DNA from: a virus
Length of the DNA: 50,523 nucleotides
Reading direction: 5' to 3' (one strand)
IMG/VR virus record: IMGVR_UViG_3300044515_000029
Coordinates: 1 to 50,523 of that record
Positions 1 to 50,523 of this stretch are shown in pieces; the stretch's first letter is position 1; each line of letters opens with the position of its first letter. The translations under genes and the position numbers were made by a program. The notes below the pieces were generated by a model that was given only the letters and a program-made list of their open reading frames with translations, was not told where the DNA came from and did not search any database.

Positions 1-50
1 GTGGACACTGTTCATCGTCGAGCAACGCTGCTGCTGTCAGTGTCTTCTTT

Positions 51-127
51 GCGCCCGTAGCTCAGTTGGATAGAGCGCCTGGCTACGAACCAGGAGGCCG
101 GGAGTTCGAATCTCTCCGGGCGCACCA
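51..127 (+). tRNA. tRNA-Arg (anticodon ACG)
   Basis: A complete 77-nt cloverleaf can be drawn by hand. The acceptor stem GCGCCCG (51-57) pairs with CGGGCGC (117-123), followed by discriminator A and an encoded CCA. The anticodon stem CCTGG/CCAGG encloses loop CTACGAA, giving anticodon ACG (Arg, CGN codons). The T arm contains GTTCGAATC. The 3' 47 nt are duplicated at 48073-48119, so this gene is the phage attachment site and stays intact after integration. Confidence 0.97.
81..127 (+). repeat. attL: 47-bp tRNA 3'-end repeat
   Basis: Bases 81-127 (from the anticodon stem to the CCA end) are identical to 48073-48119. A further GAGCGC at 73-78 is matched by GAGCGC at 48065-48070 after a 2-nt mismatch, so homology continues imperfectly into the D arm. 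Direct repeats of a tRNA 3' end flanking an integrase gene are the classic att signature. The crossover point inside the 47 bp cannot be set from the sequence; the anticodon loop region is the usual place. Confidence 0.93.
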
Positions 128-142
128 CATTTCGCGTTTCGC

Positions 143-170
143 TGTGGGGAAAAACGATAAGTGTGGGGAA
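143..170 (+). repeat. Two 9-bp direct repeats next to attL (possible integrase arm sites)
   Basis: TGTGGGGAA occurs at 143-151 and again at 162-170, 19 bp apart, in the short gap between attL and the integrase stop codon. A related GTGGGGATAA (reverse strand, about 1161-1170) lies just upstream of the integrase start. Short direct repeats flanking the core are typical of tyrosine-recombinase arm-binding sites. That function is inferred from position only. Confidence 0.35.
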
Positions 171-173
171 TAA

Positions 174-1160
174 TCATGATGCGGGCTTCGCTTTTGTCGG
201 CTTGCGGCGATAGAAACGCTTGGTCGTTTCGGTCGATGCGTGACCCAGCCGGTCACGCGCTTCCTCAATGGTATCCGCCTCGTCAGCCGACACGCTGCGC
301 AGGTCGTGGAACGTGAACCATTGGCCTCCAGCTTTGGCGTGCTTGAGCATCAGCCGCCGCCAGTTCTGATAGAACCCGCTTCCCGAGTAGGGCTTGCCGT
401 TACCCTTGCGGATCAAATATTCTCGCGGGATCTGCGGCGACATAGCATCCGAGCGAGCAATCAGCGTCTCGACGGCCGGGCTCATTTCCATGATCAATTC
501 AGCTTCTGTCTTGCCCTGCTGAACGTAGATCCCATCCTTGCGGATATCCGAGCGCTTGAGCTTCAACAGGTCGGCGCGCCGCTGACCAATCATCACCGCC
601 CAGTCGATCGCGAGGCGCATCCGAGGATTCGCCAGTTTCTTGACCATCTCGACCTGCTCCATGGGTACGTACGGCCGCTTGCCAGCCTTCTCGGGAAGCT
701 CGATCCCAGTAACCGGATTGATGGACGCCGCACCCCATCGTTTCGCCTTTTTGTAGACGTGGCCCAGGAGCACGATCTCATGGCGGGCAGCGATCGGCAC
801 CGGCCGACCGTCCTTCGACTTTCTGGCATCCATGTAGGTGTATAGATTGACGGCGGTCACGCTGTCAGGCAGGAAATGGCCCAGTGCTATCTTGAGGCGA
901 TCGAGAGACCTTCCTTCCTCTTTGCGCGTTTTCTCGCTCTTCTTGAGCGCGAGCACTTCGATCCGGTACCGGTCGATCACATCTCCGAGCGTGCGCAGGC
1001 TCCACGTGTTTCCAATCAGCGCGCTGTATTTAGCGAGCGCCTCTCCCAAATCCCTACCCAGCGGAATCCGTGGTTTCTTGCCGTCTCGATAGTAATAGGC
1101 GCCGTGTTCGAGGTAGACCTTCGCCGGTAAGTGCCTGTCAGAGCGCCTATTTCTACCCAT
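174..1160 (-). CDS. int: Tyrosine-recombinase integrase
   Basis: The product (328 aa) catalyses site-specific integration and excision at the tRNA-Arg site 46 bp away. The catalytic domain fills the C-terminal half, with the expected residues: Arg194 (in GQRRADLL), Lys217 (QQGKTEAE), His285 and Arg288 (FHDLRS), His307 (LGHAS) and nucleophile Tyr317 (RFYRRK). The N-terminal 120 or so residues are the arm-binding and core-binding part. Length is normal for phage integrases. The gene reads toward attL and is the last gene of the leftward operon. It overlaps the DUF4224 gene upstream by 8 nt. No missing catalytic residue was seen. Confidence 0.96.
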   Translation of the reverse strand: MGRNRRSDRHLPAKVYLEHGAYYYRDGKKPRIPLGRDLGEALAKYSALIGNTWSLRTLGDVIDRYRIEVLALKKSEKTRKEEGRSLDRLKIALGHFLPDSVTAVNLYTYMDARKSKDGRPVPIAARHEIVLLGHVYKKAKRWGAASINPVTGIELPEKAGKRPYVPMEQVEMVKKLANPRMRLAIDWAVMIGQRRADLLKLKRSDIRKDGIYVQQGKTEAELIMEMSPAVETLIARSDAMSPQIPREYLIRKGNGKPYSGSGFYQNWRRLMLKHAKAGGQWFTFHDLRSVSADEADTIEEARDRLGHASTETTKRFYRRKPTKAKPAS

Positions 1161-1359
1161 TTATCCCCACCAAATTAACTTCTTGCGATCGCGCTGCCCG
1201 ACCGCCCACCATGTGCCGGTTGAACTCGGCAATGGCTACGACCGGCTTGTCGATGCCGCTTACAGTGAACTTCCAGCCGTGTTTTCGCAACCAGCGTATC
1301 TGCGCGGATGCTCGGGTGAAGCCGGTCACTTCAACAAGATCGGACGGCGATAGGATCAT
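1153..1359 (-). CDS. DUF4224-type small protein next to integrase
   Basis: This is a 68-aa protein starting MILSPSDLVEVTGF at the ATG complementary to 1357-1359; the reading frame extends further upstream but that part looks non-coding. The pattern (start near a Leu/Ser turn, LVEVTG, then QIRWLRKHGW) matches my recollection of DUF4224 proteins, which commonly sit beside phage integrases. A role in directing excision is often suspected for such neighbours but is not shown. It overlaps int by 8 nt, so the two are translated from one message. Confidence 0.7.
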   Translation of the reverse strand: MILSPSDLVEVTGFTRASAQIRWLRKHGWKFTVSGIDKPVVAIAEFNRHMVGGRAARSQEVNLVGING

Positions 1360-1387
1360 ACGGCCGCCTTTTTGACGGTCACCAACT

Positions 1388-1552
1388 TCATGCCGTCTCC
1401 CGCTTGCTCGTGAGATGCCATTGACGACAGCCTGGGCATTTGTACGTTGTAAGCTCAATGCCGCGGGCACGGCCGCCGACCGCCGCCGCTTCCTTCGCGC
1501 GCTTCTGCGTGCTATAGGGACGCTTCAACGGCCTCGGGCATTCGCGGCTCAT
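1388..1552 (-). CDS. Small zinc-ribbon-like phage protein (54 aa)
   Basis: A short gene reads MSRECPRPLKRPYSTQKRA at its start and ends with TYKCPGCRQWHLTSK and a few more residues. The Cys-x2-Cys plus a nearby His (CPGCRQWHL) suggests a half zinc knuckle. It starts at an ATG that overlaps the upstream stop as ATGA (1549-1552) and ends 28 nt before the DUF4224 start, which fits a translationally coupled operon member. Similar tiny basic proteins with a C-x2-C-x3-H-L-T motif occur in many proteobacterial phages. Function unknown. Confidence 0.65.
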   Translation of the reverse strand: MSRECPRPLKRPYSTQKRAKEAAAVGGRARGIELTTYKCPGCRQWHLTSKRETA

Positions 1553-1770
1553 GGCACGACCTCGACCGCATGAACGGCCGTCGTTTGCTCAATCGGGAAG
1601 CCCTCGAACGTGCGGGCGGCGCCTATCAACGAGAAAACGCGAAAGGCTTCCGGCTCTGACATTAGGTGTCTTAAAAATACCGGGTGCATTTTCAGGGCCA
1701 AAGGAAACCGCTGCTTTTCCCGGTAATGCTTGAATATCAAGCTTCGGGTGTAGTCGGCGCGCGGGCTCAT
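1549..1770 (-). CDS. Hypothetical phage protein (73 aa)
   Basis: Translation from the ATG at 1770 gives MSPRADYTRSLIFKHYREKQ and ends AVEVVP. This start overlaps the stop of the upstream Lar-like gene (1767) and the stop overlaps the next start, so it sits in the coupled chain. The segment LALKMHPVFLRHL and a short beta-like C terminus give no recognised domain. A longer in-frame extension to 1854 exists but would overlap the neighbour heavily and is disfavoured. Confidence 0.55.
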   Translation of the reverse strand: MSPRADYTRSLIFKHYREKQRFPLALKMHPVFLRHLMSEPEAFRVFSLIGAARTFEGFPIEQTTAVHAVEVVP

Positions 1771-2093
1771 AGATCGCGCCTCGGGTACCGGCAGCGCCCC
1801 TCGGCGTAGTTCACGTCGTAGAGATCCTTGTGCCGCTGTCCGCGGACGTTCCAATTATCGACGGCGTTAAATTCGATCTCGGCTATTTCAGTAAACCAGC
1901 AGCAGATTCCCTCTGCCTCGGGACCATCGGCTCCGCACTCGTGACAGAACACCCACGCGCTGACAAAGACGCCATCGTCCGACGGCAGAGGCGCCGGCAT
2001 GTTGACCCATTCGACCCGCTTCTCATCGAGCCATTTTGCAATCAGCGAGGGCGGCCCGCCGCAAAAAGGGCAGGGAAGTAGGGTGACGCTCAC
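1767..2093 (-). CDS. Lar-like (restriction alleviation family) zinc protein
   Basis: Starting from the GTG at 2093 (GTGA overlap with the gene before it), the 108-aa product begins MSVTLLPCPFCGGPPSL. LLPCPFCGG is the hallmark opening of the Lar/restriction-alleviation family; a second pair, FCHECGADG, completes a zinc ribbon, and the tail ends with a WN-type aromatic motif. Rac prophage Lar modulates type I restriction. Here the gene lies in the same operon as a DNA methyltransferase, so a role in protecting phage DNA is plausible, although many proteins of this Pfam family are uncharacterised. Confidence 0.65.
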   Translation of the reverse strand: MSVTLLPCPFCGGPPSLIAKWLDEKRVEWVNMPAPLPSDDGVFVSAWVFCHECGADGPEAEGICCWFTEIAEIEFNAVDNWNVRGQRHKDLYDVNYAEGRCRYPRRDL

Positions 2094-2272
2094 TTCGCTA
2101 CCTCGAATTCGCGCCGCTCGCTGTATAGCTTGTTTCCGCCAGCATCGAAAAACGTGACGAGCGCATCCCAGTGAGGCGCGAGCCGAATGTCTGATATCTC
2201 CCAAGTCTTTGGCGTAGGCCAAGATCCTTCATGCTTGGAAGACAGTTGGACCAATTCTTCGCTGCCTCTCAC
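2090..2272 (-). CDS. Hypothetical phage protein (60 aa)
   Basis: A GTG start at 2272 forms a GTGA overlap with the upstream stop, and its own stop overlaps the next gene in the same way. The short product (MRGSEELVQLSSKHEGSW to the end REFEVAK) is acidic/basic mixed, with a beta-strand-rich second half (WDALVTFFDAGGNKLY). No family recognised. Support comes mainly from the perfect start/stop coupling. Confidence 0.5.
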   Translation of the reverse strand: MRGSEELVQLSSKHEGSWPTPKTWEISDIRLAPHWDALVTFFDAGGNKLYSERREFEVAK

Positions 2273-2541
2273 TTCGCGAACTCCACCACCGCACCAAACG
2301 GTAACTGCAACGCGTTAAAAGCTACGTCTGGCGGGAATTCGACCGTAACCCGCACTCGGTCACCCTTGCACTTGCGAACGGCGCAAATCGCTCCGCGTAA
2401 GCCTCCGTCGCCGTGCGCTGCAATCCGGCATTTAGGCGAGCAGAACTTTTGATGCGGCCGCCCGGGCGTGAATTCTTTCGAGCAGTGCGGGCAGACCGGC
2501 CGCGGCCCTAGAATTACTTTCAGATCTTGACTCAGGCTCAT
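2269..2541 (-). CDS. Zinc-finger phage protein (90 aa)
   Basis: Translation from the ATG at 2541 gives MSLSQDLKVILGPRPVCPHC. The motif CPHCSKEFTP followed by QKFCSPKCR forms a treble-clef or zinc-ribbon-like set (Cys-x2-Cys ... Cys-x3-Cys). The C-terminal half is beta-rich (RVRVTVEFPPD, GAVVEFAK). The in-frame extension to 2595 lacks a good start context. It sits 2 nt after the stop of the 59-aa gene upstream. Function unknown; nucleic-acid binding is a guess from the zinc ribbon. Confidence 0.6.
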   Translation of the reverse strand: MSLSQDLKVILGPRPVCPHCSKEFTPGRPHQKFCSPKCRIAAHGDGGLRGAICAVRKCKGDRVRVTVEFPPDVAFNALQLPFGAVVEFAK

Positions 2542-2543
2542 CT

Positions 2544-2723
2544 CTAAAACCCCTCGAATTCTGTCAGCGCTTCTACTTCGTCTTGAGTCATCCAAACGTC
2601 CTCAATCTCGTACTCGGTTTCGCCATCGGCGGTCATGTCGGGAACGTCGCGCGGCTCGCAGATACACACCGGGCCTCGCGTGCCCTTGATTTTTACCCTG
2701 ACGTAGCGCTGTTTTTGCTGCAT
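2544..2723 (-). CDS. Small acidic hypothetical protein (59 aa)
   Basis: The reading frame starts at the ATG complementary to 2721-2723 with MQQKQRYVRVKIKGTRGP and ends EALTEFEGF. The first third is basic and beta-like; the remainder is strongly acidic (DMTADGETEYEIED). It fills exactly the gap between its neighbours, ending 2 nt before the next start, which supports it as a real gene. No family recognised. Confidence 0.55.
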   Translation of the reverse strand: MQQKQRYVRVKIKGTRGPVCICEPRDVPDMTADGETEYEIEDVWMTQDEVEALTEFEGF

Positions 2724-2749
2724 GTACGGCAGTTCGTTACGGACTGCGG

Positions 2750-2998
2750 TTATGGCTTGCGATCCGTTGCGGCATCAGACTGAGAGCAAGTGCAAGCCAC
2801 CAACCCGCCCCCGGTTTTTGTGACTTCACATTCGGGACCGTGGACGCGCCGACAGCTTTTGCACCACGCGGTTTTAGGCGTGCCGCGCGAGGCGGGAAAA
2901 TGCGCGTAGTGCCCGCAAACCAACTCGAAACAATTCGTAGCGCCGCCCCGATTGCGATGGGCTAGGTTAGGAAGCGCCCGCTTAACGGCGACTTTCAT
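2750..2998 (-). CDS. Cysteine-rich hypothetical protein (82 aa)
   Basis: The start ATG at 2998 shares a base with the upstream stop (TGATG junction). The product opens MKVAVKRALPNLAHRNRG and carries three Cys clusters: ELVCGHY, WCKSCRR and the C-terminal ACTCSQ, enough ligands for one or two zinc ions. The basic N terminus and Cys pairs suggest nucleic-acid contact, but no family is recognised. Confidence 0.55.
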   Translation of the reverse strand: MKVAVKRALPNLAHRNRGGATNCFELVCGHYAHFPASRGTPKTAWCKSCRRVHGPECEVTKTGGGLVACTCSQSDAATDRKP

Positions 2999-3222
2999 CA
3001 CGTGACAGTTCCTCCGCTGGCAGGAGAGGCGGCAACCGCAACCATGTGCACGTGATAAGGCGCTATTGCGCATTCAGGAAACGGGCACTTGAACGGCTTG
3101 GACCGCTCCGCATCCTCCAAGGCCAGTTGTATCAGACGCGACTGGACTATCTGCAAACACTCCCGCTCATTCGTAAGCAATTCGGTGAGCAGCGCTTCGA
3201 TGCGTTTAAGTCTTTTGAACAT
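2998..3222 (-). CDS. Hypothetical helical protein (74 aa)
   Basis: I prefer the ATG at 3222, preceded by GGAG six bases upstream; this gives MFKRLKRIEALLTELLTNER and a 17-nt overlap with the upstream gene. The first 40 residues form an amphipathic helix, followed by FKCPFPECAIAPYHVHM, a Cys/His cluster that could bind zinc. Alternative start: ATG at 3234. Function unknown. Confidence 0.5.
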   Translation of the reverse strand: MFKRLKRIEALLTELLTNERECLQIVQSRLIQLALEDAERSKPFKCPFPECAIAPYHVHMVAVAASPASGGTVT

Positions 3223-3463
3223 CAACCTCTCCATCGACAGCAGCGCGATCTCGAGAGGCGCGAAAAACACGCTCCCGCCACTCGCGCGGGACAAGAACAA
3301 AACCAGCGTCCGCAATCTTCTTGGATGCCTCGGGGCCAAGCGCGGTAACTAGATCGTCATGGGTCATGATGATGCCGCCGCCGGCAAGTACCGACTCCAT
3401 GCCGCCATTGTCCCAAGCGGCGCGGTTCGCTTCGCGCTGCACGAATGGGTCGTTTTCGATCAT
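3206..3463 (-). CDS. Hypothetical phage protein (85 aa)
   Basis: The 85-aa product starts MIENDPFVQREANRAAWDNG and includes GGGIIMTHDDLVTALGPEA. The start overlaps the upstream DUF4031 gene's stop (3460). No domain recognised. The glycine-rich turn followed by a helical LVTALGPEASKKIAD segment looks like a normal small soluble protein. Confidence 0.55.
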   Translation of the reverse strand: MIENDPFVQREANRAAWDNGGMESVLAGGGIIMTHDDLVTALGPEASKKIADAGFVLVPREWRERVFRASRDRAAVDGEVDVQKT

Positions 3464-3759
3464 TGCTTCTCTCCTGTTTCGGCTTTTCCATCGTTCGATG
3501 AACCTCTGCGGATTCTCTTCATGTGCTGCGCCAGTTCGCGCATCGTGACCGACACCGCGCCGGCCTCAATGGCAAGGGCCCGCTTCGATTGCGCGATGTC
3601 GTAATGCGGGAAGCTCGCGGGCGGGGACGCTTGTAACCATTTTCGAGCAATGCCGATTTTGCCGGCAATCGCGTGCAGCTCGGGCAGCGTGTCGGCGATC
3701 ATGTGACACATGAGCATCCGGCCGAACGGGTTGCGGGCCTGGTCGACGTAGACGCTCAT
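3460..3759 (-). CDS. DUF4031 domain protein
   Basis: From the ATG at 3759 the protein (99 aa) begins MSVYVDQARNPFGRMLMCHM, the typical DUF4031 opening: a VYVD strand, then MxxCHMIAD and LHAIAGKIG. The middle SFPHYDIAQSKRALAIEAGA is also characteristic. The family is found in phages and bacteria and has no agreed function. The start overlaps the methyltransferase stop as ATGA. The C-terminal 20 residues are charged and probably flexible. Confidence 0.8.
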   Translation of the reverse strand: MSVYVDQARNPFGRMLMCHMIADTLPELHAIAGKIGIARKWLQASPPASFPHYDIAQSKRALAIEAGAVSVTMRELAQHMKRIRRGSSNDGKAETGEKQ

Positions 3760-5390
3760 GCAACCTCCGCGGCCGCGATCCTGCCGGCGAAGTTCGCGCG
3801 CACCATGGCGCATGACATGACTCGGCAGACGCTGTTTCCGGCCATCCGCACCTGTGCCGTCTTTGATAGGTGCTTGCCGTTGATGATCGGGTCGATTTTG
3901 TAATCCGGAGGGAAGCTCTGCGCGTTGAACAGTTCGCGCGGGGTCAGCATCCGCATCCCGATATCGGCGATGTAGTATTTGTCGCCCATGACGGTTACCA
4001 GGCCAAATCGGTCTTTTGTCGTGACCGTCCCGAGCGGAATTTCTAGGCGAGGATTTTGGTCCGTCCCATAATACTTAAGCAGAAAGGCGTGGACTAAGGC
4101 GTGATGGTCAACAGAAGTTATGGTGCTCATGGGTTCGCTCGGATGCAGGCCCGGTCGTTGACCGTTGTCCCCGTAGTGCTTTGCGATGAATGCGGCGACC
4201 ACTCCGTGCTTGACGCCGCCGGCTACTGCGGTTCCGAGTGGCTTCTGCAGGTCAAGCGTGCGCGGCGCTTGGCCGTTCCGCTCGCCGTATCCGGTCTGAA
4301 TCAGCGTAGGCGCTATAAGGGCGAGCTCGCCGCGGTGGGCGCCCGTAATCGTCGGCAGCGGCTCAGCGGTAGAGTGCGCGCGGCGGTCTCCGTGATGGGT
4401 CAGCGGCGCAATGATTGGCGATACCAGGCAGAACTTTGGATCGGCGGTTTGCGTCGGCAGCGGGTCAGTCAACTGAGACGCACGCGACTCATTGCCCTTG
4501 AGCCCATGGAACGCCGATATGATCGGGGTTACTAGGGCGTGGTGTAAGCCTCCCGCGCTCACCGTGCTTAATGGTTCCTCGACCGGCTTCGCGCTGGCGT
4601 CAACGTGGGCCGTGTCCGTGCCGCGCATGGTGACAATGAACGGCTTGGGATTGTTGACCACGTAGCGCGTGATCCCTCGGGCGATCCGGCGCAACGTCGC
4701 ATCGGCCAGCGGCTTGCTGCGCTCGAATATGGACGGGCAGGGGATTGACCAGTCGATGCAGTCGGCCGCGGTCACGTAAGGTAGCAGCCCAGGTCCGTGC
4801 GTCTCCTCTGGCCATACGATCGGCCGGCCATCGCAGCGAGCGATGATGTATAGGCGTTTGCGAGTCGTGCCGGCGCCATACTTGGCAGCCACCAGCTCGC
4901 GCATGTCGAGTTCGTAGCCGAGGTTTTGGAGCATCTTGCACCAGCGACGAAAGGTGAAGCCCTTGCGGATATTGCAAGGCGTTCCGTCTTCGAGCAGCGG
5001 CCCCCATGTAGCGAACTCGCTGACGTTTTCGAGCATGATGATGCGAGGCCGCACGGCCTTTGCCCATTTAACGACGACCCAGGCCAGGCCGCGCACGCGC
5101 TTCGACACAGGCTTTCCGCCTTTCGCTCGAGAGAAGTGCTTGCAGTCGGGAGAGAACCATCCCAAGCCCACGGGACGGCCTTGCGTGACCTCCAGAGGAT
5201 CGGCCTCCCACGCGTCTTTGCAATAGTGCTTCGTGCGCGGATGATTCGCTGCGTGCATCGCAACCGCTTCGGGGTCGTGATTGAGCGCGATGTCGATCGG
5301 TCTACCGATCGCCTCTTCAATTCCGGTACTCGCACCGCCGCCGCCGGCAAAGTAGTCGATTACCAATTCGTTCGGATCTAAATCAATCAT
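3756..5390 (-). CDS. Phage DNA cytosine-5 methyltransferase
   Basis: The 544-aa protein is predicted to methylate cytosine C5 in DNA using SAM. Motif I is DYFAGGGGAS (residues 12-21); the catalytic loop is SPDCKHFSRAK with nucleophile Cys83; motif VI is ENV (121-123); motif VIII is TRKRLYI (around 176-182); motif X is near the C terminus (MAGNSVCRV). The usual PPC is PDC here, a form seen in a phage subfamily. Between residues about 260 and 480 the target-recognition region carries four or five degenerate repeats with cores such as PLPTITGAHRG and ALVHAF, longer than in ordinary M.HhaI-like enzymes. No cognate endonuclease is nearby, so it probably protects phage DNA or marks the host genome. 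Confidence 0.92.
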   Translation of the reverse strand: MIDLDPNELVIDYFAGGGGASTGIEEAIGRPIDIALNHDPEAVAMHAANHPRTKHYCKDAWEADPLEVTQGRPVGLGWFSPDCKHFSRAKGGKPVSKRVRGLAWVVVKWAKAVRPRIIMLENVSEFATWGPLLEDGTPCNIRKGFTFRRWCKMLQNLGYELDMRELVAAKYGAGTTRKRLYIIARCDGRPIVWPEETHGPGLLPYVTAADCIDWSIPCPSIFERSKPLADATLRRIARGITRYVVNNPKPFIVTMRGTDTAHVDASAKPVEEPLSTVSAGGLHHALVTPIISAFHGLKGNESRASQLTDPLPTQTADPKFCLVSPIIAPLTHHGDRRAHSTAEPLPTITGAHRGELALIAPTLIQTGYGERNGQAPRTLDLQKPLGTAVAGGVKHGVVAAFIAKHYGDNGQRPGLHPSEPMSTITSVDHHALVHAFLLKYYGTDQNPRLEIPLGTVTTKDRFGLVTVMGDKYYIADIGMRMLTPRELFNAQSFPPDYKIDPIINGKHLSKTAQVRMAGNSVCRVMSCAMVRANFAGRIAAAEVA

Positions 5391-5713
5391 GCTTCAATCT
5401 CCCGGCCCGATTTAGTGCGCAAGGTCACGTTGCGCAGTCGAAGCCTCAAATGAATTGTTTCGAGAACAGCCTCGGCGTGTGCCTGTCGAATCTGTTCTCG
5501 CGTCCAGCCTGGAAGGTCGGCGCGGCCGTCGACAACGTCATGGCAAGCGCTGCATCCGTTCGCCGTGAAAATGTCGTGCGGCTTGATGCTCGCGCCCGCG
5601 CCTAGCCTTTGGCTGCGGTAGTGCGCCCCGACGGTTGTCTCAATCTGAGAGTTGCAGCACGGTAGGCGAATCGTGCAGTGCGCGTTGCGCGCAAACTCGG
5701 TTAAGTAGCTCAT
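5387..5713 (-). CDS. DUF1364 / YbcO-like putative nuclease
   Basis: The product (108 aa) starts MSYLTEFARNAHCTIRLPCC, with conserved TTVGAHYR and GCSACHDVVDGR. This is the arrangement of the DUF1364 family (E. coli DLP12 YbcO), which has an HNH-like zinc fold and is usually found in the nin-type region beside recombination genes. It follows NinB here with an overlap. A nuclease role in recombination intermediates is likely, but no catalytic test is implied. Confidence 0.85.
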   Translation of the reverse strand: MSYLTEFARNAHCTIRLPCCNSQIETTVGAHYRSQRLGAGASIKPHDIFTANGCSACHDVVDGRADLPGWTREQIRQAHAEAVLETIHLRLRLRNVTLRTKSGREIEA

Positions 5714-6162
5714 GCCGCTTTGTCCTGCTGTTCCTCGTCGGCCGCCTCGATATCGCGGCGATAGTTCTGATCGGGATCGGGAATGACGATCCCGTGTTCA
5801 GCCATGCGCCGCTGAATGAACGCGATGTATTCCATGAACTCGAACTTGCTCAGCTTCGAGCTGCGGCGCACGGGGCGCATGCGCTTCTTTCCAAAGCCCT
5901 CCATGATCTCCCATCCGAAATGCTCGCCCAGGCAGTAGTCGTGTATGTCGTCGGATTCCCATCCCTGCAGGTGCTTGGCGATCGTCGGGTAGACGACACC
6001 CCACAGATAGGCGTTCTGCGCGAGGCTCCGCGTTGACTTGTGCTGATGCACTTCAACGCGGAACCCCTCGACCATCGGCAAATCTTCGAGCGCGTCGACC
6101 ACCGCGCAGATCTGCTGATCGCGCGCTCGAAGTTTTGGAAGGATGAAAGTGTGGACGGGCAT
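5710..6162 (-). CDS. ninB: NinB-family recombination protein
   Basis: The 150-aa protein contains RSLAQNAYLWGVVYPTIAKH and the later helical SKLSKFEFMEYIAFIQRRMA, hallmarks of lambda NinB (Orf), a single-strand DNA-binding mediator that helps load annealing proteins onto SSB-coated DNA. Its place beside SSB, a YqaJ exonuclease and an ERF protein supports this. The start ATG at 6162 lies 38 nt downstream of the SSB stop, one of the few real gaps in this operon. Confidence 0.87.
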   Translation of the reverse strand: MPVHTFILPKLRARDQQICAVVDALEDLPMVEGFRVEVHQHKSTRSLAQNAYLWGVVYPTIAKHLQGWESDDIHDYCLGEHFGWEIMEGFGKKRMRPVRRSSKLSKFEFMEYIAFIQRRMAEHGIVIPDPDQNYRRDIEAADEEQQDKAA

Positions 6163-6199
6163 TTACTGGCTCACTTGAGGCATGTTTTTAAAGTGGTTG

Positions 6200-6640
6200 T
6201 CACGCACCCACCCGGTTAAAAGGAAAGTCGTCATCGAAGTCGATGCTGTCGGATTTCTGGCTGGGCGTACTCGCTGGCGCGTCTCCCCACTGCCGCGGCC
6301 TGTCGCTCTTGCCAGCCGGCGCCGAGTGCTCGCCGTTCCGCTTGCCGAGCAGTGTCACGCGCTGCACGTTGAGCGACAGCTCTGCGCCTGTTTCGCCGTC
6401 GCCATTTTTGTAGGTGCGCAGATCGACGTCGCCGGAGACGCTTACGGCCTGGCCCTTGTTCAGATACGGCGCGAGCTTTTCAGCGCGCTCGCCCCACAGC
6501 GCGCAGCCGACCCACAGGGTTTTTTTCTTGTCACCCCATCCGATCGTTACGCCGACGCTGAAATTTACGACATCGGTCCCGCCAGCGTTGCGAAGCTCCG
6601 CGTCCCGGCCCAGGTAGCCGGCAAATGTTCCTGTATTCAT
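6200..6640 (-). CDS. ssb: Single-stranded DNA-binding protein
   Basis: From the ATG at 6640 (ATGA overlap with the upstream gene), the 146-aa protein begins MNTGTFAGYLGRDAELRNAG, the standard OB-fold opening of SSB, followed by FSVGVTIGW and LWVGCALWGERAEKLAPYL. A flexible linker ends in the acidic tip DFDDDFPF, the partner-binding tail of bacterial SSBs. It coats single-stranded DNA during phage replication and recombination. Confidence 0.95.
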   Translation of the reverse strand: MNTGTFAGYLGRDAELRNAGGTDVVNFSVGVTIGWGDKKKTLWVGCALWGERAEKLAPYLNKGQAVSVSGDVDLRTYKNGDGETGAELSLNVQRVTLLGKRNGEHSAPAGKSDRPRQWGDAPASTPSQKSDSIDFDDDFPFNRVGA

Positions 6641-7719
6641 GCTGCAACCTCGGTAGTTTTGAAAGACAAAAGCCAATAAAGAGCGGTCGAGCGGTCCACT
6701 AGGAAGTGATCCTCGATGGCGTCGATCATTTGTTCGGCGGGCGGCGGCGGCAGAGCCCTCACGCGCGGCTTGACGGTGACGGTTGCCGTGACAAGTTCCG
6801 CCGGCACGGCGGACGGAACCGGCTCAATCCTCGGCGCTTGCGCCTCGCGCAGCTTCGCCTGTTCGCGCTCCAGTTCCGCGCGTTGATCGGCCAGGCGCTT
6901 TTCCTCCGCGGCGTTCGCCTGGCGCTGTTCCTCGGCTATGCGGGCATTCTCCCGGCGCTCATCGGCGAGGCGCTTTTCTTCGGCCTCGCGCTTCGCCTTG
7001 TCGGCGGCCTCTTGTTTGCGCCGTTCCTCGGCGGCGACGCGCTCGCGCTCAGCCTGCTCGGCTTGGCGCTTCGCCAGTTCGGCGCGCTCAGTTGCGAGCC
7101 GGCGCTGTTCGGTCTCGTGGGCCACGGCAGCGCCATGAAGCCCACGAAGTCTCGTAAGGGCGTTGTCCCATACGGTAAACGCCTCCTGCTCGAACTCCTG
7201 AAAGCCGGCGTCCGGCCTGATGGCCTCAAGGTCGGTGATGTGTTCAGCAATCAGCTCGGACCCGCTGGCCGGCGTCAGCGTTTGACAGCCGCGCAATTCA
7301 TCGACGCGCTCCCGTAGGGCCTTTACGCGGTATATCTCGGCGTCAATGCGCGCCTGTTTCTCCGCTTCTTTGCGCGCTTCCTCGTTGGTTATCTGCAGGT
7401 GTATCGGCGCCTCGATCTTTTCGATGGCCTCAGTGATGCGCGCCGCAACCGCGTCGAGCTGCTTGCCGAGCGCGAGAATGGGCGCCTTTGCGGCCTTGCG
7501 GATGCGCTCGACCTCGTATCGCGGCTCGCGGATGAATGCGCGGGCTTCCTTCGCCATGTCCATGCCAGCGGTCGTTGTGACCTCGTAGACCACGCCGAGG
7601 TACCGCTCGCGCAGATCGGCGAGACCAGCCTCGATGCGGTTGATTGATTCGACGCCGGTTGTAACCCTGGATAGCTCCAGGGCCATCGCGTCCGGTGCCG
7701 CTGTCTTTTCCTCACTCAT
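6637..7719 (-). CDS. Coiled-coil phage recombination-associated protein
   Basis: A 360-aa protein with a helical N-terminal 190 residues, a highly charged central coiled coil (about residues 195-295, repeated EEKRLADERRE and AELAKRQAEQ stretches), a proline-rich linker and a C-terminal ordered block (EDHFLVDRSTALYWLLSF). Proteins of this shape (resembling DUF1351) lie between SSB and exonuclease genes in many phages. A structural or regulatory role in recombination is inferred from position. The start is the ATG at 7719, directly abutting the exonuclease stop. Confidence 0.75.
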   Translation of the reverse strand: MSEEKTAAPDAMALELSRVTTGVESINRIEAGLADLRERYLGVVYEVTTTAGMDMAKEARAFIREPRYEVERIRKAAKAPILALGKQLDAVAARITEAIEKIEAPIHLQITNEEARKEAEKQARIDAEIYRVKALRERVDELRGCQTLTPASGSELIAEHITDLEAIRPDAGFQEFEQEAFTVWDNALTRLRGLHGAAVAHETEQRRLATERAELAKRQAEQAERERVAAEERRKQEAADKAKREAEEKRLADERRENARIAEEQRQANAAEEKRLADQRAELEREQAKLREAQAPRIEPVPSAVPAELVTATVTVKPRVRALPPPPAEQMIDAIEDHFLVDRSTALYWLLSFKTTEVAA

Positions 7720-8358
7720 TTATGCCGCCCTCAATTTCTGAATTTCACCGACCTCGACCGAGACTTCGGCGAGGAACCGTTCGGCGTCGCGCTGATACGC
7801 GCTGATTTCTTCCTCTTTGCGCTCTAGGCGCACGCAAAGGAATTGCAGGTCAGTTGGGAAGCTCGGGTCGAAGCTGATGAAGTCGCACCAGCGCGCACCG
7901 CTCACCCACATGTTATGGATGCACTGCCAGCGGTAGTCATCCGGGATTTTGCGTGTACGCAGATACTCAAGATGCGTTGCGCTCTCGGGACACTTCGCCT
8001 CGATGATTCCCTCGAAGTCATTTATGTGCCCGTCAAGCGAGCAACCGACCATGACCGGGCCGCTGGACAGGAACCCAGTCCGCTCGACAATGCACCCCAT
8101 TCGCGCCTCGTACATGCCGAGCGCCATCGGCTCGCAGTCGATGCCCTGCTGCGTGACGCGCGTCGTAAATGCGCGCTCGTAGGGACGCTGCGTGACGCGC
8201 TCAAGCGCCAGGCCGATGCGCAAGTTGCGGCGCGCTGCGGCCTCGCCGGACTTAATCTTCGCCATCATGGCGGCGGCGCGTGAGCCAGTGAGACGGCCGA
8301 CGCGCGCCGCGCGCCATTCGTCGGAGCGCTGAGGGAAATCTATAACGGTAAAATTCAT
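7720..8358 (-). CDS. YqaJ-family viral recombinase (lambda-exonuclease-like)
   Basis: The 212-aa product opens with QRSDEWRAARVGRLTGS, the YqaJ signature. Catalytic PD-(D/E)xK residues are visible as Asp109 (SLDG), Glu120 and Lys122 (IIEAKCP). It is expected to digest 5' strands of double-stranded DNA ends, producing the 3' overhangs used by the neighbouring ERF annealing protein. Its start overlaps the ERF stop by 4 nt, so exonuclease and annealase are made together, as in lambda Exo/Bet pairs. Confidence 0.92.
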   Translation of the reverse strand: MNFTVIDFPQRSDEWRAARVGRLTGSRAAAMMAKIKSGEAAARRNLRIGLALERVTQRPYERAFTTRVTQQGIDCEPMALGMYEARMGCIVERTGFLSSGPVMVGCSLDGHINDFEGIIEAKCPESATHLEYLRTRKIPDDYRWQCIHNMWVSGARWCDFISFDPSFPTDLQFLCVRLERKEEEISAYQRDAERFLAEVSVEVGEIQKLRAA

Positions 8359-9170
8359 GACTTCGCCCCCTTCTTGACCTTCGCCGCTTCAGCCTTGAGC
8401 GCGGTCCATTCCTCGTTGTAGTCGGCGACGATTCGGGCGCGCGTTGTTTCGGCGAGCTTCTGAAACGCTGCGGACAGTTCGGCGGTTCCCATCTCTGCCG
8501 CAACCTTCAACGCGTTGACGACGTCCTGCGCGAGCGCAGGCCGCTGATCGGCTTCGGGCGCGTCGTCGCCGGTCTTGCGGTCATCGGCGTCCGGTAGGTC
8601 CGTGGTGGACAAACCCGTCGCGCCCAGCAGCGTGTAGCGCTCCAGCAGCGTCTTTGTTGACGCAATCGCCTGTACCGGGCTCTTGCTACCCGACGTGTCC
8701 GGAGGCGCAACCATCGAGAACGATTCGGAATGGCCGAGCCGATGCGTGATGACGCATTCGACGCGCACCATCCCCTCGGGCTGAGTCGTCACCCATCGGT
8801 GCGAGAAGCCGTGCTGCGCGAGGCCAGCGATGATCTTGTACGTGACCTCGGCGTGCGTCGCGTGGTCGTATGCGGTGCTCTGCCCGGTGCGGCGAGAGTC
8901 GAAGCCGACGTGCTTGTTTTTGAAAATGACGGGCGGGGTTTTCTTGAATTCCGCCATGTCAGCAACGAAGGCTTTGCGCGCCTCGGTCGAATCCCATCGC
9001 TCTTTTACTTCGAGCAGTTGCATGAGCCGCACGGGATCAAAGTTCGGATCCGATGCGGCGCGGTCGATAATCGCCATCAGGGCACCGACGCTTGACATCG
9101 GCGGGCCGCCGTCGCCGCCCGCTGCGGCCGGCAGTTGAGAAACGGTTTCTGTTCTTACTATTGCGTTCAT
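8355..9170 (-). CDS. erf: ERF-family single-strand annealing protein
   Basis: This 271-aa protein contains the ERF core: KAFVADMAEFKKTPPVIFKN, then AEVTYKIIAGLAQHGFSHRW and SFSMVAPPDTSGSKSPVQA. ERF proteins (as in P22) anneal complementary single strands and circularise or recombine phage DNA. The C-terminal part (about 200-271) is acidic then basic and may contact partners. It is followed by the YqaJ exonuclease in a coupled pair. Confidence 0.93.
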   Translation of the reverse strand: MNAIVRTETVSQLPAAAGGDGGPPMSSVGALMAIIDRAASDPNFDPVRLMQLLEVKERWDSTEARKAFVADMAEFKKTPPVIFKNKHVGFDSRRTGQSTAYDHATHAEVTYKIIAGLAQHGFSHRWVTTQPEGMVRVECVITHRLGHSESFSMVAPPDTSGSKSPVQAIASTKTLLERYTLLGATGLSTTDLPDADDRKTGDDAPEADQRPALAQDVVNALKVAAEMGTAELSAAFQKLAETTRARIVADYNEEWTALKAEAAKVKKGAKS

Positions 9171-9197
9171 GATTTCCTCTTGGTTGATGCCGGACTA

Positions 9198-9383
9198 TCA
9201 GGCCTGTTTGCGACAGAGCGCGGGAACATCCGCGCTCAAATCAAATTCGGTTCGCTGCTGCGTGATCCGGTCTATTTCGTTTCGCTGCTCGACAACCAGG
9301 CGCCTAAGCCGGCGGTTCTCGCGGATCGAGTCGGCGAGCAGATCGCGCAGCAAGCGCGGGTTACGGGCGAGGGATGCGGTCAT
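9198..9383 (-). CDS. Small coiled hypothetical protein (61 aa)
   Basis: The product starts MTASLARNPRLLRDLLADSI and is almost entirely one charged helix (ENRRLRRLVVEQRNEIDRI). Its ATG overlaps the stop of the upstream membrane protein (ATGA at 9380-9383). Function unknown; the helix suggests oligomerisation. Confidence 0.5.
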   Translation of the reverse strand: MTASLARNPRLLRDLLADSIRENRRLRRLVVEQRNEIDRITQQRTEFDLSADVPALCRKQA

Positions 9384-9562
9384 TGCAGCTTCCCAGCGCG
9401 GTAGTAGGGGTCCGTGACCTGTCGGAAAAAAGGCGAATTCAATCGGCCTAGAATCCGTTCGCGGTCTCGCCTACGCGCTATGCGCGCACCGATAACGCAG
9501 ACCAGGATGCAAAACGAGATTGATGCGATCCCAAGCAATTCGAGCGCGTGCTGCCAGCTCAT
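9380..9562 (-). CDS. Small single-span membrane protein (60 aa)
   Basis: Beginning at the ATG at 9562, the protein reads MSWQHALELLGIASISFCIL and continues VCVIGARIARRRDRERI: one hydrophobic segment (about residues 8-26) followed by a positively charged cytoplasmic stretch. The frame runs further upstream, but that part is Arg-rich out-of-frame shadow of the HNH gene. The start overlaps the HNH stop. Early phage membrane peptides of this form can affect superinfection or host envelope, but nothing specific is visible. Confidence 0.55.
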   Translation of the reverse strand: MSWQHALELLGIASISFCILVCVIGARIARRRDRERILGRLNSPFFRQVTDPYYRAGKLQ

Positions 9563-9939
9563 GCGTATTCCTCCATTGATTCGACGGCGCGACCCCGCGC
9601 GATGTTTTCTTCCATTGCGCGCTGATCGCGGCGCTTTATGTTTTCGTCGCCCGTTACCGCTTCCAGGTGCGTAGGCTCGATGCAGAGCGAGTTGACGCAG
9701 GTATGGTCGACCTCGTGGCCGGGCGGGATCGGGCCGACGAATACCTCGTATGAGATTCGGTGCGCTCTGCGCGTGACGTGCCGGCCGCCCTTTAGGCGAA
9801 TGTTTAGACGGCCGTCCTCGCCACCGCCGCGACGCTTCGCGCGCTTGCCCGTCCAGATGCGGCAACCGGTCAGCGGGTCGAGCACGCTGTTCGCCAGAAG
9901 GCGCGCGGCGAGGCTCGCGTATTTACGCGGGACGCTCAT
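9559..9939 (-). CDS. HNH endonuclease
   Basis: A 126-aa protein with the HNH_3 pattern: RRAHRISYEVFVGPIPPGHE, then VDHTCVNSLCIEPTHLEAVT. The two-His core, paired Cys and the WTG opening are all present, so the metal site looks intact. The start, ATG at 9939, shares its last base with the upstream stop. It may be a free-standing homing-type nuclease or an accessory recombination nuclease. Confidence 0.88.
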   Translation of the reverse strand: MSVPRKYASLAARLLANSVLDPLTGCRIWTGKRAKRRGGGEDGRLNIRLKGGRHVTRRAHRISYEVFVGPIPPGHEVDHTCVNSLCIEPTHLEAVTGDENIKRRDQRAMEENIARGRAVESMEEYA

Positions 9940-10838
9940 TACTGCTGATCGGCCTTGACGAACTCGCCGCCCACCAGCGTGTAGAAAACGTCCGGCTCAA
10001 TGCCGTTGTCTCCTACCTTGCTCGCGCGAATGTGCAGCAGCTTTCCGTCGTCGTCGTGCTCGCATAGGACGATGGCGGCGTCCTTGCTGGCCTTGGCGCG
10101 ACCGTACCGGCCGATGCTCATGGCGACAGCGGCTATGCCGGTGGCGCTCGACGCTGAGCTGTCCCCGGTGGCGCTCGACGCTGATCTGTACCCGGTGGCG
10201 CTCGACGCTGAGCTGTACCCGGTGGCGCTCGACGCTGAGCTGTCCCCGGTGGCGCTCGACGCTGAGCTGTACCCGGTGGCGCTCGACGCTGAGCTGTCCC
10301 CGGTGGCGCTCGACGCTGATCTGTACCCGGTGGCGCTCGACGCTGAGCTGTACCCGGTGGCGCTCGACGCTGATCTGTACCCGGTGGCGCTCGACGCTGA
10401 GCTGTACCCGGTGGCGCTCGACGCTGAGCTGTCGGCGTCCGCATGATTCGATGTAGCCGGATTGCAATGCGCGGTCACCCAGGCAATAGCGCGCCCGATG
10501 TAATCAGGAAGCGAAATCATGGCTTTGACGTGCAGCTTTCCGCTCGCGATCTTGCTGTCATCGGAGTGCGTGGAAATAACTCCGCTGGCCTCGACCTCCG
10601 CGAACAGCGACACGCCTGGCGCGTAGTAGCGGAAAACATCGAGCGGGTTTTCGCAGGAGTGAAATCCTCCCTCGCACGCCTTGACTTCGCCATCATGCTC
10701 GAAGGTCTCGCCAACTTTGAATTGGTAACCGCGACACTGCATGTTCGCGTCGAAACCCTTGAAGGCAACTATTTTTGTGTCTGTCTCTTTCACGGGAGTA
10801 TCTCCATTTGAATTGGTTGGAATTTGTGAGGCGCTCAT
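9939..10838 (-). CDS. DUF7666-like protein with tandem nonapeptide repeats
   Basis: Translated from the ATG at 10838, this 299-aa protein has an N-terminal domain (residues about 20-125) with TKIVAFKGFDANMQCRGYQF and CEGGFHSCENPLDVFRYY, resembling DUF7666 of phages. Then come eleven 9-residue repeats of type (Y/D)(S/R)SASSATG (residues about 134-235), and a C-terminal domain with GRYGRAKASKDAAIVLCEHD. The repeat block probably forms a beta-solenoid or a flexible rod. The frame extends upstream to 11150 but that region overlaps three coupled genes and is not coding. Function unknown; it lies near the promoter end of the early operon, so it should be made early. Confidence 0.8.
   Translation of the reverse strand: MSASQIPTNSNGDTPVKETDTKIVAFKGFDANMQCRGYQFKVGETFEHDGEVKACEGGFHSCENPLDVFRYYAPGVSLFAEVEASGVISTHSDDSKIASGKLHVKAMISLPDYIGRAIAWVTAHCNPATSNHADADSSASSATGYSSASSATGYRSASSATGYSSASSATGYRSASSATGDSSASSATGYSSASSATGDSSASSATGYSSASSATGYRSASSATGDSSASSATGIAAVAMSIGRYGRAKASKDAAIVLCEHDDDGKLLHIRASKVGDNGIEPDVFYTLVGGEFVKADQQ
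10140..10436 (-). repeat. Eleven tandem 27-bp repeats inside the early gene
   Basis: The plus-strand unit GGTGGCGCTCGACGCTGA(G/T)C and seven further bases repeats every 27 bp, starting at 10140 and last at 10410. Units differ only at the GAG/GAT position (Ser versus Arg codon) and the TAC/TCC position (Tyr versus Asp codon). Because 27 is a multiple of three, copy-number change keeps the reading frame. There are no spacers, so this is not a CRISPR array. Confidence 0.95.
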
Positions 10839-11002
10839 GCGTGCACCATCGGCGCGACGCGCGCACTGCGGACGGTCTCGACCGCCTTGCACTTCGGGCA
10901 ACGAAACTTGTTCGCCGGCAGCGGGCGGCCCCACTGGTTGACAATGAAAGCCTGGTAGCCGTCGCTGTGTCCGCACTTGCAGCGGATTGTTACGGCGCTC
11001 AT
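10835..11002 (-). CDS. Zinc-ribbon microprotein (55 aa)
   Basis: From the ATG at 11002 the product is MSAVTIRCKCGHSDGYQAFI, then KFRCPKCKAVETV. Two Cys-x-Cys/Cys-x2-Cys pairs about 28 residues apart make a complete four-Cys zinc ribbon. The start overlaps the upstream stop by 4 nt. Function unknown; phage-encoded ribbons of this size often bind nucleic acid or host polymerase, which is speculative here. Confidence 0.65.
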   Translation of the reverse strand: MSAVTIRCKCGHSDGYQAFIVNQWGRPLPANKFRCPKCKAVETVRSARVAPMVHA

Positions 11003-11274
11003 AGACCCGCCTTCGCGAGCGCGTCGCGCGCAGCTCGGCACGGGCATAGCGGCGCCTCCCGGTCTGAGTGAATGCAATCGCACTCAGCCAGCAGCGGCAT
11101 GACATCGCGCAGCGCCTCGGAAAGATCGGGCGCGGCGGATCGCTGGACACCTAGCGCGATGCACGCTGCAAGCTCGACCTCGCTTAGATGCGCCTCGCTA
11201 TGGTTGCCGCGTTTCGCGAAAACTTGGCGCGCGAGCGCCTGTCCGATTTCAACCGGCGTGCGATAGGCGCTCAT
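10999..11274 (-). CDS. Hypothetical phage protein (91 aa)
   Basis: Starting at the ATG at 11274, the product reads MSAYRTPVEIGQALARQVFA with a helical middle (HLSEVELAACIALGVQ) and a Cys-containing tail (ECDCIHSDREAPLCPCRAAR). The Cys cluster might bind metal. Start and stop both overlap neighbours in ATGA form. No family recognised. Confidence 0.55.
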   Translation of the reverse strand: MSAYRTPVEIGQALARQVFAKRGNHSEAHLSEVELAACIALGVQRSAAPDLSEALRDVMPLLAECDCIHSDREAPLCPCRAARDALAKAGL

Positions 11275-11585
11275 GCGCCCTCCATCAGCCGCTCTTGCTG
11301 GCGGTCCCATCGCCTCTCCGCGCAACCCTCGCAGTAGAACTCTCCGGTCGGCGCGCCCCAGGGATCGAGCTGCACGGCGTGCTTCCAGTCGGTGGGCTTT
11401 TCGCAGTCATCGCAGACCGGCGCTGCCTCGGCAGGCTTCATCCATTCGCCATGAAAGCGAGCGGTTCCCATGATTTTGCCGACGGTGAAAAAGATGTCGC
11501 CGCGGTCCATGCCTGGCTTAATCGAATCAGCCAGCGCGAGGATTTCGAGCAGCGCCTTCTGCATGCGCTTTGCGTCGGCGCTCAT
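11271..11585 (-). CDS. Zinc-ribbon hypothetical protein (104 aa)
   Basis: The protein begins MSADAKRMQKALLEILALAD at the ATG at 11585. The N-terminal half is helical; the second half carries CDDCEKPTDWKH and FYCEGCAERRW, a four-Cys ribbon. It is coupled to both neighbours by 4-nt overlaps. Function unknown. Confidence 0.6.
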   Translation of the reverse strand: MSADAKRMQKALLEILALADSIKPGMDRGDIFFTVGKIMGTARFHGEWMKPAEAAPVCDDCEKPTDWKHAVQLDPWGAPTGEFYCEGCAERRWDRQQERLMEGA

Positions 11586-11818
11586 GCCGCCGCCTTGACG
11601 CGAGCCTTTGCCAGTGCGCGGACGCGGACGACATACAGATGGCCTTCGCAGCCTTCGCTGGACCAACTGACGACGAACGATCGAAAGCCGCGGTCACGCG
11701 CGTATGGCGTTATGGTGACGGCGTTCCCCATCTCGCGCGCTTTCTTGATCAAGTCGCGCACAACCAATGGACGCTCAGCGCGCCAATTGGCGTGCATGTT
11801 GAAAACCGCGACGCTCAT
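11582..11818 (-). CDS. Hypothetical phage protein (78 aa)
   Basis: The product MSVAVFNMHANWRAERPLVV continues with a helix (RDLIKKAREMGNAVTITPYA) and a beta-rich end (FRSFVVSWSSEGCEGHLYVV). Coupled start (ATG overlapping the upstream stop at 11815). No domain recognised, but the composition looks like a folded alpha/beta protein. Confidence 0.55.
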   Translation of the reverse strand: MSVAVFNMHANWRAERPLVVRDLIKKAREMGNAVTITPYARDRGFRSFVVSWSSEGCEGHLYVVRVRALAKARVKAAA

Positions 11819-12012
11819 CGCGCCACCCCGCGGCGAAGCGCGGACATTGCGGCAGTCGCGGCGGCGCGATCCGCGTCACGCGCGCGGCCTTGTTCGGCTC
11901 CCCAAAACAAGAGGGGCTTGTCGGTTTTGATTTCCAGCACGGAGCCGGTGCGCGCGGCGTGCGCGTCTGCCCAGTCGAACATTTCGCGAGCGACGGCGGT
12001 TCGTGTGCTCAT
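11815..12012 (-). CDS. Hypothetical phage protein (65 aa)
   Basis: A 65-aa protein, MSTRTAVAREMFDWADAHAA at its start and Ala/Arg-rich at its end. Start overlaps the upstream stop by 4 nt. No recognised family. Confidence 0.5.
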   Translation of the reverse strand: MSTRTAVAREMFDWADAHAARTGSVLEIKTDKPLLFWGAEQGRARDADRAAATAAMSALRRGVAR

Positions 12013-12203
12013 GAATTAGTCCCGGCGCGACGACCATTCAGTTCGGCCACCAGGAGGTCAGCGGCAGCGACGGCCAGCTTCGGCGCGTCAGTGGTTACGG
12101 TGTTGCGGGCCAGTAATCCCGCCAGGGCGAAGCCGGCGAAATGCTCGCGCTTCGATAGCTGCGGCGGAACTGGCGTCCCGTTCTGTTTCCTCTTGTTGGC
12201 CAT
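12009..12203 (-). CDS. First gene of the leftward early operon (64 aa, unknown)
   Basis: The product starts MANKRKQNGTPVPPQLSKRE and then has a helical, Ala-rich body (HFAGFALAGLLARNTVTTDA). Its ATG is preceded by AAAGGAG seven bases upstream, a strong ribosome binding site that can load the whole coupled operon. It lies about 30-40 nt downstream of the PL promoter proposed at 12242-12270. Being promoter-proximal, it should be the earliest made protein, yet no function can be read from it. Confidence 0.6.
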   Translation of the reverse strand: MANKRKQNGTPVPPQLSKREHFAGFALAGLLARNTVTTDAPKLAVAAADLLVAELNGRRAGTNS

Positions 12204-12241
12204 CTCGTCTCTCCTTTGGGGGTGATTCCCCGTTGAGAGAG

Positions 12242-12270
12242 ATTAAACACCATGTGTACTATGTAGTCAA
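12242..12270 (-). promoter_or_regulatory. Leftward early promoter PL
   Basis: On the minus strand, -35 TTGACT (12270-12265) and -10 TTTAAT (12247-12242) are separated by exactly 17 bp. The -35 is five of six and the -10 is four of six to the sigma-70 consensus. One operator lies over the spacer/-10 edge (12247-12257) and another touches the -35 (12270-12280), so repressor binding would occlude polymerase. Transcription would start near 12235 and read the early operon. Confidence 0.8.
12247..12257. promoter_or_regulatory. Operator OL1 (ACAC-N3-GTGT)
   Basis: ACACCATGTGT is an 11-bp palindrome with a 3-bp centre. It matches three other sites in the immunity region and overlaps the -10 end of PL. 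Confidence 0.75.
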
Positions 12271-12280
12271 CAGGGTGTGT
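12270..12280. promoter_or_regulatory. Operator OL2 (one mismatch)
   Basis: ACAGGGTGTGT matches ACAC-N3-GTGT with one mismatch. Its centre is 23 bp from the centre of the site at 12247-12257, the same spacing as in the cI-cro pair. It abuts the PL -35. Confidence 0.7.
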
Positions 12281-12518
12281 AGTGTTTTTTCACAGAAATG
12301 CGCGGCGGCCTTTTGGACGCCCGGATCGGCCCCTATTTACTGATTGGTGTCCCTGACGGAATCGTCTACGTAGTGAAACGAGGCAGTTCCTCGCCCCCGA
12401 GAGCCGCGAAAACCAACAGGTGGCTAATCTGTGTTTTTATACTCATTCGTCACGCGGGGCATAGCAAGTTCTGTGAATCGCTTCCATGCGAGCTTTGCCC
12501 TGTAGAGTTCAAAATCGA
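12281..12518. other. Gene-free stretch between PL and the repressor gene
   Basis: No convincing gene is seen. A plus-strand frame at 12298-12555 and a minus-strand frame at 12424-12660 are open, but both run into the repressor gene, lack ribosome binding sites and look unlike coding sequence in composition. The stretch may hold the repressor transcript's 3' end, yet I see no clear intrinsic terminator. Confidence 0.4.
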
Positions 12519-12983
12519 TCAGCCGCGCAATTTTTTCCGGCCGGGATTTGCTTGAGCGGTAGATTCGCTGACCTTTCCCTCGATATATCCACGTATCTGT
12601 TCTTTTGCTGTGTCCGGTAGGTTGTCGTACTGTTCGCGCGTCACAGGAGAGAACGGCCACGCATTAGCGAGCTGAACGACGTTTGCCGCAGATCCACTTG
12701 GCAAGTGCTTTGCCTTCACTTCGCGTCCCAATAGAAAATCGACGCTGCAATGCAGAGTATCAGCCGCGTCCTCGAGCTTGTCCGTAGGCATTCCCCTTGA
12801 CTTCCAGTTGGTGATGTCCTGAGCGCCGACGTTCATTTTTTCCGCAAATTTGCTCTGGTTCATCCCGCGGGACTTCGCAAGATCAAGCGCGCGATCAATT
12901 GAGCGTTTATTTCGGTCAGTAGGAACCACGGCCGCGATGCTAAACAATCCGTTTATGTATTTGTTACACGCGGTGTTTGACAT
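12519..12983 (-). CDS. Short CI-like repressor (HTH)
   Basis: The protein has a helix-turn-helix in NQSKFAEKMNVGAQDITNWK followed by TDKLEDAADTLHCSVDFLLG, the Xre/CI type. The total is 154 aa from the ATG at 12983, and no S24/LexA-like self-cleavage domain is present: the C-terminal 70 residues contain no peptidase motif and end in a basic RKKLRG. The start is uncertain: the ATG at 12983 has no ribosome binding site and puts operator OR2 inside codons 3-6; TTG at 12947 or GTG at 12929 are possible and would leave both operators outside the gene. It should repress PL and PR through the four ACAC-N3-GTGT sites. Confidence 0.82.
   Translation of the reverse strand: MSNTACNKYINGLFSIAAVVPTDRNKRSIDRALDLAKSRGMNQSKFAEKMNVGAQDITNWKSRGMPTDKLEDAADTLHCSVDFLLGREVKAKHLPSGSAANVVQLANAWPFSPVTREQYDNLPDTAKEQIRGYIEGKVSESTAQANPGRKKLRG
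12966..12976. promoter_or_regulatory. Operator OR2 (ACAC-N3-GTGT)
   Basis: ACACGCGGTGT is a perfect match to the half-sites. It lies immediately before the -35 of PR and 23 bp (centre to centre) from the site at 12989-12999. Confidence 0.75.
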
Positions 12984-13004
12984 GGAGTACACACCGTGTT
13001 TAAT
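12977..13004 (+). promoter_or_regulatory. Rightward early promoter PR
   Basis: A perfect -35 TTGACA (12977-12982) is followed after 16 bp by TTTAAT (12999-13004), the same -10 hexamer as PL. The start point would be about 13011, only a few bases before the cro ATG at 13014, so the cro message may be leaderless or nearly so. Operators lie just upstream of the -35 and across the spacer. Confidence 0.8.
12989..12999. promoter_or_regulatory. Operator OR1 (ACAC-N3-GTGT)
   Basis: ACACACCGTGT is a perfect match to the half-sites, positioned over the spacer and first -10 base of PR. Occupancy would block PR directly. Confidence 0.75.
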
Positions 13005-13013
13005 ATGCGCGGC

Positions 13014-13223
13014 ATGACACCTGACGAGACTTCCGATTTGATCACTGCGTCCGGCGGCGATGTCGCTTTCGCTCGACTCCTTGGAATCGACCATGAGCCG
13101 TATGTCGCCCAGCGCGTCAACAACTGGAAGCGGCGAGGAATCCCATCGTCTGTCCTCGTTGCTCACTACGACACCATTCGATCGCTGAAGCGACGACTAG
13201 CACAGCAGCAGTCGGCCGCGTGA
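13014..13223 (+). CDS. Cro / YdaS-like HTH regulator
   Basis: From the ATG at 13014 the 69-aa product reads MTPDETSDLITASGGDVAFA, then RLLGIDHEPYVAQRVNNWKR and RGIPSSVLVAHYD. This is a small HTH of the Cro/YdaS type (GGDVAFARLLG... QRVNNWKRRGIP). It is divergent from the repressor and first under PR, the position of cro. An upstream in-frame ATG at 13005 would fall before the expected transcript start, so 13014 is preferred. No Shine-Dalgarno sequence is seen. Confidence 0.82.
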   Translation: MTPDETSDLITASGGDVAFARLLGIDHEPYVAQRVNNWKRRGIPSSVLVAHYDTIRSLKRRLAQQQSAA

Positions 13224-13258
13224 CCAAATTTTTTTACCACTTGGATTTGAATTAATCC

Positions 13259-13513
13259 ATGGCTGAAGACCTCAAGGACGTGAGAGCGAAGCTCGATCCA
13301 CAGGTTCATGCCGACCTCTCCGCGCTCGCGACAGCGAAGCGCACTACGCCCGGCGATCTGCTGCGCGAAGCGGTGCTCATGTATTTGGCGGATGAGGAAC
13401 GAAAAGCTCATGAGTACAAGGTATTCCTGCGCATTAAAAACGGCCAGGGAAGCAGCGGGGAAGTGCCGGGGATAGCACCCGGTGAATTAAATAAGTCAAG
13501 CAATGTTCGCTAG
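13259..13513 (+). CDS. Putative ribbon-helix-helix DNA-binding protein
   Basis: The 84-aa product begins MAEDLKDVRAKLDPQVHADL and continues SALATAKRTTPGDLLREAVL. A short strand (VRAKLD) followed by two helices separated by a turn (ALATAKRTTPGDLLREAVLMYL) fits a MetJ/Arc-type ribbon-helix-helix. The C terminus is Gly/Ser-rich and loose. Second gene of the PR operon, so a regulator of early genes is plausible. Confidence 0.6.
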   Translation: MAEDLKDVRAKLDPQVHADLSALATAKRTTPGDLLREAVLMYLADEERKAHEYKVFLRIKNGQGSSGEVPGIAPGELNKSSNVR

Positions 13514-13552
13514 CGTACCGACACGTGGTCGAATCTACCGATTGGAGTTGAC

Positions 13553-13795
13553 ATGAAAGCACTGAAAGAGGGGAGCCAGAACGCACGCATCCTCGGTTAT
13601 TTGGCGCACGGCCACACATTGACAGCACTCGAAGCGCTGGAATGGTTCGGTTGTTTTCGATTGGCCGCAAGAGTCAAGCAGCTTCGCGATCGTGGTCACG
13701 ACATCGCCTGCGAAATGGTCACGCGCGAGGAGAAGACATTCGCGCGTTACAGCCTGCGGAACGCTGTCCACGTTTCCCAGTTGAGGGCCGCATGA
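13553..13795 (+). CDS. Small winged-helix / HTH phage protein
   Basis: The product (80 aa) reads MKALKEGSQNARILGYLAHG, then HTLTALEALEWFGCFRLAAR and VKQLRDRGHDI. ALEWFGCFRLAARVxxLR is the widespread phage helix-turn-helix (HTH_55-like) pattern. GGAG precedes the ATG closely. It overlaps the next gene by 4 nt. DNA binding is likely; the target is unknown. Confidence 0.75.
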   Translation: MKALKEGSQNARILGYLAHGHTLTALEALEWFGCFRLAARVKQLRDRGHDIACEMVTREEKTFARYSLRNAVHVSQLRAA

Positions 13796-13911
13796 GCGAA
13801 CCTGTTGACGCGGAAATCGAGACCGCCGCCGAGCTGCTGCAATCCGCTGCGTCCGAGGAAGAACGCGACGCTGAGCTCAGCGCAATCGTCAAGAGGCTGG
13901 AAACGATTTGA
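13792..13911 (+). CDS. Small acidic protein (39 aa)
   Basis: A very short gene, MSEPVDAEIETAAELLQSAA at its start and VKRLETI at its end, coupled to both neighbours: its ATG overlaps the upstream stop, and its stop overlaps the TTG start of the initiator gene. It is a single acidic helix. It could be a coupling leader or a small partner protein; no function known. Confidence 0.5.
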   Translation: MSEPVDAEIETAAELLQSAASEEERDAELSAIVKRLETI

Positions 13912-14684
13912 GTATCCGGCTTATGACGATGGTGTGGGAGCTTGATCTCGCCAGTACGGACAAGCTCGTACTGCTAGCCCTCGCCGACAATGCCAACGAT
14001 GACGGCACCTGTTGGCCGAGCATCCGCAAGATTGCAGAGAAATCGTCCCTATCCGAAAGGGCGGTGCAGAACGCAATCTCAAGACTTCGGGACGCGGGAA
14101 AGCTACAAATTACTGAGCGCTATGGTCGCAGCAATCTGTTCACGATCACCCCCGCAGGAAATGCACCCCCGCAGGAAATGCACCCCGCACCAAATGCACC
14201 CACCCCCGCAGCAGATGCACCCTCACCCCCGCACGTGGTGCGCCCTGGGGGTGCACGTGGTGCACCCATAACCATCATTGAATCATCATCTGAATCTTCA
14301 AGGGAACCGTCACGCACTACGGCGCGCAAAGGCCGCGCCTCGCCAGACCCGCTTGAATTCTTTGATTTAAAAATCGCCTACCCGAATAGGGCAGGCGACC
14401 AGGGATGGCGTAAGGCGCTGCGCGCGGTCAATGCCCGCCTCGCCGAAGGTTACACGTGGATCCAAATTATCGACGGGGCCAAGCGATACGCTGCCTACGT
14501 CCGAGCGACCTGCAACGAGGACACGCAATACGTCAAGCAGGCGTGCGCGTTCGTCGGCCCTGACCTTCATTTTCTGAGCGACTGGAAGCTGCCGCAGACG
14601 AAATCCGGCGCGCGGCTCAAATCAAACATAACCGCGGCTGAGGAATTTATGCGCCGCACGGAGCCAACCCTTGAAACCGTCTGA
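13908..14684 (+). CDS. O-like replication initiator (HTH_36)
   Basis: The N-terminal domain (residues about 10-80) carries LALADNANDDGTCWPSIRKI and SSLSERAVQNAISRLRDAGK, the winged-helix seen in phage O-type initiators. A Pro/Ala-rich linker (about 85-120) is encoded by the iteron array, and the C-terminal part (LEFFDLKIAYPNRAG, AYVRATCNEDTQYVKQACAF) probably contacts the helicase loader. Start: TTG at 13908 overlapping the upstream stop, or ATG at 13923. As in lambda O, the origin appears to lie within the gene. Confidence 0.8.
   Translation: MSIRLMTMVWELDLASTDKLVLLALADNANDDGTCWPSIRKIAEKSSLSERAVQNAISRLRDAGKLQITERYGRSNLFTITPAGNAPPQEMHPAPNAPTPAADAPSPPHVVRPGGARGAPITIIESSSESSREPSRTTARKGRASPDPLEFFDLKIAYPNRAGDQGWRKALRAVNARLAEGYTWIQIIDGAKRYAAYVRATCNEDTQYVKQACAFVGPDLHFLSDWKLPQTKSGARLKSNITAAEEFMRRTEPTLETV
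14151..14303. repeat. Iteron array: putative phage replication origin
   Basis: Six 17-bp iterons of type CCCGCAGGAAATGCACC lie at 14151, 14168, 14184, 14205, 14228 and 14250 (start positions). The first two are identical; the last two diverge to GCACGTGGTGC, and the sixth (14250-14266) is a perfect palindrome GGTGCAC-GTG-GTGCACC. They are followed by an AT-richer stretch (14267-14303) suitable for unwinding. Iterons inside the initiator gene next to an AT-rich patch match the lambda ori plan. Confidence 0.72.
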
Positions 14685-15207
14685 CCGTCGAGCATTCCTG
14701 GAAATCGTGATCGGCTTTGCAGAATTGCGCGGCAAGCAACTCAGCGCGCCAGCGTTGGAGCTGTATTGGAACGCGATGCAGGACTGGGAGCTTGCAGACT
14801 TCCAGGCCGCTGCGAATCGCCTGCTCAAAACCTGCGAGTGGATGCCGCTACCGCATCACTTCGAGGCGCTTCTCCGCGCCGGGCGTTCGACAGCGGCAGA
14901 GGCATGGATCGAGGCCCGCAAGTGGATCAAGTGGGGGTTGCACGGTTACACGATAGTCGAAGGCGCGCCCCCAATGATCGCTCAGTCCATCCGCGCTATC
15001 GGCGGCGCAAATGTTCTCGGCATGTGCGACGAGGACAAGCTCACTTTCCTGGAGCGCCGATTCGTTGAGCACTACCAGACCATCGAGGACGCAACCGACA
15101 CGCGCGAGGCGCTACCGCAGCTCGCCGGACCGCTGCACCCGCGGCTTGCGGCTGGGTTGAAGCGGATCGCGGCGCCGCGGCCGGCACTGGAGGCGGCAAA
15201 GTCATGA
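14671..15207 (+). CDS. Replication-associated protein (DUF6475-like; possible P equivalent)
   Basis: A TTG start at 14671, with GGAG eight bases upstream, gives a 178-aa protein beginning MKPSDRRAFLEIVIGFAELR. The pattern LYWNAMQDWELADFQAAANR with LKTCEWMPLPHHFEALLRAG resembles phage proteins of the DUF6475 type found directly after O-like initiators. By position it could help load the host helicase, like P; no ATPase motif is present. It overlaps the initiator gene by 14 nt. Confidence 0.65.
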   Translation: MKPSDRRAFLEIVIGFAELRGKQLSAPALELYWNAMQDWELADFQAAANRLLKTCEWMPLPHHFEALLRAGRSTAAEAWIEARKWIKWGLHGYTIVEGAPPMIAQSIRAIGGANVLGMCDEDKLTFLERRFVEHYQTIEDATDTREALPQLAGPLHPRLAAGLKRIAAPRPALEAAKS

Positions 15208-15377
15208 CCTGGCAGTGTCACGCCCATCCGGCCAGCTTAGGCGGCAAGCCATGCGGGCACATCAACACCGCTCCGCAATCGGTGCACTTTCAAGGAAAGT
15301 CGCTCGAATACTGTGATGGCTGCGGTTGCACGAAGATTGCGAGCGATCACCGGCTGAAGCTGATCGGTGCCGCATGA
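15204..15377 (+). CDS. Cysteine-rich zinc-binding microprotein (57 aa)
   Basis: The ATG at 15204 overlaps the upstream stop. The product reads MTWQCHAHPASLGGKPCGHI and later SLEYCDGCGCTKIASDH. Six Cys and several His make at least one zinc site. Function unknown; coupled on both sides. Confidence 0.6.
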   Translation: MTWQCHAHPASLGGKPCGHINTAPQSVHFQGKSLEYCDGCGCTKIASDHRLKLIGAA

Positions 15378-15649
15378 CCCTCGCATATCAACTCGGCTAC
15401 ACCGCCGGACTTCGCGACAGACAGGGAAAAAAGTACGTGCGGGCGTGCTGTTACGAGGGTCACAACGACGCCTCACTGAAACTGCAACTCGAATGGATGG
15501 ACGGATGGTTCGATGCGTTCACCCGGCGTCGCTCAAAGAACTTAAAGCGCAAAAATCTAAAACCGCGTCGCCCTCACGCCCGCGTGCGCTGGCCGAGAAG
15601 TGAGTATGCGCGACGTCGCCTTGAGTCGCTGCTTGAGGTGGCCGCATGA
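15374..15649 (+). CDS. Hypothetical basic phage protein (91 aa)
   Basis: From the ATG at 15374 (ATGA overlap) the protein reads MTLAYQLGYTAGLRDRQGKK, a common opening in small phage proteins (YQxGYxAGLRD), then a strongly basic C-terminal half (RRRSKNLKRKNLKPRRPHAR). Nucleic-acid binding is likely from charge alone. Confidence 0.55.
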   Translation: MTLAYQLGYTAGLRDRQGKKYVRACCYEGHNDASLKLQLEWMDGWFDAFTRRRSKNLKRKNLKPRRPHARVRWPRSEYARRRLESLLEVAA

Positions 15650-15882
15650 TCTGGTTACGTGGTGACGAGCACTACATTGCGAGCGCCTGCGGAAAATACA
15701 CGGTCACCCGTGACGTGAGGGCCGGCGGGGAAATTCGGTACTCGGCGTGGCGTCGAGTAAAGGCGGCGCCCCCTGGGCAATCGTTCAACCCGCCGGTCAG
15801 CCTGGGCATGCAGTTCAAGACCGCCGACGCGGCAAAGCAGGCGTGCGTTGACGATTCGATGCAGCAGCAGGCCGCGGCATGA
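15646..15882 (+). CDS. Hypothetical phage protein (78 aa)
   Basis: The product MIWLRGDEHYIASACGKYTV continues TRDVRAGGEIRYSAWRRVKA and FKTADAAKQACVDDSMQQQA. It looks like a small beta-sheet protein with one terminal helix. Coupled to both neighbours by ATGA overlaps. No family recognised. Confidence 0.55.
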   Translation: MIWLRGDEHYIASACGKYTVTRDVRAGGEIRYSAWRRVKAAPPGQSFNPPVSLGMQFKTADAAKQACVDDSMQQQAAA

Positions 15883-16310
15883 TCCACGCCTCAGACCTGA
15901 GCCCTGCCGTGCGCGCGAAGCTCGGCATCGTCGACAAGCCCAAGAAGGGGAGACCTAAGCAGGACGAGTCAGCGAACCGGGCGTTCATGATTCAGTGTCT
16001 CGGGCTCAAGATGCCGCCGATGTTGGCTCAATGGCGATTCACGAACAGCAAGCACCCGAACGCGGCATCGCACAAGTGGCGCTGCGATTTTGTGTTCCTC
16101 GAGTATTTCGTCATGGTTGAGATCGACGGCGGAATCTGGATCAAGGGCGCGCACGGGCACCCGACCGACATTATCCGCAACATGCGAAAGCAAAACGACG
16201 CGATGCTTCTCGGCTACACCGTGCTGAGATTCACGCCGGCCGAAGTTAAGAGCGGTCACGCGGTCACGTTCACGCAGCAAGTTCTCAAGGGAAAGGGGTG
16301 GAATCTATGA
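15879..16310 (+). CDS. Endonuclease-like PD-(D/E)xK protein (DUF559/Vsr-like)
   Basis: The 143-aa product has a C-terminal half with WRCDFVFLEYFVMVEIDGGI followed by RNMRKQNDAMLLGYTVLRFT. The order Asp, then Glu-x-Asp in a strand, a Lys/Asn-Asp helix and VLRFTPAEV is the Vsr/DUF559 restriction-endonuclease-like fold. In this position (end of the replication operon) such proteins are often Holliday-junction or recombination nucleases, replacing RusA. Exact activity is inferred. Confidence 0.7.
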   Translation: MIHASDLSPAVRAKLGIVDKPKKGRPKQDESANRAFMIQCLGLKMPPMLAQWRFTNSKHPNAASHKWRCDFVFLEYFVMVEIDGGIWIKGAHGHPTDIIRNMRKQNDAMLLGYTVLRFTPAEVKSGHAVTFTQQVLKGKGWNL

Positions 16311-16780
16311 GCACGGTTCGCAGCTATACGCCGCAAGTGATGCGCGATGACTACGTTCCCGAGGAAACGCGCCAGGCGCAGCGACGCCTAGCCCCGCACC
16401 TGAAGCCGATCGACGCGCTGCTGATGAAGTGGGCGCCCGAAGCTCGGCATGACGGTGCGCCTCGTTGGCCTGTCGAGACGATGCTATCGCGAATCATCGA
16501 CCAGACTGCGCTCGGAGCATCACAGAGCGGCAGCGGTGCGAGCCTGGCGGCGCCGGCTGATGTCGAGTTTGCAGACTGGGCTGTGTCGTCACTCATGCCT
16601 GACCAGCGTGAGGTTATTTTCGCCGAGTATGTGAAATACAGCGGGCTTTCGGTTGCGAGAAAATGCTCGAAGCTCGGGATGACAGAGGGGTACTGGACAG
16701 CGACGCTCAAGGAAGCGCGCGGCGGTGTTTACCTGCTTTGCAAGACCTACGGTCGAATGCTTCATCTAGAAATAGTTTGA
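16307..16780 (+). CDS. Candidate late-gene regulator (Q-like)
   Basis: The ATG at 16307 overlaps the upstream stop. The 157-aa protein ends with MPDQREVIFAEYVKYSGLSV, then ARKCSKLGMTEGYWTATLKE, a sigma-70-region-4-like helix-turn-helix as in phage antiterminators and late regulators. It is the last gene of the rightward early operon, directly before a candidate promoter and upstream of a terminator, the expected place for Q. The functional assignment rests on position plus the HTH. Confidence 0.6.
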   Translation: MSTVRSYTPQVMRDDYVPEETRQAQRRLAPHLKPIDALLMKWAPEARHDGAPRWPVETMLSRIIDQTALGASQSGSGASLAAPADVEFADWAVSSLMPDQREVIFAEYVKYSGLSVARKCSKLGMTEGYWTATLKEARGGVYLLCKTYGRMLHLEIV

Positions 16781-16805
16781 ACCTAGGTTTAGACCCCTGT
16801 TCAAT
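16777..16805 (+). promoter_or_regulatory. Candidate late promoter (PR'-like)
   Basis: TTGAAC (16777-16782) is followed after 17 bp by TTCAAT (16800-16805). It begins over the stop codon of the Q-like gene, where lambdoid phages place PR'. The match is moderate and there is no independent support. Confidence 0.35.
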
Positions 16806-16851
16806 GCACCCTCATGAAAGTCATGCGTAAAATGGAAGCCACGCCAAAAGC

Positions 16852-17337
16852 ATGAGCGTAAGTTCGCTCAATCTGTATGACCAGGACGGACGGATTCACG
16901 GCCATTACGTCTACATGTTGCTTTGTCAGGATGCCAAGGTCGGGCCGATCTACGTAAAGATCGGAATTACGACAAGTCCGATCCAGAGATTCAGGGCGCT
17001 TCGTTGCGGATGCCCGGTCCAACCTAGGATTTTCGCTTATTTTGACGCGCGCACTAAGACGGCGTCTCGAAGGATCGAATCGTCTCTGCATGCCGCGTAT
17101 GCAGGCTGGAACGCTCATCTTGAGTGGTTTTGCTTCACTGAGGCCGATAAGTCTCGGTTCAACGAGATACGGCAAGCGGTCATCTCTGCGAATACCAATG
17201 GGCCGGTCCAGTGGAACAAAATTTCGGTACGTGAGTTGATCCGTATCGGCGAGAGAAACAAGCGATTCTCGCAGCGCCTTTTCGCTACTCGCGGCCCGGC
17301 GTACCAGGCTTTCATTAAGGATCAGGCAGCATGTTGA
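16852..17337 (+). CDS. GIY-YIG nuclease-superfamily protein (MUG113/T5orf172-like)
   Basis: The 161-aa product contains HGHYVYMLLCQD, IYVKIGITTSPIQRFRALRC and later RRIESSLHAAY. The YVYML / VKIGIT strands, Arg46 and Glu76 are the GIY-YIG core, in the variant found in MUG113/T5orf172 proteins. A DNA nicking role is expected for the superfamily. It lies alone after a 71-bp gap behind the late regulator, a usual place for cargo genes. Confidence 0.75.
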   Translation: MSVSSLNLYDQDGRIHGHYVYMLLCQDAKVGPIYVKIGITTSPIQRFRALRCGCPVQPRIFAYFDARTKTASRRIESSLHAAYAGWNAHLEWFCFTEADKSRFNEIRQAVISANTNGPVQWNKISVRELIRIGERNKRFSQRLFATRGPAYQAFIKDQAAC

Positions 17338-17804
17338 AAGAAGACGCCCGGTACGATTACGTCGAAGTGCAGTCTGACCCGCGACCTGTTGTCGCGCGCA
17401 TGTACTCACGTCCTGCCGGGCGTTTTTCTCCACGTCGGCACGGAACGATCACGCTGCCGACCGGCAGGCCGAGGATTCTCGATTGCGCTGCGCTACCGAT
17501 GCAGTCCTACCTGCAAGAGCGTTTCTCGCACGTCGGCAGCCGCAGCCACGCTGCCCGGCTGCTGCAAGCTGAGAATAAACGCCGTTATGATGCGGCCGCT
17601 GCTAGGGGAAACCTGCCGCGGTCTCGAAGTTCCGGCGAATGGCATCCGATCACCGCCGCTGAAATTGCGGCAGGCCTGTCAACGCTACGGGACGATCACC
17701 CGAGAAACGGCCGAACGCCGCCGGCAATTGAATCCGACTTGTTGCCGATGAGGCGCAGACGCCCCAAAATTCAACACCACCGCGCGAAAGTAGGTAAGGC
17801 GTAA
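17331..17804 (+). CDS. Hypothetical protein (157 aa)
   Basis: Start ATG at 17331 overlaps the GIY-YIG stop. The product MLKEDARYDYVEVQSDPRPV is followed by a basic middle (YSRPAGRFSPRRHGTIT) and SGEWHPITAAEIAAGLSTLR. The C terminus is very basic and disordered. No domain recognised. Its last codons are part of the first hairpin of the structured leader that follows. Confidence 0.5.
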   Translation: MLKEDARYDYVEVQSDPRPVVARMYSRPAGRFSPRRHGTITLPTGRPRILDCAALPMQSYLQERFSHVGSRSHAARLLQAENKRRYDAAAARGNLPRSRSSGEWHPITAAEIAAGLSTLRDDHPRNGRTPPAIESDLLPMRRRRPKIQHHRAKVGKA

Positions 17805-17936
17805 AGCTAAGCCTTCCCCTTCGGGGCAGAGCGGTATCAATCGCGGCGCCGGACGAACTACCGGCAGAAAAAGAACCGGCCGTAAGGTCCGGCAGCACAG
17901 CCGCAACTCATACCCGCCATAGAGCGGGTTTTTTTA
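17796..17936 (+). ncRNA. Structured late-operon leader (possible small RNA)
   Basis: Consecutive stems can be drawn: AAGGC/GCCTT (17796-17815), CCCC-TTC-GGGG (17816-17826), then a nested arm with GCGGC/GCCGC (17843-17847 with 17900-17904), GCCGGAC/GTCCGGC (17848-17854 with 17887-17893) and inner CCGG/CCGG (17861-17864 with 17876-17879), closed by the terminator at 17912-17936. There is no ORF in most of it. It could be the attenuated leader RNA that the late regulator must pass, like lambda 6S RNA, or a separate small RNA. Confidence 0.45.
17912..17936 (+). terminator. Intrinsic terminator before the late genes
   Basis: ACCCGC (17912-17917), loop, GCGGGT (17924-17929), then a run of T. The stem is GC-rich and directly followed by the T tract. 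It lies 36 nt before the first late gene, so late transcription must read through it. Confidence 0.8.
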
Positions 17937-17971
17937 TTCCTTAATTTCAATCAACCCGCTTGGAGCAGTCC

Positions 17972-18499
17972 ATGTTCTCGAATTTCCGTAAGTCACTGAT
18001 GAGCGTGTTCGCCGCGGCCGCGGTGTTCACGATTCTGAGCCTCTCGCCGCCCCCGGCAGAAGCCGGCGCAATGTCGAATTTCCTGACGAACAAGGTTATC
18101 GACTTCATCATGCGCGGCCAGGCGTACACGCCGCCGACGACCGTGTTCGTCGCGCTCGCGACTGGCGCGGGAAGCTCTGCCGCTTGCGGCACCGAAGTGA
18201 CCGGCGGCTCTTATGCGCGCGTTGCGGTCACGAGCTCGCTCACCAACTGGGCGGGCACTCAAGGCGCGACTACGACCGCAGTCTCAAGCGGTTCCAGCGG
18301 GCAGACGTCCAATAACGCGACGATTACATTCCCATCGCCTACGGCGAACTGGGGAACCGTCATCGAGTTTTGTGTGCTGGATGCCAGCTCGGGCGGCAAT
18401 TTGCTCTGGCGCGCATCGCTGACCACGTCGAAGACTGTAAATAATGGCGATGCCGCCCCGTCCTTTGCGATCAGCGCGCTGACTTGGACTCTCAACTAG
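17972..18499 (+). CDS. Phage structural/fibre-type protein with signal peptide
   Basis: The ATG at 17972 is preceded by GGAG seven bases upstream; the 175-aa product starts MFSNFRKSLMSVFAAAAVFT and has a hydrophobic core ending in PPAEAGA, a plausible Sec signal peptide. After it comes a domain beginning MSNFLTNKVIDFIMRGQAYT with TTVFVALATGAG and NWGTVIEFCVLDASSGGNLL, a fold common in phage tail-associated proteins, usually without a signal. So a virion-type domain appears fused behind an export signal. First gene of the late block. Confidence 0.65.
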   Translation: MFSNFRKSLMSVFAAAAVFTILSLSPPPAEAGAMSNFLTNKVIDFIMRGQAYTPPTTVFVALATGAGSSAACGTEVTGGSYARVAVTSSLTNWAGTQGATTTAVSSGSSGQTSNNATITFPSPTANWGTVIEFCVLDASSGGNLLWRASLTTSKTVNNGDAAPSFAISALTWTLN

Positions 18500-18518
18500 T
18501 ACATGCCGGAGAATCATA

Positions 18519-20096
18519 GTGAGCCCTCCGTCGAGACTCGAAATCTCGATTCCGACCGCATCTTTCGACGGGGTTTTTCACGGCAGATACCCTCATGGAG
18601 ATGCGCCAGCAGGCCCTGTTCTACAGGGCGCTGCGGCTGACGCTACGTCGGCCAGCGGAGTGCTAACCACTAGCGGCGGCGGCGCTCCAATACCAACGCT
18701 TTTTATCTCGACCACGGGAAGCGACTCGAACCCAGGAACGCTGGCGCAGCCTTGGGCGATCACATCGCTGCTGTCTAACAGCGCGAATCAAGCATCGATG
18801 GTCGGCCAGGTCATTGGCATGGTAGCGGGCACCTACGCGACCAGCGGCATGCAGAGCACGACATCACCGGGTTCCTTTGATACCCCGGTTCTGACTTTGC
18901 CGCAGGGCTCTGCTGGCAATATCACGACATTGGTCTCTTGCAATTCGAGCGGTGTTTACACGCAGCGCGTGGCGATCCTCGATAACTCATCGAGCACGTC
19001 TGGCAACCCGCTCATCGGCCAAGATCCAAGTCACGCAGGATTTTGGGCGCTCGACGGACTGACCATTAAGGGGAATCCGACCAATGCGGCGGCTGTCTTC
19101 ATGGTGACTGGCCGCTACGCAGCGAGTACTACGGGAGGCACTTCCTTCGCCGCATCCAACATCACGATTCAGAACTGTGAGATTTTCAGTTTCACGACGA
19201 CCAGCAACGGAGGATCGAATTCCGGCGGCGTTATCATGCAGGGAACTACCGGCACGAAGTTCCTGAACAACTATGTTCACGACATCGTAGCCACCGGCAG
19301 CGCGACCAACATAGAGCACTGTCATGGTTACGAGGAATTCGGCTGCATAAATTCCGTCATTCACTTCAACACCTTCGCCAATTGCCAGGGCGCAGCAGTC
19401 GACATTAAGACCGGATGCTCTGGGCAGGATATTGCGAACAACTATTTCTATCTGTGTGGCACGACAGATGGCGGTAACGGCTCCGGCGCAATCACGGGAT
19501 GCGATGGAGCGGAGGGAAACCCGAATACCCCAGGAACCTCCTACTCAATCCATCACAACATCTTCGATAGCTGCAACTCGGAGATCTCGACCGATGTAAA
19601 CAACGTCAGAGAGCAAAGCGGAAGCACGTTTAATAACACGATCTATAACTCTCGGGCTGGATCAATCAACCCGATCAATTTTCGAGTCTTGAACGGCGCG
19701 TCATGGCAGTTGTTCAACACCATCCTAGTGACGACCGCTAATAGCAGCGGCGGCGGAAATGCTGGCTCAGGCGGCGTAGCGCTCACCACTGGCGGATGGT
19801 CGAATGTGAAAAATAACTGCTATTTCCTGCACTCAAGCAGTTCGATGTGGGGACAAAGCGGAACAAATTTCAGTTCTCTATCCGCCTGGCAGGCCGCCAC
19901 CGGATCGCCAGATGCCAACTCGATTGCGGCAAATCCGGTGTTCTCTTCTGCCATTACTCCTGGCAATGGCACGACGCAGTTTCAACTTGGGAGCGGCTCG
20001 CCATGCTTGGGGACGGGCGTAGGTGGCGTGAACATGGGGGCGTGGGATGGAACCGTTACGCAGATCGGCTGCAACTTTGAAACTGCGGTGAGCTAA
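18519..20096 (+). CDS. Parallel beta-helix protein (tailspike / depolymerase-like)
   Basis: A GTG start at 18519 (GGAG seven bases upstream) gives a 525-aa protein. Residues about 35-50 contain the GAAADATSASGVLT motif shared with other tail genes here. From about 60 onward there is TLFISTTGSDSNPGTLAQPW, the DUF1565-type opening, then repeated beta-helix rungs rich in Asn (ITIQNCEIFSF, FLNNYVHDI, SIHHNIFDS, NNTIYNS). Such right-handed beta-helices bind or cleave surface polysaccharide. No active-site residues can be assigned. Confidence 0.75.
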   Translation: MSPPSRLEISIPTASFDGVFHGRYPHGDAPAGPVLQGAAADATSASGVLTTSGGGAPIPTLFISTTGSDSNPGTLAQPWAITSLLSNSANQASMVGQVIGMVAGTYATSGMQSTTSPGSFDTPVLTLPQGSAGNITTLVSCNSSGVYTQRVAILDNSSSTSGNPLIGQDPSHAGFWALDGLTIKGNPTNAAAVFMVTGRYAASTTGGTSFAASNITIQNCEIFSFTTTSNGGSNSGGVIMQGTTGTKFLNNYVHDIVATGSATNIEHCHGYEEFGCINSVIHFNTFANCQGAAVDIKTGCSGQDIANNYFYLCGTTDGGNGSGAITGCDGAEGNPNTPGTSYSIHHNIFDSCNSEISTDVNNVREQSGSTFNNTIYNSRAGSINPINFRVLNGASWQLFNTILVTTANSSGGGNAGSGGVALTTGGWSNVKNNCYFLHSSSSMWGQSGTNFSSLSAWQAATGSPDANSIAANPVFSSAITPGNGTTQFQLGSGSPCLGTGVGGVNMGAWDGTVTQIGCNFETAVS

Positions 20097-21319
20097 TGCT
20101 TAAAAGAATTGTAGCGATCGCGTTTATGGCACTCGTGCCGGCGTTGTCATGGGCGAATTACGCCTTTGTGAGCCAAGCGCAGAATGCATCAAACGGCAAT
20201 ACGGTCACTGTGTCGCCGGCGGCTGGACATTTCCTAATTGTTGTGTCTCAGACCAGCGCCGGCGGTGGCACGCCTACCGCCTCGATATCGGACAATCTAG
20301 GAGATACCTGGACTGTTGGCAAAGCGACGTCTCAGGACGGAACTATAGCCAATAACTTTTTCTCAATATTCTACTTACCGGTCGCGCCCGCCGGCATAAC
20401 AACTATCACCCTTACCTACGCTGGCGGAACGCCTGGTGCCGCGAATATCGCCTTTGTCGAATATAGCGGTCTTTCCTCCACTGGATTCCAGGGCGTCTCA
20501 ACCTTCAATCAGCAGCAAAATCCTGGAACCGCAACCAATGCGATTACGACTAACAACATCAATGTCGCCACGCAACCTGGGGCATTGATTGGATGGTTCA
20601 ATGACGGGGCTGGCAGCGGTGGTTGGACTGCCGGAACGTCGCCGCTTACGTTTACCATGCGCGTCAACGGCAGCTTCAACATGCTGGAGGACGCGCGCGT
20701 TACGGCGACCGGCAACGCTTTGGCGAATGCGACCAGCACTCATGGTACGACCCAGACGTATATAACCTACGCGATATTCATTGCTGAGCCATCATCAGGC
20801 GGTGGTGCGGCGCTGGCATCTGCCGCAACCGATGCGGTTACCGCCGTGGGTGCGCTAACGACTGTATCATCGGCCTTCGTTCCGCTCCTGCTCGACAACG
20901 CCTCGCGCTCTGACAATCTTTTGCTTGGCACCGCGCCGGGCGACGGAACGGGAGACAGCGCTCGCATTGGCGGAACGAAGCTCAAGCAATGGGCGGCCGA
21001 TGCGAACGCCATGTTCTCGCAGCTCTACCCGAACCGCAGCCTGCAGACGCCGACGACTGGTTTCTCTATTGCCGCCTCGATTGGCGTCACTCAACTCGTT
21101 CTCAATCCGGCGGGCACGCTGGCAACGGGTACGGTCACGCTGCCGACTCTGCCCGGCGATAATCAGCCGTTCACGCTCATGACGTCTCAGACGGTCACCA
21201 CGTTGACCGTCAACACGGCGGACACAAGCACCATCAACGGCGCGCCGACCACGATCAGCGCTAATACGAGCGTCAAATTTCGGTACATAACCTCGCTGAA
21301 TAGGTGGTTCCGCGAATAG
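20096..21319 (+). CDS. Exported or virion surface protein with signal peptide
   Basis: Coupled start (TAATG). The 407-aa protein begins MLKRIVAIAFMALVPALSWA, a textbook Sec signal peptide with a likely cleavage after SWA. It is followed by a beta-sandwich-like domain (NTVTVSPAAGHFLIVVSQTS, ISDNLGDTWT, IAFVEYSGLS), a linker with SAATDAVTAVGALTT near residue 240, and a C-terminal block (SIAASIGVTQLVLNPAG, FRYITSLNRWFRE). No recognised enzyme. It sits between two spike-type genes, so it may be a fibre or a host-surface protein. Confidence 0.7.
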   Translation: MLKRIVAIAFMALVPALSWANYAFVSQAQNASNGNTVTVSPAAGHFLIVVSQTSAGGGTPTASISDNLGDTWTVGKATSQDGTIANNFFSIFYLPVAPAGITTITLTYAGGTPGAANIAFVEYSGLSSTGFQGVSTFNQQQNPGTATNAITTNNINVATQPGALIGWFNDGAGSGGWTAGTSPLTFTMRVNGSFNMLEDARVTATGNALANATSTHGTTQTYITYAIFIAEPSSGGGAALASAATDAVTAVGALTTVSSAFVPLLLDNASRSDNLLLGTAPGDGTGDSARIGGTKLKQWAADANAMFSQLYPNRSLQTPTTGFSIAASIGVTQLVLNPAGTLATGTVTLPTLPGDNQPFTLMTSQTVTTLTVNTADTSTINGAPTTISANTSVKFRYITSLNRWFRE

Positions 21320-21333
21320 CAGGAGCCTAAAGC

Positions 21334-22914
21334 ATGGCTTTATGGACGTTCGACTCTTCGGCGGTCACGTTTGATTCGACTTCTGCGACATTCGACGGAT
21401 CACAGGGCGGCGGGGGAGGGGCGGCGCTTGCCGGCGCATCAACCGATGCGGTCACGGCGGCAGGCGGGCTAATCAATTTCGCGAGCGTCACGCTCGTGGC
21501 GCCGCTCTACACCGGGGTAGGGGGCATATTCGACCCGAACCTCGTATGGCCGTTCTCGACGCCTGTCGTCGGGAGCGTGGTCAAGTACGATCCGGCAGCT
21601 ATCACCGTGCTGCCAGACGGCCAAATAAATGCGACCGCGAACAACGTCGCGGCTGAGATTCAGTATTTCGACGGCGTCAATCTCAATGAGATAGACGTTT
21701 TCATCACGCCGACGATGGTCGGCTACGCCTTTGACGGCACGATCGCCTCGGGCACTTTCGTAGGCGCTGCGGCCCTCGCTGCTGCTGCTGCGAATCTATC
21801 GAGCGCTGCCGGCGTACTGACGACCGGAATACCGCTACAGGCGGCAGCCTCAAACCTGACGTCGGCGGTCGGCGCGCTCAACACCGCGATCCAATTGGCG
21901 TCCGCTGCCTCGGATTCATCGAGCGCGAGTGCGCTGCTCGGTGCTGTAGGCGCGAACCTGGCGGGGGCTGCAACCGACACGAGCAGCGGGAACGCCTCGC
22001 TGACGACGCTGATCGCGGTTGCTGGTGCGGCTGCTGATGTCGCGAGCGCTGCGGCGGCTCTGTCGACCGCGATTCAACTGGCAGCCCAGGCCACTGACTC
22101 GACCACCGCGTCAGGCCCGATTCGCACGAACATCCTGTTTATCGGCGCGGCGACTGACTCTATCAGCGGCGCGGGCCTCTTGGGCTCGATACAGGTACTT
22201 CAAGCCGCGGCGAACGATGTAACGACTGCGTTCGGCAGCCTGATTACTCAGATTGCACTCGCGGCGGCGGCGAGCTCGACCAGCATCGCGGCCGGTAGCC
22301 TGACATCGCAGATCAAGCTATCCGGATCCGCGACCGATTCAGTCACCGCAAGCGGCGCCCTGGGCGTCCTCGCGCTCAACTTAAGGCCGTCGCATTTGAT
22401 AGTCACATCGTTCTACAGCAACCAGCTTCTCGGCCAGGCGGGACCGCTGCCGTATGGCGAGTTTTTCTCGAGAGTGGATGATGTCGAGATTTACGCGATC
22501 GACTGGACCGGCTGGCTCACTAATTTTTGGGAGCGCGGCGCGATGGTTGCGCCCGGCTCGGTGATTCGACCGACTGCGCCGAACGGCTTCCAGTTCGTCA
22601 CGACCCTGGGCGGGCAGTCCGGCAATGCAGAGCCGGTATGGCCGAACGCAATCGGTCAGATGGCTACTGACGGCAGTGTCGTCTGGACTTGCGAGGCGAT
22701 CGACCTCAACTCGCTTTTCGCGAACGTGCAAAGCGCCGAATGGGTAGTTCAGAGCGGCATCACCGTGAAGGGACAGGAACAGTCGGGGAATCTCACGCTC
22801 GCGGAGCTCGACGCCACGGGCGCAACGGCAGGCCAGAACTACGCGGTCAACGTCGAAACGACGATGAGCGACGGCGAAACCAAGGTAGGCCAGATCGTCC
22901 TCAAGGTTCGATAA
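21334..22914 (+). CDS. Large repetitive tail/fibre protein
   Basis: The 526-aa product has an N-terminal head (WTFDSSAVTFDSTSATFDGS), then ten 20-residue Ala-rich repeats (residues 147-347) with the consensus L-x-x-A-A-x-D-x-x-x-A-x-G-x-L-x-T-x-I, e.g. LAGAATDTSSGNASLTTLIA. The C-terminal third (WLTNFWERGAMVAPGSVIRP, WPNAIGQMATDGSVVWTCEA) resembles phage tail modules that occur near receptor-binding parts. The repeats probably form a trimeric or helical shaft. Confidence 0.7.
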   Translation: MALWTFDSSAVTFDSTSATFDGSQGGGGGAALAGASTDAVTAAGGLINFASVTLVAPLYTGVGGIFDPNLVWPFSTPVVGSVVKYDPAAITVLPDGQINATANNVAAEIQYFDGVNLNEIDVFITPTMVGYAFDGTIASGTFVGAAALAAAAANLSSAAGVLTTGIPLQAAASNLTSAVGALNTAIQLASAASDSSSASALLGAVGANLAGAATDTSSGNASLTTLIAVAGAAADVASAAAALSTAIQLAAQATDSTTASGPIRTNILFIGAATDSISGAGLLGSIQVLQAAANDVTTAFGSLITQIALAAAASSTSIAAGSLTSQIKLSGSATDSVTASGALGVLALNLRPSHLIVTSFYSNQLLGQAGPLPYGEFFSRVDDVEIYAIDWTGWLTNFWERGAMVAPGSVIRPTAPNGFQFVTTLGGQSGNAEPVWPNAIGQMATDGSVVWTCEAIDLNSLFANVQSAEWVVQSGITVKGQEQSGNLTLAELDATGATAGQNYAVNVETTMSDGETKVGQIVLKVR

Positions 22915-23502
22915 ATGACCGAATCCTACAAGACCGCGAGAGAGAAGATTGACGCAGCGCTGAGCCGTGCTCCGGTTCGCAAAGTCGTCATCCTTAAGCG
23001 CGGCTCTGACGGGTTATTCATTCAGCCGACGACCACGGGAGCCGAGTACGAGTTTGAGGAAGCGCACAGGCGCATGGCCTTCGCTGAGGGCTACAAGTAC
23101 GCGGACGAGACTACCGGCAACACCCGCACGTTCGACCCGAAAGGGAATTACATCTGCGGCGAGTGCAACAAGGCCGATGACAAGCCATACGCCCTCTGCC
23201 TGTTCGTCTGCCAGGACGGCAAGCCACTCTCCGCGATTGATATCGACCGCAAGGCCGGAAGCTGCGGGTACTGGGAGGACACATGCGCGGGAGACCCCGA
23301 GCTCAAGAATCCTCAGAAGCCCGAGACCGTGGCCGTGTACGGAGTAGCGAAGAACGGCGAGGGATTTGGCTGTCATCGTTGTCCCTTCGCTTCTGATGCG
23401 ATTGCGCCGGATAGCCGAGGCAGAAAGCTCTACTGCGGGAAGGGATCGTTTCGCGTTGCTTGGAATGCCTGCTGTGAGTTGAACGGAGCGCCGACGGTAT
23501 GA
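22915..23502 (+). CDS. Cysteine-rich protein (11 Cys; metal or Fe-S candidate)
   Basis: A 195-aa protein starting MTESYKTAREKIDAALSRAP. After a basic first third it holds ICGECNK, ALCLFVCQD, SCGYWEDTCAG, FGCHRCPF, YCGKGSF and NACCELN, eleven cysteines in spaced pairs. SCGYWEDTCAG recalls HiPIP-type cluster loops, but I cannot confirm any family. It starts 1 nt after the repetitive fibre gene, so the two are probably made together. The function is unknown. Confidence 0.6.
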   Translation: MTESYKTAREKIDAALSRAPVRKVVILKRGSDGLFIQPTTTGAEYEFEEAHRRMAFAEGYKYADETTGNTRTFDPKGNYICGECNKADDKPYALCLFVCQDGKPLSAIDIDRKAGSCGYWEDTCAGDPELKNPQKPETVAVYGVAKNGEGFGCHRCPFASDAIAPDSRGRKLYCGKGSFRVAWNACCELNGAPTV

Positions 23503-23696
23503 ACCTCATCCCCAAGGCGACCTTTGTCGTGGACAAGAACGGAAAGCCTAAGCGGGTATTGATCAACGGTATTGAGGTATGCGCAGGGGCCTTACTCACT
23601 CACGCAGGATTCGAGTGCGGCCCCGATGGGGTCTTTGATCTTCGCTTGACGTTTGCCGTGACGGGAATCGAGACGGTTACGGAGGCCGCATCATGA
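23499..23696 (+). CDS. Hypothetical protein (65 aa)
   Basis: The product MNLIPKATFVVDKNGKPKRV, then LINGIEVCAGALLTHAGFEC, ends TGIETVTEAAS. A small beta protein. It overlaps both neighbours by 4 nt. Function unknown. Confidence 0.55.
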   Translation: MNLIPKATFVVDKNGKPKRVLINGIEVCAGALLTHAGFECGPDGVFDLRLTFAVTGIETVTEAAS

Positions 23697-23821
23697 CCTG
23701 GGGCCTGTTCTTCGTTTTGGTCTGCGCGCTGTTCTCTGCGCGGCTCGGCCCTGTTTTCTCTCGTGATTTACCTTTCCATGCTCAATTGGATCGGACACTT
23801 TTAGCGGCGCCGACGCGCTGA
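23693..23821 (+). CDS. Membrane or signal-bearing micropeptide (42 aa)
   Basis: The ATG at 23693 overlaps the upstream stop. MTWGLFFVLVCALFSARLGP is a hydrophobic segment that could be a signal anchor, followed by a short polar tail ending LLAAPTR. Coupling supports expression; function unknown. It was found by hand because it is so short. Confidence 0.45.
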   Translation: MTWGLFFVLVCALFSARLGPVFSRDLPFHAQLDRTLLAAPTR

Positions 23822-23862
23822 ATTTTCTCAAGTTTTTGTAAAACAACCCCATAGGTGGCCCG

Positions 23863-24387
23863 ATGGCTATCAAATGCGGGGCCAAGACTCGTGCTGGCGG
23901 CAGATGCCGAAAAGCCGGGATGCCTAAAAATGGGCGCTGTCGTTTTCACGGCGGATTGAGTACAGGCCCAGGAAAAGGCAATCAGAACGCTGCGACGCAT
24001 GGAATCTATGCGAAGCATCTGACCGAGGACGAACGCGAGGTTTACGCGTCGCTCAAATTCGGCAACGTCGAGCACGAGTTGAGCCTGCAGCGCATCCGCC
24101 TTGCTCGCGCTCTCGCGGCTGAGACCGCGGCGAACGGCAAGCCCGAGCTTGATGAAGTCACGACGCACGACCAGATCGGCGAGGAAGGCTCGCGCGAGGA
24201 CCGCAAGGAAAAGGTCCGCGATTACGTCGGCATCATTGACCGCATAACCGCGCGCATTGAGTCGCTTGAGAAAACTCGCGCGCTGCTAATTGAGCTTGGC
24301 GCCGATCCGAACAAGGACGCGCCGAGCGCCGATGCGCTGACGCCTGGCAAGCCCGATGAAGCGACGCCAGCAGCACCGATCCGCTGA
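23863..24387 (+). CDS. terS: Terminase small subunit (HGGxSTG type)
   Basis: This 174-aa protein has an N-terminal CGAKTRAGGRCRKAGMPKNG with CRFHGGLSTGPGKGNQN, the zinc-binding HGGxSTGP motif of a small-terminase group, then a helical central oligomerisation part (EHELSLQRIRLARALAAET). It overlaps the large-subunit gene by 32 nt. It should recognise the phage packaging site. Confidence 0.8.
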   Translation: MAIKCGAKTRAGGRCRKAGMPKNGRCRFHGGLSTGPGKGNQNAATHGIYAKHLTEDEREVYASLKFGNVEHELSLQRIRLARALAAETAANGKPELDEVTTHDQIGEEGSREDRKEKVRDYVGIIDRITARIESLEKTRALLIELGADPNKDAPSADALTPGKPDEATPAAPIR

Positions 24388-25717
24388 GGTAATCAACCTT
24401 ACAGCGAAGCAAGCCAACGTCTACGCGTGGGGCTGGCAGGCTGTAGCGAGATTCCGGGATGCGGTCTGCGGTCGTCGTTTCGGCAAGACGTACCTGGGCG
24501 CTGCGGAGATGCGACGAGCTGCTGAGCTTGCCGCACGGTGGAATGTCCACCCTGACGACGAAATATGGTACTGCGCGCCGACGTTCAAACAGGCGAAGCG
24601 GGTATTTTGGCGGCGCCTCAAGCGCGCCATACCGCGCGAGTGGATCGACGGCAAGCCGAACGAAACCGAGTGCTGCATTACGCTGCGCAGCGGTCACGTT
24701 ATCCGCGTCGTCGGCCTGGACTCGTACGACAACCTGCGCGGCTCGGGCCTGTTCTTCGTCCTGATCGATGAATGGGCGGATTGCCCCTATGTGGCCTGGG
24801 AGGAAGTGCTCCGGCCGATGCTCGCGACGTGCAAGTGGTTCGTAGACGGGGTTCTGCACTTCGGCGGCCATGCTCTGCGCATTGGAACCCCGAAGGGCTT
24901 CAATCACTGTTACGACACGTACAACAAGGGTCAGTCCGGCGGCGAGCCTGACCATAAGTCATGGTTTTACTCGACCCTGGACGGCGGCAACGTGCCGCTG
25001 GCAGAGATCGAGGCCGCGCGGCGAAATCTCGACCCTCGAACGTTCCGGCAAGAGTACCTAGCGAGCTTCGAGAATTACTCGGGCCGCGTCTATTACGCCT
25101 TCGACCGCCGGGAATCGGTGCGGTCATGCCCGTATAACGCGTTGCTACCGCTGCACGTGGGCATGGACTTCAACGTCAACCCAATGTCAGCGACCATCTG
25201 GCAAGAACAGCCTGGCGGCGATCTCTGGCAGATTGGCGAAGTAGTCATTCCGACCAGCGATACGGGCGAGATGGCGCGAGAGATTGCCGCGCGGTACGGG
25301 AAGCAGATCCCAGGCACGAAGCCGGACGTTCGGCACGTCACGATCTATCCCGACCCTGCCGGCGCGCAGCGAAAGACGAGCGCGCAGGGTAAGACCGATT
25401 TCAGCATCCTTCGGGAGCACGGGTTTACCGTCTACGCCATGAACGCGCACCCGCTGGTGCGTGACAGGGTCAACCTGACGAACGGTAAGTTCTTGAGCGC
25501 CGACGGAAAGCGCCATGCGTTCGTTGATCCTTCCTGCCGCGAATCGATCAAGTGCTACGAGCAGTTGACCTACAAGGAAGGCACCAGCGATTGGGAAAGG
25601 TCGCCTGACAAGTCTCTCGGGCTCGACCATCTGCCGGATGCGACCGGGTATTACATCTACACGCGGTTTGCGTACAAGCCTGCGCACGGCGCGCAGATTC
25701 ACCACATGGGACGGTAA
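24356..25717 (+). CDS. terL: Terminase large subunit
   Basis: The 453-aa packaging motor has Walker A GRRFGKT (residues 39-45), Walker B FVLIDEW (Asp138, Glu139) and the RNase-H-like nuclease with Asp271 (GMDFNVNP) and Asp333 (YPDPAG). It hydrolyses ATP to drive DNA into the prohead and cuts the concatemer. The length is normal. The headful or cos mode cannot be told by reading. Confidence 0.96.
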   Translation: MKRRQQHRSAEVINLTAKQANVYAWGWQAVARFRDAVCGRRFGKTYLGAAEMRRAAELAARWNVHPDDEIWYCAPTFKQAKRVFWRRLKRAIPREWIDGKPNETECCITLRSGHVIRVVGLDSYDNLRGSGLFFVLIDEWADCPYVAWEEVLRPMLATCKWFVDGVLHFGGHALRIGTPKGFNHCYDTYNKGQSGGEPDHKSWFYSTLDGGNVPLAEIEAARRNLDPRTFRQEYLASFENYSGRVYYAFDRRESVRSCPYNALLPLHVGMDFNVNPMSATIWQEQPGGDLWQIGEVVIPTSDTGEMAREIAARYGKQIPGTKPDVRHVTIYPDPAGAQRKTSAQGKTDFSILREHGFTVYAMNAHPLVRDRVNLTNGKFLSADGKRHAFVDPSCRESIKCYEQLTYKEGTSDWERSPDKSLGLDHLPDATGYYIYTRFAYKPAHGAQIHHMGR

Positions 25718-25720
25718 TAA

Positions 25721-25912
25721 ATGCACGATCGAAACGGAACCCCGCTCAAAGTTGGCGACGTCGTCACTGTCGAGTACGTCATCACGCACGTGAGCCCAGG
25801 CCCAGACTATTGCAACGTCAGCGCGCAATCGGTGGAAAACCGCAAGCCGGACGGCGCGAAAGAACACTTTTCGGGCAACTCTGCCGTGACCGTATTGCAG
25901 CGGGCAATCTAA
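25721..25912 (+). CDS. Hypothetical small protein (63 aa)
   Basis: It begins MHDRNGTPLKVGDVVTVEYV and continues ITHVSPGPDYCNVSAQSVEN, like a small SH3/KOW-type beta barrel (GTPLKVGDVVTV). It fits the 3-nt gap after terL and precedes the portal by 9 nt. Similar small barrels occur between terminase and portal in other phages; function unknown. Confidence 0.6.
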   Translation: MHDRNGTPLKVGDVVTVEYVITHVSPGPDYCNVSAQSVENRKPDGAKEHFSGNSAVTVLQRAI

Positions 25913-25921
25913 GGCCGATAA

Positions 25922-27403
25922 ATGCCTGATTTTCGCACGCTCAAAGACGGGTACCAGAAAGACCCGGACTTTCCGCAGCGCACGCACCACATTCTCGCGC
26001 TGGCCCGCGTCATCGACGGCAAGCTCTATAGCGAGCTCAAGAACGCATTCAGCGAGGAAAAGAACGAGGCGGGCGAATACCTGCCGCTGGCAACTCGCAG
26101 GCCATCGGCGCGCACGCGGTTCTGTCAGACGGTCGTCAATGACTCGGTGTCGCTGCTGTTCTCGGAGGGTCACTTCCCGGAAGTGGACTGCAAGGACGAG
26201 GGCACGCGCAAGGGCCTCGCGACCATCATCAAGGAATCATCCCTAAACGGCGTGATGATCGAGGCCGCAACGCTCGGATCAGTCGGCTCGATCTGCATTT
26301 TGCTGAAAGTGCTGAAAAGCCGCGTTTTCTTCGACGTGATGCGGACCCCGTACCTCACGCCGGAGTGGGACAAGGACGCGCCCGACACGCTCAAAAAGGT
26401 CACCGAGCGCTACAAGCTCAAAGGCGCGGACCTCAAGGCCGGCGGCTACACGATCGCCGATGACGACCTTGCGTCCGATTTCTGGTTCCAGCGCATCTGG
26501 GACGATAAGGCCGAGAATTGGTATCTGCCGCAGTCGATGGAGGATGCGAAGGCAAAAAAGCCGATGCTTATCGACAGCGCGAAAACGGTCGCGCACAAGC
26601 TCGGGTTTTGCCCGATGGTGTGGGTCAAGAACCTACCATGCGGTGACAACGATATTGACGGCGCCGCGACGTTCCCGCACGAGGCGATTGATACGCAGAT
26701 CGAGGCCGACTACCTGCTGTCCCAGGGCGGCCGCGGCCTAAAATACCAGTCTGACCCGACGCTGCATATCAAAGAGCCCGCGTTCAGCGAAGGCGGTGCA
26801 GTCGTCAAGGGCGCGGCAAACGCGATCATCACGAGCGCCGAGGGCGACGCGAAGCTGCTGGAAATCAACGGCGATGCGGCCAGCGCCGTCATGGAATGGG
26901 TCAAGGCCTTACGCGAGATCACGCTCGAAGGCATGGGCGGAAATCGCTCGAATGCTGACAAGCTCAGCGCGGCACAGTCAGGCCGGGCAATGGAACTGAT
27001 GAATCAGTCCTTGATCTGGCTCGCAGACAAGCTGCGCATCAGCTACGGCGAGGGAGCGCTTCTCGAATTGCTGTGCATGATCGTGCGCGCATCCGAAAAG
27101 TTCCCGCTCAAGGACAAGCGCGGCCGCAGCATCAAGGCATTGAGCCAGGACAAGGACATCTCCTTGCGCTGGCCCGCCTGGTACGCGCCGACCTATGCCG
27201 ACAAGTCGACGCAGGCGACCACGCTCGACGTATTGCGCGGTGGTGGGCTGCTTTCGCAGGAAACCGCAGTCAAGTCGCTGGCGGATTCCTACGACATCGA
27301 GGACGTGCCGGCAGAGCTCGCGAAGATCAAGACAGACGACCCGCCGCCGAACAGCGTCGCTGCGAAGCCTGACAAGTCGCCGCTCAGTGCGGCCAATGAT
27401 TAA
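25922..27403 (+). CDS. Portal protein
   Basis: The 493-aa protein follows the terminase and shows the SPP1-type portal outline: an N-terminal wing (RTRFCQTVVNDSVSLLFSEG), a central stem (EAIDTQIEADYLLSQGGRGL), and a long C-terminal helix (AQSGRAMELMNQSLIWLADK). Twelve copies would form the channel for DNA entry. The C terminus is Pro/Ser-rich. Confidence 0.88.
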   Translation: MPDFRTLKDGYQKDPDFPQRTHHILALARVIDGKLYSELKNAFSEEKNEAGEYLPLATRRPSARTRFCQTVVNDSVSLLFSEGHFPEVDCKDEGTRKGLATIIKESSLNGVMIEAATLGSVGSICILLKVLKSRVFFDVMRTPYLTPEWDKDAPDTLKKVTERYKLKGADLKAGGYTIADDDLASDFWFQRIWDDKAENWYLPQSMEDAKAKKPMLIDSAKTVAHKLGFCPMVWVKNLPCGDNDIDGAATFPHEAIDTQIEADYLLSQGGRGLKYQSDPTLHIKEPAFSEGGAVVKGAANAIITSAEGDAKLLEINGDAASAVMEWVKALREITLEGMGGNRSNADKLSAAQSGRAMELMNQSLIWLADKLRISYGEGALLELLCMIVRASEKFPLKDKRGRSIKALSQDKDISLRWPAWYAPTYADKSTQATTLDVLRGGGLLSQETAVKSLADSYDIEDVPAELAKIKTDDPPPNSVAAKPDKSPLSAAND

Positions 27404-27406
27404 CGG

Positions 27407-27422
27407 CGAGGCCGACGCCTCG
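27407..27422 (+). other. Hairpin after the portal gene
   Basis: CGAGGC (27407-27412), loop CGAC, GCCTCG (27417-27422) is a perfect 6-bp stem. No T-run follows, so it is not a usual terminator; it could slow RNA decay or processing. Confidence 0.5.
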
Positions 27423-27473
27423 ACGTGACGACCGCTTGCCCGATGGCGAGCATTTCAACAAGGAGAGGGCCAG

Positions 27474-27761
27474 ATGCCCGAACACAAGCTGAGAAAAGTA
27501 GCGCTAGACGAAATCACGCTGAACAACGCAGCGGATTTGATCGCCGAGGCGCTGAAAGCCAAGGGCTGCATTGTCCTGGTGCTGAACGACGACCGCACCA
27601 TCGGCATGACGTCGAGCGGCATCAACCACTACAAAGCAAACGAATTGCTGTCAGTGGGAATTCACATCAACTTGAGCCAGCACGATGAGGCTGTGGCGAA
27701 AGGCGAGGCTGGCGAAGCCGCGCAGCGCACTCAACTCTCGATTGTCGGGGGTGACCGATGA
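27474..27761 (+). CDS. Hypothetical protein between portal and scaffold (95 aa)
   Basis: MPEHKLRKVALDEITLNNAA is followed by LIAEALKAKGCIVLVLNDDR. It has an AAGGAGA ribosome site. An alpha/beta layout with a strand CIVLVLNDD. No family recognised. It overlaps the scaffold start by 4 nt, so it is likely expressed with the capsid group. Confidence 0.6.
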   Translation: MPEHKLRKVALDEITLNNAADLIAEALKAKGCIVLVLNDDRTIGMTSSGINHYKANELLSVGIHINLSQHDEAVAKGEAGEAAQRTQLSIVGGDR

Positions 27762-28309
27762 GCCTGCTACTCAATCTGATGCGCCGCTGCATGGAAGGCG
27801 AGGGCGAGGGTGGTGGTGGTGGCGGCTCGGCAAAGAATCCGCCGCAGCCGGAAGTTTTTTCCCGCGAGTACGTGCACGAGCTGCGCGAGGAAAACAAGTC
27901 ATGGCGCCAGAAACACCAAGAGAGCGAGACCGCCAAGGCCGATGCGCTCAAGCAAGTGGAAGCCTCAACCCAGGTCGCGACCGACAAAATCAAGGAAGCG
28001 AACGCCGCCGCCGATCAGCGCGTGATTCGCGCAGAACTCAAGGCCGCAGCGCTCAAGGCCGGCATGGTCGACCTCGACGGGTTGAAACTGGCCGATCTCT
28101 CGAAAGTGAAGCTCAACGATCAGGGCGAAGTCGAGGGCGCTGACAAGCTCATGGAAGATTTGAAAAAGGCGAAACCGTATCTATTCGGCGCCGAGTCGAC
28201 CAGCAACAACGGCAAACCGCCGAAGCCTGGAGACCAGCAACCGAAGCTCGCAACCGCGATGAGCGATGATGAGTACCGCGCAGCGCGATCCGCTGCAGTC
28301 AGACGTTGA
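27758..28309 (+). CDS. Scaffolding protein
   Basis: A 183-aa protein directly before the capsid gene. After a Gly-rich start, a charged helix (YVHELREENKSWRQKHQESE, then TAKADALKQVEASTQVATDK) and an acidic-basic C-terminal part match the Gp20-type scaffolds of tailed phages, which template the capsid and then leave. It lacks any protease motif. Confidence 0.8.
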   Translation: MSLLLNLMRRCMEGEGEGGGGGGSAKNPPQPEVFSREYVHELREENKSWRQKHQESETAKADALKQVEASTQVATDKIKEANAAADQRVIRAELKAAALKAGMVDLDGLKLADLSKVKLNDQGEVEGADKLMEDLKKAKPYLFGAESTSNNGKPPKPGDQQPKLATAMSDDEYRAARSAAVRR

Positions 28310-28314
28310 TTTTG

Positions 28315-28332
28315 TCGCCGCCGATGCGGCGA
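28315..28332 (+). other. Hairpin in the capsid leader
   Basis: TCGCCGC (28315-28321), loop CGAT, GCGGCGA (28326-28332), a perfect 7-bp stem followed by a T-rich stretch (TATTGATTTTT). A second small stem (GGCGC/GCGCC) lies about 35 nt further on. The 122-nt leader before the capsid gene has no gene. It may attenuate, process or stabilise the capsid message. Confidence 0.5.
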
Positions 28333-28431
28333 TATTGATTTTTCATTGACCACAGGCGCTTTAAGGCGCCGTGCCCATCGGGAGTCGACCTCCAGGGGTG
28401 TTCGTAAAACACACCACGCAGGAGATTCCCC

Positions 28432-29757
28432 TTGGGTATTCAATCGTTTCCGGCTGCTCTGCAGCCAATCATTCAGCAGAACTTCTTGGAGCGCGAGTTC
28501 CACGACGCGATCCAGTCGATCATCGGGTATCGAAAGATCGCGCGGCGGGAACCGTTCGCCGCGAAGATCGGCGAAACCCTCACCAAGACCCGCAATGGCT
28601 TGAAGGTTCCGACCACGACCCCGCTCGTTCCGAGCACCAACACGAACCTGGACAACGGTCTGACGCCGTCGACCTGGACCGTGGAGCAGTACACGCTGTC
28701 GATCAACCAGTACGGAGATTCGATCGACCTGAACACCGTCACGAACCGCGTCGGCATCGTCGAGCAGTTCCTCACCAATGCGAAGGTCAACGGCATCCAG
28801 GCCGCGCAGTCCTTGGACCGGTTGGCGCGCAATGCGATCTTCAACCCGTACATGGGCGGAAATACTCGAGTCCGCACGACCCTGGGCGCGCCCGCCGCGA
28901 CTATCGCGGTTGATGACGTGCGCGGGTTTCAGCAGGCGTTTTTGAACGGGCAATTGCTGCCAGTTTCCGGCGCCAACCCGATGCAGGTTCTTGTCGGCTC
29001 GACCGTGTATACCCTGAGTGCGGTTGCGGTGGACGGCGGCAACGTCAGCACCGCGCCCCTGGGTATCTCGGGCACGCTGACCTTCACCAGCAACGTGAGC
29101 ACGGCGGACGGAACCGTGCTGAATCAGGTTACCTCGTACTTGAGCGGCGCCGGCAGCGGGCCCTTCATCCTGCGACCGAGCGGACGCGCCACCACGGCGG
29201 CGATCACCGGCAGCGACCTGCTGACGATGGGCGCGGTTCTCGACGGTGTCGCGTACCTGCGTCGCAACGCGGTCCCGACGATCGACGGCATGTACAACAT
29301 GTACCTGGACCCCGTCTCGGGCCGTCAATTATTCGCGGACCCTGACTTTAAGATTCTGTTCCAGGGTCAGAGCGCCGCGAAAGAGTTCCGGCAGGGCCGA
29401 GTCATCGAACTGCTCGACGTTCGGTACATCCCGACGACTGAATCGTTCGTGCAGGTGTTGGGTGGAACTACCATCCGCCGGCCGATCCTGTGCGGTGCGG
29501 AGTCCCTGGTTGAGGGCGACTTCGAGGGCATGGGCAAGAGCGACACGCCGACCGATGCAGGGATCATCAACATGGTCGACGACATCGTTCACGTGACCCG
29601 CGAACCGATCGACCGCCTGCAGCAGATCATCGCCCAGTCCTGGTACTGGATCGGTGGATTTGTGGCGCCGACCGACCAGACGTTGAATCAAAACATCGTC
29701 CCGACCGCGAGCTTGAGCTACTACAAGCGCGCTCTGGTGTTTGAACACGCCGGCTAG
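28432..29757 (+). CDS. Major capsid protein
   Basis: Start TTG at 28432 with AGGAG seven bases upstream. The 441-aa protein is the largest one behind the scaffold, with typical features: SFPAALQPIIQQNFLEREFH at the N terminus, VDGMYNMYLD-like strands, and the domain with SLDRLARNAIFNPYMGG. No delta-domain protease is encoded, so maturation by cleavage is not expected from this gene set. Assignment is by order and shape; I do not recognise an exact family. Confidence 0.85.
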   Translation: MGIQSFPAALQPIIQQNFLEREFHDAIQSIIGYRKIARREPFAAKIGETLTKTRNGLKVPTTTPLVPSTNTNLDNGLTPSTWTVEQYTLSINQYGDSIDLNTVTNRVGIVEQFLTNAKVNGIQAAQSLDRLARNAIFNPYMGGNTRVRTTLGAPAATIAVDDVRGFQQAFLNGQLLPVSGANPMQVLVGSTVYTLSAVAVDGGNVSTAPLGISGTLTFTSNVSTADGTVLNQVTSYLSGAGSGPFILRPSGRATTAAITGSDLLTMGAVLDGVAYLRRNAVPTIDGMYNMYLDPVSGRQLFADPDFKILFQGQSAAKEFRQGRVIELLDVRYIPTTESFVQVLGGTTIRRPILCGAESLVEGDFEGMGKSDTPTDAGIINMVDDIVHVTREPIDRLQQIIAQSWYWIGGFVAPTDQTLNQNIVPTASLSYYKRALVFEHAG

Positions 29758-29776
29758 TCGATAGGGTAGGCAATAA

Positions 29777-29796
29777 GGCGGGCCTTCGGGCCCGCC
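29777..29796 (+). other. UUCG-loop hairpin after the capsid gene
   Basis: GGCGGGCC (29777-29784), TTCG, GGCCCGCC (29789-29796): a perfect 8-bp stem with the extra-stable tetraloop. Followed by CTCTC rather than T, so probably a 3'-end stabiliser or a weak terminator. Confidence 0.6.
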
Positions 29797-29817
29797 TCTC
29801 TCACTGGAGTACAAGCG

Positions 29818-30063
29818 ATGCCACTAGGAACATCCCTCGTTGCAGATACCGGCGCGAGCGCGATCGGCAACGGCCAGCACGCGGAATTGAGCGCGGCGCA
29901 GATCAGCACAAAATACGGTGCTGGCAACGTCAAGACCTCATCCGTGGACTACACGTTCACCTTCAAGGGTCAGCACATCTATTTCCGCAAGGGCGTACCT
30001 GTCGTCATCACTGACGCCGCGATGCTCGCTGCTTTGACCGCTGCCGGCGCACCGGTCTCGTAA
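29818..30063 (+). CDS. Small head protein candidate (81 aa)
   Basis: MPLGTSLVADTGASAIGNGQ continues HAELSAAQISTKYGAGNVKT and FKGQHIYFRKGVPVVITDAA. A beta-rich small protein following the major capsid and preceding the connector genes; decoration or completion role by position only. It has a TGGAG site upstream and overlaps the next start by 1 nt. Confidence 0.6.
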   Translation: MPLGTSLVADTGASAIGNGQHAELSAAQISTKYGAGNVKTSSVDYTFTFKGQHIYFRKGVPVVITDAAMLAALTAAGAPVS

Positions 30064-30257
30064 TGGCTAAGAAGTCACGCGTTGAGCCGGCCGTCTCGAC
30101 ACAGGCTGAAAATACGCCGCTGCCGCGCTTCGTCGTACTCGACGAAACCTACGGGTGGATGGAAAACGGCTGCACGATGATGTTCAAGGAAGGGCAGATC
30201 GTGCGCGACCCGAGCATCGTCAAGGTGCTGATCGATCGCGGCGCCCCATTGCTTTAA
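30063..30257 (+). CDS. Small paralogous phage protein A (64 aa)
   Basis: MAKKSRVEPAVSTQAENTPL is followed by RFVVLDETYGWMENGCTMMF and KEGQIVRDPSIVKVLIDRGA. The second half aligns with the next gene and weakly with the 41-aa gene at 32818, defining a small repeated module (VVL..YG ... EG.IV ... K.LI.R.AP). Role unknown; located between the capsid and connector genes. Confidence 0.6.
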   Translation: MAKKSRVEPAVSTQAENTPLPRFVVLDETYGWMENGCTMMFKEGQIVRDPSIVKVLIDRGAPLL

Positions 30258-30275
30258 ATCACAAGGAATTTTCAC

Positions 30276-30578
30276 ATGGCAGACCCAAAACCAGAAACGG
30301 ACGAAGCTGCAGCAAAGCTCGCCGCCGACGCAGAGGCCGACGCGAAGCAAGTATCCGACAAGGCCGCCGCCGCCAAAAAGGCCGCCGCGGAATCCAAGTC
30401 GATGCTCGCCAAGATCAAGCACGTGGTCCTGACATCGGTGTATGGCTTCTACGACGAGGCGGGCAAGTACGTCGGCTGGGTCGAGGGTCATATCGTGACC
30501 GAGGCCGAGCACATCAAGCTGCTGATCGAACGCAAGGCGCCGGTCACCGTCGTGGAGCACGAGGAAGCGCCGAAGTGA
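30276..30578 (+). CDS. Small paralogous phage protein B (100 aa)
   Basis: An Ala/Lys-rich helical N terminus (AAAKLAADAEADAKQVSDKA) leads to HVVLTSVYGFYDEAGKYVGW and VEGHIVTEAEHIKLLIERKA, homologous to the gene before it. Probably arose by tandem duplication plus fusion of a coiled coil. Role unknown. Confidence 0.6.
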   Translation: MADPKPETDEAAAKLAADAEADAKQVSDKAAAAKKAAAESKSMLAKIKHVVLTSVYGFYDEAGKYVGWVEGHIVTEAEHIKLLIERKAPVTVVEHEEAPK

Positions 30579-30883
30579 GCGACGGTCAGTATTTTCGGCA
30601 GGGCAAGAGCTCGGCACTGAACATCAGCACGCCTACGCTTGTAGTCGCGGTCAGCAAGGATCAATCGCTTGCCCAGGCTCGCGTCGTGCGCGTGAACGTG
30701 CTCGTGGCGGGAACGACTGCCGGAACCGTGAACGACAGCGCGTCGGTAGCCGGCGCGGGCGCCGCGAATGAAATCGCCGCGCTGCCGAACGTGGTCGGCC
30801 CGATCCTGATTGACTTCCCCATTCTGGCGGGCCTGGTGATCGTCCCAGGAACCGGCCAGGTCGTCTCTGTCAGCTACGACTGA
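30575..30883 (+). CDS. Hypothetical structural-region protein (102 aa)
   Basis: A GTG start at 30575 makes a GTGA overlap with the previous stop. The product reads MSDGQYFRQGKSSALNISTP, then TLVVAVSKDQSLAQARVVRV and IVPGTGQVVSVSYD, all beta strand. Likely a small head or tail beta-sandwich protein. It ends on the A that begins the next ATG. Confidence 0.55.
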   Translation: MSDGQYFRQGKSSALNISTPTLVVAVSKDQSLAQARVVRVNVLVAGTTAGTVNDSASVAGAGAANEIAALPNVVGPILIDFPILAGLVIVPGTGQVVSVSYD

Positions 30884-31305
30884 TGTCAAGCAATCCGCCA
30901 GAATTCCCCGGTGGTGTAGGCAACTTCACCACGGCGCAGAAAGTCGACATCCGTCGATTTTGCGGCTACCCGCAATTTGGCGCGACACCGTCGAGCTTTC
31001 AGAGTTACAGATTTTTCCAGTCCTACGGAACGCTGGAATATCGCATGTCCAACATGCTTCCCGAGGAAGCCGCGGTCGTGCAGAACGTGTATCTGGCGAA
31101 CCTGACCGCCCTCGAAGCGGCTATCCCGGCATCGAGCGCGAACCTGGATACAGACAAGGCGGCCGTATGGACGCACAACAAGAACGAAGTCAGCGACCGC
31201 TATGCGCTTTTCAACAAGTGGCGGCGAGACTTGTGCTCGTTTATGGGAATTCCGCCGGGAGAAGGCTTGCAAGGCGGCGGTAACAGCGTCTCGCTGGTGG
31301 TCTGA
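30883..31305 (+). CDS. Putative head-tail connector protein (140 aa)
   Basis: MSSNPPEFPGGVGNFTTAQK followed by VDIRRFCGYPQFGATPSSFQ and VSDRYALFNKWRRDLCSFMG. A helical C-terminal half and position between capsid and tail genes fit a connector/adaptor. It overlaps the next start by 1 nt. Family not recognised. Confidence 0.6.
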   Translation: MSSNPPEFPGGVGNFTTAQKVDIRRFCGYPQFGATPSSFQSYRFFQSYGTLEYRMSNMLPEEAAVVQNVYLANLTALEAAIPASSANLDTDKAAVWTHNKNEVSDRYALFNKWRRDLCSFMGIPPGEGLQGGGNSVSLVV

Positions 31306-31952
31306 TGGACGGCCCGACGATTCAGGCTCGCATCTATGCGGGCCGAGGCAAGGCTGCGCAGCGCATCGGCCTGCCGTGCCAAGTGTTCAGGCCGACGGCG
31401 ACCGGCTCGCCATTCACGAATCAGATCGCGACGCTCAACGCCGCTTTCAACTCGGCGGATCCGAACTACGTCAAGCCGAACCTGTACGGCAAGGCGGTAT
31501 GGTTTTCCGATCTCGACGGGCGATTTACGCGCGTCGGCGATTATCTGGTGCGCCTCTCTGACAATTCGTACTGGTTTATCGCCGCGCAGCAGCAGCTTTT
31601 GCCGATTGTGGTCATCGCCTGCAATAGGATCGTGAATGTGTTCCGGCCGCAGCAGCAGAGCGGGGTCGGAGCGGTGGGCTACGGCGGCGACACCGTGGCG
31701 CAGGAAACGCCGCTCATCACCGGATACCCGGCCTCGGTGCTGGTCGGAACGAAGTCTGACAAGAGCCTCGTAAACCTGCCCGGCGATGTGCGAAATCCCG
31801 CCTGGGCGATATTGCTGCCGGTTTTGCCGGCGAACACGTACCTGAGAAACGAGGACGTGATCACCGACGACCAGAACCGCCGGTATGTCATCAGTAGCGC
31901 GGAATTGACCGATCTCGGATGGCGCATCAACGCGGCACAGGCTGAAACCTAA
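31305..31952 (+). CDS. Putative head/tail completion protein (215 aa)
   Basis: MDGPTIQARIYAGRGKAAQR continues PCQVFRPTATGSPF and later GDYLVRLSDNSYWFIAAQQQ and VITDDQNRRYVISSAELTDL. Two beta-rich halves separated by a Gly linker. In this position other myoviruses have neck or stopper proteins. Assigned by order only. Confidence 0.6.
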   Translation: MDGPTIQARIYAGRGKAAQRIGLPCQVFRPTATGSPFTNQIATLNAAFNSADPNYVKPNLYGKAVWFSDLDGRFTRVGDYLVRLSDNSYWFIAAQQQLLPIVVIACNRIVNVFRPQQQSGVGAVGYGGDTVAQETPLITGYPASVLVGTKSDKSLVNLPGDVRNPAWAILLPVLPANTYLRNEDVITDDQNRRYVISSAELTDLGWRINAAQAET

Positions 31953-31953
31953 A

Positions 31954-32808
31954 ATGGCTGACCTTGTCGACGTGCAGAACGCGCTGGTCGCGCTGATCTC
32001 GCAGACGCTCTACCCGGGCGGAATCACGCAGCCATCGGTAACGGGCGTACCGACTATCATTTATGCGGGATGGCCGACATCTTCGCAGCTCGACGCTGAT
32101 CTCTTGGCGCTCTCGCAGAATATTCCCGCCGGCCGGATGCACGTCACCGTGTTCCCCTCCAAGATGGAGCGCAACACAACACGGTATCTGCGTAACAATT
32201 GGGTCAAGGTAACTGAGCCGGACGTGACGATTACGCTCACCGTGAGCGGGCAGCAGGTTACGGTCGGCGGGAGCGTTTCAACGCCGCAGAATGTCATGCT
32301 GCTGGTGAACGGTCAGCCGTACATCTACGGCGTGCAGCCGGACGACACGCTTCAAACCGCCGCCGCAGCGCTCGCCGCGCTCGTGCCGGGCGCTTCAAGT
32401 GCTGGCTCGATCATCACGCTTGCGCCGACCGCGAACCTGACCGCGGCGCGCGTCGGCGGATCCGGTTCCTCCGGACTTGAGATTCGCCGGCAAGAGCGGG
32501 TATTCCAAGTCACCGTATGGGGCGACACGCCCGCTCATCGGGACGTGACCTCGAAAGCGATTGACCCCGTGCTCGGCAACATCGCGTTTCTGAGCTTTCC
32601 AGATCAGTCTCGCGGATATCTGCAGTACCGCTCGACGAATGTCATTGACTTGATGTCGAAGGCGGTTGTTTACCGTCGCGACCTGAATTACAGCGTCGAT
32701 TACCCGACGATCGAGACAATCACGACGCCGCAAATTATGACGCTCGGCATTCACCCCTCCGTGGGTGTGGCGCCACCGTTTCAGCCAACCGCAACCGTTT
32801 CAATTTAA
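31954..32808 (+). CDS. Putative neck or tail-terminator protein (284 aa)
   Basis: MADLVDVQNALVALISQTLY carries TIIYAGWPTSSQLDADLLAL and HVTVFPSKMERNTTRYLRNN, then a beta segment (EIRRQERVFQVTVWGDTPAH) and RGYLQYRSTNVIDLMSKAVV. Such proteins directly precede the sheath in several contractile phages. A tail-terminator role is plausible; the exact family is not recognised. Confidence 0.6.
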   Translation: MADLVDVQNALVALISQTLYPGGITQPSVTGVPTIIYAGWPTSSQLDADLLALSQNIPAGRMHVTVFPSKMERNTTRYLRNNWVKVTEPDVTITLTVSGQQVTVGGSVSTPQNVMLLVNGQPYIYGVQPDDTLQTAAAALAALVPGASSAGSIITLAPTANLTAARVGGSGSSGLEIRRQERVFQVTVWGDTPAHRDVTSKAIDPVLGNIAFLSFPDQSRGYLQYRSTNVIDLMSKAVVYRRDLNYSVDYPTIETITTPQIMTLGIHPSVGVAPPFQPTATVSI

Positions 32809-32817
32809 GAGGTTCCT

Positions 32818-32943
32818 ATGGCCCTTGTCGTTGTTCACCCATTCGGCCCCTACAAGAAGGGCGACAAAATCACCGACTCGGGAGAGGTCGAGAGGATTCT
32901 CGCCAGTTCCAACGCGCCAAAAGTCGTGAAGATCGGCGCGTAA
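32818..32943 (+). CDS. Small protein related to the 30063/30276 pair (41 aa)
   Basis: MALVVVHPFGPYKKGDKITD continues SGEVERILASSNAPKVV. The VVxxxFG ... GDxITD ... V.RIL...AP layout resembles the paralogous modules 2.5 kb upstream, here reduced to the minimal form. It sits between the pre-sheath gene and the terminator. An AGAGG ribosome site lies just before it. Confidence 0.55.
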   Translation: MALVVVHPFGPYKKGDKITDSGEVERILASSNAPKVVKIGA

Positions 32944-32967
32944 ACCGCCGCCTCAACCCCTCATCAG

Positions 32968-32989
32968 AACCCGCCTCGGCGGGTTTTTT
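32968..32989 (+). terminator. Terminator-like hairpin before the sheath
   Basis: AACCCGC (32968-32974), loop CTCG, GCGGGTT then TTTTT. The T-run continues into the conserved TTTTTCATTTCTGGAG segment that ends in the sheath ribosome site (GGAG). If it terminates, only part of the transcription reaches the tail genes, unless antitermination holds. Confidence 0.8.
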
Positions 32990-33006
32990 CATTTCTGGAG
33001 TAGCCA

Positions 33007-34548
33007 ATGGGTCAAATAGTTCCGGCCGGTTCGATCAATCTCGCCGCGCAGGTAGTGCCAGGCGTCACCGTCCAGGTGCAACCGCCTGCAACGCAGTTCA
33101 TCAACGGGGTACCGACGAACGGTCTTGGCATCGTCGGCACTGCGTCATGGGGTGCGGTCAATAGCCCCGTGAATTTCGGGACTCCCGCCGAGGGCCAGGC
33201 GCAATTCGGCCCGCTCCAGCCGCGATTGTTTGACCTAATGACGGCGGTCAGCATCGCCGCGCAGCAGGGCGCGAACAATTTCACATGCGTGCGCGTCACC
33301 GATGGCACCGACACCGCCGCCACGGTCGAAGTGCAAGTCAATTGCCTCGCGCTCACGTCGAAGCACACCGGCTCATTCGGCAACAGTACGAAAGTGACCA
33401 TCGCGGCCGGCTCCCAGGCCGGAACGTTCCAGGTGACGGTAAGCGCTCCGGGACTCGTCCCCGAGAACTTCAACAACATTGGCGCCGGATTGGCCGGCAA
33501 CGCGTTATGGGTGGCGATTGCCAATGCCATCAACAACGGCAACACCGCATTGCGCGGCCCGTCTCAGATCGTCGTGGCGAGCGCAGGCGTTGGCACGACT
33601 GTCCCGGCCCCCGCGACTCTATCCCTTGCCGGCGGCACCGATGGCGTGGCAAACATCACGACCGCCACAATGGTAGGCGTCTCGACCACGCCGCGGAGCG
33701 GAATGTCCGCGCTGCTCAATACGGGCATCAGCGTGGCAATGCTCGCCGACCTCGTCGACGAGACGAGCTTCCCCTCGCAGATCGCCTTCGGCCTCGCGAA
33801 CGGCGTTGAAATGGTTGGCGTCAGCGTCTCGGGCGATCAGATTTCGACCGCGATTGCAAATAAGGCGTCGAACGGCGTCGACAGCTTCGCCTTTAAATTG
33901 CTATTCGGCGACTGGGTGTTCTGGCTCGACACCGTGAACAATCAGCAGCGGCTCGTGAGCCCTCAGGCTTTCGCTGCTGGCGAGCTTGTGTCTCTATCCC
34001 CGCAGAATTCGCCGCTGAACAAGCAACTGCAGGGAATCATCGGCACGCAAAAGTCGATGAGCAATCAGCAGTATTCGAACGCCGACCTGCAGGCACTCAT
34101 CGGCGCCGGCATCGACGTGATCGCGAACCCCTCGCCGGGCGGTTCGTACTTCTCCTTGCAGTCGGGACACAACTCGAGTTCGAACCCACTGCAGCACGGC
34201 GATGCGTACACGCGGATGATAAATTTCCTGTCGACGACGTTCCTCGCCGGAATGGGTATTTTCGTCGGCCAGCTCGACAGCCCGACAGTGCAGGCGACCA
34301 TTCTCGCGACGTTGAGCGCGTTCCTCGACAACCTGGCGGATCAGGGAATGATCGGCAACTCTCAGGGAACCACGCCGTACAGCGTGACCATCGACCCGGC
34401 GCTCAATCCGCCCTCGCAGATTGCGCTCGGCAACCTGCAGATCAGCGCGCAGGTGCAATTCCTCGCGGTCATCGAGAACTTGATTATCAACGTCCAGGGC
34501 GGCTCGTCGGTGCAGGTCGCATCGGTCGGCGTCACCCCGCAGCAGTAA
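33007..34548 (+). CDS. Tail sheath protein (contractile tail)
   Basis: The 513-aa product starts MGQIVPAGSINLAAQVVPGV and shows phage-sheath landmarks: an N-terminal domain (GTASWGAVNSPVNFG), a variable insertion (TVSAPGLVPENFNNIGAG), and the conserved C-terminal half (YTRMINFLSTTFLAGMGIFV, VQATILATLSAFLDNLADQG) which polymerises around the tube. This identifies the phage as contractile. The gene follows a terminator/ribosome-site leader. Confidence 0.92.
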   Translation: MGQIVPAGSINLAAQVVPGVTVQVQPPATQFINGVPTNGLGIVGTASWGAVNSPVNFGTPAEGQAQFGPLQPRLFDLMTAVSIAAQQGANNFTCVRVTDGTDTAATVEVQVNCLALTSKHTGSFGNSTKVTIAAGSQAGTFQVTVSAPGLVPENFNNIGAGLAGNALWVAIANAINNGNTALRGPSQIVVASAGVGTTVPAPATLSLAGGTDGVANITTATMVGVSTTPRSGMSALLNTGISVAMLADLVDETSFPSQIAFGLANGVEMVGVSVSGDQISTAIANKASNGVDSFAFKLLFGDWVFWLDTVNNQQRLVSPQAFAAGELVSLSPQNSPLNKQLQGIIGTQKSMSNQQYSNADLQALIGAGIDVIANPSPGGSYFSLQSGHNSSSNPLQHGDAYTRMINFLSTTFLAGMGIFVGQLDSPTVQATILATLSAFLDNLADQGMIGNSQGTTPYSVTIDPALNPPSQIALGNLQISAQVQFLAVIENLIINVQGGSSVQVASVGVTPQQ

Positions 34549-34571
34549 CAACCAACCCCGCAACCCATCGT

Positions 34572-34598
34572 AGGCCGCCTTGTGCGGCCTTTTAATTT
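34572..34598 (+). terminator. Terminator-like hairpin between sheath and tube
   Basis: AGGCCGC (34572-34578), loop CTTGT, GCGGCCT (34584-34590), then TTTAATTTT. A GGAG ribosome site for the tube gene follows directly. It may reduce downstream transcription or protect the sheath mRNA end. Confidence 0.75.
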
Positions 34599-34612
34599 TC
34601 GGAGCCGCATAC

Positions 34613-35047
34613 ATGCCCCAGGGTCAATTTAACCTCGGCCGAGATATCGGTCTGACGATCTTCACCCCGCAAGCCGGGCCGCTCACGCTCAACACGATCA
34701 AGTCGTTCAAGTCGAAGTCCGACGACAACGTGCAGAAGATCATCCTGATCAATGGAATCACCGATCACTTGCGGTTTTTTCAAGGGTGGTCTGGCAGCTT
34801 CGACATAGAGCGCGCGAACGCGGTACTCGATCAGTATTTCGCGCTGCTTGAGTCCAACTACTTCCTCGGCATCCCCGAGGCAGCGGCCTCGATCACGGAG
34901 ACCATTCAGGAAGTGAACGGCACCGTCTCTCAGTATCGCTATCCTGGCGTCATTCTGAGCTTCTCGGACGCGGGCGACTACACGGGCGATAAGTCTGTGA
35001 GCCAGTCCCTGTCGTTCGTCTCCCGTCGCCGCATTCAGATCGTTTAA
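34613..35047 (+). CDS. Tail tube protein
   Basis: Starting at the ATG at 34613, the 144-aa protein reads MPQGQFNLGRDIGLTIFTPQ, then LTLNTIKSFKSKSDDNVQKI and YPGVILSFSDAGDYTGDKSV, fitting the two-sheet barrel of tube proteins that stack inside the sheath. Its place straight after the sheath is the standard one. The frame extends upstream over the terminator and is not coding there. Confidence 0.85.
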   Translation: MPQGQFNLGRDIGLTIFTPQAGPLTLNTIKSFKSKSDDNVQKIILINGITDHLRFFQGWSGSFDIERANAVLDQYFALLESNYFLGIPEAAASITETIQEVNGTVSQYRYPGVILSFSDAGDYTGDKSVSQSLSFVSRRRIQIV

Positions 35048-35055
35048 GGGAAGCC

Positions 35056-35436
35056 ATGAGCAACAAATTGACGGTGCATGAAACGGCACCGACCCCGACC
35101 GCGCAAGTGATCGCGAAGGCCGGCGCGGAAGTGAATGTCACCGACTCAAAGGGGCGAGTGATCTCGCTAAAAAAGCCAGGCATTCTCTCGCAATACCGCA
35201 TCATCGAGACGATGGGGAAGTCAGCGGACATCGAAACCTATCGCGGCATGGTCACGCCGCTGATATGGATCTCGGCGATCGACGGCGATTACGTTCCCCC
35301 GATTGCAAGCAAATTGCAGTTGGAAGCGCTGATTCAGCGCGTCGGCGATGAGGGGCTTGAGGCGGTCGTCAAGGGCATCGTGGAAAACTTCGGCGAGCAG
35401 GACGACGAAGCCAACAGGGCCGCCATAAAAAAATAG
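35056..35436 (+). CDS. Tail assembly chaperone G (short form)
   Basis: This 126-aa protein starts MSNKLTVHETAPTPTAQVIA and ends at a TAG just after the slippery A7 run. It contains LSQYRIIETMGKSADIETYR and helices LQLEALIQRVGDEGLEAVVK, in the manner of G chaperones that coat the tape-measure protein. It is located between tube and tape measure, as expected. Confidence 0.85.
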   Translation: MSNKLTVHETAPTPTAQVIAKAGAEVNVTDSKGRVISLKKPGILSQYRIIETMGKSADIETYRGMVTPLIWISAIDGDYVPPIASKLQLEALIQRVGDEGLEAVVKGIVENFGEQDDEANRAAIKK

Positions 35437-35606
35437 TTTCCTGTGTTCCCGTTCGAGAGGCCCTTTGGCTGGTGAATCACGGGGTGGACTTCGATCTCGC
35501 GTTCCAACTCGATGACGTTGAGCGCACCGCCTACTGCATTATTTTCAGCGAGCAGGACAGCGGACAAGTGTTCGATTTCGATTCGATGAGCTTCAAAGAC
35601 AAATGA
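35056..35606 (+). CDS. Tail assembly chaperone GT (-1 frameshift fusion)
   Basis: Ribosomes slipping -1 on A-AAA-AAA (35427-35433) would bypass the TAG and read 57 further codons to TGA at 35604-35606, giving a 183-aa fusion. The extension (VPVREALWLVNHGVDFDLAF, then ERTAYCIIFSEQDSG) looks fully coding and has no start codon of its own nearby. G/GT frameshifting at this location is conserved in long-tailed phages (lambda G/GT type). No other gene fills 35437-35602. Confidence 0.85.
35427..35433 (+). promoter_or_regulatory. -1 frameshift slippery site A-AAA-AAA
   Basis: Seven A bases fall exactly in the X-XXY-YYZ phase of the G frame (codons AAA, AAA at 35428-35433) and are followed at once by the TAG stop. 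After slippage the next codon is ATA at 35433-35435. Confidence 0.85.
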
Positions 35607-36082
35607 AGGAATTCTCAAGTTTCGGCAGCTTCGCGCGGCACCTTCTAGTGACCGCGGCGGTGGGCGAGGAAGTCACTCACCATCTAACCGAAAAGGCGGC
35701 CGAACTCATCAAGGATGACGCGCAGAAGCGCATCGGAGAGTACCAGGACTACACCGGGCCGTTCCCTGGTTGGGCCCCGCTGGCGGATTCGACCAAGGCT
35801 GACCGCGTAGCGCAAGGCTTCTCAGAAGATGAGCCGCTGCTGCGCACGGGCGAACTGCGGGACTCGATAACGGTCAGCGCAAAGGGAAATGAGGCGGTGG
35901 TCGGCAGCGACAGCGATATCGCGCTGTATCAGGAAGTGGGTACGGACAAGATTCCGCCGCGGCCGTTCTTGGGCCCGGCTGGTTACGACAGCAAACTGGG
36001 CATCGGAGAATTGTCTGCAAAGACTATCGTTGCGTGGATCTCGGGCCTGGGCTGGAAGCGGCCTCAGATCAAATTGCCGTAG
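35603..36082 (+). CDS. Minor tail / HK97-gp10-like protein (159 aa)
   Basis: MKEFSSFGSFARHLLVTAAV is followed by DDAQKRIGEYQDYTGPFPGW, LLRTGELRDSITV and IALYQEVGTDKIPPRPFLGP. LLRTGELRDSI ... YQEVGTDKIPPRPFL is the hallmark of the gp10/virion-morphogenesis family (Mu gpG type). It overlaps the GT stop (ATGA). Role: tail completion. Confidence 0.8.
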   Translation: MKEFSSFGSFARHLLVTAAVGEEVTHHLTEKAAELIKDDAQKRIGEYQDYTGPFPGWAPLADSTKADRVAQGFSEDEPLLRTGELRDSITVSAKGNEAVVGSDSDIALYQEVGTDKIPPRPFLGPAGYDSKLGIGELSAKTIVAWISGLGWKRPQIKLP

Positions 36083-36261
36083 ATCGACAGCGCAATAACT
36101 GATCCCCAAAAGATCGCGAACGCGATCCACCAGCGCTGTTTATTGGTGAGGCCGAGCAGGCGAAAGAGCAGCCGTTTTTCTTGAGGGAAGCGCGCGTCAG
36201 GGTACTGGACCCACGGCACCCGCTCTGCGAACCATTCATGAATTCGCGTCGTTACGCGCAT
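36064..36261 (-). CDS. Reverse-strand single-span membrane protein (65 aa)
   Basis: On the minus strand from the ATG at 36261: MRVTTRIHEWFAERVPWVQY, then DARFPQEKRLLFRLLGLTNK and a C-terminal hydrophobic segment WWIAFAIFWGSVIALSIYGN. A basic/amphipathic N-terminal domain with one C-terminal membrane span. It fills an otherwise empty 190-bp gap between rightward tail genes and starts 13 nt from the divergent tape-measure gene. The overlap with the upstream gene is at 3' ends only. It looks like an inserted lysogenic gene (exclusion or envelope function is a guess). Confidence 0.5.
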   Translation of the reverse strand: MRVTTRIHEWFAERVPWVQYPDARFPQEKRLLFRLLGLTNKQRWWIAFAIFWGSVIALSIYGNLI

Positions 36262-36274
36262 AGGAAGTTTCCCG

Positions 36275-38107
36275 ATGTTCGAGGCGTACTCAGTTGGCGT
36301 GACATTGCGCCTCCATAATCTGATATCGCCGCAGCTCGCGCTTTTGGCGAAAGAGTTTGAAAGACTCGACCTTCTGACCTCGACCCTAAACAAGTCGTTG
36401 GGCAAAATCGCCGTCGATTCTAGCGCATTTCGCAGCCTGACAACGGCCACGAATGCGACGAACCGCGCACTAGAGCGTGCATCGGTGAGCGCCGCGAACC
36501 TTCACCGGCATTTGTCCGCCGTGCAGTCTGCCGGCGGGGGTGCTGCTGCTGGATTGCTGGCCGGGGCAGGCGGCCGCGGCGCGTCCGGCGGGCGACATAA
36601 TAACGGCGGTTTCCACGGCGGAAACGTCCACATGGGCCCCAGCGGTATCGGAATCGGCTCGGTCGGCCTGGCGGCGGGCGATGCGTTCGTCCCTCTCGCG
36701 ATCACCGCCGGCATGATTTACGCCGGCAAGACGCTGTTTGACTCGGCGAAGGCACTCGACACCGAAAAGCAGCGATTCAAGATGTTCGGGCTTTCCGATG
36801 CTCAGAACAACGAGGCTTTCAGATTCGCGGCCGGGATGCACGTCTACGGCTCGACGCAGACCGAGAACCTTCGCAACTTCCGCGAGGCGCAAGGCGTCTT
36901 TCGCGAGGCGGGGCTTGAGGGTTCCTCGGCGCTTGAGGGCGCGAAACTCGCCGCGCCGATTCTGTCGAGGCTGAATGCGCTTGATGGCGCGCTCGATGAT
37001 GAGGCGGCATCTCACTCGCACGCCTCGAATCTTGCAATGCTGCGCTTTGTGGAGTCTGCCGGCGGCCTCAAGAGTCAGGCGGAATTCAACCGGCTGTCGG
37101 ACTTGGGATACCGGCTTAAGGTCGGTTCCGGCGATACGGTTGACTGGCAACAGTTACAGTCCTTCGCCAAGCGCGGCGGATCTGCCGCGATCAATCTGAC
37201 CGGCGAAGGCTACGCGCGCCTTGAGCCGAGCATTTCCACGCTCGGCGGCAGCACCGCGGGCACGGCTCTCTCTACAGGCTTCGGGCGCTTGCAGGGAATC
37301 ATCAAGGGCCTGCCGGTCTCGGTCATCGACGAGCTTCTCACCAACAAAATTTGGGATCGCTCGAAGGTCGAACTCAACAGCAAGGGCGGGATTGCAAAGT
37401 TTCTCGACCCGCGCGGGCCGCTGACTGGCGCGAACTCCAAGCTTCTCGCAGAGAATCCCGAGCAGTTCTATGAGCAGGTGATTCGCCCGATCTACAACAA
37501 GATGGGCTTGGACGCTGCCGGCATTGTTCGTCAAAACGCATTGATCTATGGCCGCACGGGCGGCGCGCTTGCGAACGAATGGGAAAAGCAACTCGCGACC
37601 GTTGCGCGGGCCGCAGCCGCGTTCAACAAGACAAAGGGAATCGACGACGCCACCAAGCAATTGCCGGACTCGATCACCGGCCAGCAAAAGGAATTTGAGG
37701 CCGCCTGGACTGACTTTAAAACTCAGTTCGGCACGACCGTGCTGCCGTTTTTCTCTGGGATATTGAAAGGCGGCGCGAGCTTCTTCCGCAATATCAACAA
37801 TCCTCAGCATTTTGAGGGCGGCAAGGAAGCCGAGGCGAGCTTTCAACGCAGGCTCACCAGCTCGCAAGGTCGGCGCTGGGTCGAAGACCCAAGCAAGCCA
37901 GGCAGCGGTCATTGGGAGAGCGATTACGTTGCGGGCAAGACCGGCGCACCGATTGTCATCACTCCCGCGCCCGTGATGCTCGATTCGCACAAGGTCGGCT
38001 CTGTGCTGTTCAACACCGCCGGCAAGAACGCGAACGCTCCGCAGACCGGCATAAGCCTTTTTGACAGCCAGCAGGCGCCGTATCCCGCTGGCGGCTTAGG
38101 ATTCTGA
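36275..38107 (+). CDS. Tape measure protein
   Basis: At 610 aa it is the longest protein here and sits after the GT chaperone. The N-terminal 90 residues are helical (LALLAKEFERLDLLTSTLNK), then a Gly-rich low-complexity stretch (about 85-125) with a hydrophobic patch (LAITAGMIYAGKTLFDSAKA), and long helical blocks to the end. It sets tail length and is probably ejected with DNA. By 0.15 nm per residue the tail is about 90 nm. Confidence 0.85.
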   Translation: MFEAYSVGVTLRLHNLISPQLALLAKEFERLDLLTSTLNKSLGKIAVDSSAFRSLTTATNATNRALERASVSAANLHRHLSAVQSAGGGAAAGLLAGAGGRGASGGRHNNGGFHGGNVHMGPSGIGIGSVGLAAGDAFVPLAITAGMIYAGKTLFDSAKALDTEKQRFKMFGLSDAQNNEAFRFAAGMHVYGSTQTENLRNFREAQGVFREAGLEGSSALEGAKLAAPILSRLNALDGALDDEAASHSHASNLAMLRFVESAGGLKSQAEFNRLSDLGYRLKVGSGDTVDWQQLQSFAKRGGSAAINLTGEGYARLEPSISTLGGSTAGTALSTGFGRLQGIIKGLPVSVIDELLTNKIWDRSKVELNSKGGIAKFLDPRGPLTGANSKLLAENPEQFYEQVIRPIYNKMGLDAAGIVRQNALIYGRTGGALANEWEKQLATVARAAAAFNKTKGIDDATKQLPDSITGQQKEFEAAWTDFKTQFGTTVLPFFSGILKGGASFFRNINNPQHFEGGKEAEASFQRRLTSSQGRRWVEDPSKPGSGHWESDYVAGKTGAPIVITPAPVMLDSHKVGSVLFNTAGKNANAPQTGISLFDSQQAPYPAGGLGF

Positions 38108-38610
38108 TGTCCGACCTTACGCTTACGCTCGGTAACATCACGTTCACCGGTTTCGAGTTACCAGAGCGCATCCCGTTCGGCGGCGATCAAATGCTCGTCA
38201 CCCACAAGCTCGTGGGCGGACAGCGCACCGTCGACGCGATGGGCCCGGATGAGGCGCCTATTGGGTGGTCCGGATGGATCATCGGGCAAAACGCCGTCGC
38301 GCGTGCGCAGGCGATCGACGCGATGCGCGTCAGCGGCCTCCCGCAGCGGCTCACATGGAGCGGCCTCGACTACCAAGTGGTGGTTCGGTCCTTCCTGCCG
38401 TCCTTCGAGCGCTTCTACCAGATCCCGTACCGGATCGTTCTCGAAGTCATCGCGAACAACACGCAGCCGGTTACGAGCTCTGCAACGCCGCCGATTGATG
38501 AGGCCGTGAATGCCGACAACGTGACGGCCAACACTCTCGCGCAGTCGATCGGTGACCCGGAGCTGAACACGCAAATGGGGAACGTCACCTCCATGATCGC
38601 GGCGGCATAA
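38107..38610 (+). CDS. Baseplate/tail protein (gpU-like or gpN-terminal type)
   Basis: MSDLTLTLGNITFTGFELPE then FGGDQMLVTHKLVGGQRTVD and APIGWSGWIIGQNAVARAQA. The sequence FGGxQxxVxHxxxGGxRxVDxxGxD...W.G is shared by DNA-circularisation N-terminal domains (Mu) and P2 gpU-like tail proteins. It immediately follows the tape measure, as in Mu-type tails. 167 aa. Confidence 0.75.
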   Translation: MSDLTLTLGNITFTGFELPERIPFGGDQMLVTHKLVGGQRTVDAMGPDEAPIGWSGWIIGQNAVARAQAIDAMRVSGLPQRLTWSGLDYQVVVRSFLPSFERFYQIPYRIVLEVIANNTQPVTSSATPPIDEAVNADNVTANTLAQSIGDPELNTQMGNVTSMIAAA

Positions 38611-39066
38611 ATGGCAATCTCGACCGCATCCACAAGCACCATCAACGCGATCCGGCAGGCCATACAAGCCGCACTGGCGCGCGTTGAGGTTTTGATCGAG
38701 CAAGTGAACGAAGCAATCGGCACGCCGACGACGTTCGGCGGGGTTACTGCCGGAATACCCCCGCAATCGTCCGTTAATGCGTTATTAGCCGCTGGCGCGA
38801 ACATCATGCAGCTATTTAACCTCCTGCAGTTGCAGGCCGTCCTGGGCCGCCTGTCGGCGAACTTGGGATCTGTGAATGCTTCGGCCAGCGTGGTCAATAC
38901 GGCGGGAGGGAACCTGTTTCAGATCGCGCAGGACGAGTATGGCGACGCCACGGACTGGCCGGCTATCGCGGCGGCCAACGGTCTTACGGACCCGTTCATC
39001 CAGGGCAGCGAAACGCTGACCATCCCGCCACAGCCGGGAGATAGCGGCGGCATTCTGTCGGCCTGA
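38611..39066 (+). CDS. Tail protein with LysM-like C terminus (gpX-like)
   Basis: A helical N-terminal half (INAIRQAIQAALARVEVLIE) is followed by a C-terminal GGNLFQIAQDEYGDATDWPA and IAAANGLTDPFIQGSETLTI, a LysM-type fold that may contact peptidoglycan or join hub proteins. In P2 the small LysM protein gpX precedes the hub. It starts one base after the previous stop. Confidence 0.75.
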   Translation: MAISTASTSTINAIRQAIQAALARVEVLIEQVNEAIGTPTTFGGVTAGIPPQSSVNALLAAGANIMQLFNLLQLQAVLGRLSANLGSVNASASVVNTAGGNLFQIAQDEYGDATDWPAIAAANGLTDPFIQGSETLTIPPQPGDSGGILSA

Positions 39067-39069
39067 CCT

Positions 39070-40221
39070 ATGTCTATCAACACGCTGCCGGTCGTCGCCT
39101 CCGGGCGGCGGCCTCGAGGAATTGTCCAACTCGGCCCCGTGGGTTCGCTGGCATCGGTACCCGGCTGGGTGACATGGTCTGTCAGCAATAATTCGTATTA
39201 CGAGGCCGATACGTTTCGGATCGTGTACTCGACCTCGGCGCTGCCGGCGTCGTTCACTGCGAATGATTTCTCGAATCAGACGGAGATTTTCGCGCAGATT
39301 TTCGGCGGCTTCCCGCAAGACCCGGCGAACCCGCAAGTCTCGGAACTTACGAACCTCATATTCGGCCGCGTCGATGACATCGGCTACAACCCTGTGACGC
39401 GCGAAATCACGCTCACCGGGCGCGACCTGACCGCCGCGTTCATCGATTCGCGCATCGGTTCGCAGTTCAAGAATAAGACATCGAGCCAGATCGCGACGCA
39501 GCTTGCACAGTCTCACGGGCTGGACACATCTAACATCACGCCGACCAAGACTCTAGCCGGCACCTACTACACGCGCGATCAGGTGCAGCTCGCATCGAAC
39601 CGCAGCGAATGGGACTTGCTCTCATTCCTGGCGCGCGAGGAAGGATTCGTTGTTTTCGTTTCAGGCAATTCGCTATTTTTCCAGCCTGACCCGCGTCCGA
39701 CCGGCGCGGCCAACCCGTATGTGATCGACTGGAAACAGCCGAACAACCAGAACGGCTCGCCGGTATCGAATGTCACTGATTTGAATTTTGGGCGCAGCCT
39801 CACGGTTGCAAAGGGGATATCGGTTACGGCGCGAAGCCCGAACCTTGTGACTGGTCGCGCGGTTGTGCAGTCGTATCCCTCGACGCCGAAGGAAATCGGC
39901 GCCGGAAAGTCCTCGCCGTTCGGGGCGACGCAACAGTATTTCTTCACGATGGCGGCCGGCAAGACGCCGACCGAAGTAGCCGCCTTCGCGCAGAAGACTT
40001 ACGAGAACATCATCTCGCATGAGATGAAGATGACGGCCTCCATGCCGGCGGATGACATCTTGAGCATATCTACGCCGGTACAGGTGCAAGGCACCGGCAC
40101 CGCGTTCGATCAGCTTTACTTTCCGCGCCTGGTCACGCGGGAAATGGGCGCCCAGGACGAAGGCTACCGCATGACGGTCGAGGCGCAGAACACGAGCCCG
40201 AGCGAGAGCCCAGACCAATGA
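39070..40221 (+). CDS. Baseplate hub protein (gpD / Mu gp44-like)
   Basis: The 383-aa protein holds the hub pattern: EITLTGRDLTAAFIDSRIGS, SSQIATQLAQSHGLD and LASNRSEWDLLSFLAREEGF followed by VVFVSGNSLFFQPDPR. This order (GRD, then TS.IA..LA, then WDLL..LAREEGF) marks gpD/gp27-type hubs that connect tube and spike. The gene overlaps the spike start by 4 nt. Confidence 0.87.
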   Translation: MSINTLPVVASGRRPRGIVQLGPVGSLASVPGWVTWSVSNNSYYEADTFRIVYSTSALPASFTANDFSNQTEIFAQIFGGFPQDPANPQVSELTNLIFGRVDDIGYNPVTREITLTGRDLTAAFIDSRIGSQFKNKTSSQIATQLAQSHGLDTSNITPTKTLAGTYYTRDQVQLASNRSEWDLLSFLAREEGFVVFVSGNSLFFQPDPRPTGAANPYVIDWKQPNNQNGSPVSNVTDLNFGRSLTVAKGISVTARSPNLVTGRAVVQSYPSTPKEIGAGKSSPFGATQQYFFTMAAGKTPTEVAAFAQKTYENIISHEMKMTASMPADDILSISTPVQVQGTGTAFDQLYFPRLVTREMGAQDEGYRMTVEAQNTSPSESPDQ

Positions 40222-40820
40222 TGAAGGTATTACTAAACGCGGTGCGCTTGCAGGTTCAGCGCGCGATGTCCTCTATTGTCACGAGTCGGCCAGGTTCAAT
40301 AAAGAGCTTTGACCCTAACACCATGACGGCAGTCGTGGAGCTGCAGCCGGACGGCGACTTGACCGGCTGGCTACCTGTTGCCTCGGCCTGGATCGGCAAC
40401 GGGTGGGGAATGTTCGCGCCCCCAAACATAGACGACCTCGTCGACGTCGTGTTCATCAACGGCGACATCAATGCGGGCGTCATCGAGGGGAGATTTTACA
40501 ACCAGCAGAATAAGCCGCTCGCGGTCCAGTCCGGCGAATTCTGGCTCGTGCATGAGAGTGGCGCTTTTTTCAAGCTGCTCAATTCGGGCGCGCTCACGAT
40601 CTCTGACGGGCAGGGAGCGACAGTCACGCTCGACGGCAGCGGCAACATCGCCAGCAAAGGCGCATGGACGCACAACGGAACGATGCACATCACCGATAAC
40701 GTGCAGGTCGACAAGACGCTGACCGCGAATACCGATGTCGTCGGCGGTGGAAAGAGCCTCAAGACTCACGTCCATAGCGGCGTGCAGACAGGCGGCGGAA
40801 ATTCCGGGCCGCCGGTTTAA
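40218..40820 (+). CDS. Baseplate spike protein (gpV-like)
   Basis: The 200-aa protein has an OB-type domain (VTSRPGSIKSFDPNTMTAVV, GMFAPPNIDDLVDVVFING), a repetitive beta-helix (GALTISDGQGATVTLDGSGN) and a C-terminal metal-binding tip (KTHVHSGVQTGGGNSGPP), the HxH apex of P2 gpV. It pierces the outer membrane. The apex ends in Pro-Pro-Val. Confidence 0.9.
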   Translation: MMKVLLNAVRLQVQRAMSSIVTSRPGSIKSFDPNTMTAVVELQPDGDLTGWLPVASAWIGNGWGMFAPPNIDDLVDVVFINGDINAGVIEGRFYNQQNKPLAVQSGEFWLVHESGAFFKLLNSGALTISDGQGATVTLDGSGNIASKGAWTHNGTMHITDNVQVDKTLTANTDVVGGGKSLKTHVHSGVQTGGGNSGPPV

Positions 40821-40830
40821 GAGGTAGAGC

Positions 40831-41208
40831 ATGGGAACCTTGAACGACATCGCTCATTTTTGGGGCGGCGATCTGTCTGTCTCATCGACCGGCGATCTCG
40901 CGCTAGCAAGCGGCCTGCCGCGCAGCCAGCAGCGCATTCTGCGCCGGCTCAACACGAACCCCGGCTCTTACATCGGGCAGAAGAACTATGGCGCCGGGCT
41001 CCCGCAGTTCATTGGTGAGAACGCCGACCCGGCAGAAATTGCGGCCGTAACGAAAGGGCAGATCCTCTTGGAAGACAGCGTTGCGCCATCACCGCCGCCG
41101 GTCGTCACCGTGAACCAGGCGGGGCCGAACGCGATTACAGAATCTATCCAATACACCGACCAGCCGAGCAACGCGCCGACCGTGCTTGCCTTCACCGTGG
41201 GTAACTAA
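40831..41208 (+). CDS. Baseplate wedge protein (gpW / gp25-like)
   Basis: MGTLNDIAHFWGGDLSVSST followed by LALASGLPRSQQRILRRLNT and GSYIGQKNYGAGLPQFIGEN is the usual gp25-like or Mu gp46-like wedge. It lies between spike and gpJ as in other Mu/P2-like baseplates. An AGAGGT ribosome site precedes it. Confidence 0.85.
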   Translation: MGTLNDIAHFWGGDLSVSSTGDLALASGLPRSQQRILRRLNTNPGSYIGQKNYGAGLPQFIGENADPAEIAAVTKGQILLEDSVAPSPPPVVTVNQAGPNAITESIQYTDQPSNAPTVLAFTVGN

Positions 41209-42327
41209 ATGGCGGTTTCGACCAACACATTCTCGCAGTTCGTGCAGAACTCGGTCGCGGCGATTCAGGGAATGGCCTCGCAGCTTCTCGACCTTACCGT
41301 GGGTTCGGTGCTGCGCTCGTTTGTGGACGCATACTCGCTGCTCGCGCTCTGGCTGCAGGCGGAAATACTGCAAGTCGCGGCGCTCACGCGCTTTGCAACG
41401 AGCTTCGGTGCTGACGCGGATAGCTGGGGAGCGCAATTCGGCTTTGATCGAGAGGATGGAAATCCTGCGTCAGGAACGGTTACCTTTTCTCGCTTCACGC
41501 CGACAGCGCAGGCGACCGTCGCCGTCGGTACCGTCGTGCAGACGCAGACCGGCGTGCAATACGGCGTCATTGCCGACACGACGCAGCCGTCGTTCAACGC
41601 GACGCTCAATGCCTACGTGCTCCCGGCCTCGACCTCGAGTATCACCGCGACCGTTGAGGCCCTTGTGTCAGGCGCCTCTGGCAATGCCATCGCCGGCTTT
41701 ATCAACGTTCTCGGCTCGTCGATTCCTGGCGTCGATACGGTCACGAATGCCGCGGCGTTCCAGAACGGAAACGATCCGCAAACCGACGAGGAATATAAGG
41801 CCGGGTTTCCTGGCTTCCTGCAGTCGCTTTCAAAGGGCACGCCCGCCGCTATTGCGTTTGCCATTCAACAACTCGGCGAAAACGTCGATTTTACCTACAC
41901 CGAAAATGAGAACCGCGACGGGACATTCAACCCCGGCTTCTTCTTCGTGATCGCAGACGATGGCACGGGAAACCCATCCTCGGGATTCCTTGCGACCGTC
42001 GGCGCCGCAATCGAGGCGGTGAGAGGGGATAGCATCACTTTCGCGGTATTCCCGCCGACGATTGTTACCGCAAATGTCGCGATGGTCATCACGACTGACG
42101 GCAGCGTTGTGCACGCGGCCGCGGTTGCCGCCGTTGAGGCCGCGATCGAAGCGTTCATAAATGCGCTACCTATCGGCGCGACGTTGCCATTCAACATCCT
42201 GCCGAGCATCGCCTTCGGCGTGCAGGGGGTGACGAATGCCACCGGAATCACGCTCAACGGCGGAACCGCTGACATCAACACGACCGCGCAGCAGATTATA
42301 AAGGCCGGAACAGTAGCGGTATCCTGA
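41209..42327 (+). CDS. Baseplate J-like protein (Mu gp47/P2 gpJ)
   Basis: The 372-aa product reads LLDLTVGSVLRSFVDAYSLL, ASGTVTFSRFTPTAQATVAV and GTVVQTQTGVQYGVIAD, followed by NAIAGFINVLGSSIPGVDTV and FQNGNDPQTDEEYKAGFPGF. These are the landmarks of Baseplate_J proteins (N-terminal domain and GxxAN.IxxGxI..l...ipGv). It forms the wedge of the baseplate. Confidence 0.92.
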   Translation: MAVSTNTFSQFVQNSVAAIQGMASQLLDLTVGSVLRSFVDAYSLLALWLQAEILQVAALTRFATSFGADADSWGAQFGFDREDGNPASGTVTFSRFTPTAQATVAVGTVVQTQTGVQYGVIADTTQPSFNATLNAYVLPASTSSITATVEALVSGASGNAIAGFINVLGSSIPGVDTVTNAAAFQNGNDPQTDEEYKAGFPGFLQSLSKGTPAAIAFAIQQLGENVDFTYTENENRDGTFNPGFFFVIADDGTGNPSSGFLATVGAAIEAVRGDSITFAVFPPTIVTANVAMVITTDGSVVHAAAVAAVEAAIEAFINALPIGATLPFNILPSIAFGVQGVTNATGITLNGGTADINTTAQQIIKAGTVAVS

Positions 42328-42328
42328 T

Positions 42329-43240
42329 ATGGCAACGGGCGATCAGTCTGACATTCTGAACCGTTTGCAGCGGCTCATGCCGCCGGGGTGGTTTGCGCCT
42401 GGACAGACGCCGATCCGCGACGCGCTGCTGACCGGCATCGCTAACGCTCTGGCGTTCGTTTTCTCGCTGTTCACTTACCTGAAATTGCAGACGCGCATCG
42501 CGACCGCGACCGATGGGTTCTTGGACCTGATCGCATTCGATTACTTCGGAAACTCTCTGCGGCGCCTGCCGAATCAAAGCGACGCGAGCTATCAATCGAG
42601 AATTCAGTCGTCTCTATTGCCGCTGCGAAATACGCGACAGGCGATCATCAACGCCGTGGCTCTCGTCACCGGACGGCCGCCGATAGTGTTCGAGCCTCGG
42701 CGTCCCCTCGATACCGGCGTTTATAACGGCCCAGGACTTGCGTATAGCGCAGTCGGCGGGTACGGCTCTCTTGCCTATCCATATCAGTCATTTGTGACCG
42801 CATTCCGGCCCGCCGGCACTGGAATACCGAACGTTGCCGGCTACGGCATCTCGACCGGCGCTTATAACACCGGCTCGCAAGCCGAGTATGCGACTGCAGA
42901 ATTCACCAGCGGCGTGAACGATGACGACATCTACGCGGCGATAAACAGCGTCAGACTGGGCGGAACGATCGTATGGACGCGCATCATCAGCAGCTTGGCA
43001 GAGCTGAACGCTGGCAACGTCATCGACAACGGCATCCCGGCGCTTGTTGGCGCCGCCTCTGATGTCTCTGTTGCGTTCGGCAATCTGACCGGCGGCAGGG
43101 CTCAACTAAGCGGCGCTGCGACGGATACGACCACGGCCACCGCCGATCTCATCGCCGGAAGGTTCCCATTGATCGCAGGTTACGGCGTGCCACAGGGCGC
43201 CTATAACACGCCGTCGCGCGCAGCTTACGGCCCGCTTTAG
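42329..43240 (+). CDS. Tail protein I-like (Mu gp48-type)
   Basis: A 303-aa protein following J. The N-terminal third (ILNRLQRLMPPGWFAPGQTP, RIATATDGFLDLIAFDYFGN) fits tail protein I/gp48 that joins fibre and baseplate. The second half contains internal repeats: GYGISTGAYNT and GYGVPQGAYNT, and the Ala/Asp motif LVGAASDVSVAFGNLT with LSGAATDTTTATADLI also seen in the upstream fibre genes. Confidence 0.8.
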   Translation: MATGDQSDILNRLQRLMPPGWFAPGQTPIRDALLTGIANALAFVFSLFTYLKLQTRIATATDGFLDLIAFDYFGNSLRRLPNQSDASYQSRIQSSLLPLRNTRQAIINAVALVTGRPPIVFEPRRPLDTGVYNGPGLAYSAVGGYGSLAYPYQSFVTAFRPAGTGIPNVAGYGISTGAYNTGSQAEYATAEFTSGVNDDDIYAAINSVRLGGTIVWTRIISSLAELNAGNVIDNGIPALVGAASDVSVAFGNLTGGRAQLSGAATDTTTATADLIAGRFPLIAGYGVPQGAYNTPSRAAYGPL

Positions 43241-43264
43241 TTCACTGATTTAGGCAAACAACGA

Positions 43265-43286
43265 CCCCGCTCAATGCGGGGTTTTT
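43265..43286 (+). terminator. Terminator-like hairpin before the tail fibre
   Basis: CCCCGC (43265-43270), loop TCAAT, GCGGGG (43276-43281), then TTTTT. The following 16 nt TTTTTCATTTCTGGAG (43282-43297) are identical to 32985-33000 before the sheath gene and include the GGAG ribosome site. Confidence 0.8.
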
Positions 43287-43303
43287 CATTTCTGGAGGCC
43301 CCT

Positions 43304-44308
43304 TTGGATAGGCAAATAGTTTACCCGTCGGCGATCCCGCAAGACTCGGACATCCTGAGCACGAATAGAAATATGTTCGTCGGCTTGGGCTATGCGTTGC
43401 TGGACATCCTTGGCAGCAACCTTTGCGTGGCGGGACTGCCGTGCACTCAGACCGTTGTGCCATCGCTTGCCGTGCTGATAGGCCCTGGCCGCATCTACGG
43501 CGTGCAGAACGTCGACAGCACGGCATATGGGTCTCTACCCGCCGACACGACCGACCAGATTATGAAACAGGGAATTCAAACCGGCTCCGTGACGCTCGCG
43601 ACTCCAGCGCCTGGCACCGTCGGCCAGTCGATAAATTATCTGGTGCAAGCCGCGTACACGGATAGCGACGCGACGCCGGTCGTCCTGCCTTACTACAACG
43701 CGTCGAATCCGGCGGTCCCTTTCTCAGGGCCAGGAAATAGCGGCACGCCGCAGAACACACAGCGCAGGGGCGTAATAAACCTGCAAGTTAAGGCAGGGGT
43801 AGCGGCTGCGACTGGCACGCAGACGACTCCAGCGGCTGACCCTGGGTTTGTCGGCATCTATATCGTCACCGTCGCCAACGGGCAGGCGAATGTGACGGCC
43901 GGAAACATAACGACGACTCCTTTCGCGCCGATAATTGGCCTCTCGCTCGGATCCTCGTCCGTCAACATCGTCAACGCAAACGGCGGCTGGTCAATTCACG
44001 CGCCCGTCGGCGGTGTATCGACTCTCTCGCTACAGGGAAACGGCGCGACATTTGGCGTGAACGACTTTCTCATCCAGCAGAATGCGGCCGGCGTCGTTCA
44101 CATCAACCAGAACGCAAATGCGCCGATGACTTTCGCAGGCTTCGGGAACGTCCAAACTCTGCAGCTTATCGTCGGCGGAATGGGGTTTAACGGAACGAAT
44201 GCCATCGCCAAGCCGACGGTGAGCGGCAGCAAGGCGGGAAATGCTGCGCTTACCAGCCTGATGAGCGCGCTATCGAGCTACGGCCTGGTGACGGATACCA
44301 CGACATGA
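43304..44308 (+). CDS. Tail fibre protein
   Basis: A TTG start at 43304 with GGAGG five bases upstream gives a 334-aa protein, MDRQIVYPSAIPQDSDILST at its start. The N-terminal domain (FVGLGYALLDILG, SLAVLIGPGRIYGVQNVDST) attaches fibres to gpI; further on are beta repeats (NGGWSIHAPVGGVSTLSLQG) and a C-terminal end GLVTDTTT. Located after gpI, so it is the main host-binding fibre. It is shorter than many fibres, so another protein (e.g. 18519 or 21334) may form the tip. Confidence 0.8.
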   Translation: MDRQIVYPSAIPQDSDILSTNRNMFVGLGYALLDILGSNLCVAGLPCTQTVVPSLAVLIGPGRIYGVQNVDSTAYGSLPADTTDQIMKQGIQTGSVTLATPAPGTVGQSINYLVQAAYTDSDATPVVLPYYNASNPAVPFSGPGNSGTPQNTQRRGVINLQVKAGVAAATGTQTTPAADPGFVGIYIVTVANGQANVTAGNITTTPFAPIIGLSLGSSSVNIVNANGGWSIHAPVGGVSTLSLQGNGATFGVNDFLIQQNAAGVVHINQNANAPMTFAGFGNVQTLQLIVGGMGFNGTNAIAKPTVSGSKAGNAALTSLMSALSSYGLVTDTTT

Positions 44309-44478
44309 TGCAAGCGGCTGTTATCACCGTAACCGAGCAGCAATGGATCGTGCTGCAGAAGGGGCTCGGGAAATTAGTCATGGATGACGCGCTGCCGGTA
44401 CTGCAGGCGCTTCAAGCACAAATCAACGAGCAGATTGCCGCACACCAGATGTTGGCAAAAGGGAATCCGCAAGCATGA
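44305..44478 (+). CDS. Small helical protein after the fibre (57 aa)
   Basis: The ATG at 44305 overlaps the fibre stop. MMQAAVITVTEQQWIVLQKG continues with LPVLQALQAQINEQIAAHQM, a helix. Its size and place fit a fibre chaperone or bridge protein, but no motif confirms this. The stop overlaps the next start. Confidence 0.5.
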   Translation: MMQAAVITVTEQQWIVLQKGLGKLVMDDALPVLQALQAQINEQIAAHQMLAKGNPQA

Positions 44479-44879
44479 AAACATTCGGCTACATCGCGCT
44501 TTTTACTCTGATCCAGATCGTCTCCCTCGTGCTGACCGTCGTCGGTTTTTTCCTGATCGGTTTCCTCGCGTATTTCTACGCCTGGCAGCTCGTCGCGGCG
44601 AAGTTCCAATGGCGCGGCGGCTTGCTCACGTGGCTATGGAGCAATGAAGAGGACGGCATCGTCGGCCCAGGCATGGCGCTCAATCGGTGGAATGCCTTTT
44701 ATTGGTCAGCGCTGCGAAACCCATGCAACAACCTGCGATTCGTTCCCGGCGTCTCGGGAGTAGGGCGGCCGCTGCTGTATCGAACATGGACGATGTTCGG
44801 AAAGCAGTTTTATCTGAAATGGGGATGGATGTCTGACGGGTATCCCGCGTTTTCGGCCGGCGCCGGGCGGGGGTTTTAA
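44475..44879 (+). CDS. DUF7338-like membrane protein (134 aa)
   Basis: Starts MKTFGYIALFTLIQIVSLVL with two adjacent hydrophobic segments (residues about 5-42), then a soluble Trp-rich part (FQWRGGLLTWLWSNEEDGIV, YWSALRNPCNNLRFV). Similar proteins occur in phage lysis or fibre-lysis regions (DUF7338-like, by my recollection). Function unknown; perhaps a membrane helper of lysis. Confidence 0.6.
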   Translation: MKTFGYIALFTLIQIVSLVLTVVGFFLIGFLAYFYAWQLVAAKFQWRGGLLTWLWSNEEDGIVGPGMALNRWNAFYWSALRNPCNNLRFVPGVSGVGRPLLYRTWTMFGKQFYLKWGWMSDGYPAFSAGAGRGF

Positions 44880-44881
44880 GG

Positions 44882-45043
44882 ATGAACAACAAAGTGGCGA
44901 ACTCGGGAATCGTATTTAGCTGGCTGGCGTGGTTCATGGCGCACATCGAGCAGATCAACGCGGTACTGCAATTTATCGCGCTGGTGTTCGCAATCGTCGC
45001 GAGCGCGGTCGCGATCCGCTACCACTCGAAAAAAACAAAGTGA
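44882..45043 (+). CDS. Small holin-type membrane protein (53 aa)
   Basis: MNNKVANSGIVFSWLAWFMA then a clear transmembrane stretch (LQFIALVFAIVASAVAI) and a basic tail RYHSKKTK. Single-span with charged C terminus, 2 nt after the previous stop and overlapping the endolysin GTG start: the typical setting of a class III or accessory holin. Found by hand. Confidence 0.6.
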   Translation: MNNKVANSGIVFSWLAWFMAHIEQINAVLQFIALVFAIVASAVAIRYHSKKTK

Positions 45044-45480
45044 GCGACGCATGGAAGTCTGGCGGCGGCCAATGGCTGCCGCTGCTCGCTGCTGCGGAGG
45101 TGAAACATGGCATCCCGACCGATCTGCTCGCTCGAATCGCTTTCCAGGAATCGAGTTTTCGACCCGGTGTCATTTCTGGCGCAGTCAAGTCAAAGCCGGG
45201 CGCCGTGGGCATTATGCAATTGCTGCCTAAATATTTTCCTGGTGCCGGCGTCAGCCCTGCAGCCGATATCAATACGGCCGCCGCGTTCCTAGCGAGCCTC
45301 TATCGGACCTTCAAGGACTGGCAGGAAAGCGTCGCTGCCTACAACTGGGGCGCTGGCAACGAGCATCACTCATACGTCGAGCATGGCAGCTACGTCCTGG
45401 CTGACATGCCCACCGAAACACAAAATTATGTACGGAACGTCTTCGCAGACGTCCCCATTCAAGGAGCGTTACTCACATGA
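45040..45480 (+). CDS. Endolysin: SLT-type lytic transglycosylase
   Basis: A GTG start at 45040 (GTGA overlap with the holin-like gene) gives 146 aa. The N terminus has LLARIAFQESSFRPG with catalytic Glu37, then GAVGIMQLLPKYF and AAYNWGAGN, the goose-lysozyme/SLT motif set. It cleaves peptidoglycan glycan strands for host lysis. The gene has no signal peptide and thus relies on holin. Confidence 0.88.
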   Translation: MSDAWKSGGGQWLPLLAAAEVKHGIPTDLLARIAFQESSFRPGVISGAVKSKPGAVGIMQLLPKYFPGAGVSPAADINTAAAFLASLYRTFKDWQESVAAYNWGAGNEHHSYVEHGSYVLADMPTETQNYVRNVFADVPIQGALLT

Positions 45481-46016
45481 ATTTGACCACGATCGGCACG
45501 GTTGCAAAGCAGATACTCGGCACTGTCGCGCCCACCATCCTGACGGCAATCGGCGGGCCCTTCGGTGCGCTCGCGGCGGCTGTGCTACACGCTGCCCTCG
45601 GAACCACGGGAACCGATGCCCAGGTAGATACCGCGCTGACCGGCGCGACTCAAGACACGCTGCTTAAGGTCAAACAGGCCGAACTCGACCTACAGGGCAA
45701 GCTCGCAGAGCTTGGCGTGCAAAAAGAGCAGCTACAGTTGGCCGACGTCGCCAGCGCTCGCAGCATGGAGACGGCGACGAAGAGCAGCACGCCGACGGTG
45801 CTGTCTTACTTCGTGCTTGCGGCCTCGATGGCCGCGTTCCTGGGCGTAGTCGGCGGATGGGTCAAGATTCCGGCCGATTCACAGACGGCCCTTATTTACG
45901 GATCCGTGCTGACCTACCTCGTCACCGAATCAAAGGCGGTGCTTGCGTATTGGTTCGGATCGAGCCAGGGCAGTCAGGCGAAGGACGCGACGATCGCGGA
46001 TATGGCGAAGTCGTGA
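45477..46016 (+). CDS. Holin (3-TM type)
   Basis: A 179-aa protein with an N-terminal hydrophobic part (TILTAIGGPFGALAAAVLHA), a charged coiled-coil middle (LLKVKQAELDLQGKLAELGV), and two C-terminal spans (VLSYFVLAASMAAFLGVVGG, LIYGSVLTYLVTESKAVLAY) as in GTA/3TM holins. It follows the endolysin with a 4-nt overlap. It should open the inner membrane for the transglycosylase. Confidence 0.8.
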   Translation: MNLTTIGTVAKQILGTVAPTILTAIGGPFGALAAAVLHAALGTTGTDAQVDTALTGATQDTLLKVKQAELDLQGKLAELGVQKEQLQLADVASARSMETATKSSTPTVLSYFVLAASMAAFLGVVGGWVKIPADSQTALIYGSVLTYLVTESKAVLAYWFGSSQGSQAKDATIADMAKS

Positions 46017-46108
46017 TAATCGCCCTCAAGATCATTGCCGGCGCGGTCATCGGCCTAATTGTGGCCATTGTGATCCTCGCGTGTTTTTTCACGGACTACA
46101 GTAAATGA
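46013..46108 (+). CDS. Micro membrane peptide (31 aa)
   Basis: A GTG start overlaps the holin stop. MIIALKIIAGAVIGLIVAIV then ILACFFTDYSK is almost entirely one transmembrane segment with a short polar end. It may be a pinholin/antiholin-like helper. Coupled to the following gene by a 4-nt overlap. Found by hand. Confidence 0.5.
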   Translation: MIIALKIIAGAVIGLIVAIVILACFFTDYSK

Positions 46109-46434
46109 ACCTGTTCGGCTGGCTCGTGCGAACAGATCAGCGAATTCTCGATTCTCTCAACTCACTCAACGAAAAGGTAGGAAAAATGTCCAAGACCGTA
46201 GCCGATGTCGAAGCCGCGATTGCCGACTTGAAGGCGACCGCGCAAACCACCGCGACCGATGTCACGGCGAAGCTCACCGATCTGGAAGCGCAGATCGCCG
46301 CGCTCCAGGGCCAGGCATCGCCCGACTTCACGCAAGTGCTGGCCGATCTGGCGGCCGTCAAAACGATCGTTGCGGGCACCGACCCCGGCGCACCCGCCGC
46401 GCCTCCCGCCGATCCGTCCGCGCAGTCAGCCTAA
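46105..46434 (+). CDS. Coiled-coil protein at the end of the late operon (109 aa)
   Basis: MNLFGWLVRTDQRILDSLNS, then a regular heptad-like stretch (VADVEAAIADLKATAQTTAT, LTDLEAQIAALQGQ) and a Pro/Ala-rich tail. Its position suggests a lysis accessory (spanin-like inner partner would need a membrane anchor, which is not clear here) or a small virion factor. Unknown. Confidence 0.6.
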   Translation: MNLFGWLVRTDQRILDSLNSLNEKVGKMSKTVADVEAAIADLKATAQTTATDVTAKLTDLEAQIAALQGQASPDFTQVLADLAAVKTIVAGTDPGAPAAPPADPSAQSA

Positions 46435-46443
46435 AGGCGCAAC

Positions 46444-46467
46444 GCCCCCGACAAGGATGTCAGGGGC
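46444..46467. terminator. Hairpin at the convergent end of the late operon
   Basis: GCCCC, then GACA/TGTC and GGGGC form a stem with one C/A mismatch (46444-46453 with 46458-46467, loop AGGA). It lies between the end of the rightward late genes and the leftward cargo genes, where a bidirectional terminator is expected. T-runs are poor, so confidence is limited. Confidence 0.45.
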
Positions 46468-46489
46468 TTGTCAATCAGGTCTTTAACGG

Positions 46490-46663
46490 TCATTTTGGCT
46501 CACACGTTACTTTCGTAATGTCATTTGAATACGCATAGTAGTGAACGTGCGGCATCATGCCGGCGTCCAAGCACGATCTGGATATGGCGCTGGCTTGGCT
46601 GTAGCTAACCTTGGAACCGTCGCAGCCAGCGAGCAGCAGGGTGATGATGATTGCCTTATACAT
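46490..46663 (-). CDS. Small lipoprotein (57 aa)
   Basis: From the ATG at 46663, MYKAIIITLLLAGCDGSKVS shows a short signal with lipobox LLAGC, so the Cys would be lipid-modified after cleavage. The mature part has CLDAGMMPHVHYYAYSND and ends VTCEPK, with two more Cys. The start overlaps the glycosyltransferase stop, so the two are coexpressed in the lysogen. An upstream in-frame TTG (46672) is possible. Confidence 0.65.
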   Translation of the reverse strand: MYKAIIITLLLAGCDGSKVSYSQASAISRSCLDAGMMPHVHYYAYSNDITKVTCEPK

Positions 46664-47600
46664 TGCGAACAATCCGCATCAGGTCAGTCATGTAGCGCCT
46701 CTCGCCCTGCATTTTCTCGGCGTGCTTGCGGCCTTTCAGCGCGACAGAACGGCGCAGATCTAAATCACTCCACACCGATTCCACCGCGTCAGCCATGCAC
46801 CTAGGCTTCTCCGCGCATACCAGAATCGCTTCGCCGCGCAAAAGATCCTCTGCTCCAGGTCCTTCCGTCAGCACCACACACCGATGCGCAGCCATGGCGG
46901 TCAGGTAGGTGCTGATGCCATTCGGTGAGATGGCGTTGGCAAAGCGGGGGATGGCCACCACTGCCGCTCCTTTGATCCAGTTGATGAAGGTCTCTGGCTT
47001 GCCGTCAGAGTGGATTTCCAGCCTCAAATTCGGCGGCAGATCGTAGCTCGCCTCTGGCCCGCCCTCCGGCACCAGCAAAACACTCGGTAGCCCGCACATC
47101 CGCATGGCCTCGATGAACGTTTTGTGGTCCCTATAGGTTCGCCCAACGCAAATTACGTAGGAACCGTCGCCCGGATCGGCAACGTACTTGTCTAGCCCAG
47201 ATTCCCAGCCATTTACCTTGAACGGCAGGTAACGATTGCGCGCCGGATCAATTCCGAAAAGACGCTCGTAGCCGCGCGTGTCCTTGAATAGCTGTGCGAA
47301 CTGATCGACCCCCTTAAGTGCCACCCTTTTCATCAGCGCCATCGCGCGCGCGACCAGCGTTTGCGGGGCGTACAGATTGAAGTCAACCAACACCAGCCTG
47401 ACTCGCCACGGCGCCAGCATCTTGAAAAAGCAAAGGCTGATCAGGTAGCGGTACCCGTTGTCGAGAACCACTATCCCGCCTCGCGCCATCCAAAGCAGCT
47501 TCCATGGCGGCAACACATCATCGATTAGATGATGCTCGTGCCCGGATTCACGACAAATCTCTCCGAGCAAACTGAAGTTGCTCACAACAACTCGCTTCAT
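46656..47600 (-). CDS. Glycosyltransferase, GT4-like (GT-B fold)
   Basis: The 314-aa protein starts MKRVVVSNFSLLGEICRESG after a strong GGGAGG ribosome site. The C-terminal domain has VICVGRTYRDHKTFIEAMRM and later ISPNGISTYLTAMAAHRCVV, then TEGPGAEDLL, the nucleotide-sugar-binding layout of GT4 enzymes, slightly shorter than usual (314 versus about 370). No membrane span. A sugar transferred to lipopolysaccharide or another surface polymer could change phage receptors (lysogenic conversion). Its reverse orientation at the attR end fits a cargo gene. Confidence 0.8.
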   Translation of the reverse strand: MKRVVVSNFSLLGEICRESGHEHHLIDDVLPPWKLLWMARGGIVVLDNGYRYLISLCFFKMLAPWRVRLVLVDFNLYAPQTLVARAMALMKRVALKGVDQFAQLFKDTRGYERLFGIDPARNRYLPFKVNGWESGLDKYVADPGDGSYVICVGRTYRDHKTFIEAMRMCGLPSVLLVPEGGPEASYDLPPNLRLEIHSDGKPETFINWIKGAAVVAIPRFANAISPNGISTYLTAMAAHRCVVLTEGPGAEDLLRGEAILVCAEKPRCMADAVESVWSDLDLRRSVALKGRKHAEKMQGERRYMTDLMRIVRNV

Positions 47601-47700
47601 GACACCTCCCTGTGTTGGAAAGAAGAATGGTAGATGGCGCTACGCGCGAATGCGCTGCGCTTAACAAATCTTAGCGATTCTCGTCCGCGCTCCGGACTGA

Positions 47701-47901
47701 TTATGTCCGCTTCAGACGGTACTGATTCTTCTCCGGCCAGACCTCGATAACCCCTCGTTTCTCCAGCAGCTCTGCCGCGCGCTGCCACTCCGGCATCTTC
47801 CCGATGTCGTGCCAGCCCTTCGGGTGTTTCGACGCCCACTCCAGCATCGCGAGCATCAGCTCGTCGACCAGGCGTTCCTTTTGAGTGAGTTTCTTGACCA
47901 T
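47701..47901 (-). CDS. Small winged-helix-like protein (66 aa)
   Basis: From the ATG at 47901: MVKKLTQKERLVDELMLAML, then GWHDIGKMPEWQRAAELLEK and RGVIEVWPEKNQYRLKRT. Helices then a beta hairpin with LEKRGVIEV fits a winged helix. The gene is nearest to attR on the prophage side. Could regulate the cargo operon or excision; unknown. Confidence 0.6.
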   Translation of the reverse strand: MVKKLTQKERLVDELMLAMLEWASKHPKGWHDIGKMPEWQRAAELLEKRGVIEVWPEKNQYRLKRT

Positions 47902-47904
47902 CAA

Positions 47905-48072
47905 CCGCGCTGCGAAATCGTGCCCACATTTTTCTCCAAGTGGGCGTGGAGAATCGCTTGACTGGTACTATGCCAAACAATGGCTTATATACGAATATCC
48001 CGCATGGATTCCCCACGCCACCAACGAACATAAAGTTATATATATCAATCGCTTGAGACTTTATGAGCGCGA
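47905..48072. other. AT-rich attachment arm with direct repeats
   Basis: No gene is seen. AATCGCTTGA occurs at 47952-47961 and again at 48047-48056 (95 bp apart); a GCCCAC/GTGGGC stem with a loop spans about 47920-47945; and TATATATAT lies near 48040. Such AT-rich, repeat-bearing DNA next to a core site is typical of a phage P arm with integrase/IHF sites. Confidence 0.45.
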
Positions 48073-48119
48073 GGCTACGAACCAGGAGGCCGGGAGTTCG
48101 AATCTCTCCGGGCGCACCA
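48073..48119 (+). repeat. attR: 47-bp copy of tRNA-Arg 3' end
   Basis: Identical to 81-127 over 47 bp, and ends with CACCA. The preceding 8 nt keep GAGCGC, so the copy is partly extended. It marks the right end of the prophage and, at the same time, the left att site of the element that follows. It is not a complete tRNA gene. Confidence 0.93.
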
Positions 48120-48142
48120 ATTAATCAAAAACTTACGCGCGC

Positions 48143-49225
48143 TCAATTTATCGACCGTAGCGAAAACGTAGCGTTTTTTGCTACGTTTTTCACGAACGGC
48201 GCCTCCTCGACGGGCCTCGATACCTGCCGCTCAATGCGTCCGGCCACGAAGGAGAGTTTCTCCGGGGCCAGGTGCGCATAGCGCAGCACCATCTCGTACG
48301 ACTTCCATCCGCCCAGTTCCATCAGCTCCGGCAACGAAGTGCCGCTCTGCACGTGCCACGAGGCCCAGGTGTGCCTCAGGTCGTGGAAGCGGAAGTCCTC
48401 GATGCCGGCGCGCTGTTTCGCCATGCCCCACGCAGTGGAGCTTTGCTGGATGCGCTTCCCTGAGAAGGTAAAGCACCAGCGCGGGTGCTGTCCCCGCGTC
48501 GCTTCGAGCGCTGCCACGGCGTCCGCATTCAAGGGAATGCCGCGGCCGTCACCCGACTTCGTCGTACCGTGATCGAGCCAGGCCACTTTGCGGTTAAGAT
48601 CCACGCGGCTCCATTCGAGCCCCAGGATCTCACCCGCTCGACAGCCGGTCGAGAGCGCAAACTCCACGATCGGCTTCATGTGCTCTGGCAAGGCCTCGAT
48701 CAATCGGTCAGCCTCCTCGCGTCTCAAGAAGCGCACGCGCCGCCGGGGTTCCTTCAGCATCCGAATCTTCGGCACCCCTTTGAGCCATCGCCAGTCCTGA
48801 TGCGCGACATTCAATATCCGCCGAACCACCTCGAGTGCGCGATTGACCGTCGCGTTCGAGACACCATCCTTCAATTTGCGATCGCGAATGAACGGCTGTA
48901 AGACCGTCATGTCGATCGCATCGACTTTCAGGGACCGAAGATAAGGGTCGAGCTTCTTCAGATGATCCTTATCATCCGAGAGGCTCCTCTTGTCCGCGAA
49001 CTCCTCGAGATATCGCACGACCGCTTGCTGCCATACGAAAATGCCGAGGAGCCCCTGCTGCTTCGCTTCAATTGCTTCGTTCTTCAGGCGGACTACGTAG
49101 CTTTCTGCATCGGTGCGATTGATACACCCAGTGCTTTGGCATACGCGGCGTCCATCCGGGAGAACGAGGCCAATCCACCAGAACCGCGAATCCTTGCGGC
49201 GGTAGAGTCCACGTTCACGGGCCAT
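48143..49225 (-). CDS. int: Tyrosine-recombinase integrase of the second element
   Basis: From the ATG at 49225 (GGAG precedes it), 360 aa. Catalytic residues: Arg196 (TGCRAGEIL), Lys223 (TTKSGDG), His281 and Arg284 (FHDLRHTW), Trp307 (LGGWKS) and Tyr316 (LRYAHLA). It is unlike the prophage integrase in sequence and has a full-length N terminus with YRRKDSRFWWIGLVLPDGRR. It lies 24 bp from the att repeat. The first 133 nt overlap the upstream HTH gene. Confidence 0.95.
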   Translation of the reverse strand: MARERGLYRRKDSRFWWIGLVLPDGRRVCQSTGCINRTDAESYVVRLKNEAIEAKQQGLLGIFVWQQAVVRYLEEFADKRSLSDDKDHLKKLDPYLRSLKVDAIDMTVLQPFIRDRKLKDGVSNATVNRALEVVRRILNVAHQDWRWLKGVPKIRMLKEPRRRVRFLRREEADRLIEALPEHMKPIVEFALSTGCRAGEILGLEWSRVDLNRKVAWLDHGTTKSGDGRGIPLNADAVAALEATRGQHPRWCFTFSGKRIQQSSTAWGMAKQRAGIEDFRFHDLRHTWASWHVQSGTSLPELMELGGWKSYEMVLRYAHLAPEKLSFVAGRIERQVSRPVEEAPFVKNVAKNATFSLRSIN

Positions 49226-49557
49226 AAAGTCTCCTTCCAGGCCCGCCCTCGGCACTTATCCTGCTGCATTCGTGCATCGAGATCAATGCGGTCATAGACT
49301 TTGCAGCGGCCCTTGCGGATGAAGGGCAGTTCCATGCCATCGAGGAAGCGCAGACTGCAGCGGACGTAGGCTGCGGCTTCACGGCGGGTGAGATAGCGAG
49401 AGGGCGCGGCAGCTGGCGGATCTTCTTGGACGGCGCTGGAAGACTTTGGACGCGATAACGGTGACGGCAGCGCCGGCGTCGAGAAATCGAGCGGCAACTG
49501 TCCCGAAGGCGCAGAGGATTCTTGTCGTGACAGCGAAATGTTCGTCCGAGTTGGCAT
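49093..49557 (-). CDS. Excisionase-like HTH protein
   Basis: The ATG at 49557 gives MPTRTNISLSRQESSAPSGQ, a Pro/Ser-rich N terminus, then YLTRREAAAYVRCSLRFLDG and GRCKVYDRIDLDARMQ, the MerR/excisionase-type HTH that binds DNA at att sites. The C terminus overlaps the integrase start by 133 nt, an unusually long overlap. It may control excision of the element or its transfer. Confidence 0.7.
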   Translation of the reverse strand: MPTRTNISLSRQESSAPSGQLPLDFSTPALPSPLSRPKSSSAVQEDPPAAAPSRYLTRREAAAYVRCSLRFLDGMELPFIRKGRCKVYDRIDLDARMQQDKCRGRAWKETLWPVNVDSTAARIRGSGGLASFSRMDAAYAKALGVSIAPMQKAT

Positions 49558-49661
49558 GCCATTTAAGCGCTTGAAAGCAAATCGTGATGTGTGGTTCCGA
49601 GCGATTTCATCGACGCCTTTCCAGTATCGACTATGAGGCAAGATGAGATCTTCGTGGGAGT

Positions 49662-49766
49662 GAGTTCCGCGTAAATTTCAGCGGAACTCTTACCATGGCG
49701 CTACGTCGTGGTCGGCGCGCTCTCGCACGGCTGCGCCATAAATGTTTGGCTTGGTTTGAGTTACGC
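49662..49766. repeat. GAGTT(C/A)CGC repeats in the xis-mob gap
   Basis: A perfect inverted repeat GAGTTCCGC (49662-49670) / GCGGAACTC (49681-49689) is separated by 10 bp. A third related GAGTTACGC is at 49758-49766, followed by CGCTGAATTTAGCG, a near-palindrome. The gap has no gene. It is suitable as operator or transfer origin for the divergent mob genes. Confidence 0.55.
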
Positions 49767-49826
49767 TGAATTTAGCGCAAATGCAGGATAGGCAACCGGT
49801 TGCTCTTGTTGAACAATTGGACCCAC

Positions 49827-50033
49827 ATGAAAGCAGATCAATTCATCGTGGGTCGAGTTTCATCGGAAACGAAGGCGCGACTGCGTGCGCTTGCTGAGAA
49901 GGAACTGCTCAGCGAGTCAGCCTTGCTCAGGCGCCTGGTTGAATTGGTGCTGCTGAAGGCGGGCCTGCGGGCCTGTCGCCGATACTCACGGAGTCACCCG
50001 CCGGTGCTCGGGCGCGGAGAGGCGCTCGATTGA
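49827..50033 (+). CDS. Putative small DNA-binding/relaxosome protein (68 aa)
   Basis: Starting at the ATG at 49827: MKADQFIVGRVSSETKARLR then ALAEKELLSESALLRRLVEL. The strand FIVGRVSSE and two helices (ALAEKELLSESALLRRLV) resemble a ribbon-helix-helix. It overlaps the MobC-like start by one base (TGATG), so the two are coupled. It could bind oriT or regulate transfer. Confidence 0.6.
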   Translation: MKADQFIVGRVSSETKARLRALAEKELLSESALLRRLVELVLLKAGLRACRRYSRSHPPVLGRGEALD

Positions 50034-50374
50034 TGATCCGTCTGCGCCCCAATGACCAGATTCTCTTGCGGGAGCGAGCGGCGGCACGAGGGATGCCAGC
50101 GGCAACGTATGTATCGGTGCTGACGCGAGCTCACCTGCGGTCGCTGACGCCACTCCCGCAAGAGGAGCTGCGAGCCCTCAAGCGCACCTTGGCGGAGCTC
50201 GGAAGCATTGGCCGCAACTTGAACCAGATTGCCCGTGCCGCCAACCAAGGTCAGCTAGTGACCAGTCCTGGGTGCGACAACCTGACGGCAATGTTGCGCG
50301 TCTGTGGGACGCTTCGCGATAGTCTGAAGCGGGTGCTTCTGGCGAATCTCAAGTCCTGGCATGGCTCTGCCTAG
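50033..50374 (+). CDS. MobC-like relaxosome protein
   Basis: The 113-aa product has MIRLRPNDQILLRERAAARG, then MPAATYVSVLTRAHLRSL and LKRTLAELGSIGRNLNQIAR. ELGSIGRNLNQIAR is the MobC hallmark. MobC helps the relaxase open oriT. A relaxase gene is expected just downstream (outside this window). Confidence 0.8.
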   Translation: MIRLRPNDQILLRERAAARGMPAATYVSVLTRAHLRSLTPLPQEELRALKRTLAELGSIGRNLNQIARAANQGQLVTSPGCDNLTAMLRVCGTLRDSLKRVLLANLKSWHGSA

Positions 50375-50523
50375 CCGTCGCGTGAGCGGCTCGAATCGTT
50401 AAGGGTTGCTCGTCGTCTGCCCATGAACGCTGTTGCCGGCATGCGCGCTGAGGTGTGAGGGCAGACGTCGAGCAAGCGCCGAGGGAGGAAACCGCGGGGA
50501 CGTGCTGATGCCGATCAGCAGAT

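Follow-up and report, generated by a model that had tools for sequence, protein, structure and literature searches.

A fibre-family protein of tailed phages, Gp80, occurs in a form that bears a signal peptide (SP) coupled to a pair of cysteines, and comparison across the family indicates that the representative studied here, the product of gene A, is very probably exported. The window, i.e., the whole stretch of DNA that was analysed, is a 50.5-kb virus record (50,523 nucleotides) with a late region and, at one end, a tRNA-Arg. The Gp80 family itself is known; the SP-plus-cysteine form is new, and is regarded as such because it is absent from the eight isolate records examined and from the literature found. 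The cytoplasm is understood to be where tailed phages assemble. The occurrence of an SP with a matching cysteine pair in the window and in many related prophages suggests a part of the particle, or else a decoy, that is matured outside that compartment; recurrent, cysteine-coupled export of a fibre-family protein would either break the rule of cytoplasmic assembly or reveal a class of exclusion factors derived from fibres.

Gene A is the first of four genes, A to D, all of which lie on the + strand between a terminator-like hairpin and the terminase genes (Table 1). An earlier sequence-only reading had noted four fibre-type genes ahead of terminase, and the open reading frames are indeed there, 3' of the hairpin; no separate promoter for A was found on the + strand of the window. 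The block resembles the fibre I and adaptor pair of phage GP4, with spike-like B and fibre-type C lying between. The same reading took this placement to be unusual, which is right as to the position before terminase and wrong as to its peculiarity, since Mu-like prophages with either form of Gp80 share it. There the order runs lysis gene, A, fibre genes, terminase small subunit, terminase large subunit, portal, and the synteny comparison that had been suggested finds the Gp80 cassette kept between lysis gene and terminase, SP or not. This order holds for SP loci (L084, L087, L089) and for a non-SP locus (L037), with 5-7 neighbours in common.

Table 1. The fibre block of the window and its flanking features.
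Feature	Position	Strand	Remarks
Intrinsic-terminator-like hairpin, then T run	17912..17929	+	strong; just 5' of the block
Gene A	17972..18499	+	SP and Gp80 (GP4 fibre I type) domain
A signal peptide	17972..18064	+	31 residues, C-terminal end PAEA
A first Cys, class I pair	18185..18187	+	mature position 40
A second Cys, class I pair	18371..18373	+	mature position 102
Gene B	18519..20096	+	large spike-like protein, without SP
Gene C	20096..21319	+	SP and fibre-type protein; mature part without Cys
Gene D	21334..22914	+	AAxDxxxAxGxL repeats, C-terminal Gp77-like domain, without SP
D Gp77-like (fibre-tail adaptor) domain	22723..22902	+	25.9 bits, curated cut-off 27
Terminase small and large subunits	23863..25717	+	phrog_1889, 1.8e-16; phrog_2, 1.4e-43

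The assignment of A to the Gp80 family is clear by both profile and fold. Against the Pfam family PF23140 (“Podophage GP4 fiber I protein”) it scores 142.2 bits over residues 33-173, with a cut-off of 27, and it matches PDB 8jou_a by sequence with an E value of 2.8e-12. Its AF2 model (pLDDT 93.8) aligns with the same chain at a Foldseek TM of 0.75 (E 3e-7) and a VIA Z of 15.4 (129 residues aligned, rmsd 2.2).

Ahead of this domain, starting at ATG 17972 with GGAG upstream at 17962-17965, stands the leader MFSNFRKSLMSVFAAAAVFTILSLSPPPAEA, followed by GAMSNF; gene C starts at ATG 20096 with the leader MLKRIVAIAFMALVPALSWA, followed by NYAF. SPs had been proposed for exactly these two genes, and both pass a simple physico-chemical rule (positive n-region, hydrophobic core, AxA site), as distinct from a trained predictor, so that by this rule the features of Sec/signal peptidase I substrates are present; B and D do not pass. 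Only three of the 50 window genes do, the third, at 44475, having a short membrane-type leader, and upon shuffling of the whole proteins the rule is passed in 51 of 5000 trials for A and 44 of 5000 for C. Neither leader contains a cysteine, and hence neither has a lipobox with Cys at +1. Export of the SP-bearing genes, as put forward in the sequence-only reading, is thus probable, and for A the strongest support for the SP being real is evolutionary.

That support comes from two samples. The first comprises 80 loci at which a pattern search among viral contigs detected relatives of A, whose frames were traced back to the start (L081 was left out of this first set); the second, independent of it, comprises 46 loci from host genomes. 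Upon pooling, 162 domain hits, less 23 partial ones, left 139 full-length sequences, reduced at <90% identity to 115 rows, of which about two thirds lack an SP and about one third have one. Gp80 was present in 5 of 369 sampled genomes of one class, and so the family is uncommon in that class. None of eight isolated-phage records examined (L154-L161; the matches comprise 35 and 33 records) bears an SP, and their proteins have 0-1 Cys each, by count or by eye.

Most non-SP forms begin M-(A/S/P/G/T)-A-M-S-D-Y-L-E-N-K or with a near variant, M-x directly preceding the domain in 62 of 79. The SP leaders, as seen in 17 viral loci and the window, are ~22-40 residues long, combine a positive n-region with a hydrophobic core (mean Kyte-Doolittle over the best 11 residues 2.4-3.1), and are mostly unlike one another in sequence. 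Among 36 non-redundant SP forms, 31 place the AxA site exactly one residue before the domain, which, taken with the M-x start of the non-SP forms, would give both the same N-terminus once processed. Shine-Dalgarno-like motifs stand 5' of most SP starts, as judged by eye. A dual start for the SP forms was rejected: only 14 of 36 have a Met where the mature protein starts internally, and no Shine-Dalgarno motif is evident there by eye. Beyond the N-terminus the two forms are under much the same constraint, column-by-column conservation giving a Spearman coefficient of 0.78 over 142 columns, with no column among these at which the two sets differ in a strong majority residue.

The SP is coupled to cysteines, a relation whose examination was suggested by the two seen in the mature A of the window. 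Of 15 unique SP forms from the viral set, 14 contain exactly two Cys and one a single Cys; of 49 non-SP forms, 47 contain none and two contain one. The count is exactly two at each of the 22 host-genome loci classed as SP, and 0 or 1 at the fully aligning non-SP loci. Pooled over the 115 rows, the automatic SP rule finds two Cys in 35/36 SP vs 2/79 non-SP forms; with two rows relabelled by eye, the counts become 37/38 and 0/77. One of these, L113, has a GTG-started leader of 60 residues, longer than the rule permits, and is read by eye as exported. The other is a fusion in L076, an 1169-residue protein with PKD domains and, by eye, its own SP-like leader, which ends in a Gp80 domain with the same cysteine pair. 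The sole SP row with one Cys, L028, has a deletion at the second Cys when set against the near-identical L086.

The pair takes one of three alternative placements, 40/102, 34/100, or 35/114-115 (35/106-107 in shorter members), and classes I, II and III account for 16, 4 and 17 of the 38 SP rows, with one other; A of the window is of class I. The loop preceding GTEV always bears the first Cys, and one or other of two late model strands bears the second; the strand order suggests that the two lie close in space and would form a disulfide. Since disulfides exist in other virions for which no export is described, a disulfide alone proves nothing; what carries weight is the coupling to the SP, and paired cysteines so coupled, as found for A, would be the signature of an oxidising compartment.

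How often this form arose is less sharply defined. In the last tree, of 96 rows with the Cys columns removed and 19 very divergent rows dropped, the SP label needs 8 changes (bootstrap range 8-10); the deep branches are weak, and well-supported branches alone force only two changes, or two independent pairs. The one-clade test stops short of firmly rejecting a single SP clade (p 0.054). An earlier tree of 64 rows gave 3 changes, and a quick tree of 115 rows, in which two rows were mislabelled, gave 10. The differing cysteine placements appear to favour several origins, but the SP form may also have arisen once, long ago, and then undergone shifts and losses.

The SP form is in general the only Gp80 that its genome carries. 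This applies to 14 of the 15 viral SP records (the exception, L076, has the exported fusion as a second copy) and to 20 of the 21 SP host genomes, the remaining one having two copies, both with SP. Of 32 SP records, 12 encode a Gp77 adaptor downstream and on the same strand (9 of them over cut-off); of 36 non-SP records (the SP locus L028 not counted), 21 contain a Gp77 match. The function of the protein seems to be retained even as the way in which it is made changes.

At 8 of 40 SP loci, vs 0 of 76 non-SP loci, the gene directly after A encodes a small exported protein or lipoprotein, all eight belonging to one family; these counts were obtained with a model that was built from these same eight proteins and found no others. 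Most members share the motif TLAPxGSFEW; the family gave no clear match in PHROGs or Pfam, and the window has no such follower. Some are lipoproteins weakly similar to Rz-like spanins (best E 0.011). A wider scan, from -4 to +6 kb, finds some SP-bearing neighbour at 25/40 SP loci vs 11/76 non-SP loci, with flanks of differing length and lysis proteins included, and for these reasons only the directly following family was used.

Support for an SP in gene C comes from the rule and from a single relative, the C of L005, which likewise bears one; the two proteins share a repeat module and are 39% identical over the mature part, the window C translation having no Cys and L005 C having 2. L005 also holds the nearest relative of the window's A, and there the SPs of A and C are homologous at the DNA level (69/89 positions; alignment score 37.5 vs at most 10 among codon shuffles), the likeness that would result from the copying of one leader onto the second gene. 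A pattern scan for C in viral contigs gave 31 matches, none confirmed, and no relative was found among isolated phages. The AF2 model of mature C, made from two sequences, reaches a pLDDT of 36.5, and no fold claim rests on it. The N-terminal module PSR...GRYPHGD of B is common to L002, L005 and L018; B has, by eye, the look of a beta-helix. The Gp77-like match of D, at 24-26 bits (25.9 for the domain at 22723-22902), is just under the cut-off, which the relatives L101 and L005 exceed. A PDB sequence search with B, C and D returned weak matches or none.

Our preferred reading, though it falls a little short of being probable, is that A belongs to the virion as a fibre subunit, one that matures in the periplasm and docks on its adaptor when the cell lyses. 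The cytoplasmic start (M-x-AMSDYLENK) of a Gp80-type fibre-base protein would have been replaced by a cleavable Sec SP. Exported late in infection, A would lose its leader to signal peptidase I, leaving it with the same mature N-terminus that the cytoplasmic form acquires through methionine aminopeptidase, and would be locked in the periplasm by one intramolecular disulfide. Lysis would then mix periplasm and cytoplasm, whereupon A could join the virion, its adaptor being either D, through the Gp77-like domain, or a separate gp77; C may be a second exported part of the same fibre in the window phage. The SP, its cleavage position, the SP-coupled cysteine pair, the single copy and the shared gene slot are supported by comparison, and from these we infer virion membership of exported A and the docking step. 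It is the single copy and the kept adaptor, slot and constraint for which the virion-subunit reading is preferred. Against it, B and D lack an SP, such that the fibre would mix exported and non-exported parts; the exported followers at 8/40 SP loci fit an envelope role at least as well; and independent origins of the SP form are weakly resolved. We know of no tailed-phage virion protein that passes through the periplasm. Generalized, the proposal would be that a subset of tailed phages of diderm bacteria builds a part of the particle outside the cytoplasm, by Sec export, periplasmic disulfide formation and docking at lysis, and that manufacture has switched between cytoplasm and periplasm several times, SP and cysteine pair being gained or lost together; this we put forward as a conjecture somewhat more likely wrong than right.

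The same export could serve quite another end. A, and C with it, may remain on or within the cell, lysogenic or infected, whether periplasmic or at the surface, and act as a decoy; by occupying the phage receptor or the adaptor of an incoming particle it would block superinfection, Gp80 having been repurposed and being no longer part of the virion. This is a serious possibility, if on balance a doubtful one: the SP and cysteine pair of A suit it, as do the exported followers and the L076 fusion with its PKD domains, whereas an SP record has, with few exceptions, no other Gp80 copy, and the SP form occupies the same slot as the non-SP form in Mu-like phages, retains its cognate Gp77 adaptor in part of the SP records and shows unchanged column constraint, and A of the window lies within a late structural cassette for which no separate + strand promoter was found.

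It is unlikely that exported A instead serves host lysis or envelope remodelling, beside endolysin and spanin genes. At Mu-like SP loci A does sit after amidase or peptidase and Rz-like genes, and some followers are spanin-like lipoproteins; the latter similarity is weak, however, the Gp80 fold matches fibre and neck proteins rather than lysis proteins, and at three SP loci (L005, L006, L104) A sits after head genes; L104 belongs to a cultured isolate, Sulfuriferula multivorans TTN. Still less credible is an uncleaved N-terminal anchor, or a chance extension, on a protein made and used in the cytoplasm like its relatives. The window alone would be compatible with this, given that ~1% of shuffles pass the SP rule, yet the AxA site keeps its fixed place among mostly unrelated leaders, the SP is coupled to the cysteine pairs, and the internal start has the deficiencies noted above; chance extension was rejected on the first two of these counts. 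Capture of A or C from a host secreted protein, as the sequence-only reading had entertained, is the most improbable of all. Secreted proteins do have SPs, and C has no relatives in the phage collection or the viral-contig pattern scan. For A, however, this origin is contradicted, as its body is the phage Gp80 domain, of a virion-type family, with the SP added before the normal N-terminus, and C shares its repeat module and its identity over the mature part with a phage gene, that of L005.

Among known systems, superinfection-exclusion lipoproteins such as Cor and Llp are phage-encoded, exported and located in the envelope. A and C differ from these in having no lipobox, and A in being a fibre-family protein. 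In the accessible portion of a mainly non-subscription literature (including PMC12494034, PMC11654681 and PMC12796354), no exported Gp80 and no Sec-exported virion protein of a tailed phage was found. The disulfide networks of phages 7-7-1 and Milano offer a likeness in disulfide-stabilised virion proteins, and the virion proteins of 7-7-1 form disulfides with no export described in the part of that account available (PMC12796354). In that part “signal peptide” occurs 0 times, whereas the Gp80 cysteine pair occurs only with an SP. The neck or connector proteins of Bas63 (9mt4) and Sf14 (9c39) are distantly related to A in fold, at Z 6.7-6.9, where values below 8 may mean merely a common arrangement. 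Closest are gp80 and gp77 of Ralstonia phage GP4 (PDB 8jou; PF23140, PF23148): both sequence and fold make A a Gp80, the Gp77-like domain at the end of D scores just under the cut-off, and the pairing is kept in many relatives. The solved GP4 chain, which shows no SP, aligns from its own start to the mature part of A, to which A adds the SP and the two-cysteine pair.

A single uncharacterised family comprises small exported proteins and lipoproteins, most of which carry the motif TLAPxGSFEW; among the loci examined, its genes lie in every case directly 3' of one for the exported (Sec signal peptide-bearing) form of the Gp80 fibre protein. At one such locus, L076:7454-10960 encodes an exported 1169-aa protein that contains PKD repeats and ends in a Gp80 domain. 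The cysteine pair of this domain is of the same class as that in the small exported Gp80 protein encoded just upstream. In the near-identical phages of L028 and L086, the second cysteine of the Gp80 pair has been removed from L028 by a short in-frame deletion.

At L005, which holds the closest relative of window gene A, the stretches that encode the signal peptides of A and C, together with the ribosome-binding region, are identical at 69/89 DNA positions, and look like a duplicated cassette. By eye, a ~20-residue repeat module, AAxDxxxAxGxL, is common to window fibre-type genes B and C (one copy each), D (many copies) and the tail gene at 42329 (two copies); related fibre genes at L005, L087 and L093 contain similar repeats.

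Coordinates of the features discussed
Feature	Location	Remark
AAxDxxxAxGxL repeat regions	window 18519-22914 and 42329-43240	by eye
Signal peptides of A and C: coding DNA with ribosome-binding region	L005:8001-8093 and L005:10559-10651	
Small exported family member	L007:8564-8962	directly after exported-type Gp80 gene
Small exported family member	L018:8530-8916	as above
Small exported family member	L015:6408-6827	as above
Small exported family member	L040:2282-2707	as above
Small exported family member	L090:10532-10909	as above
Small exported family member	L097:8873-9334	as above
Small exported family member	L076:6907-7266	as above
Small exported family member	L113:10424-10795	as above

Inspection by eye also finds a regular repeat at L101:18872-19802, reading FLSCLSGSD in frame at a spacing of ~20 codons, that looks like a type I-F CRISPR array adjoining the prophage.
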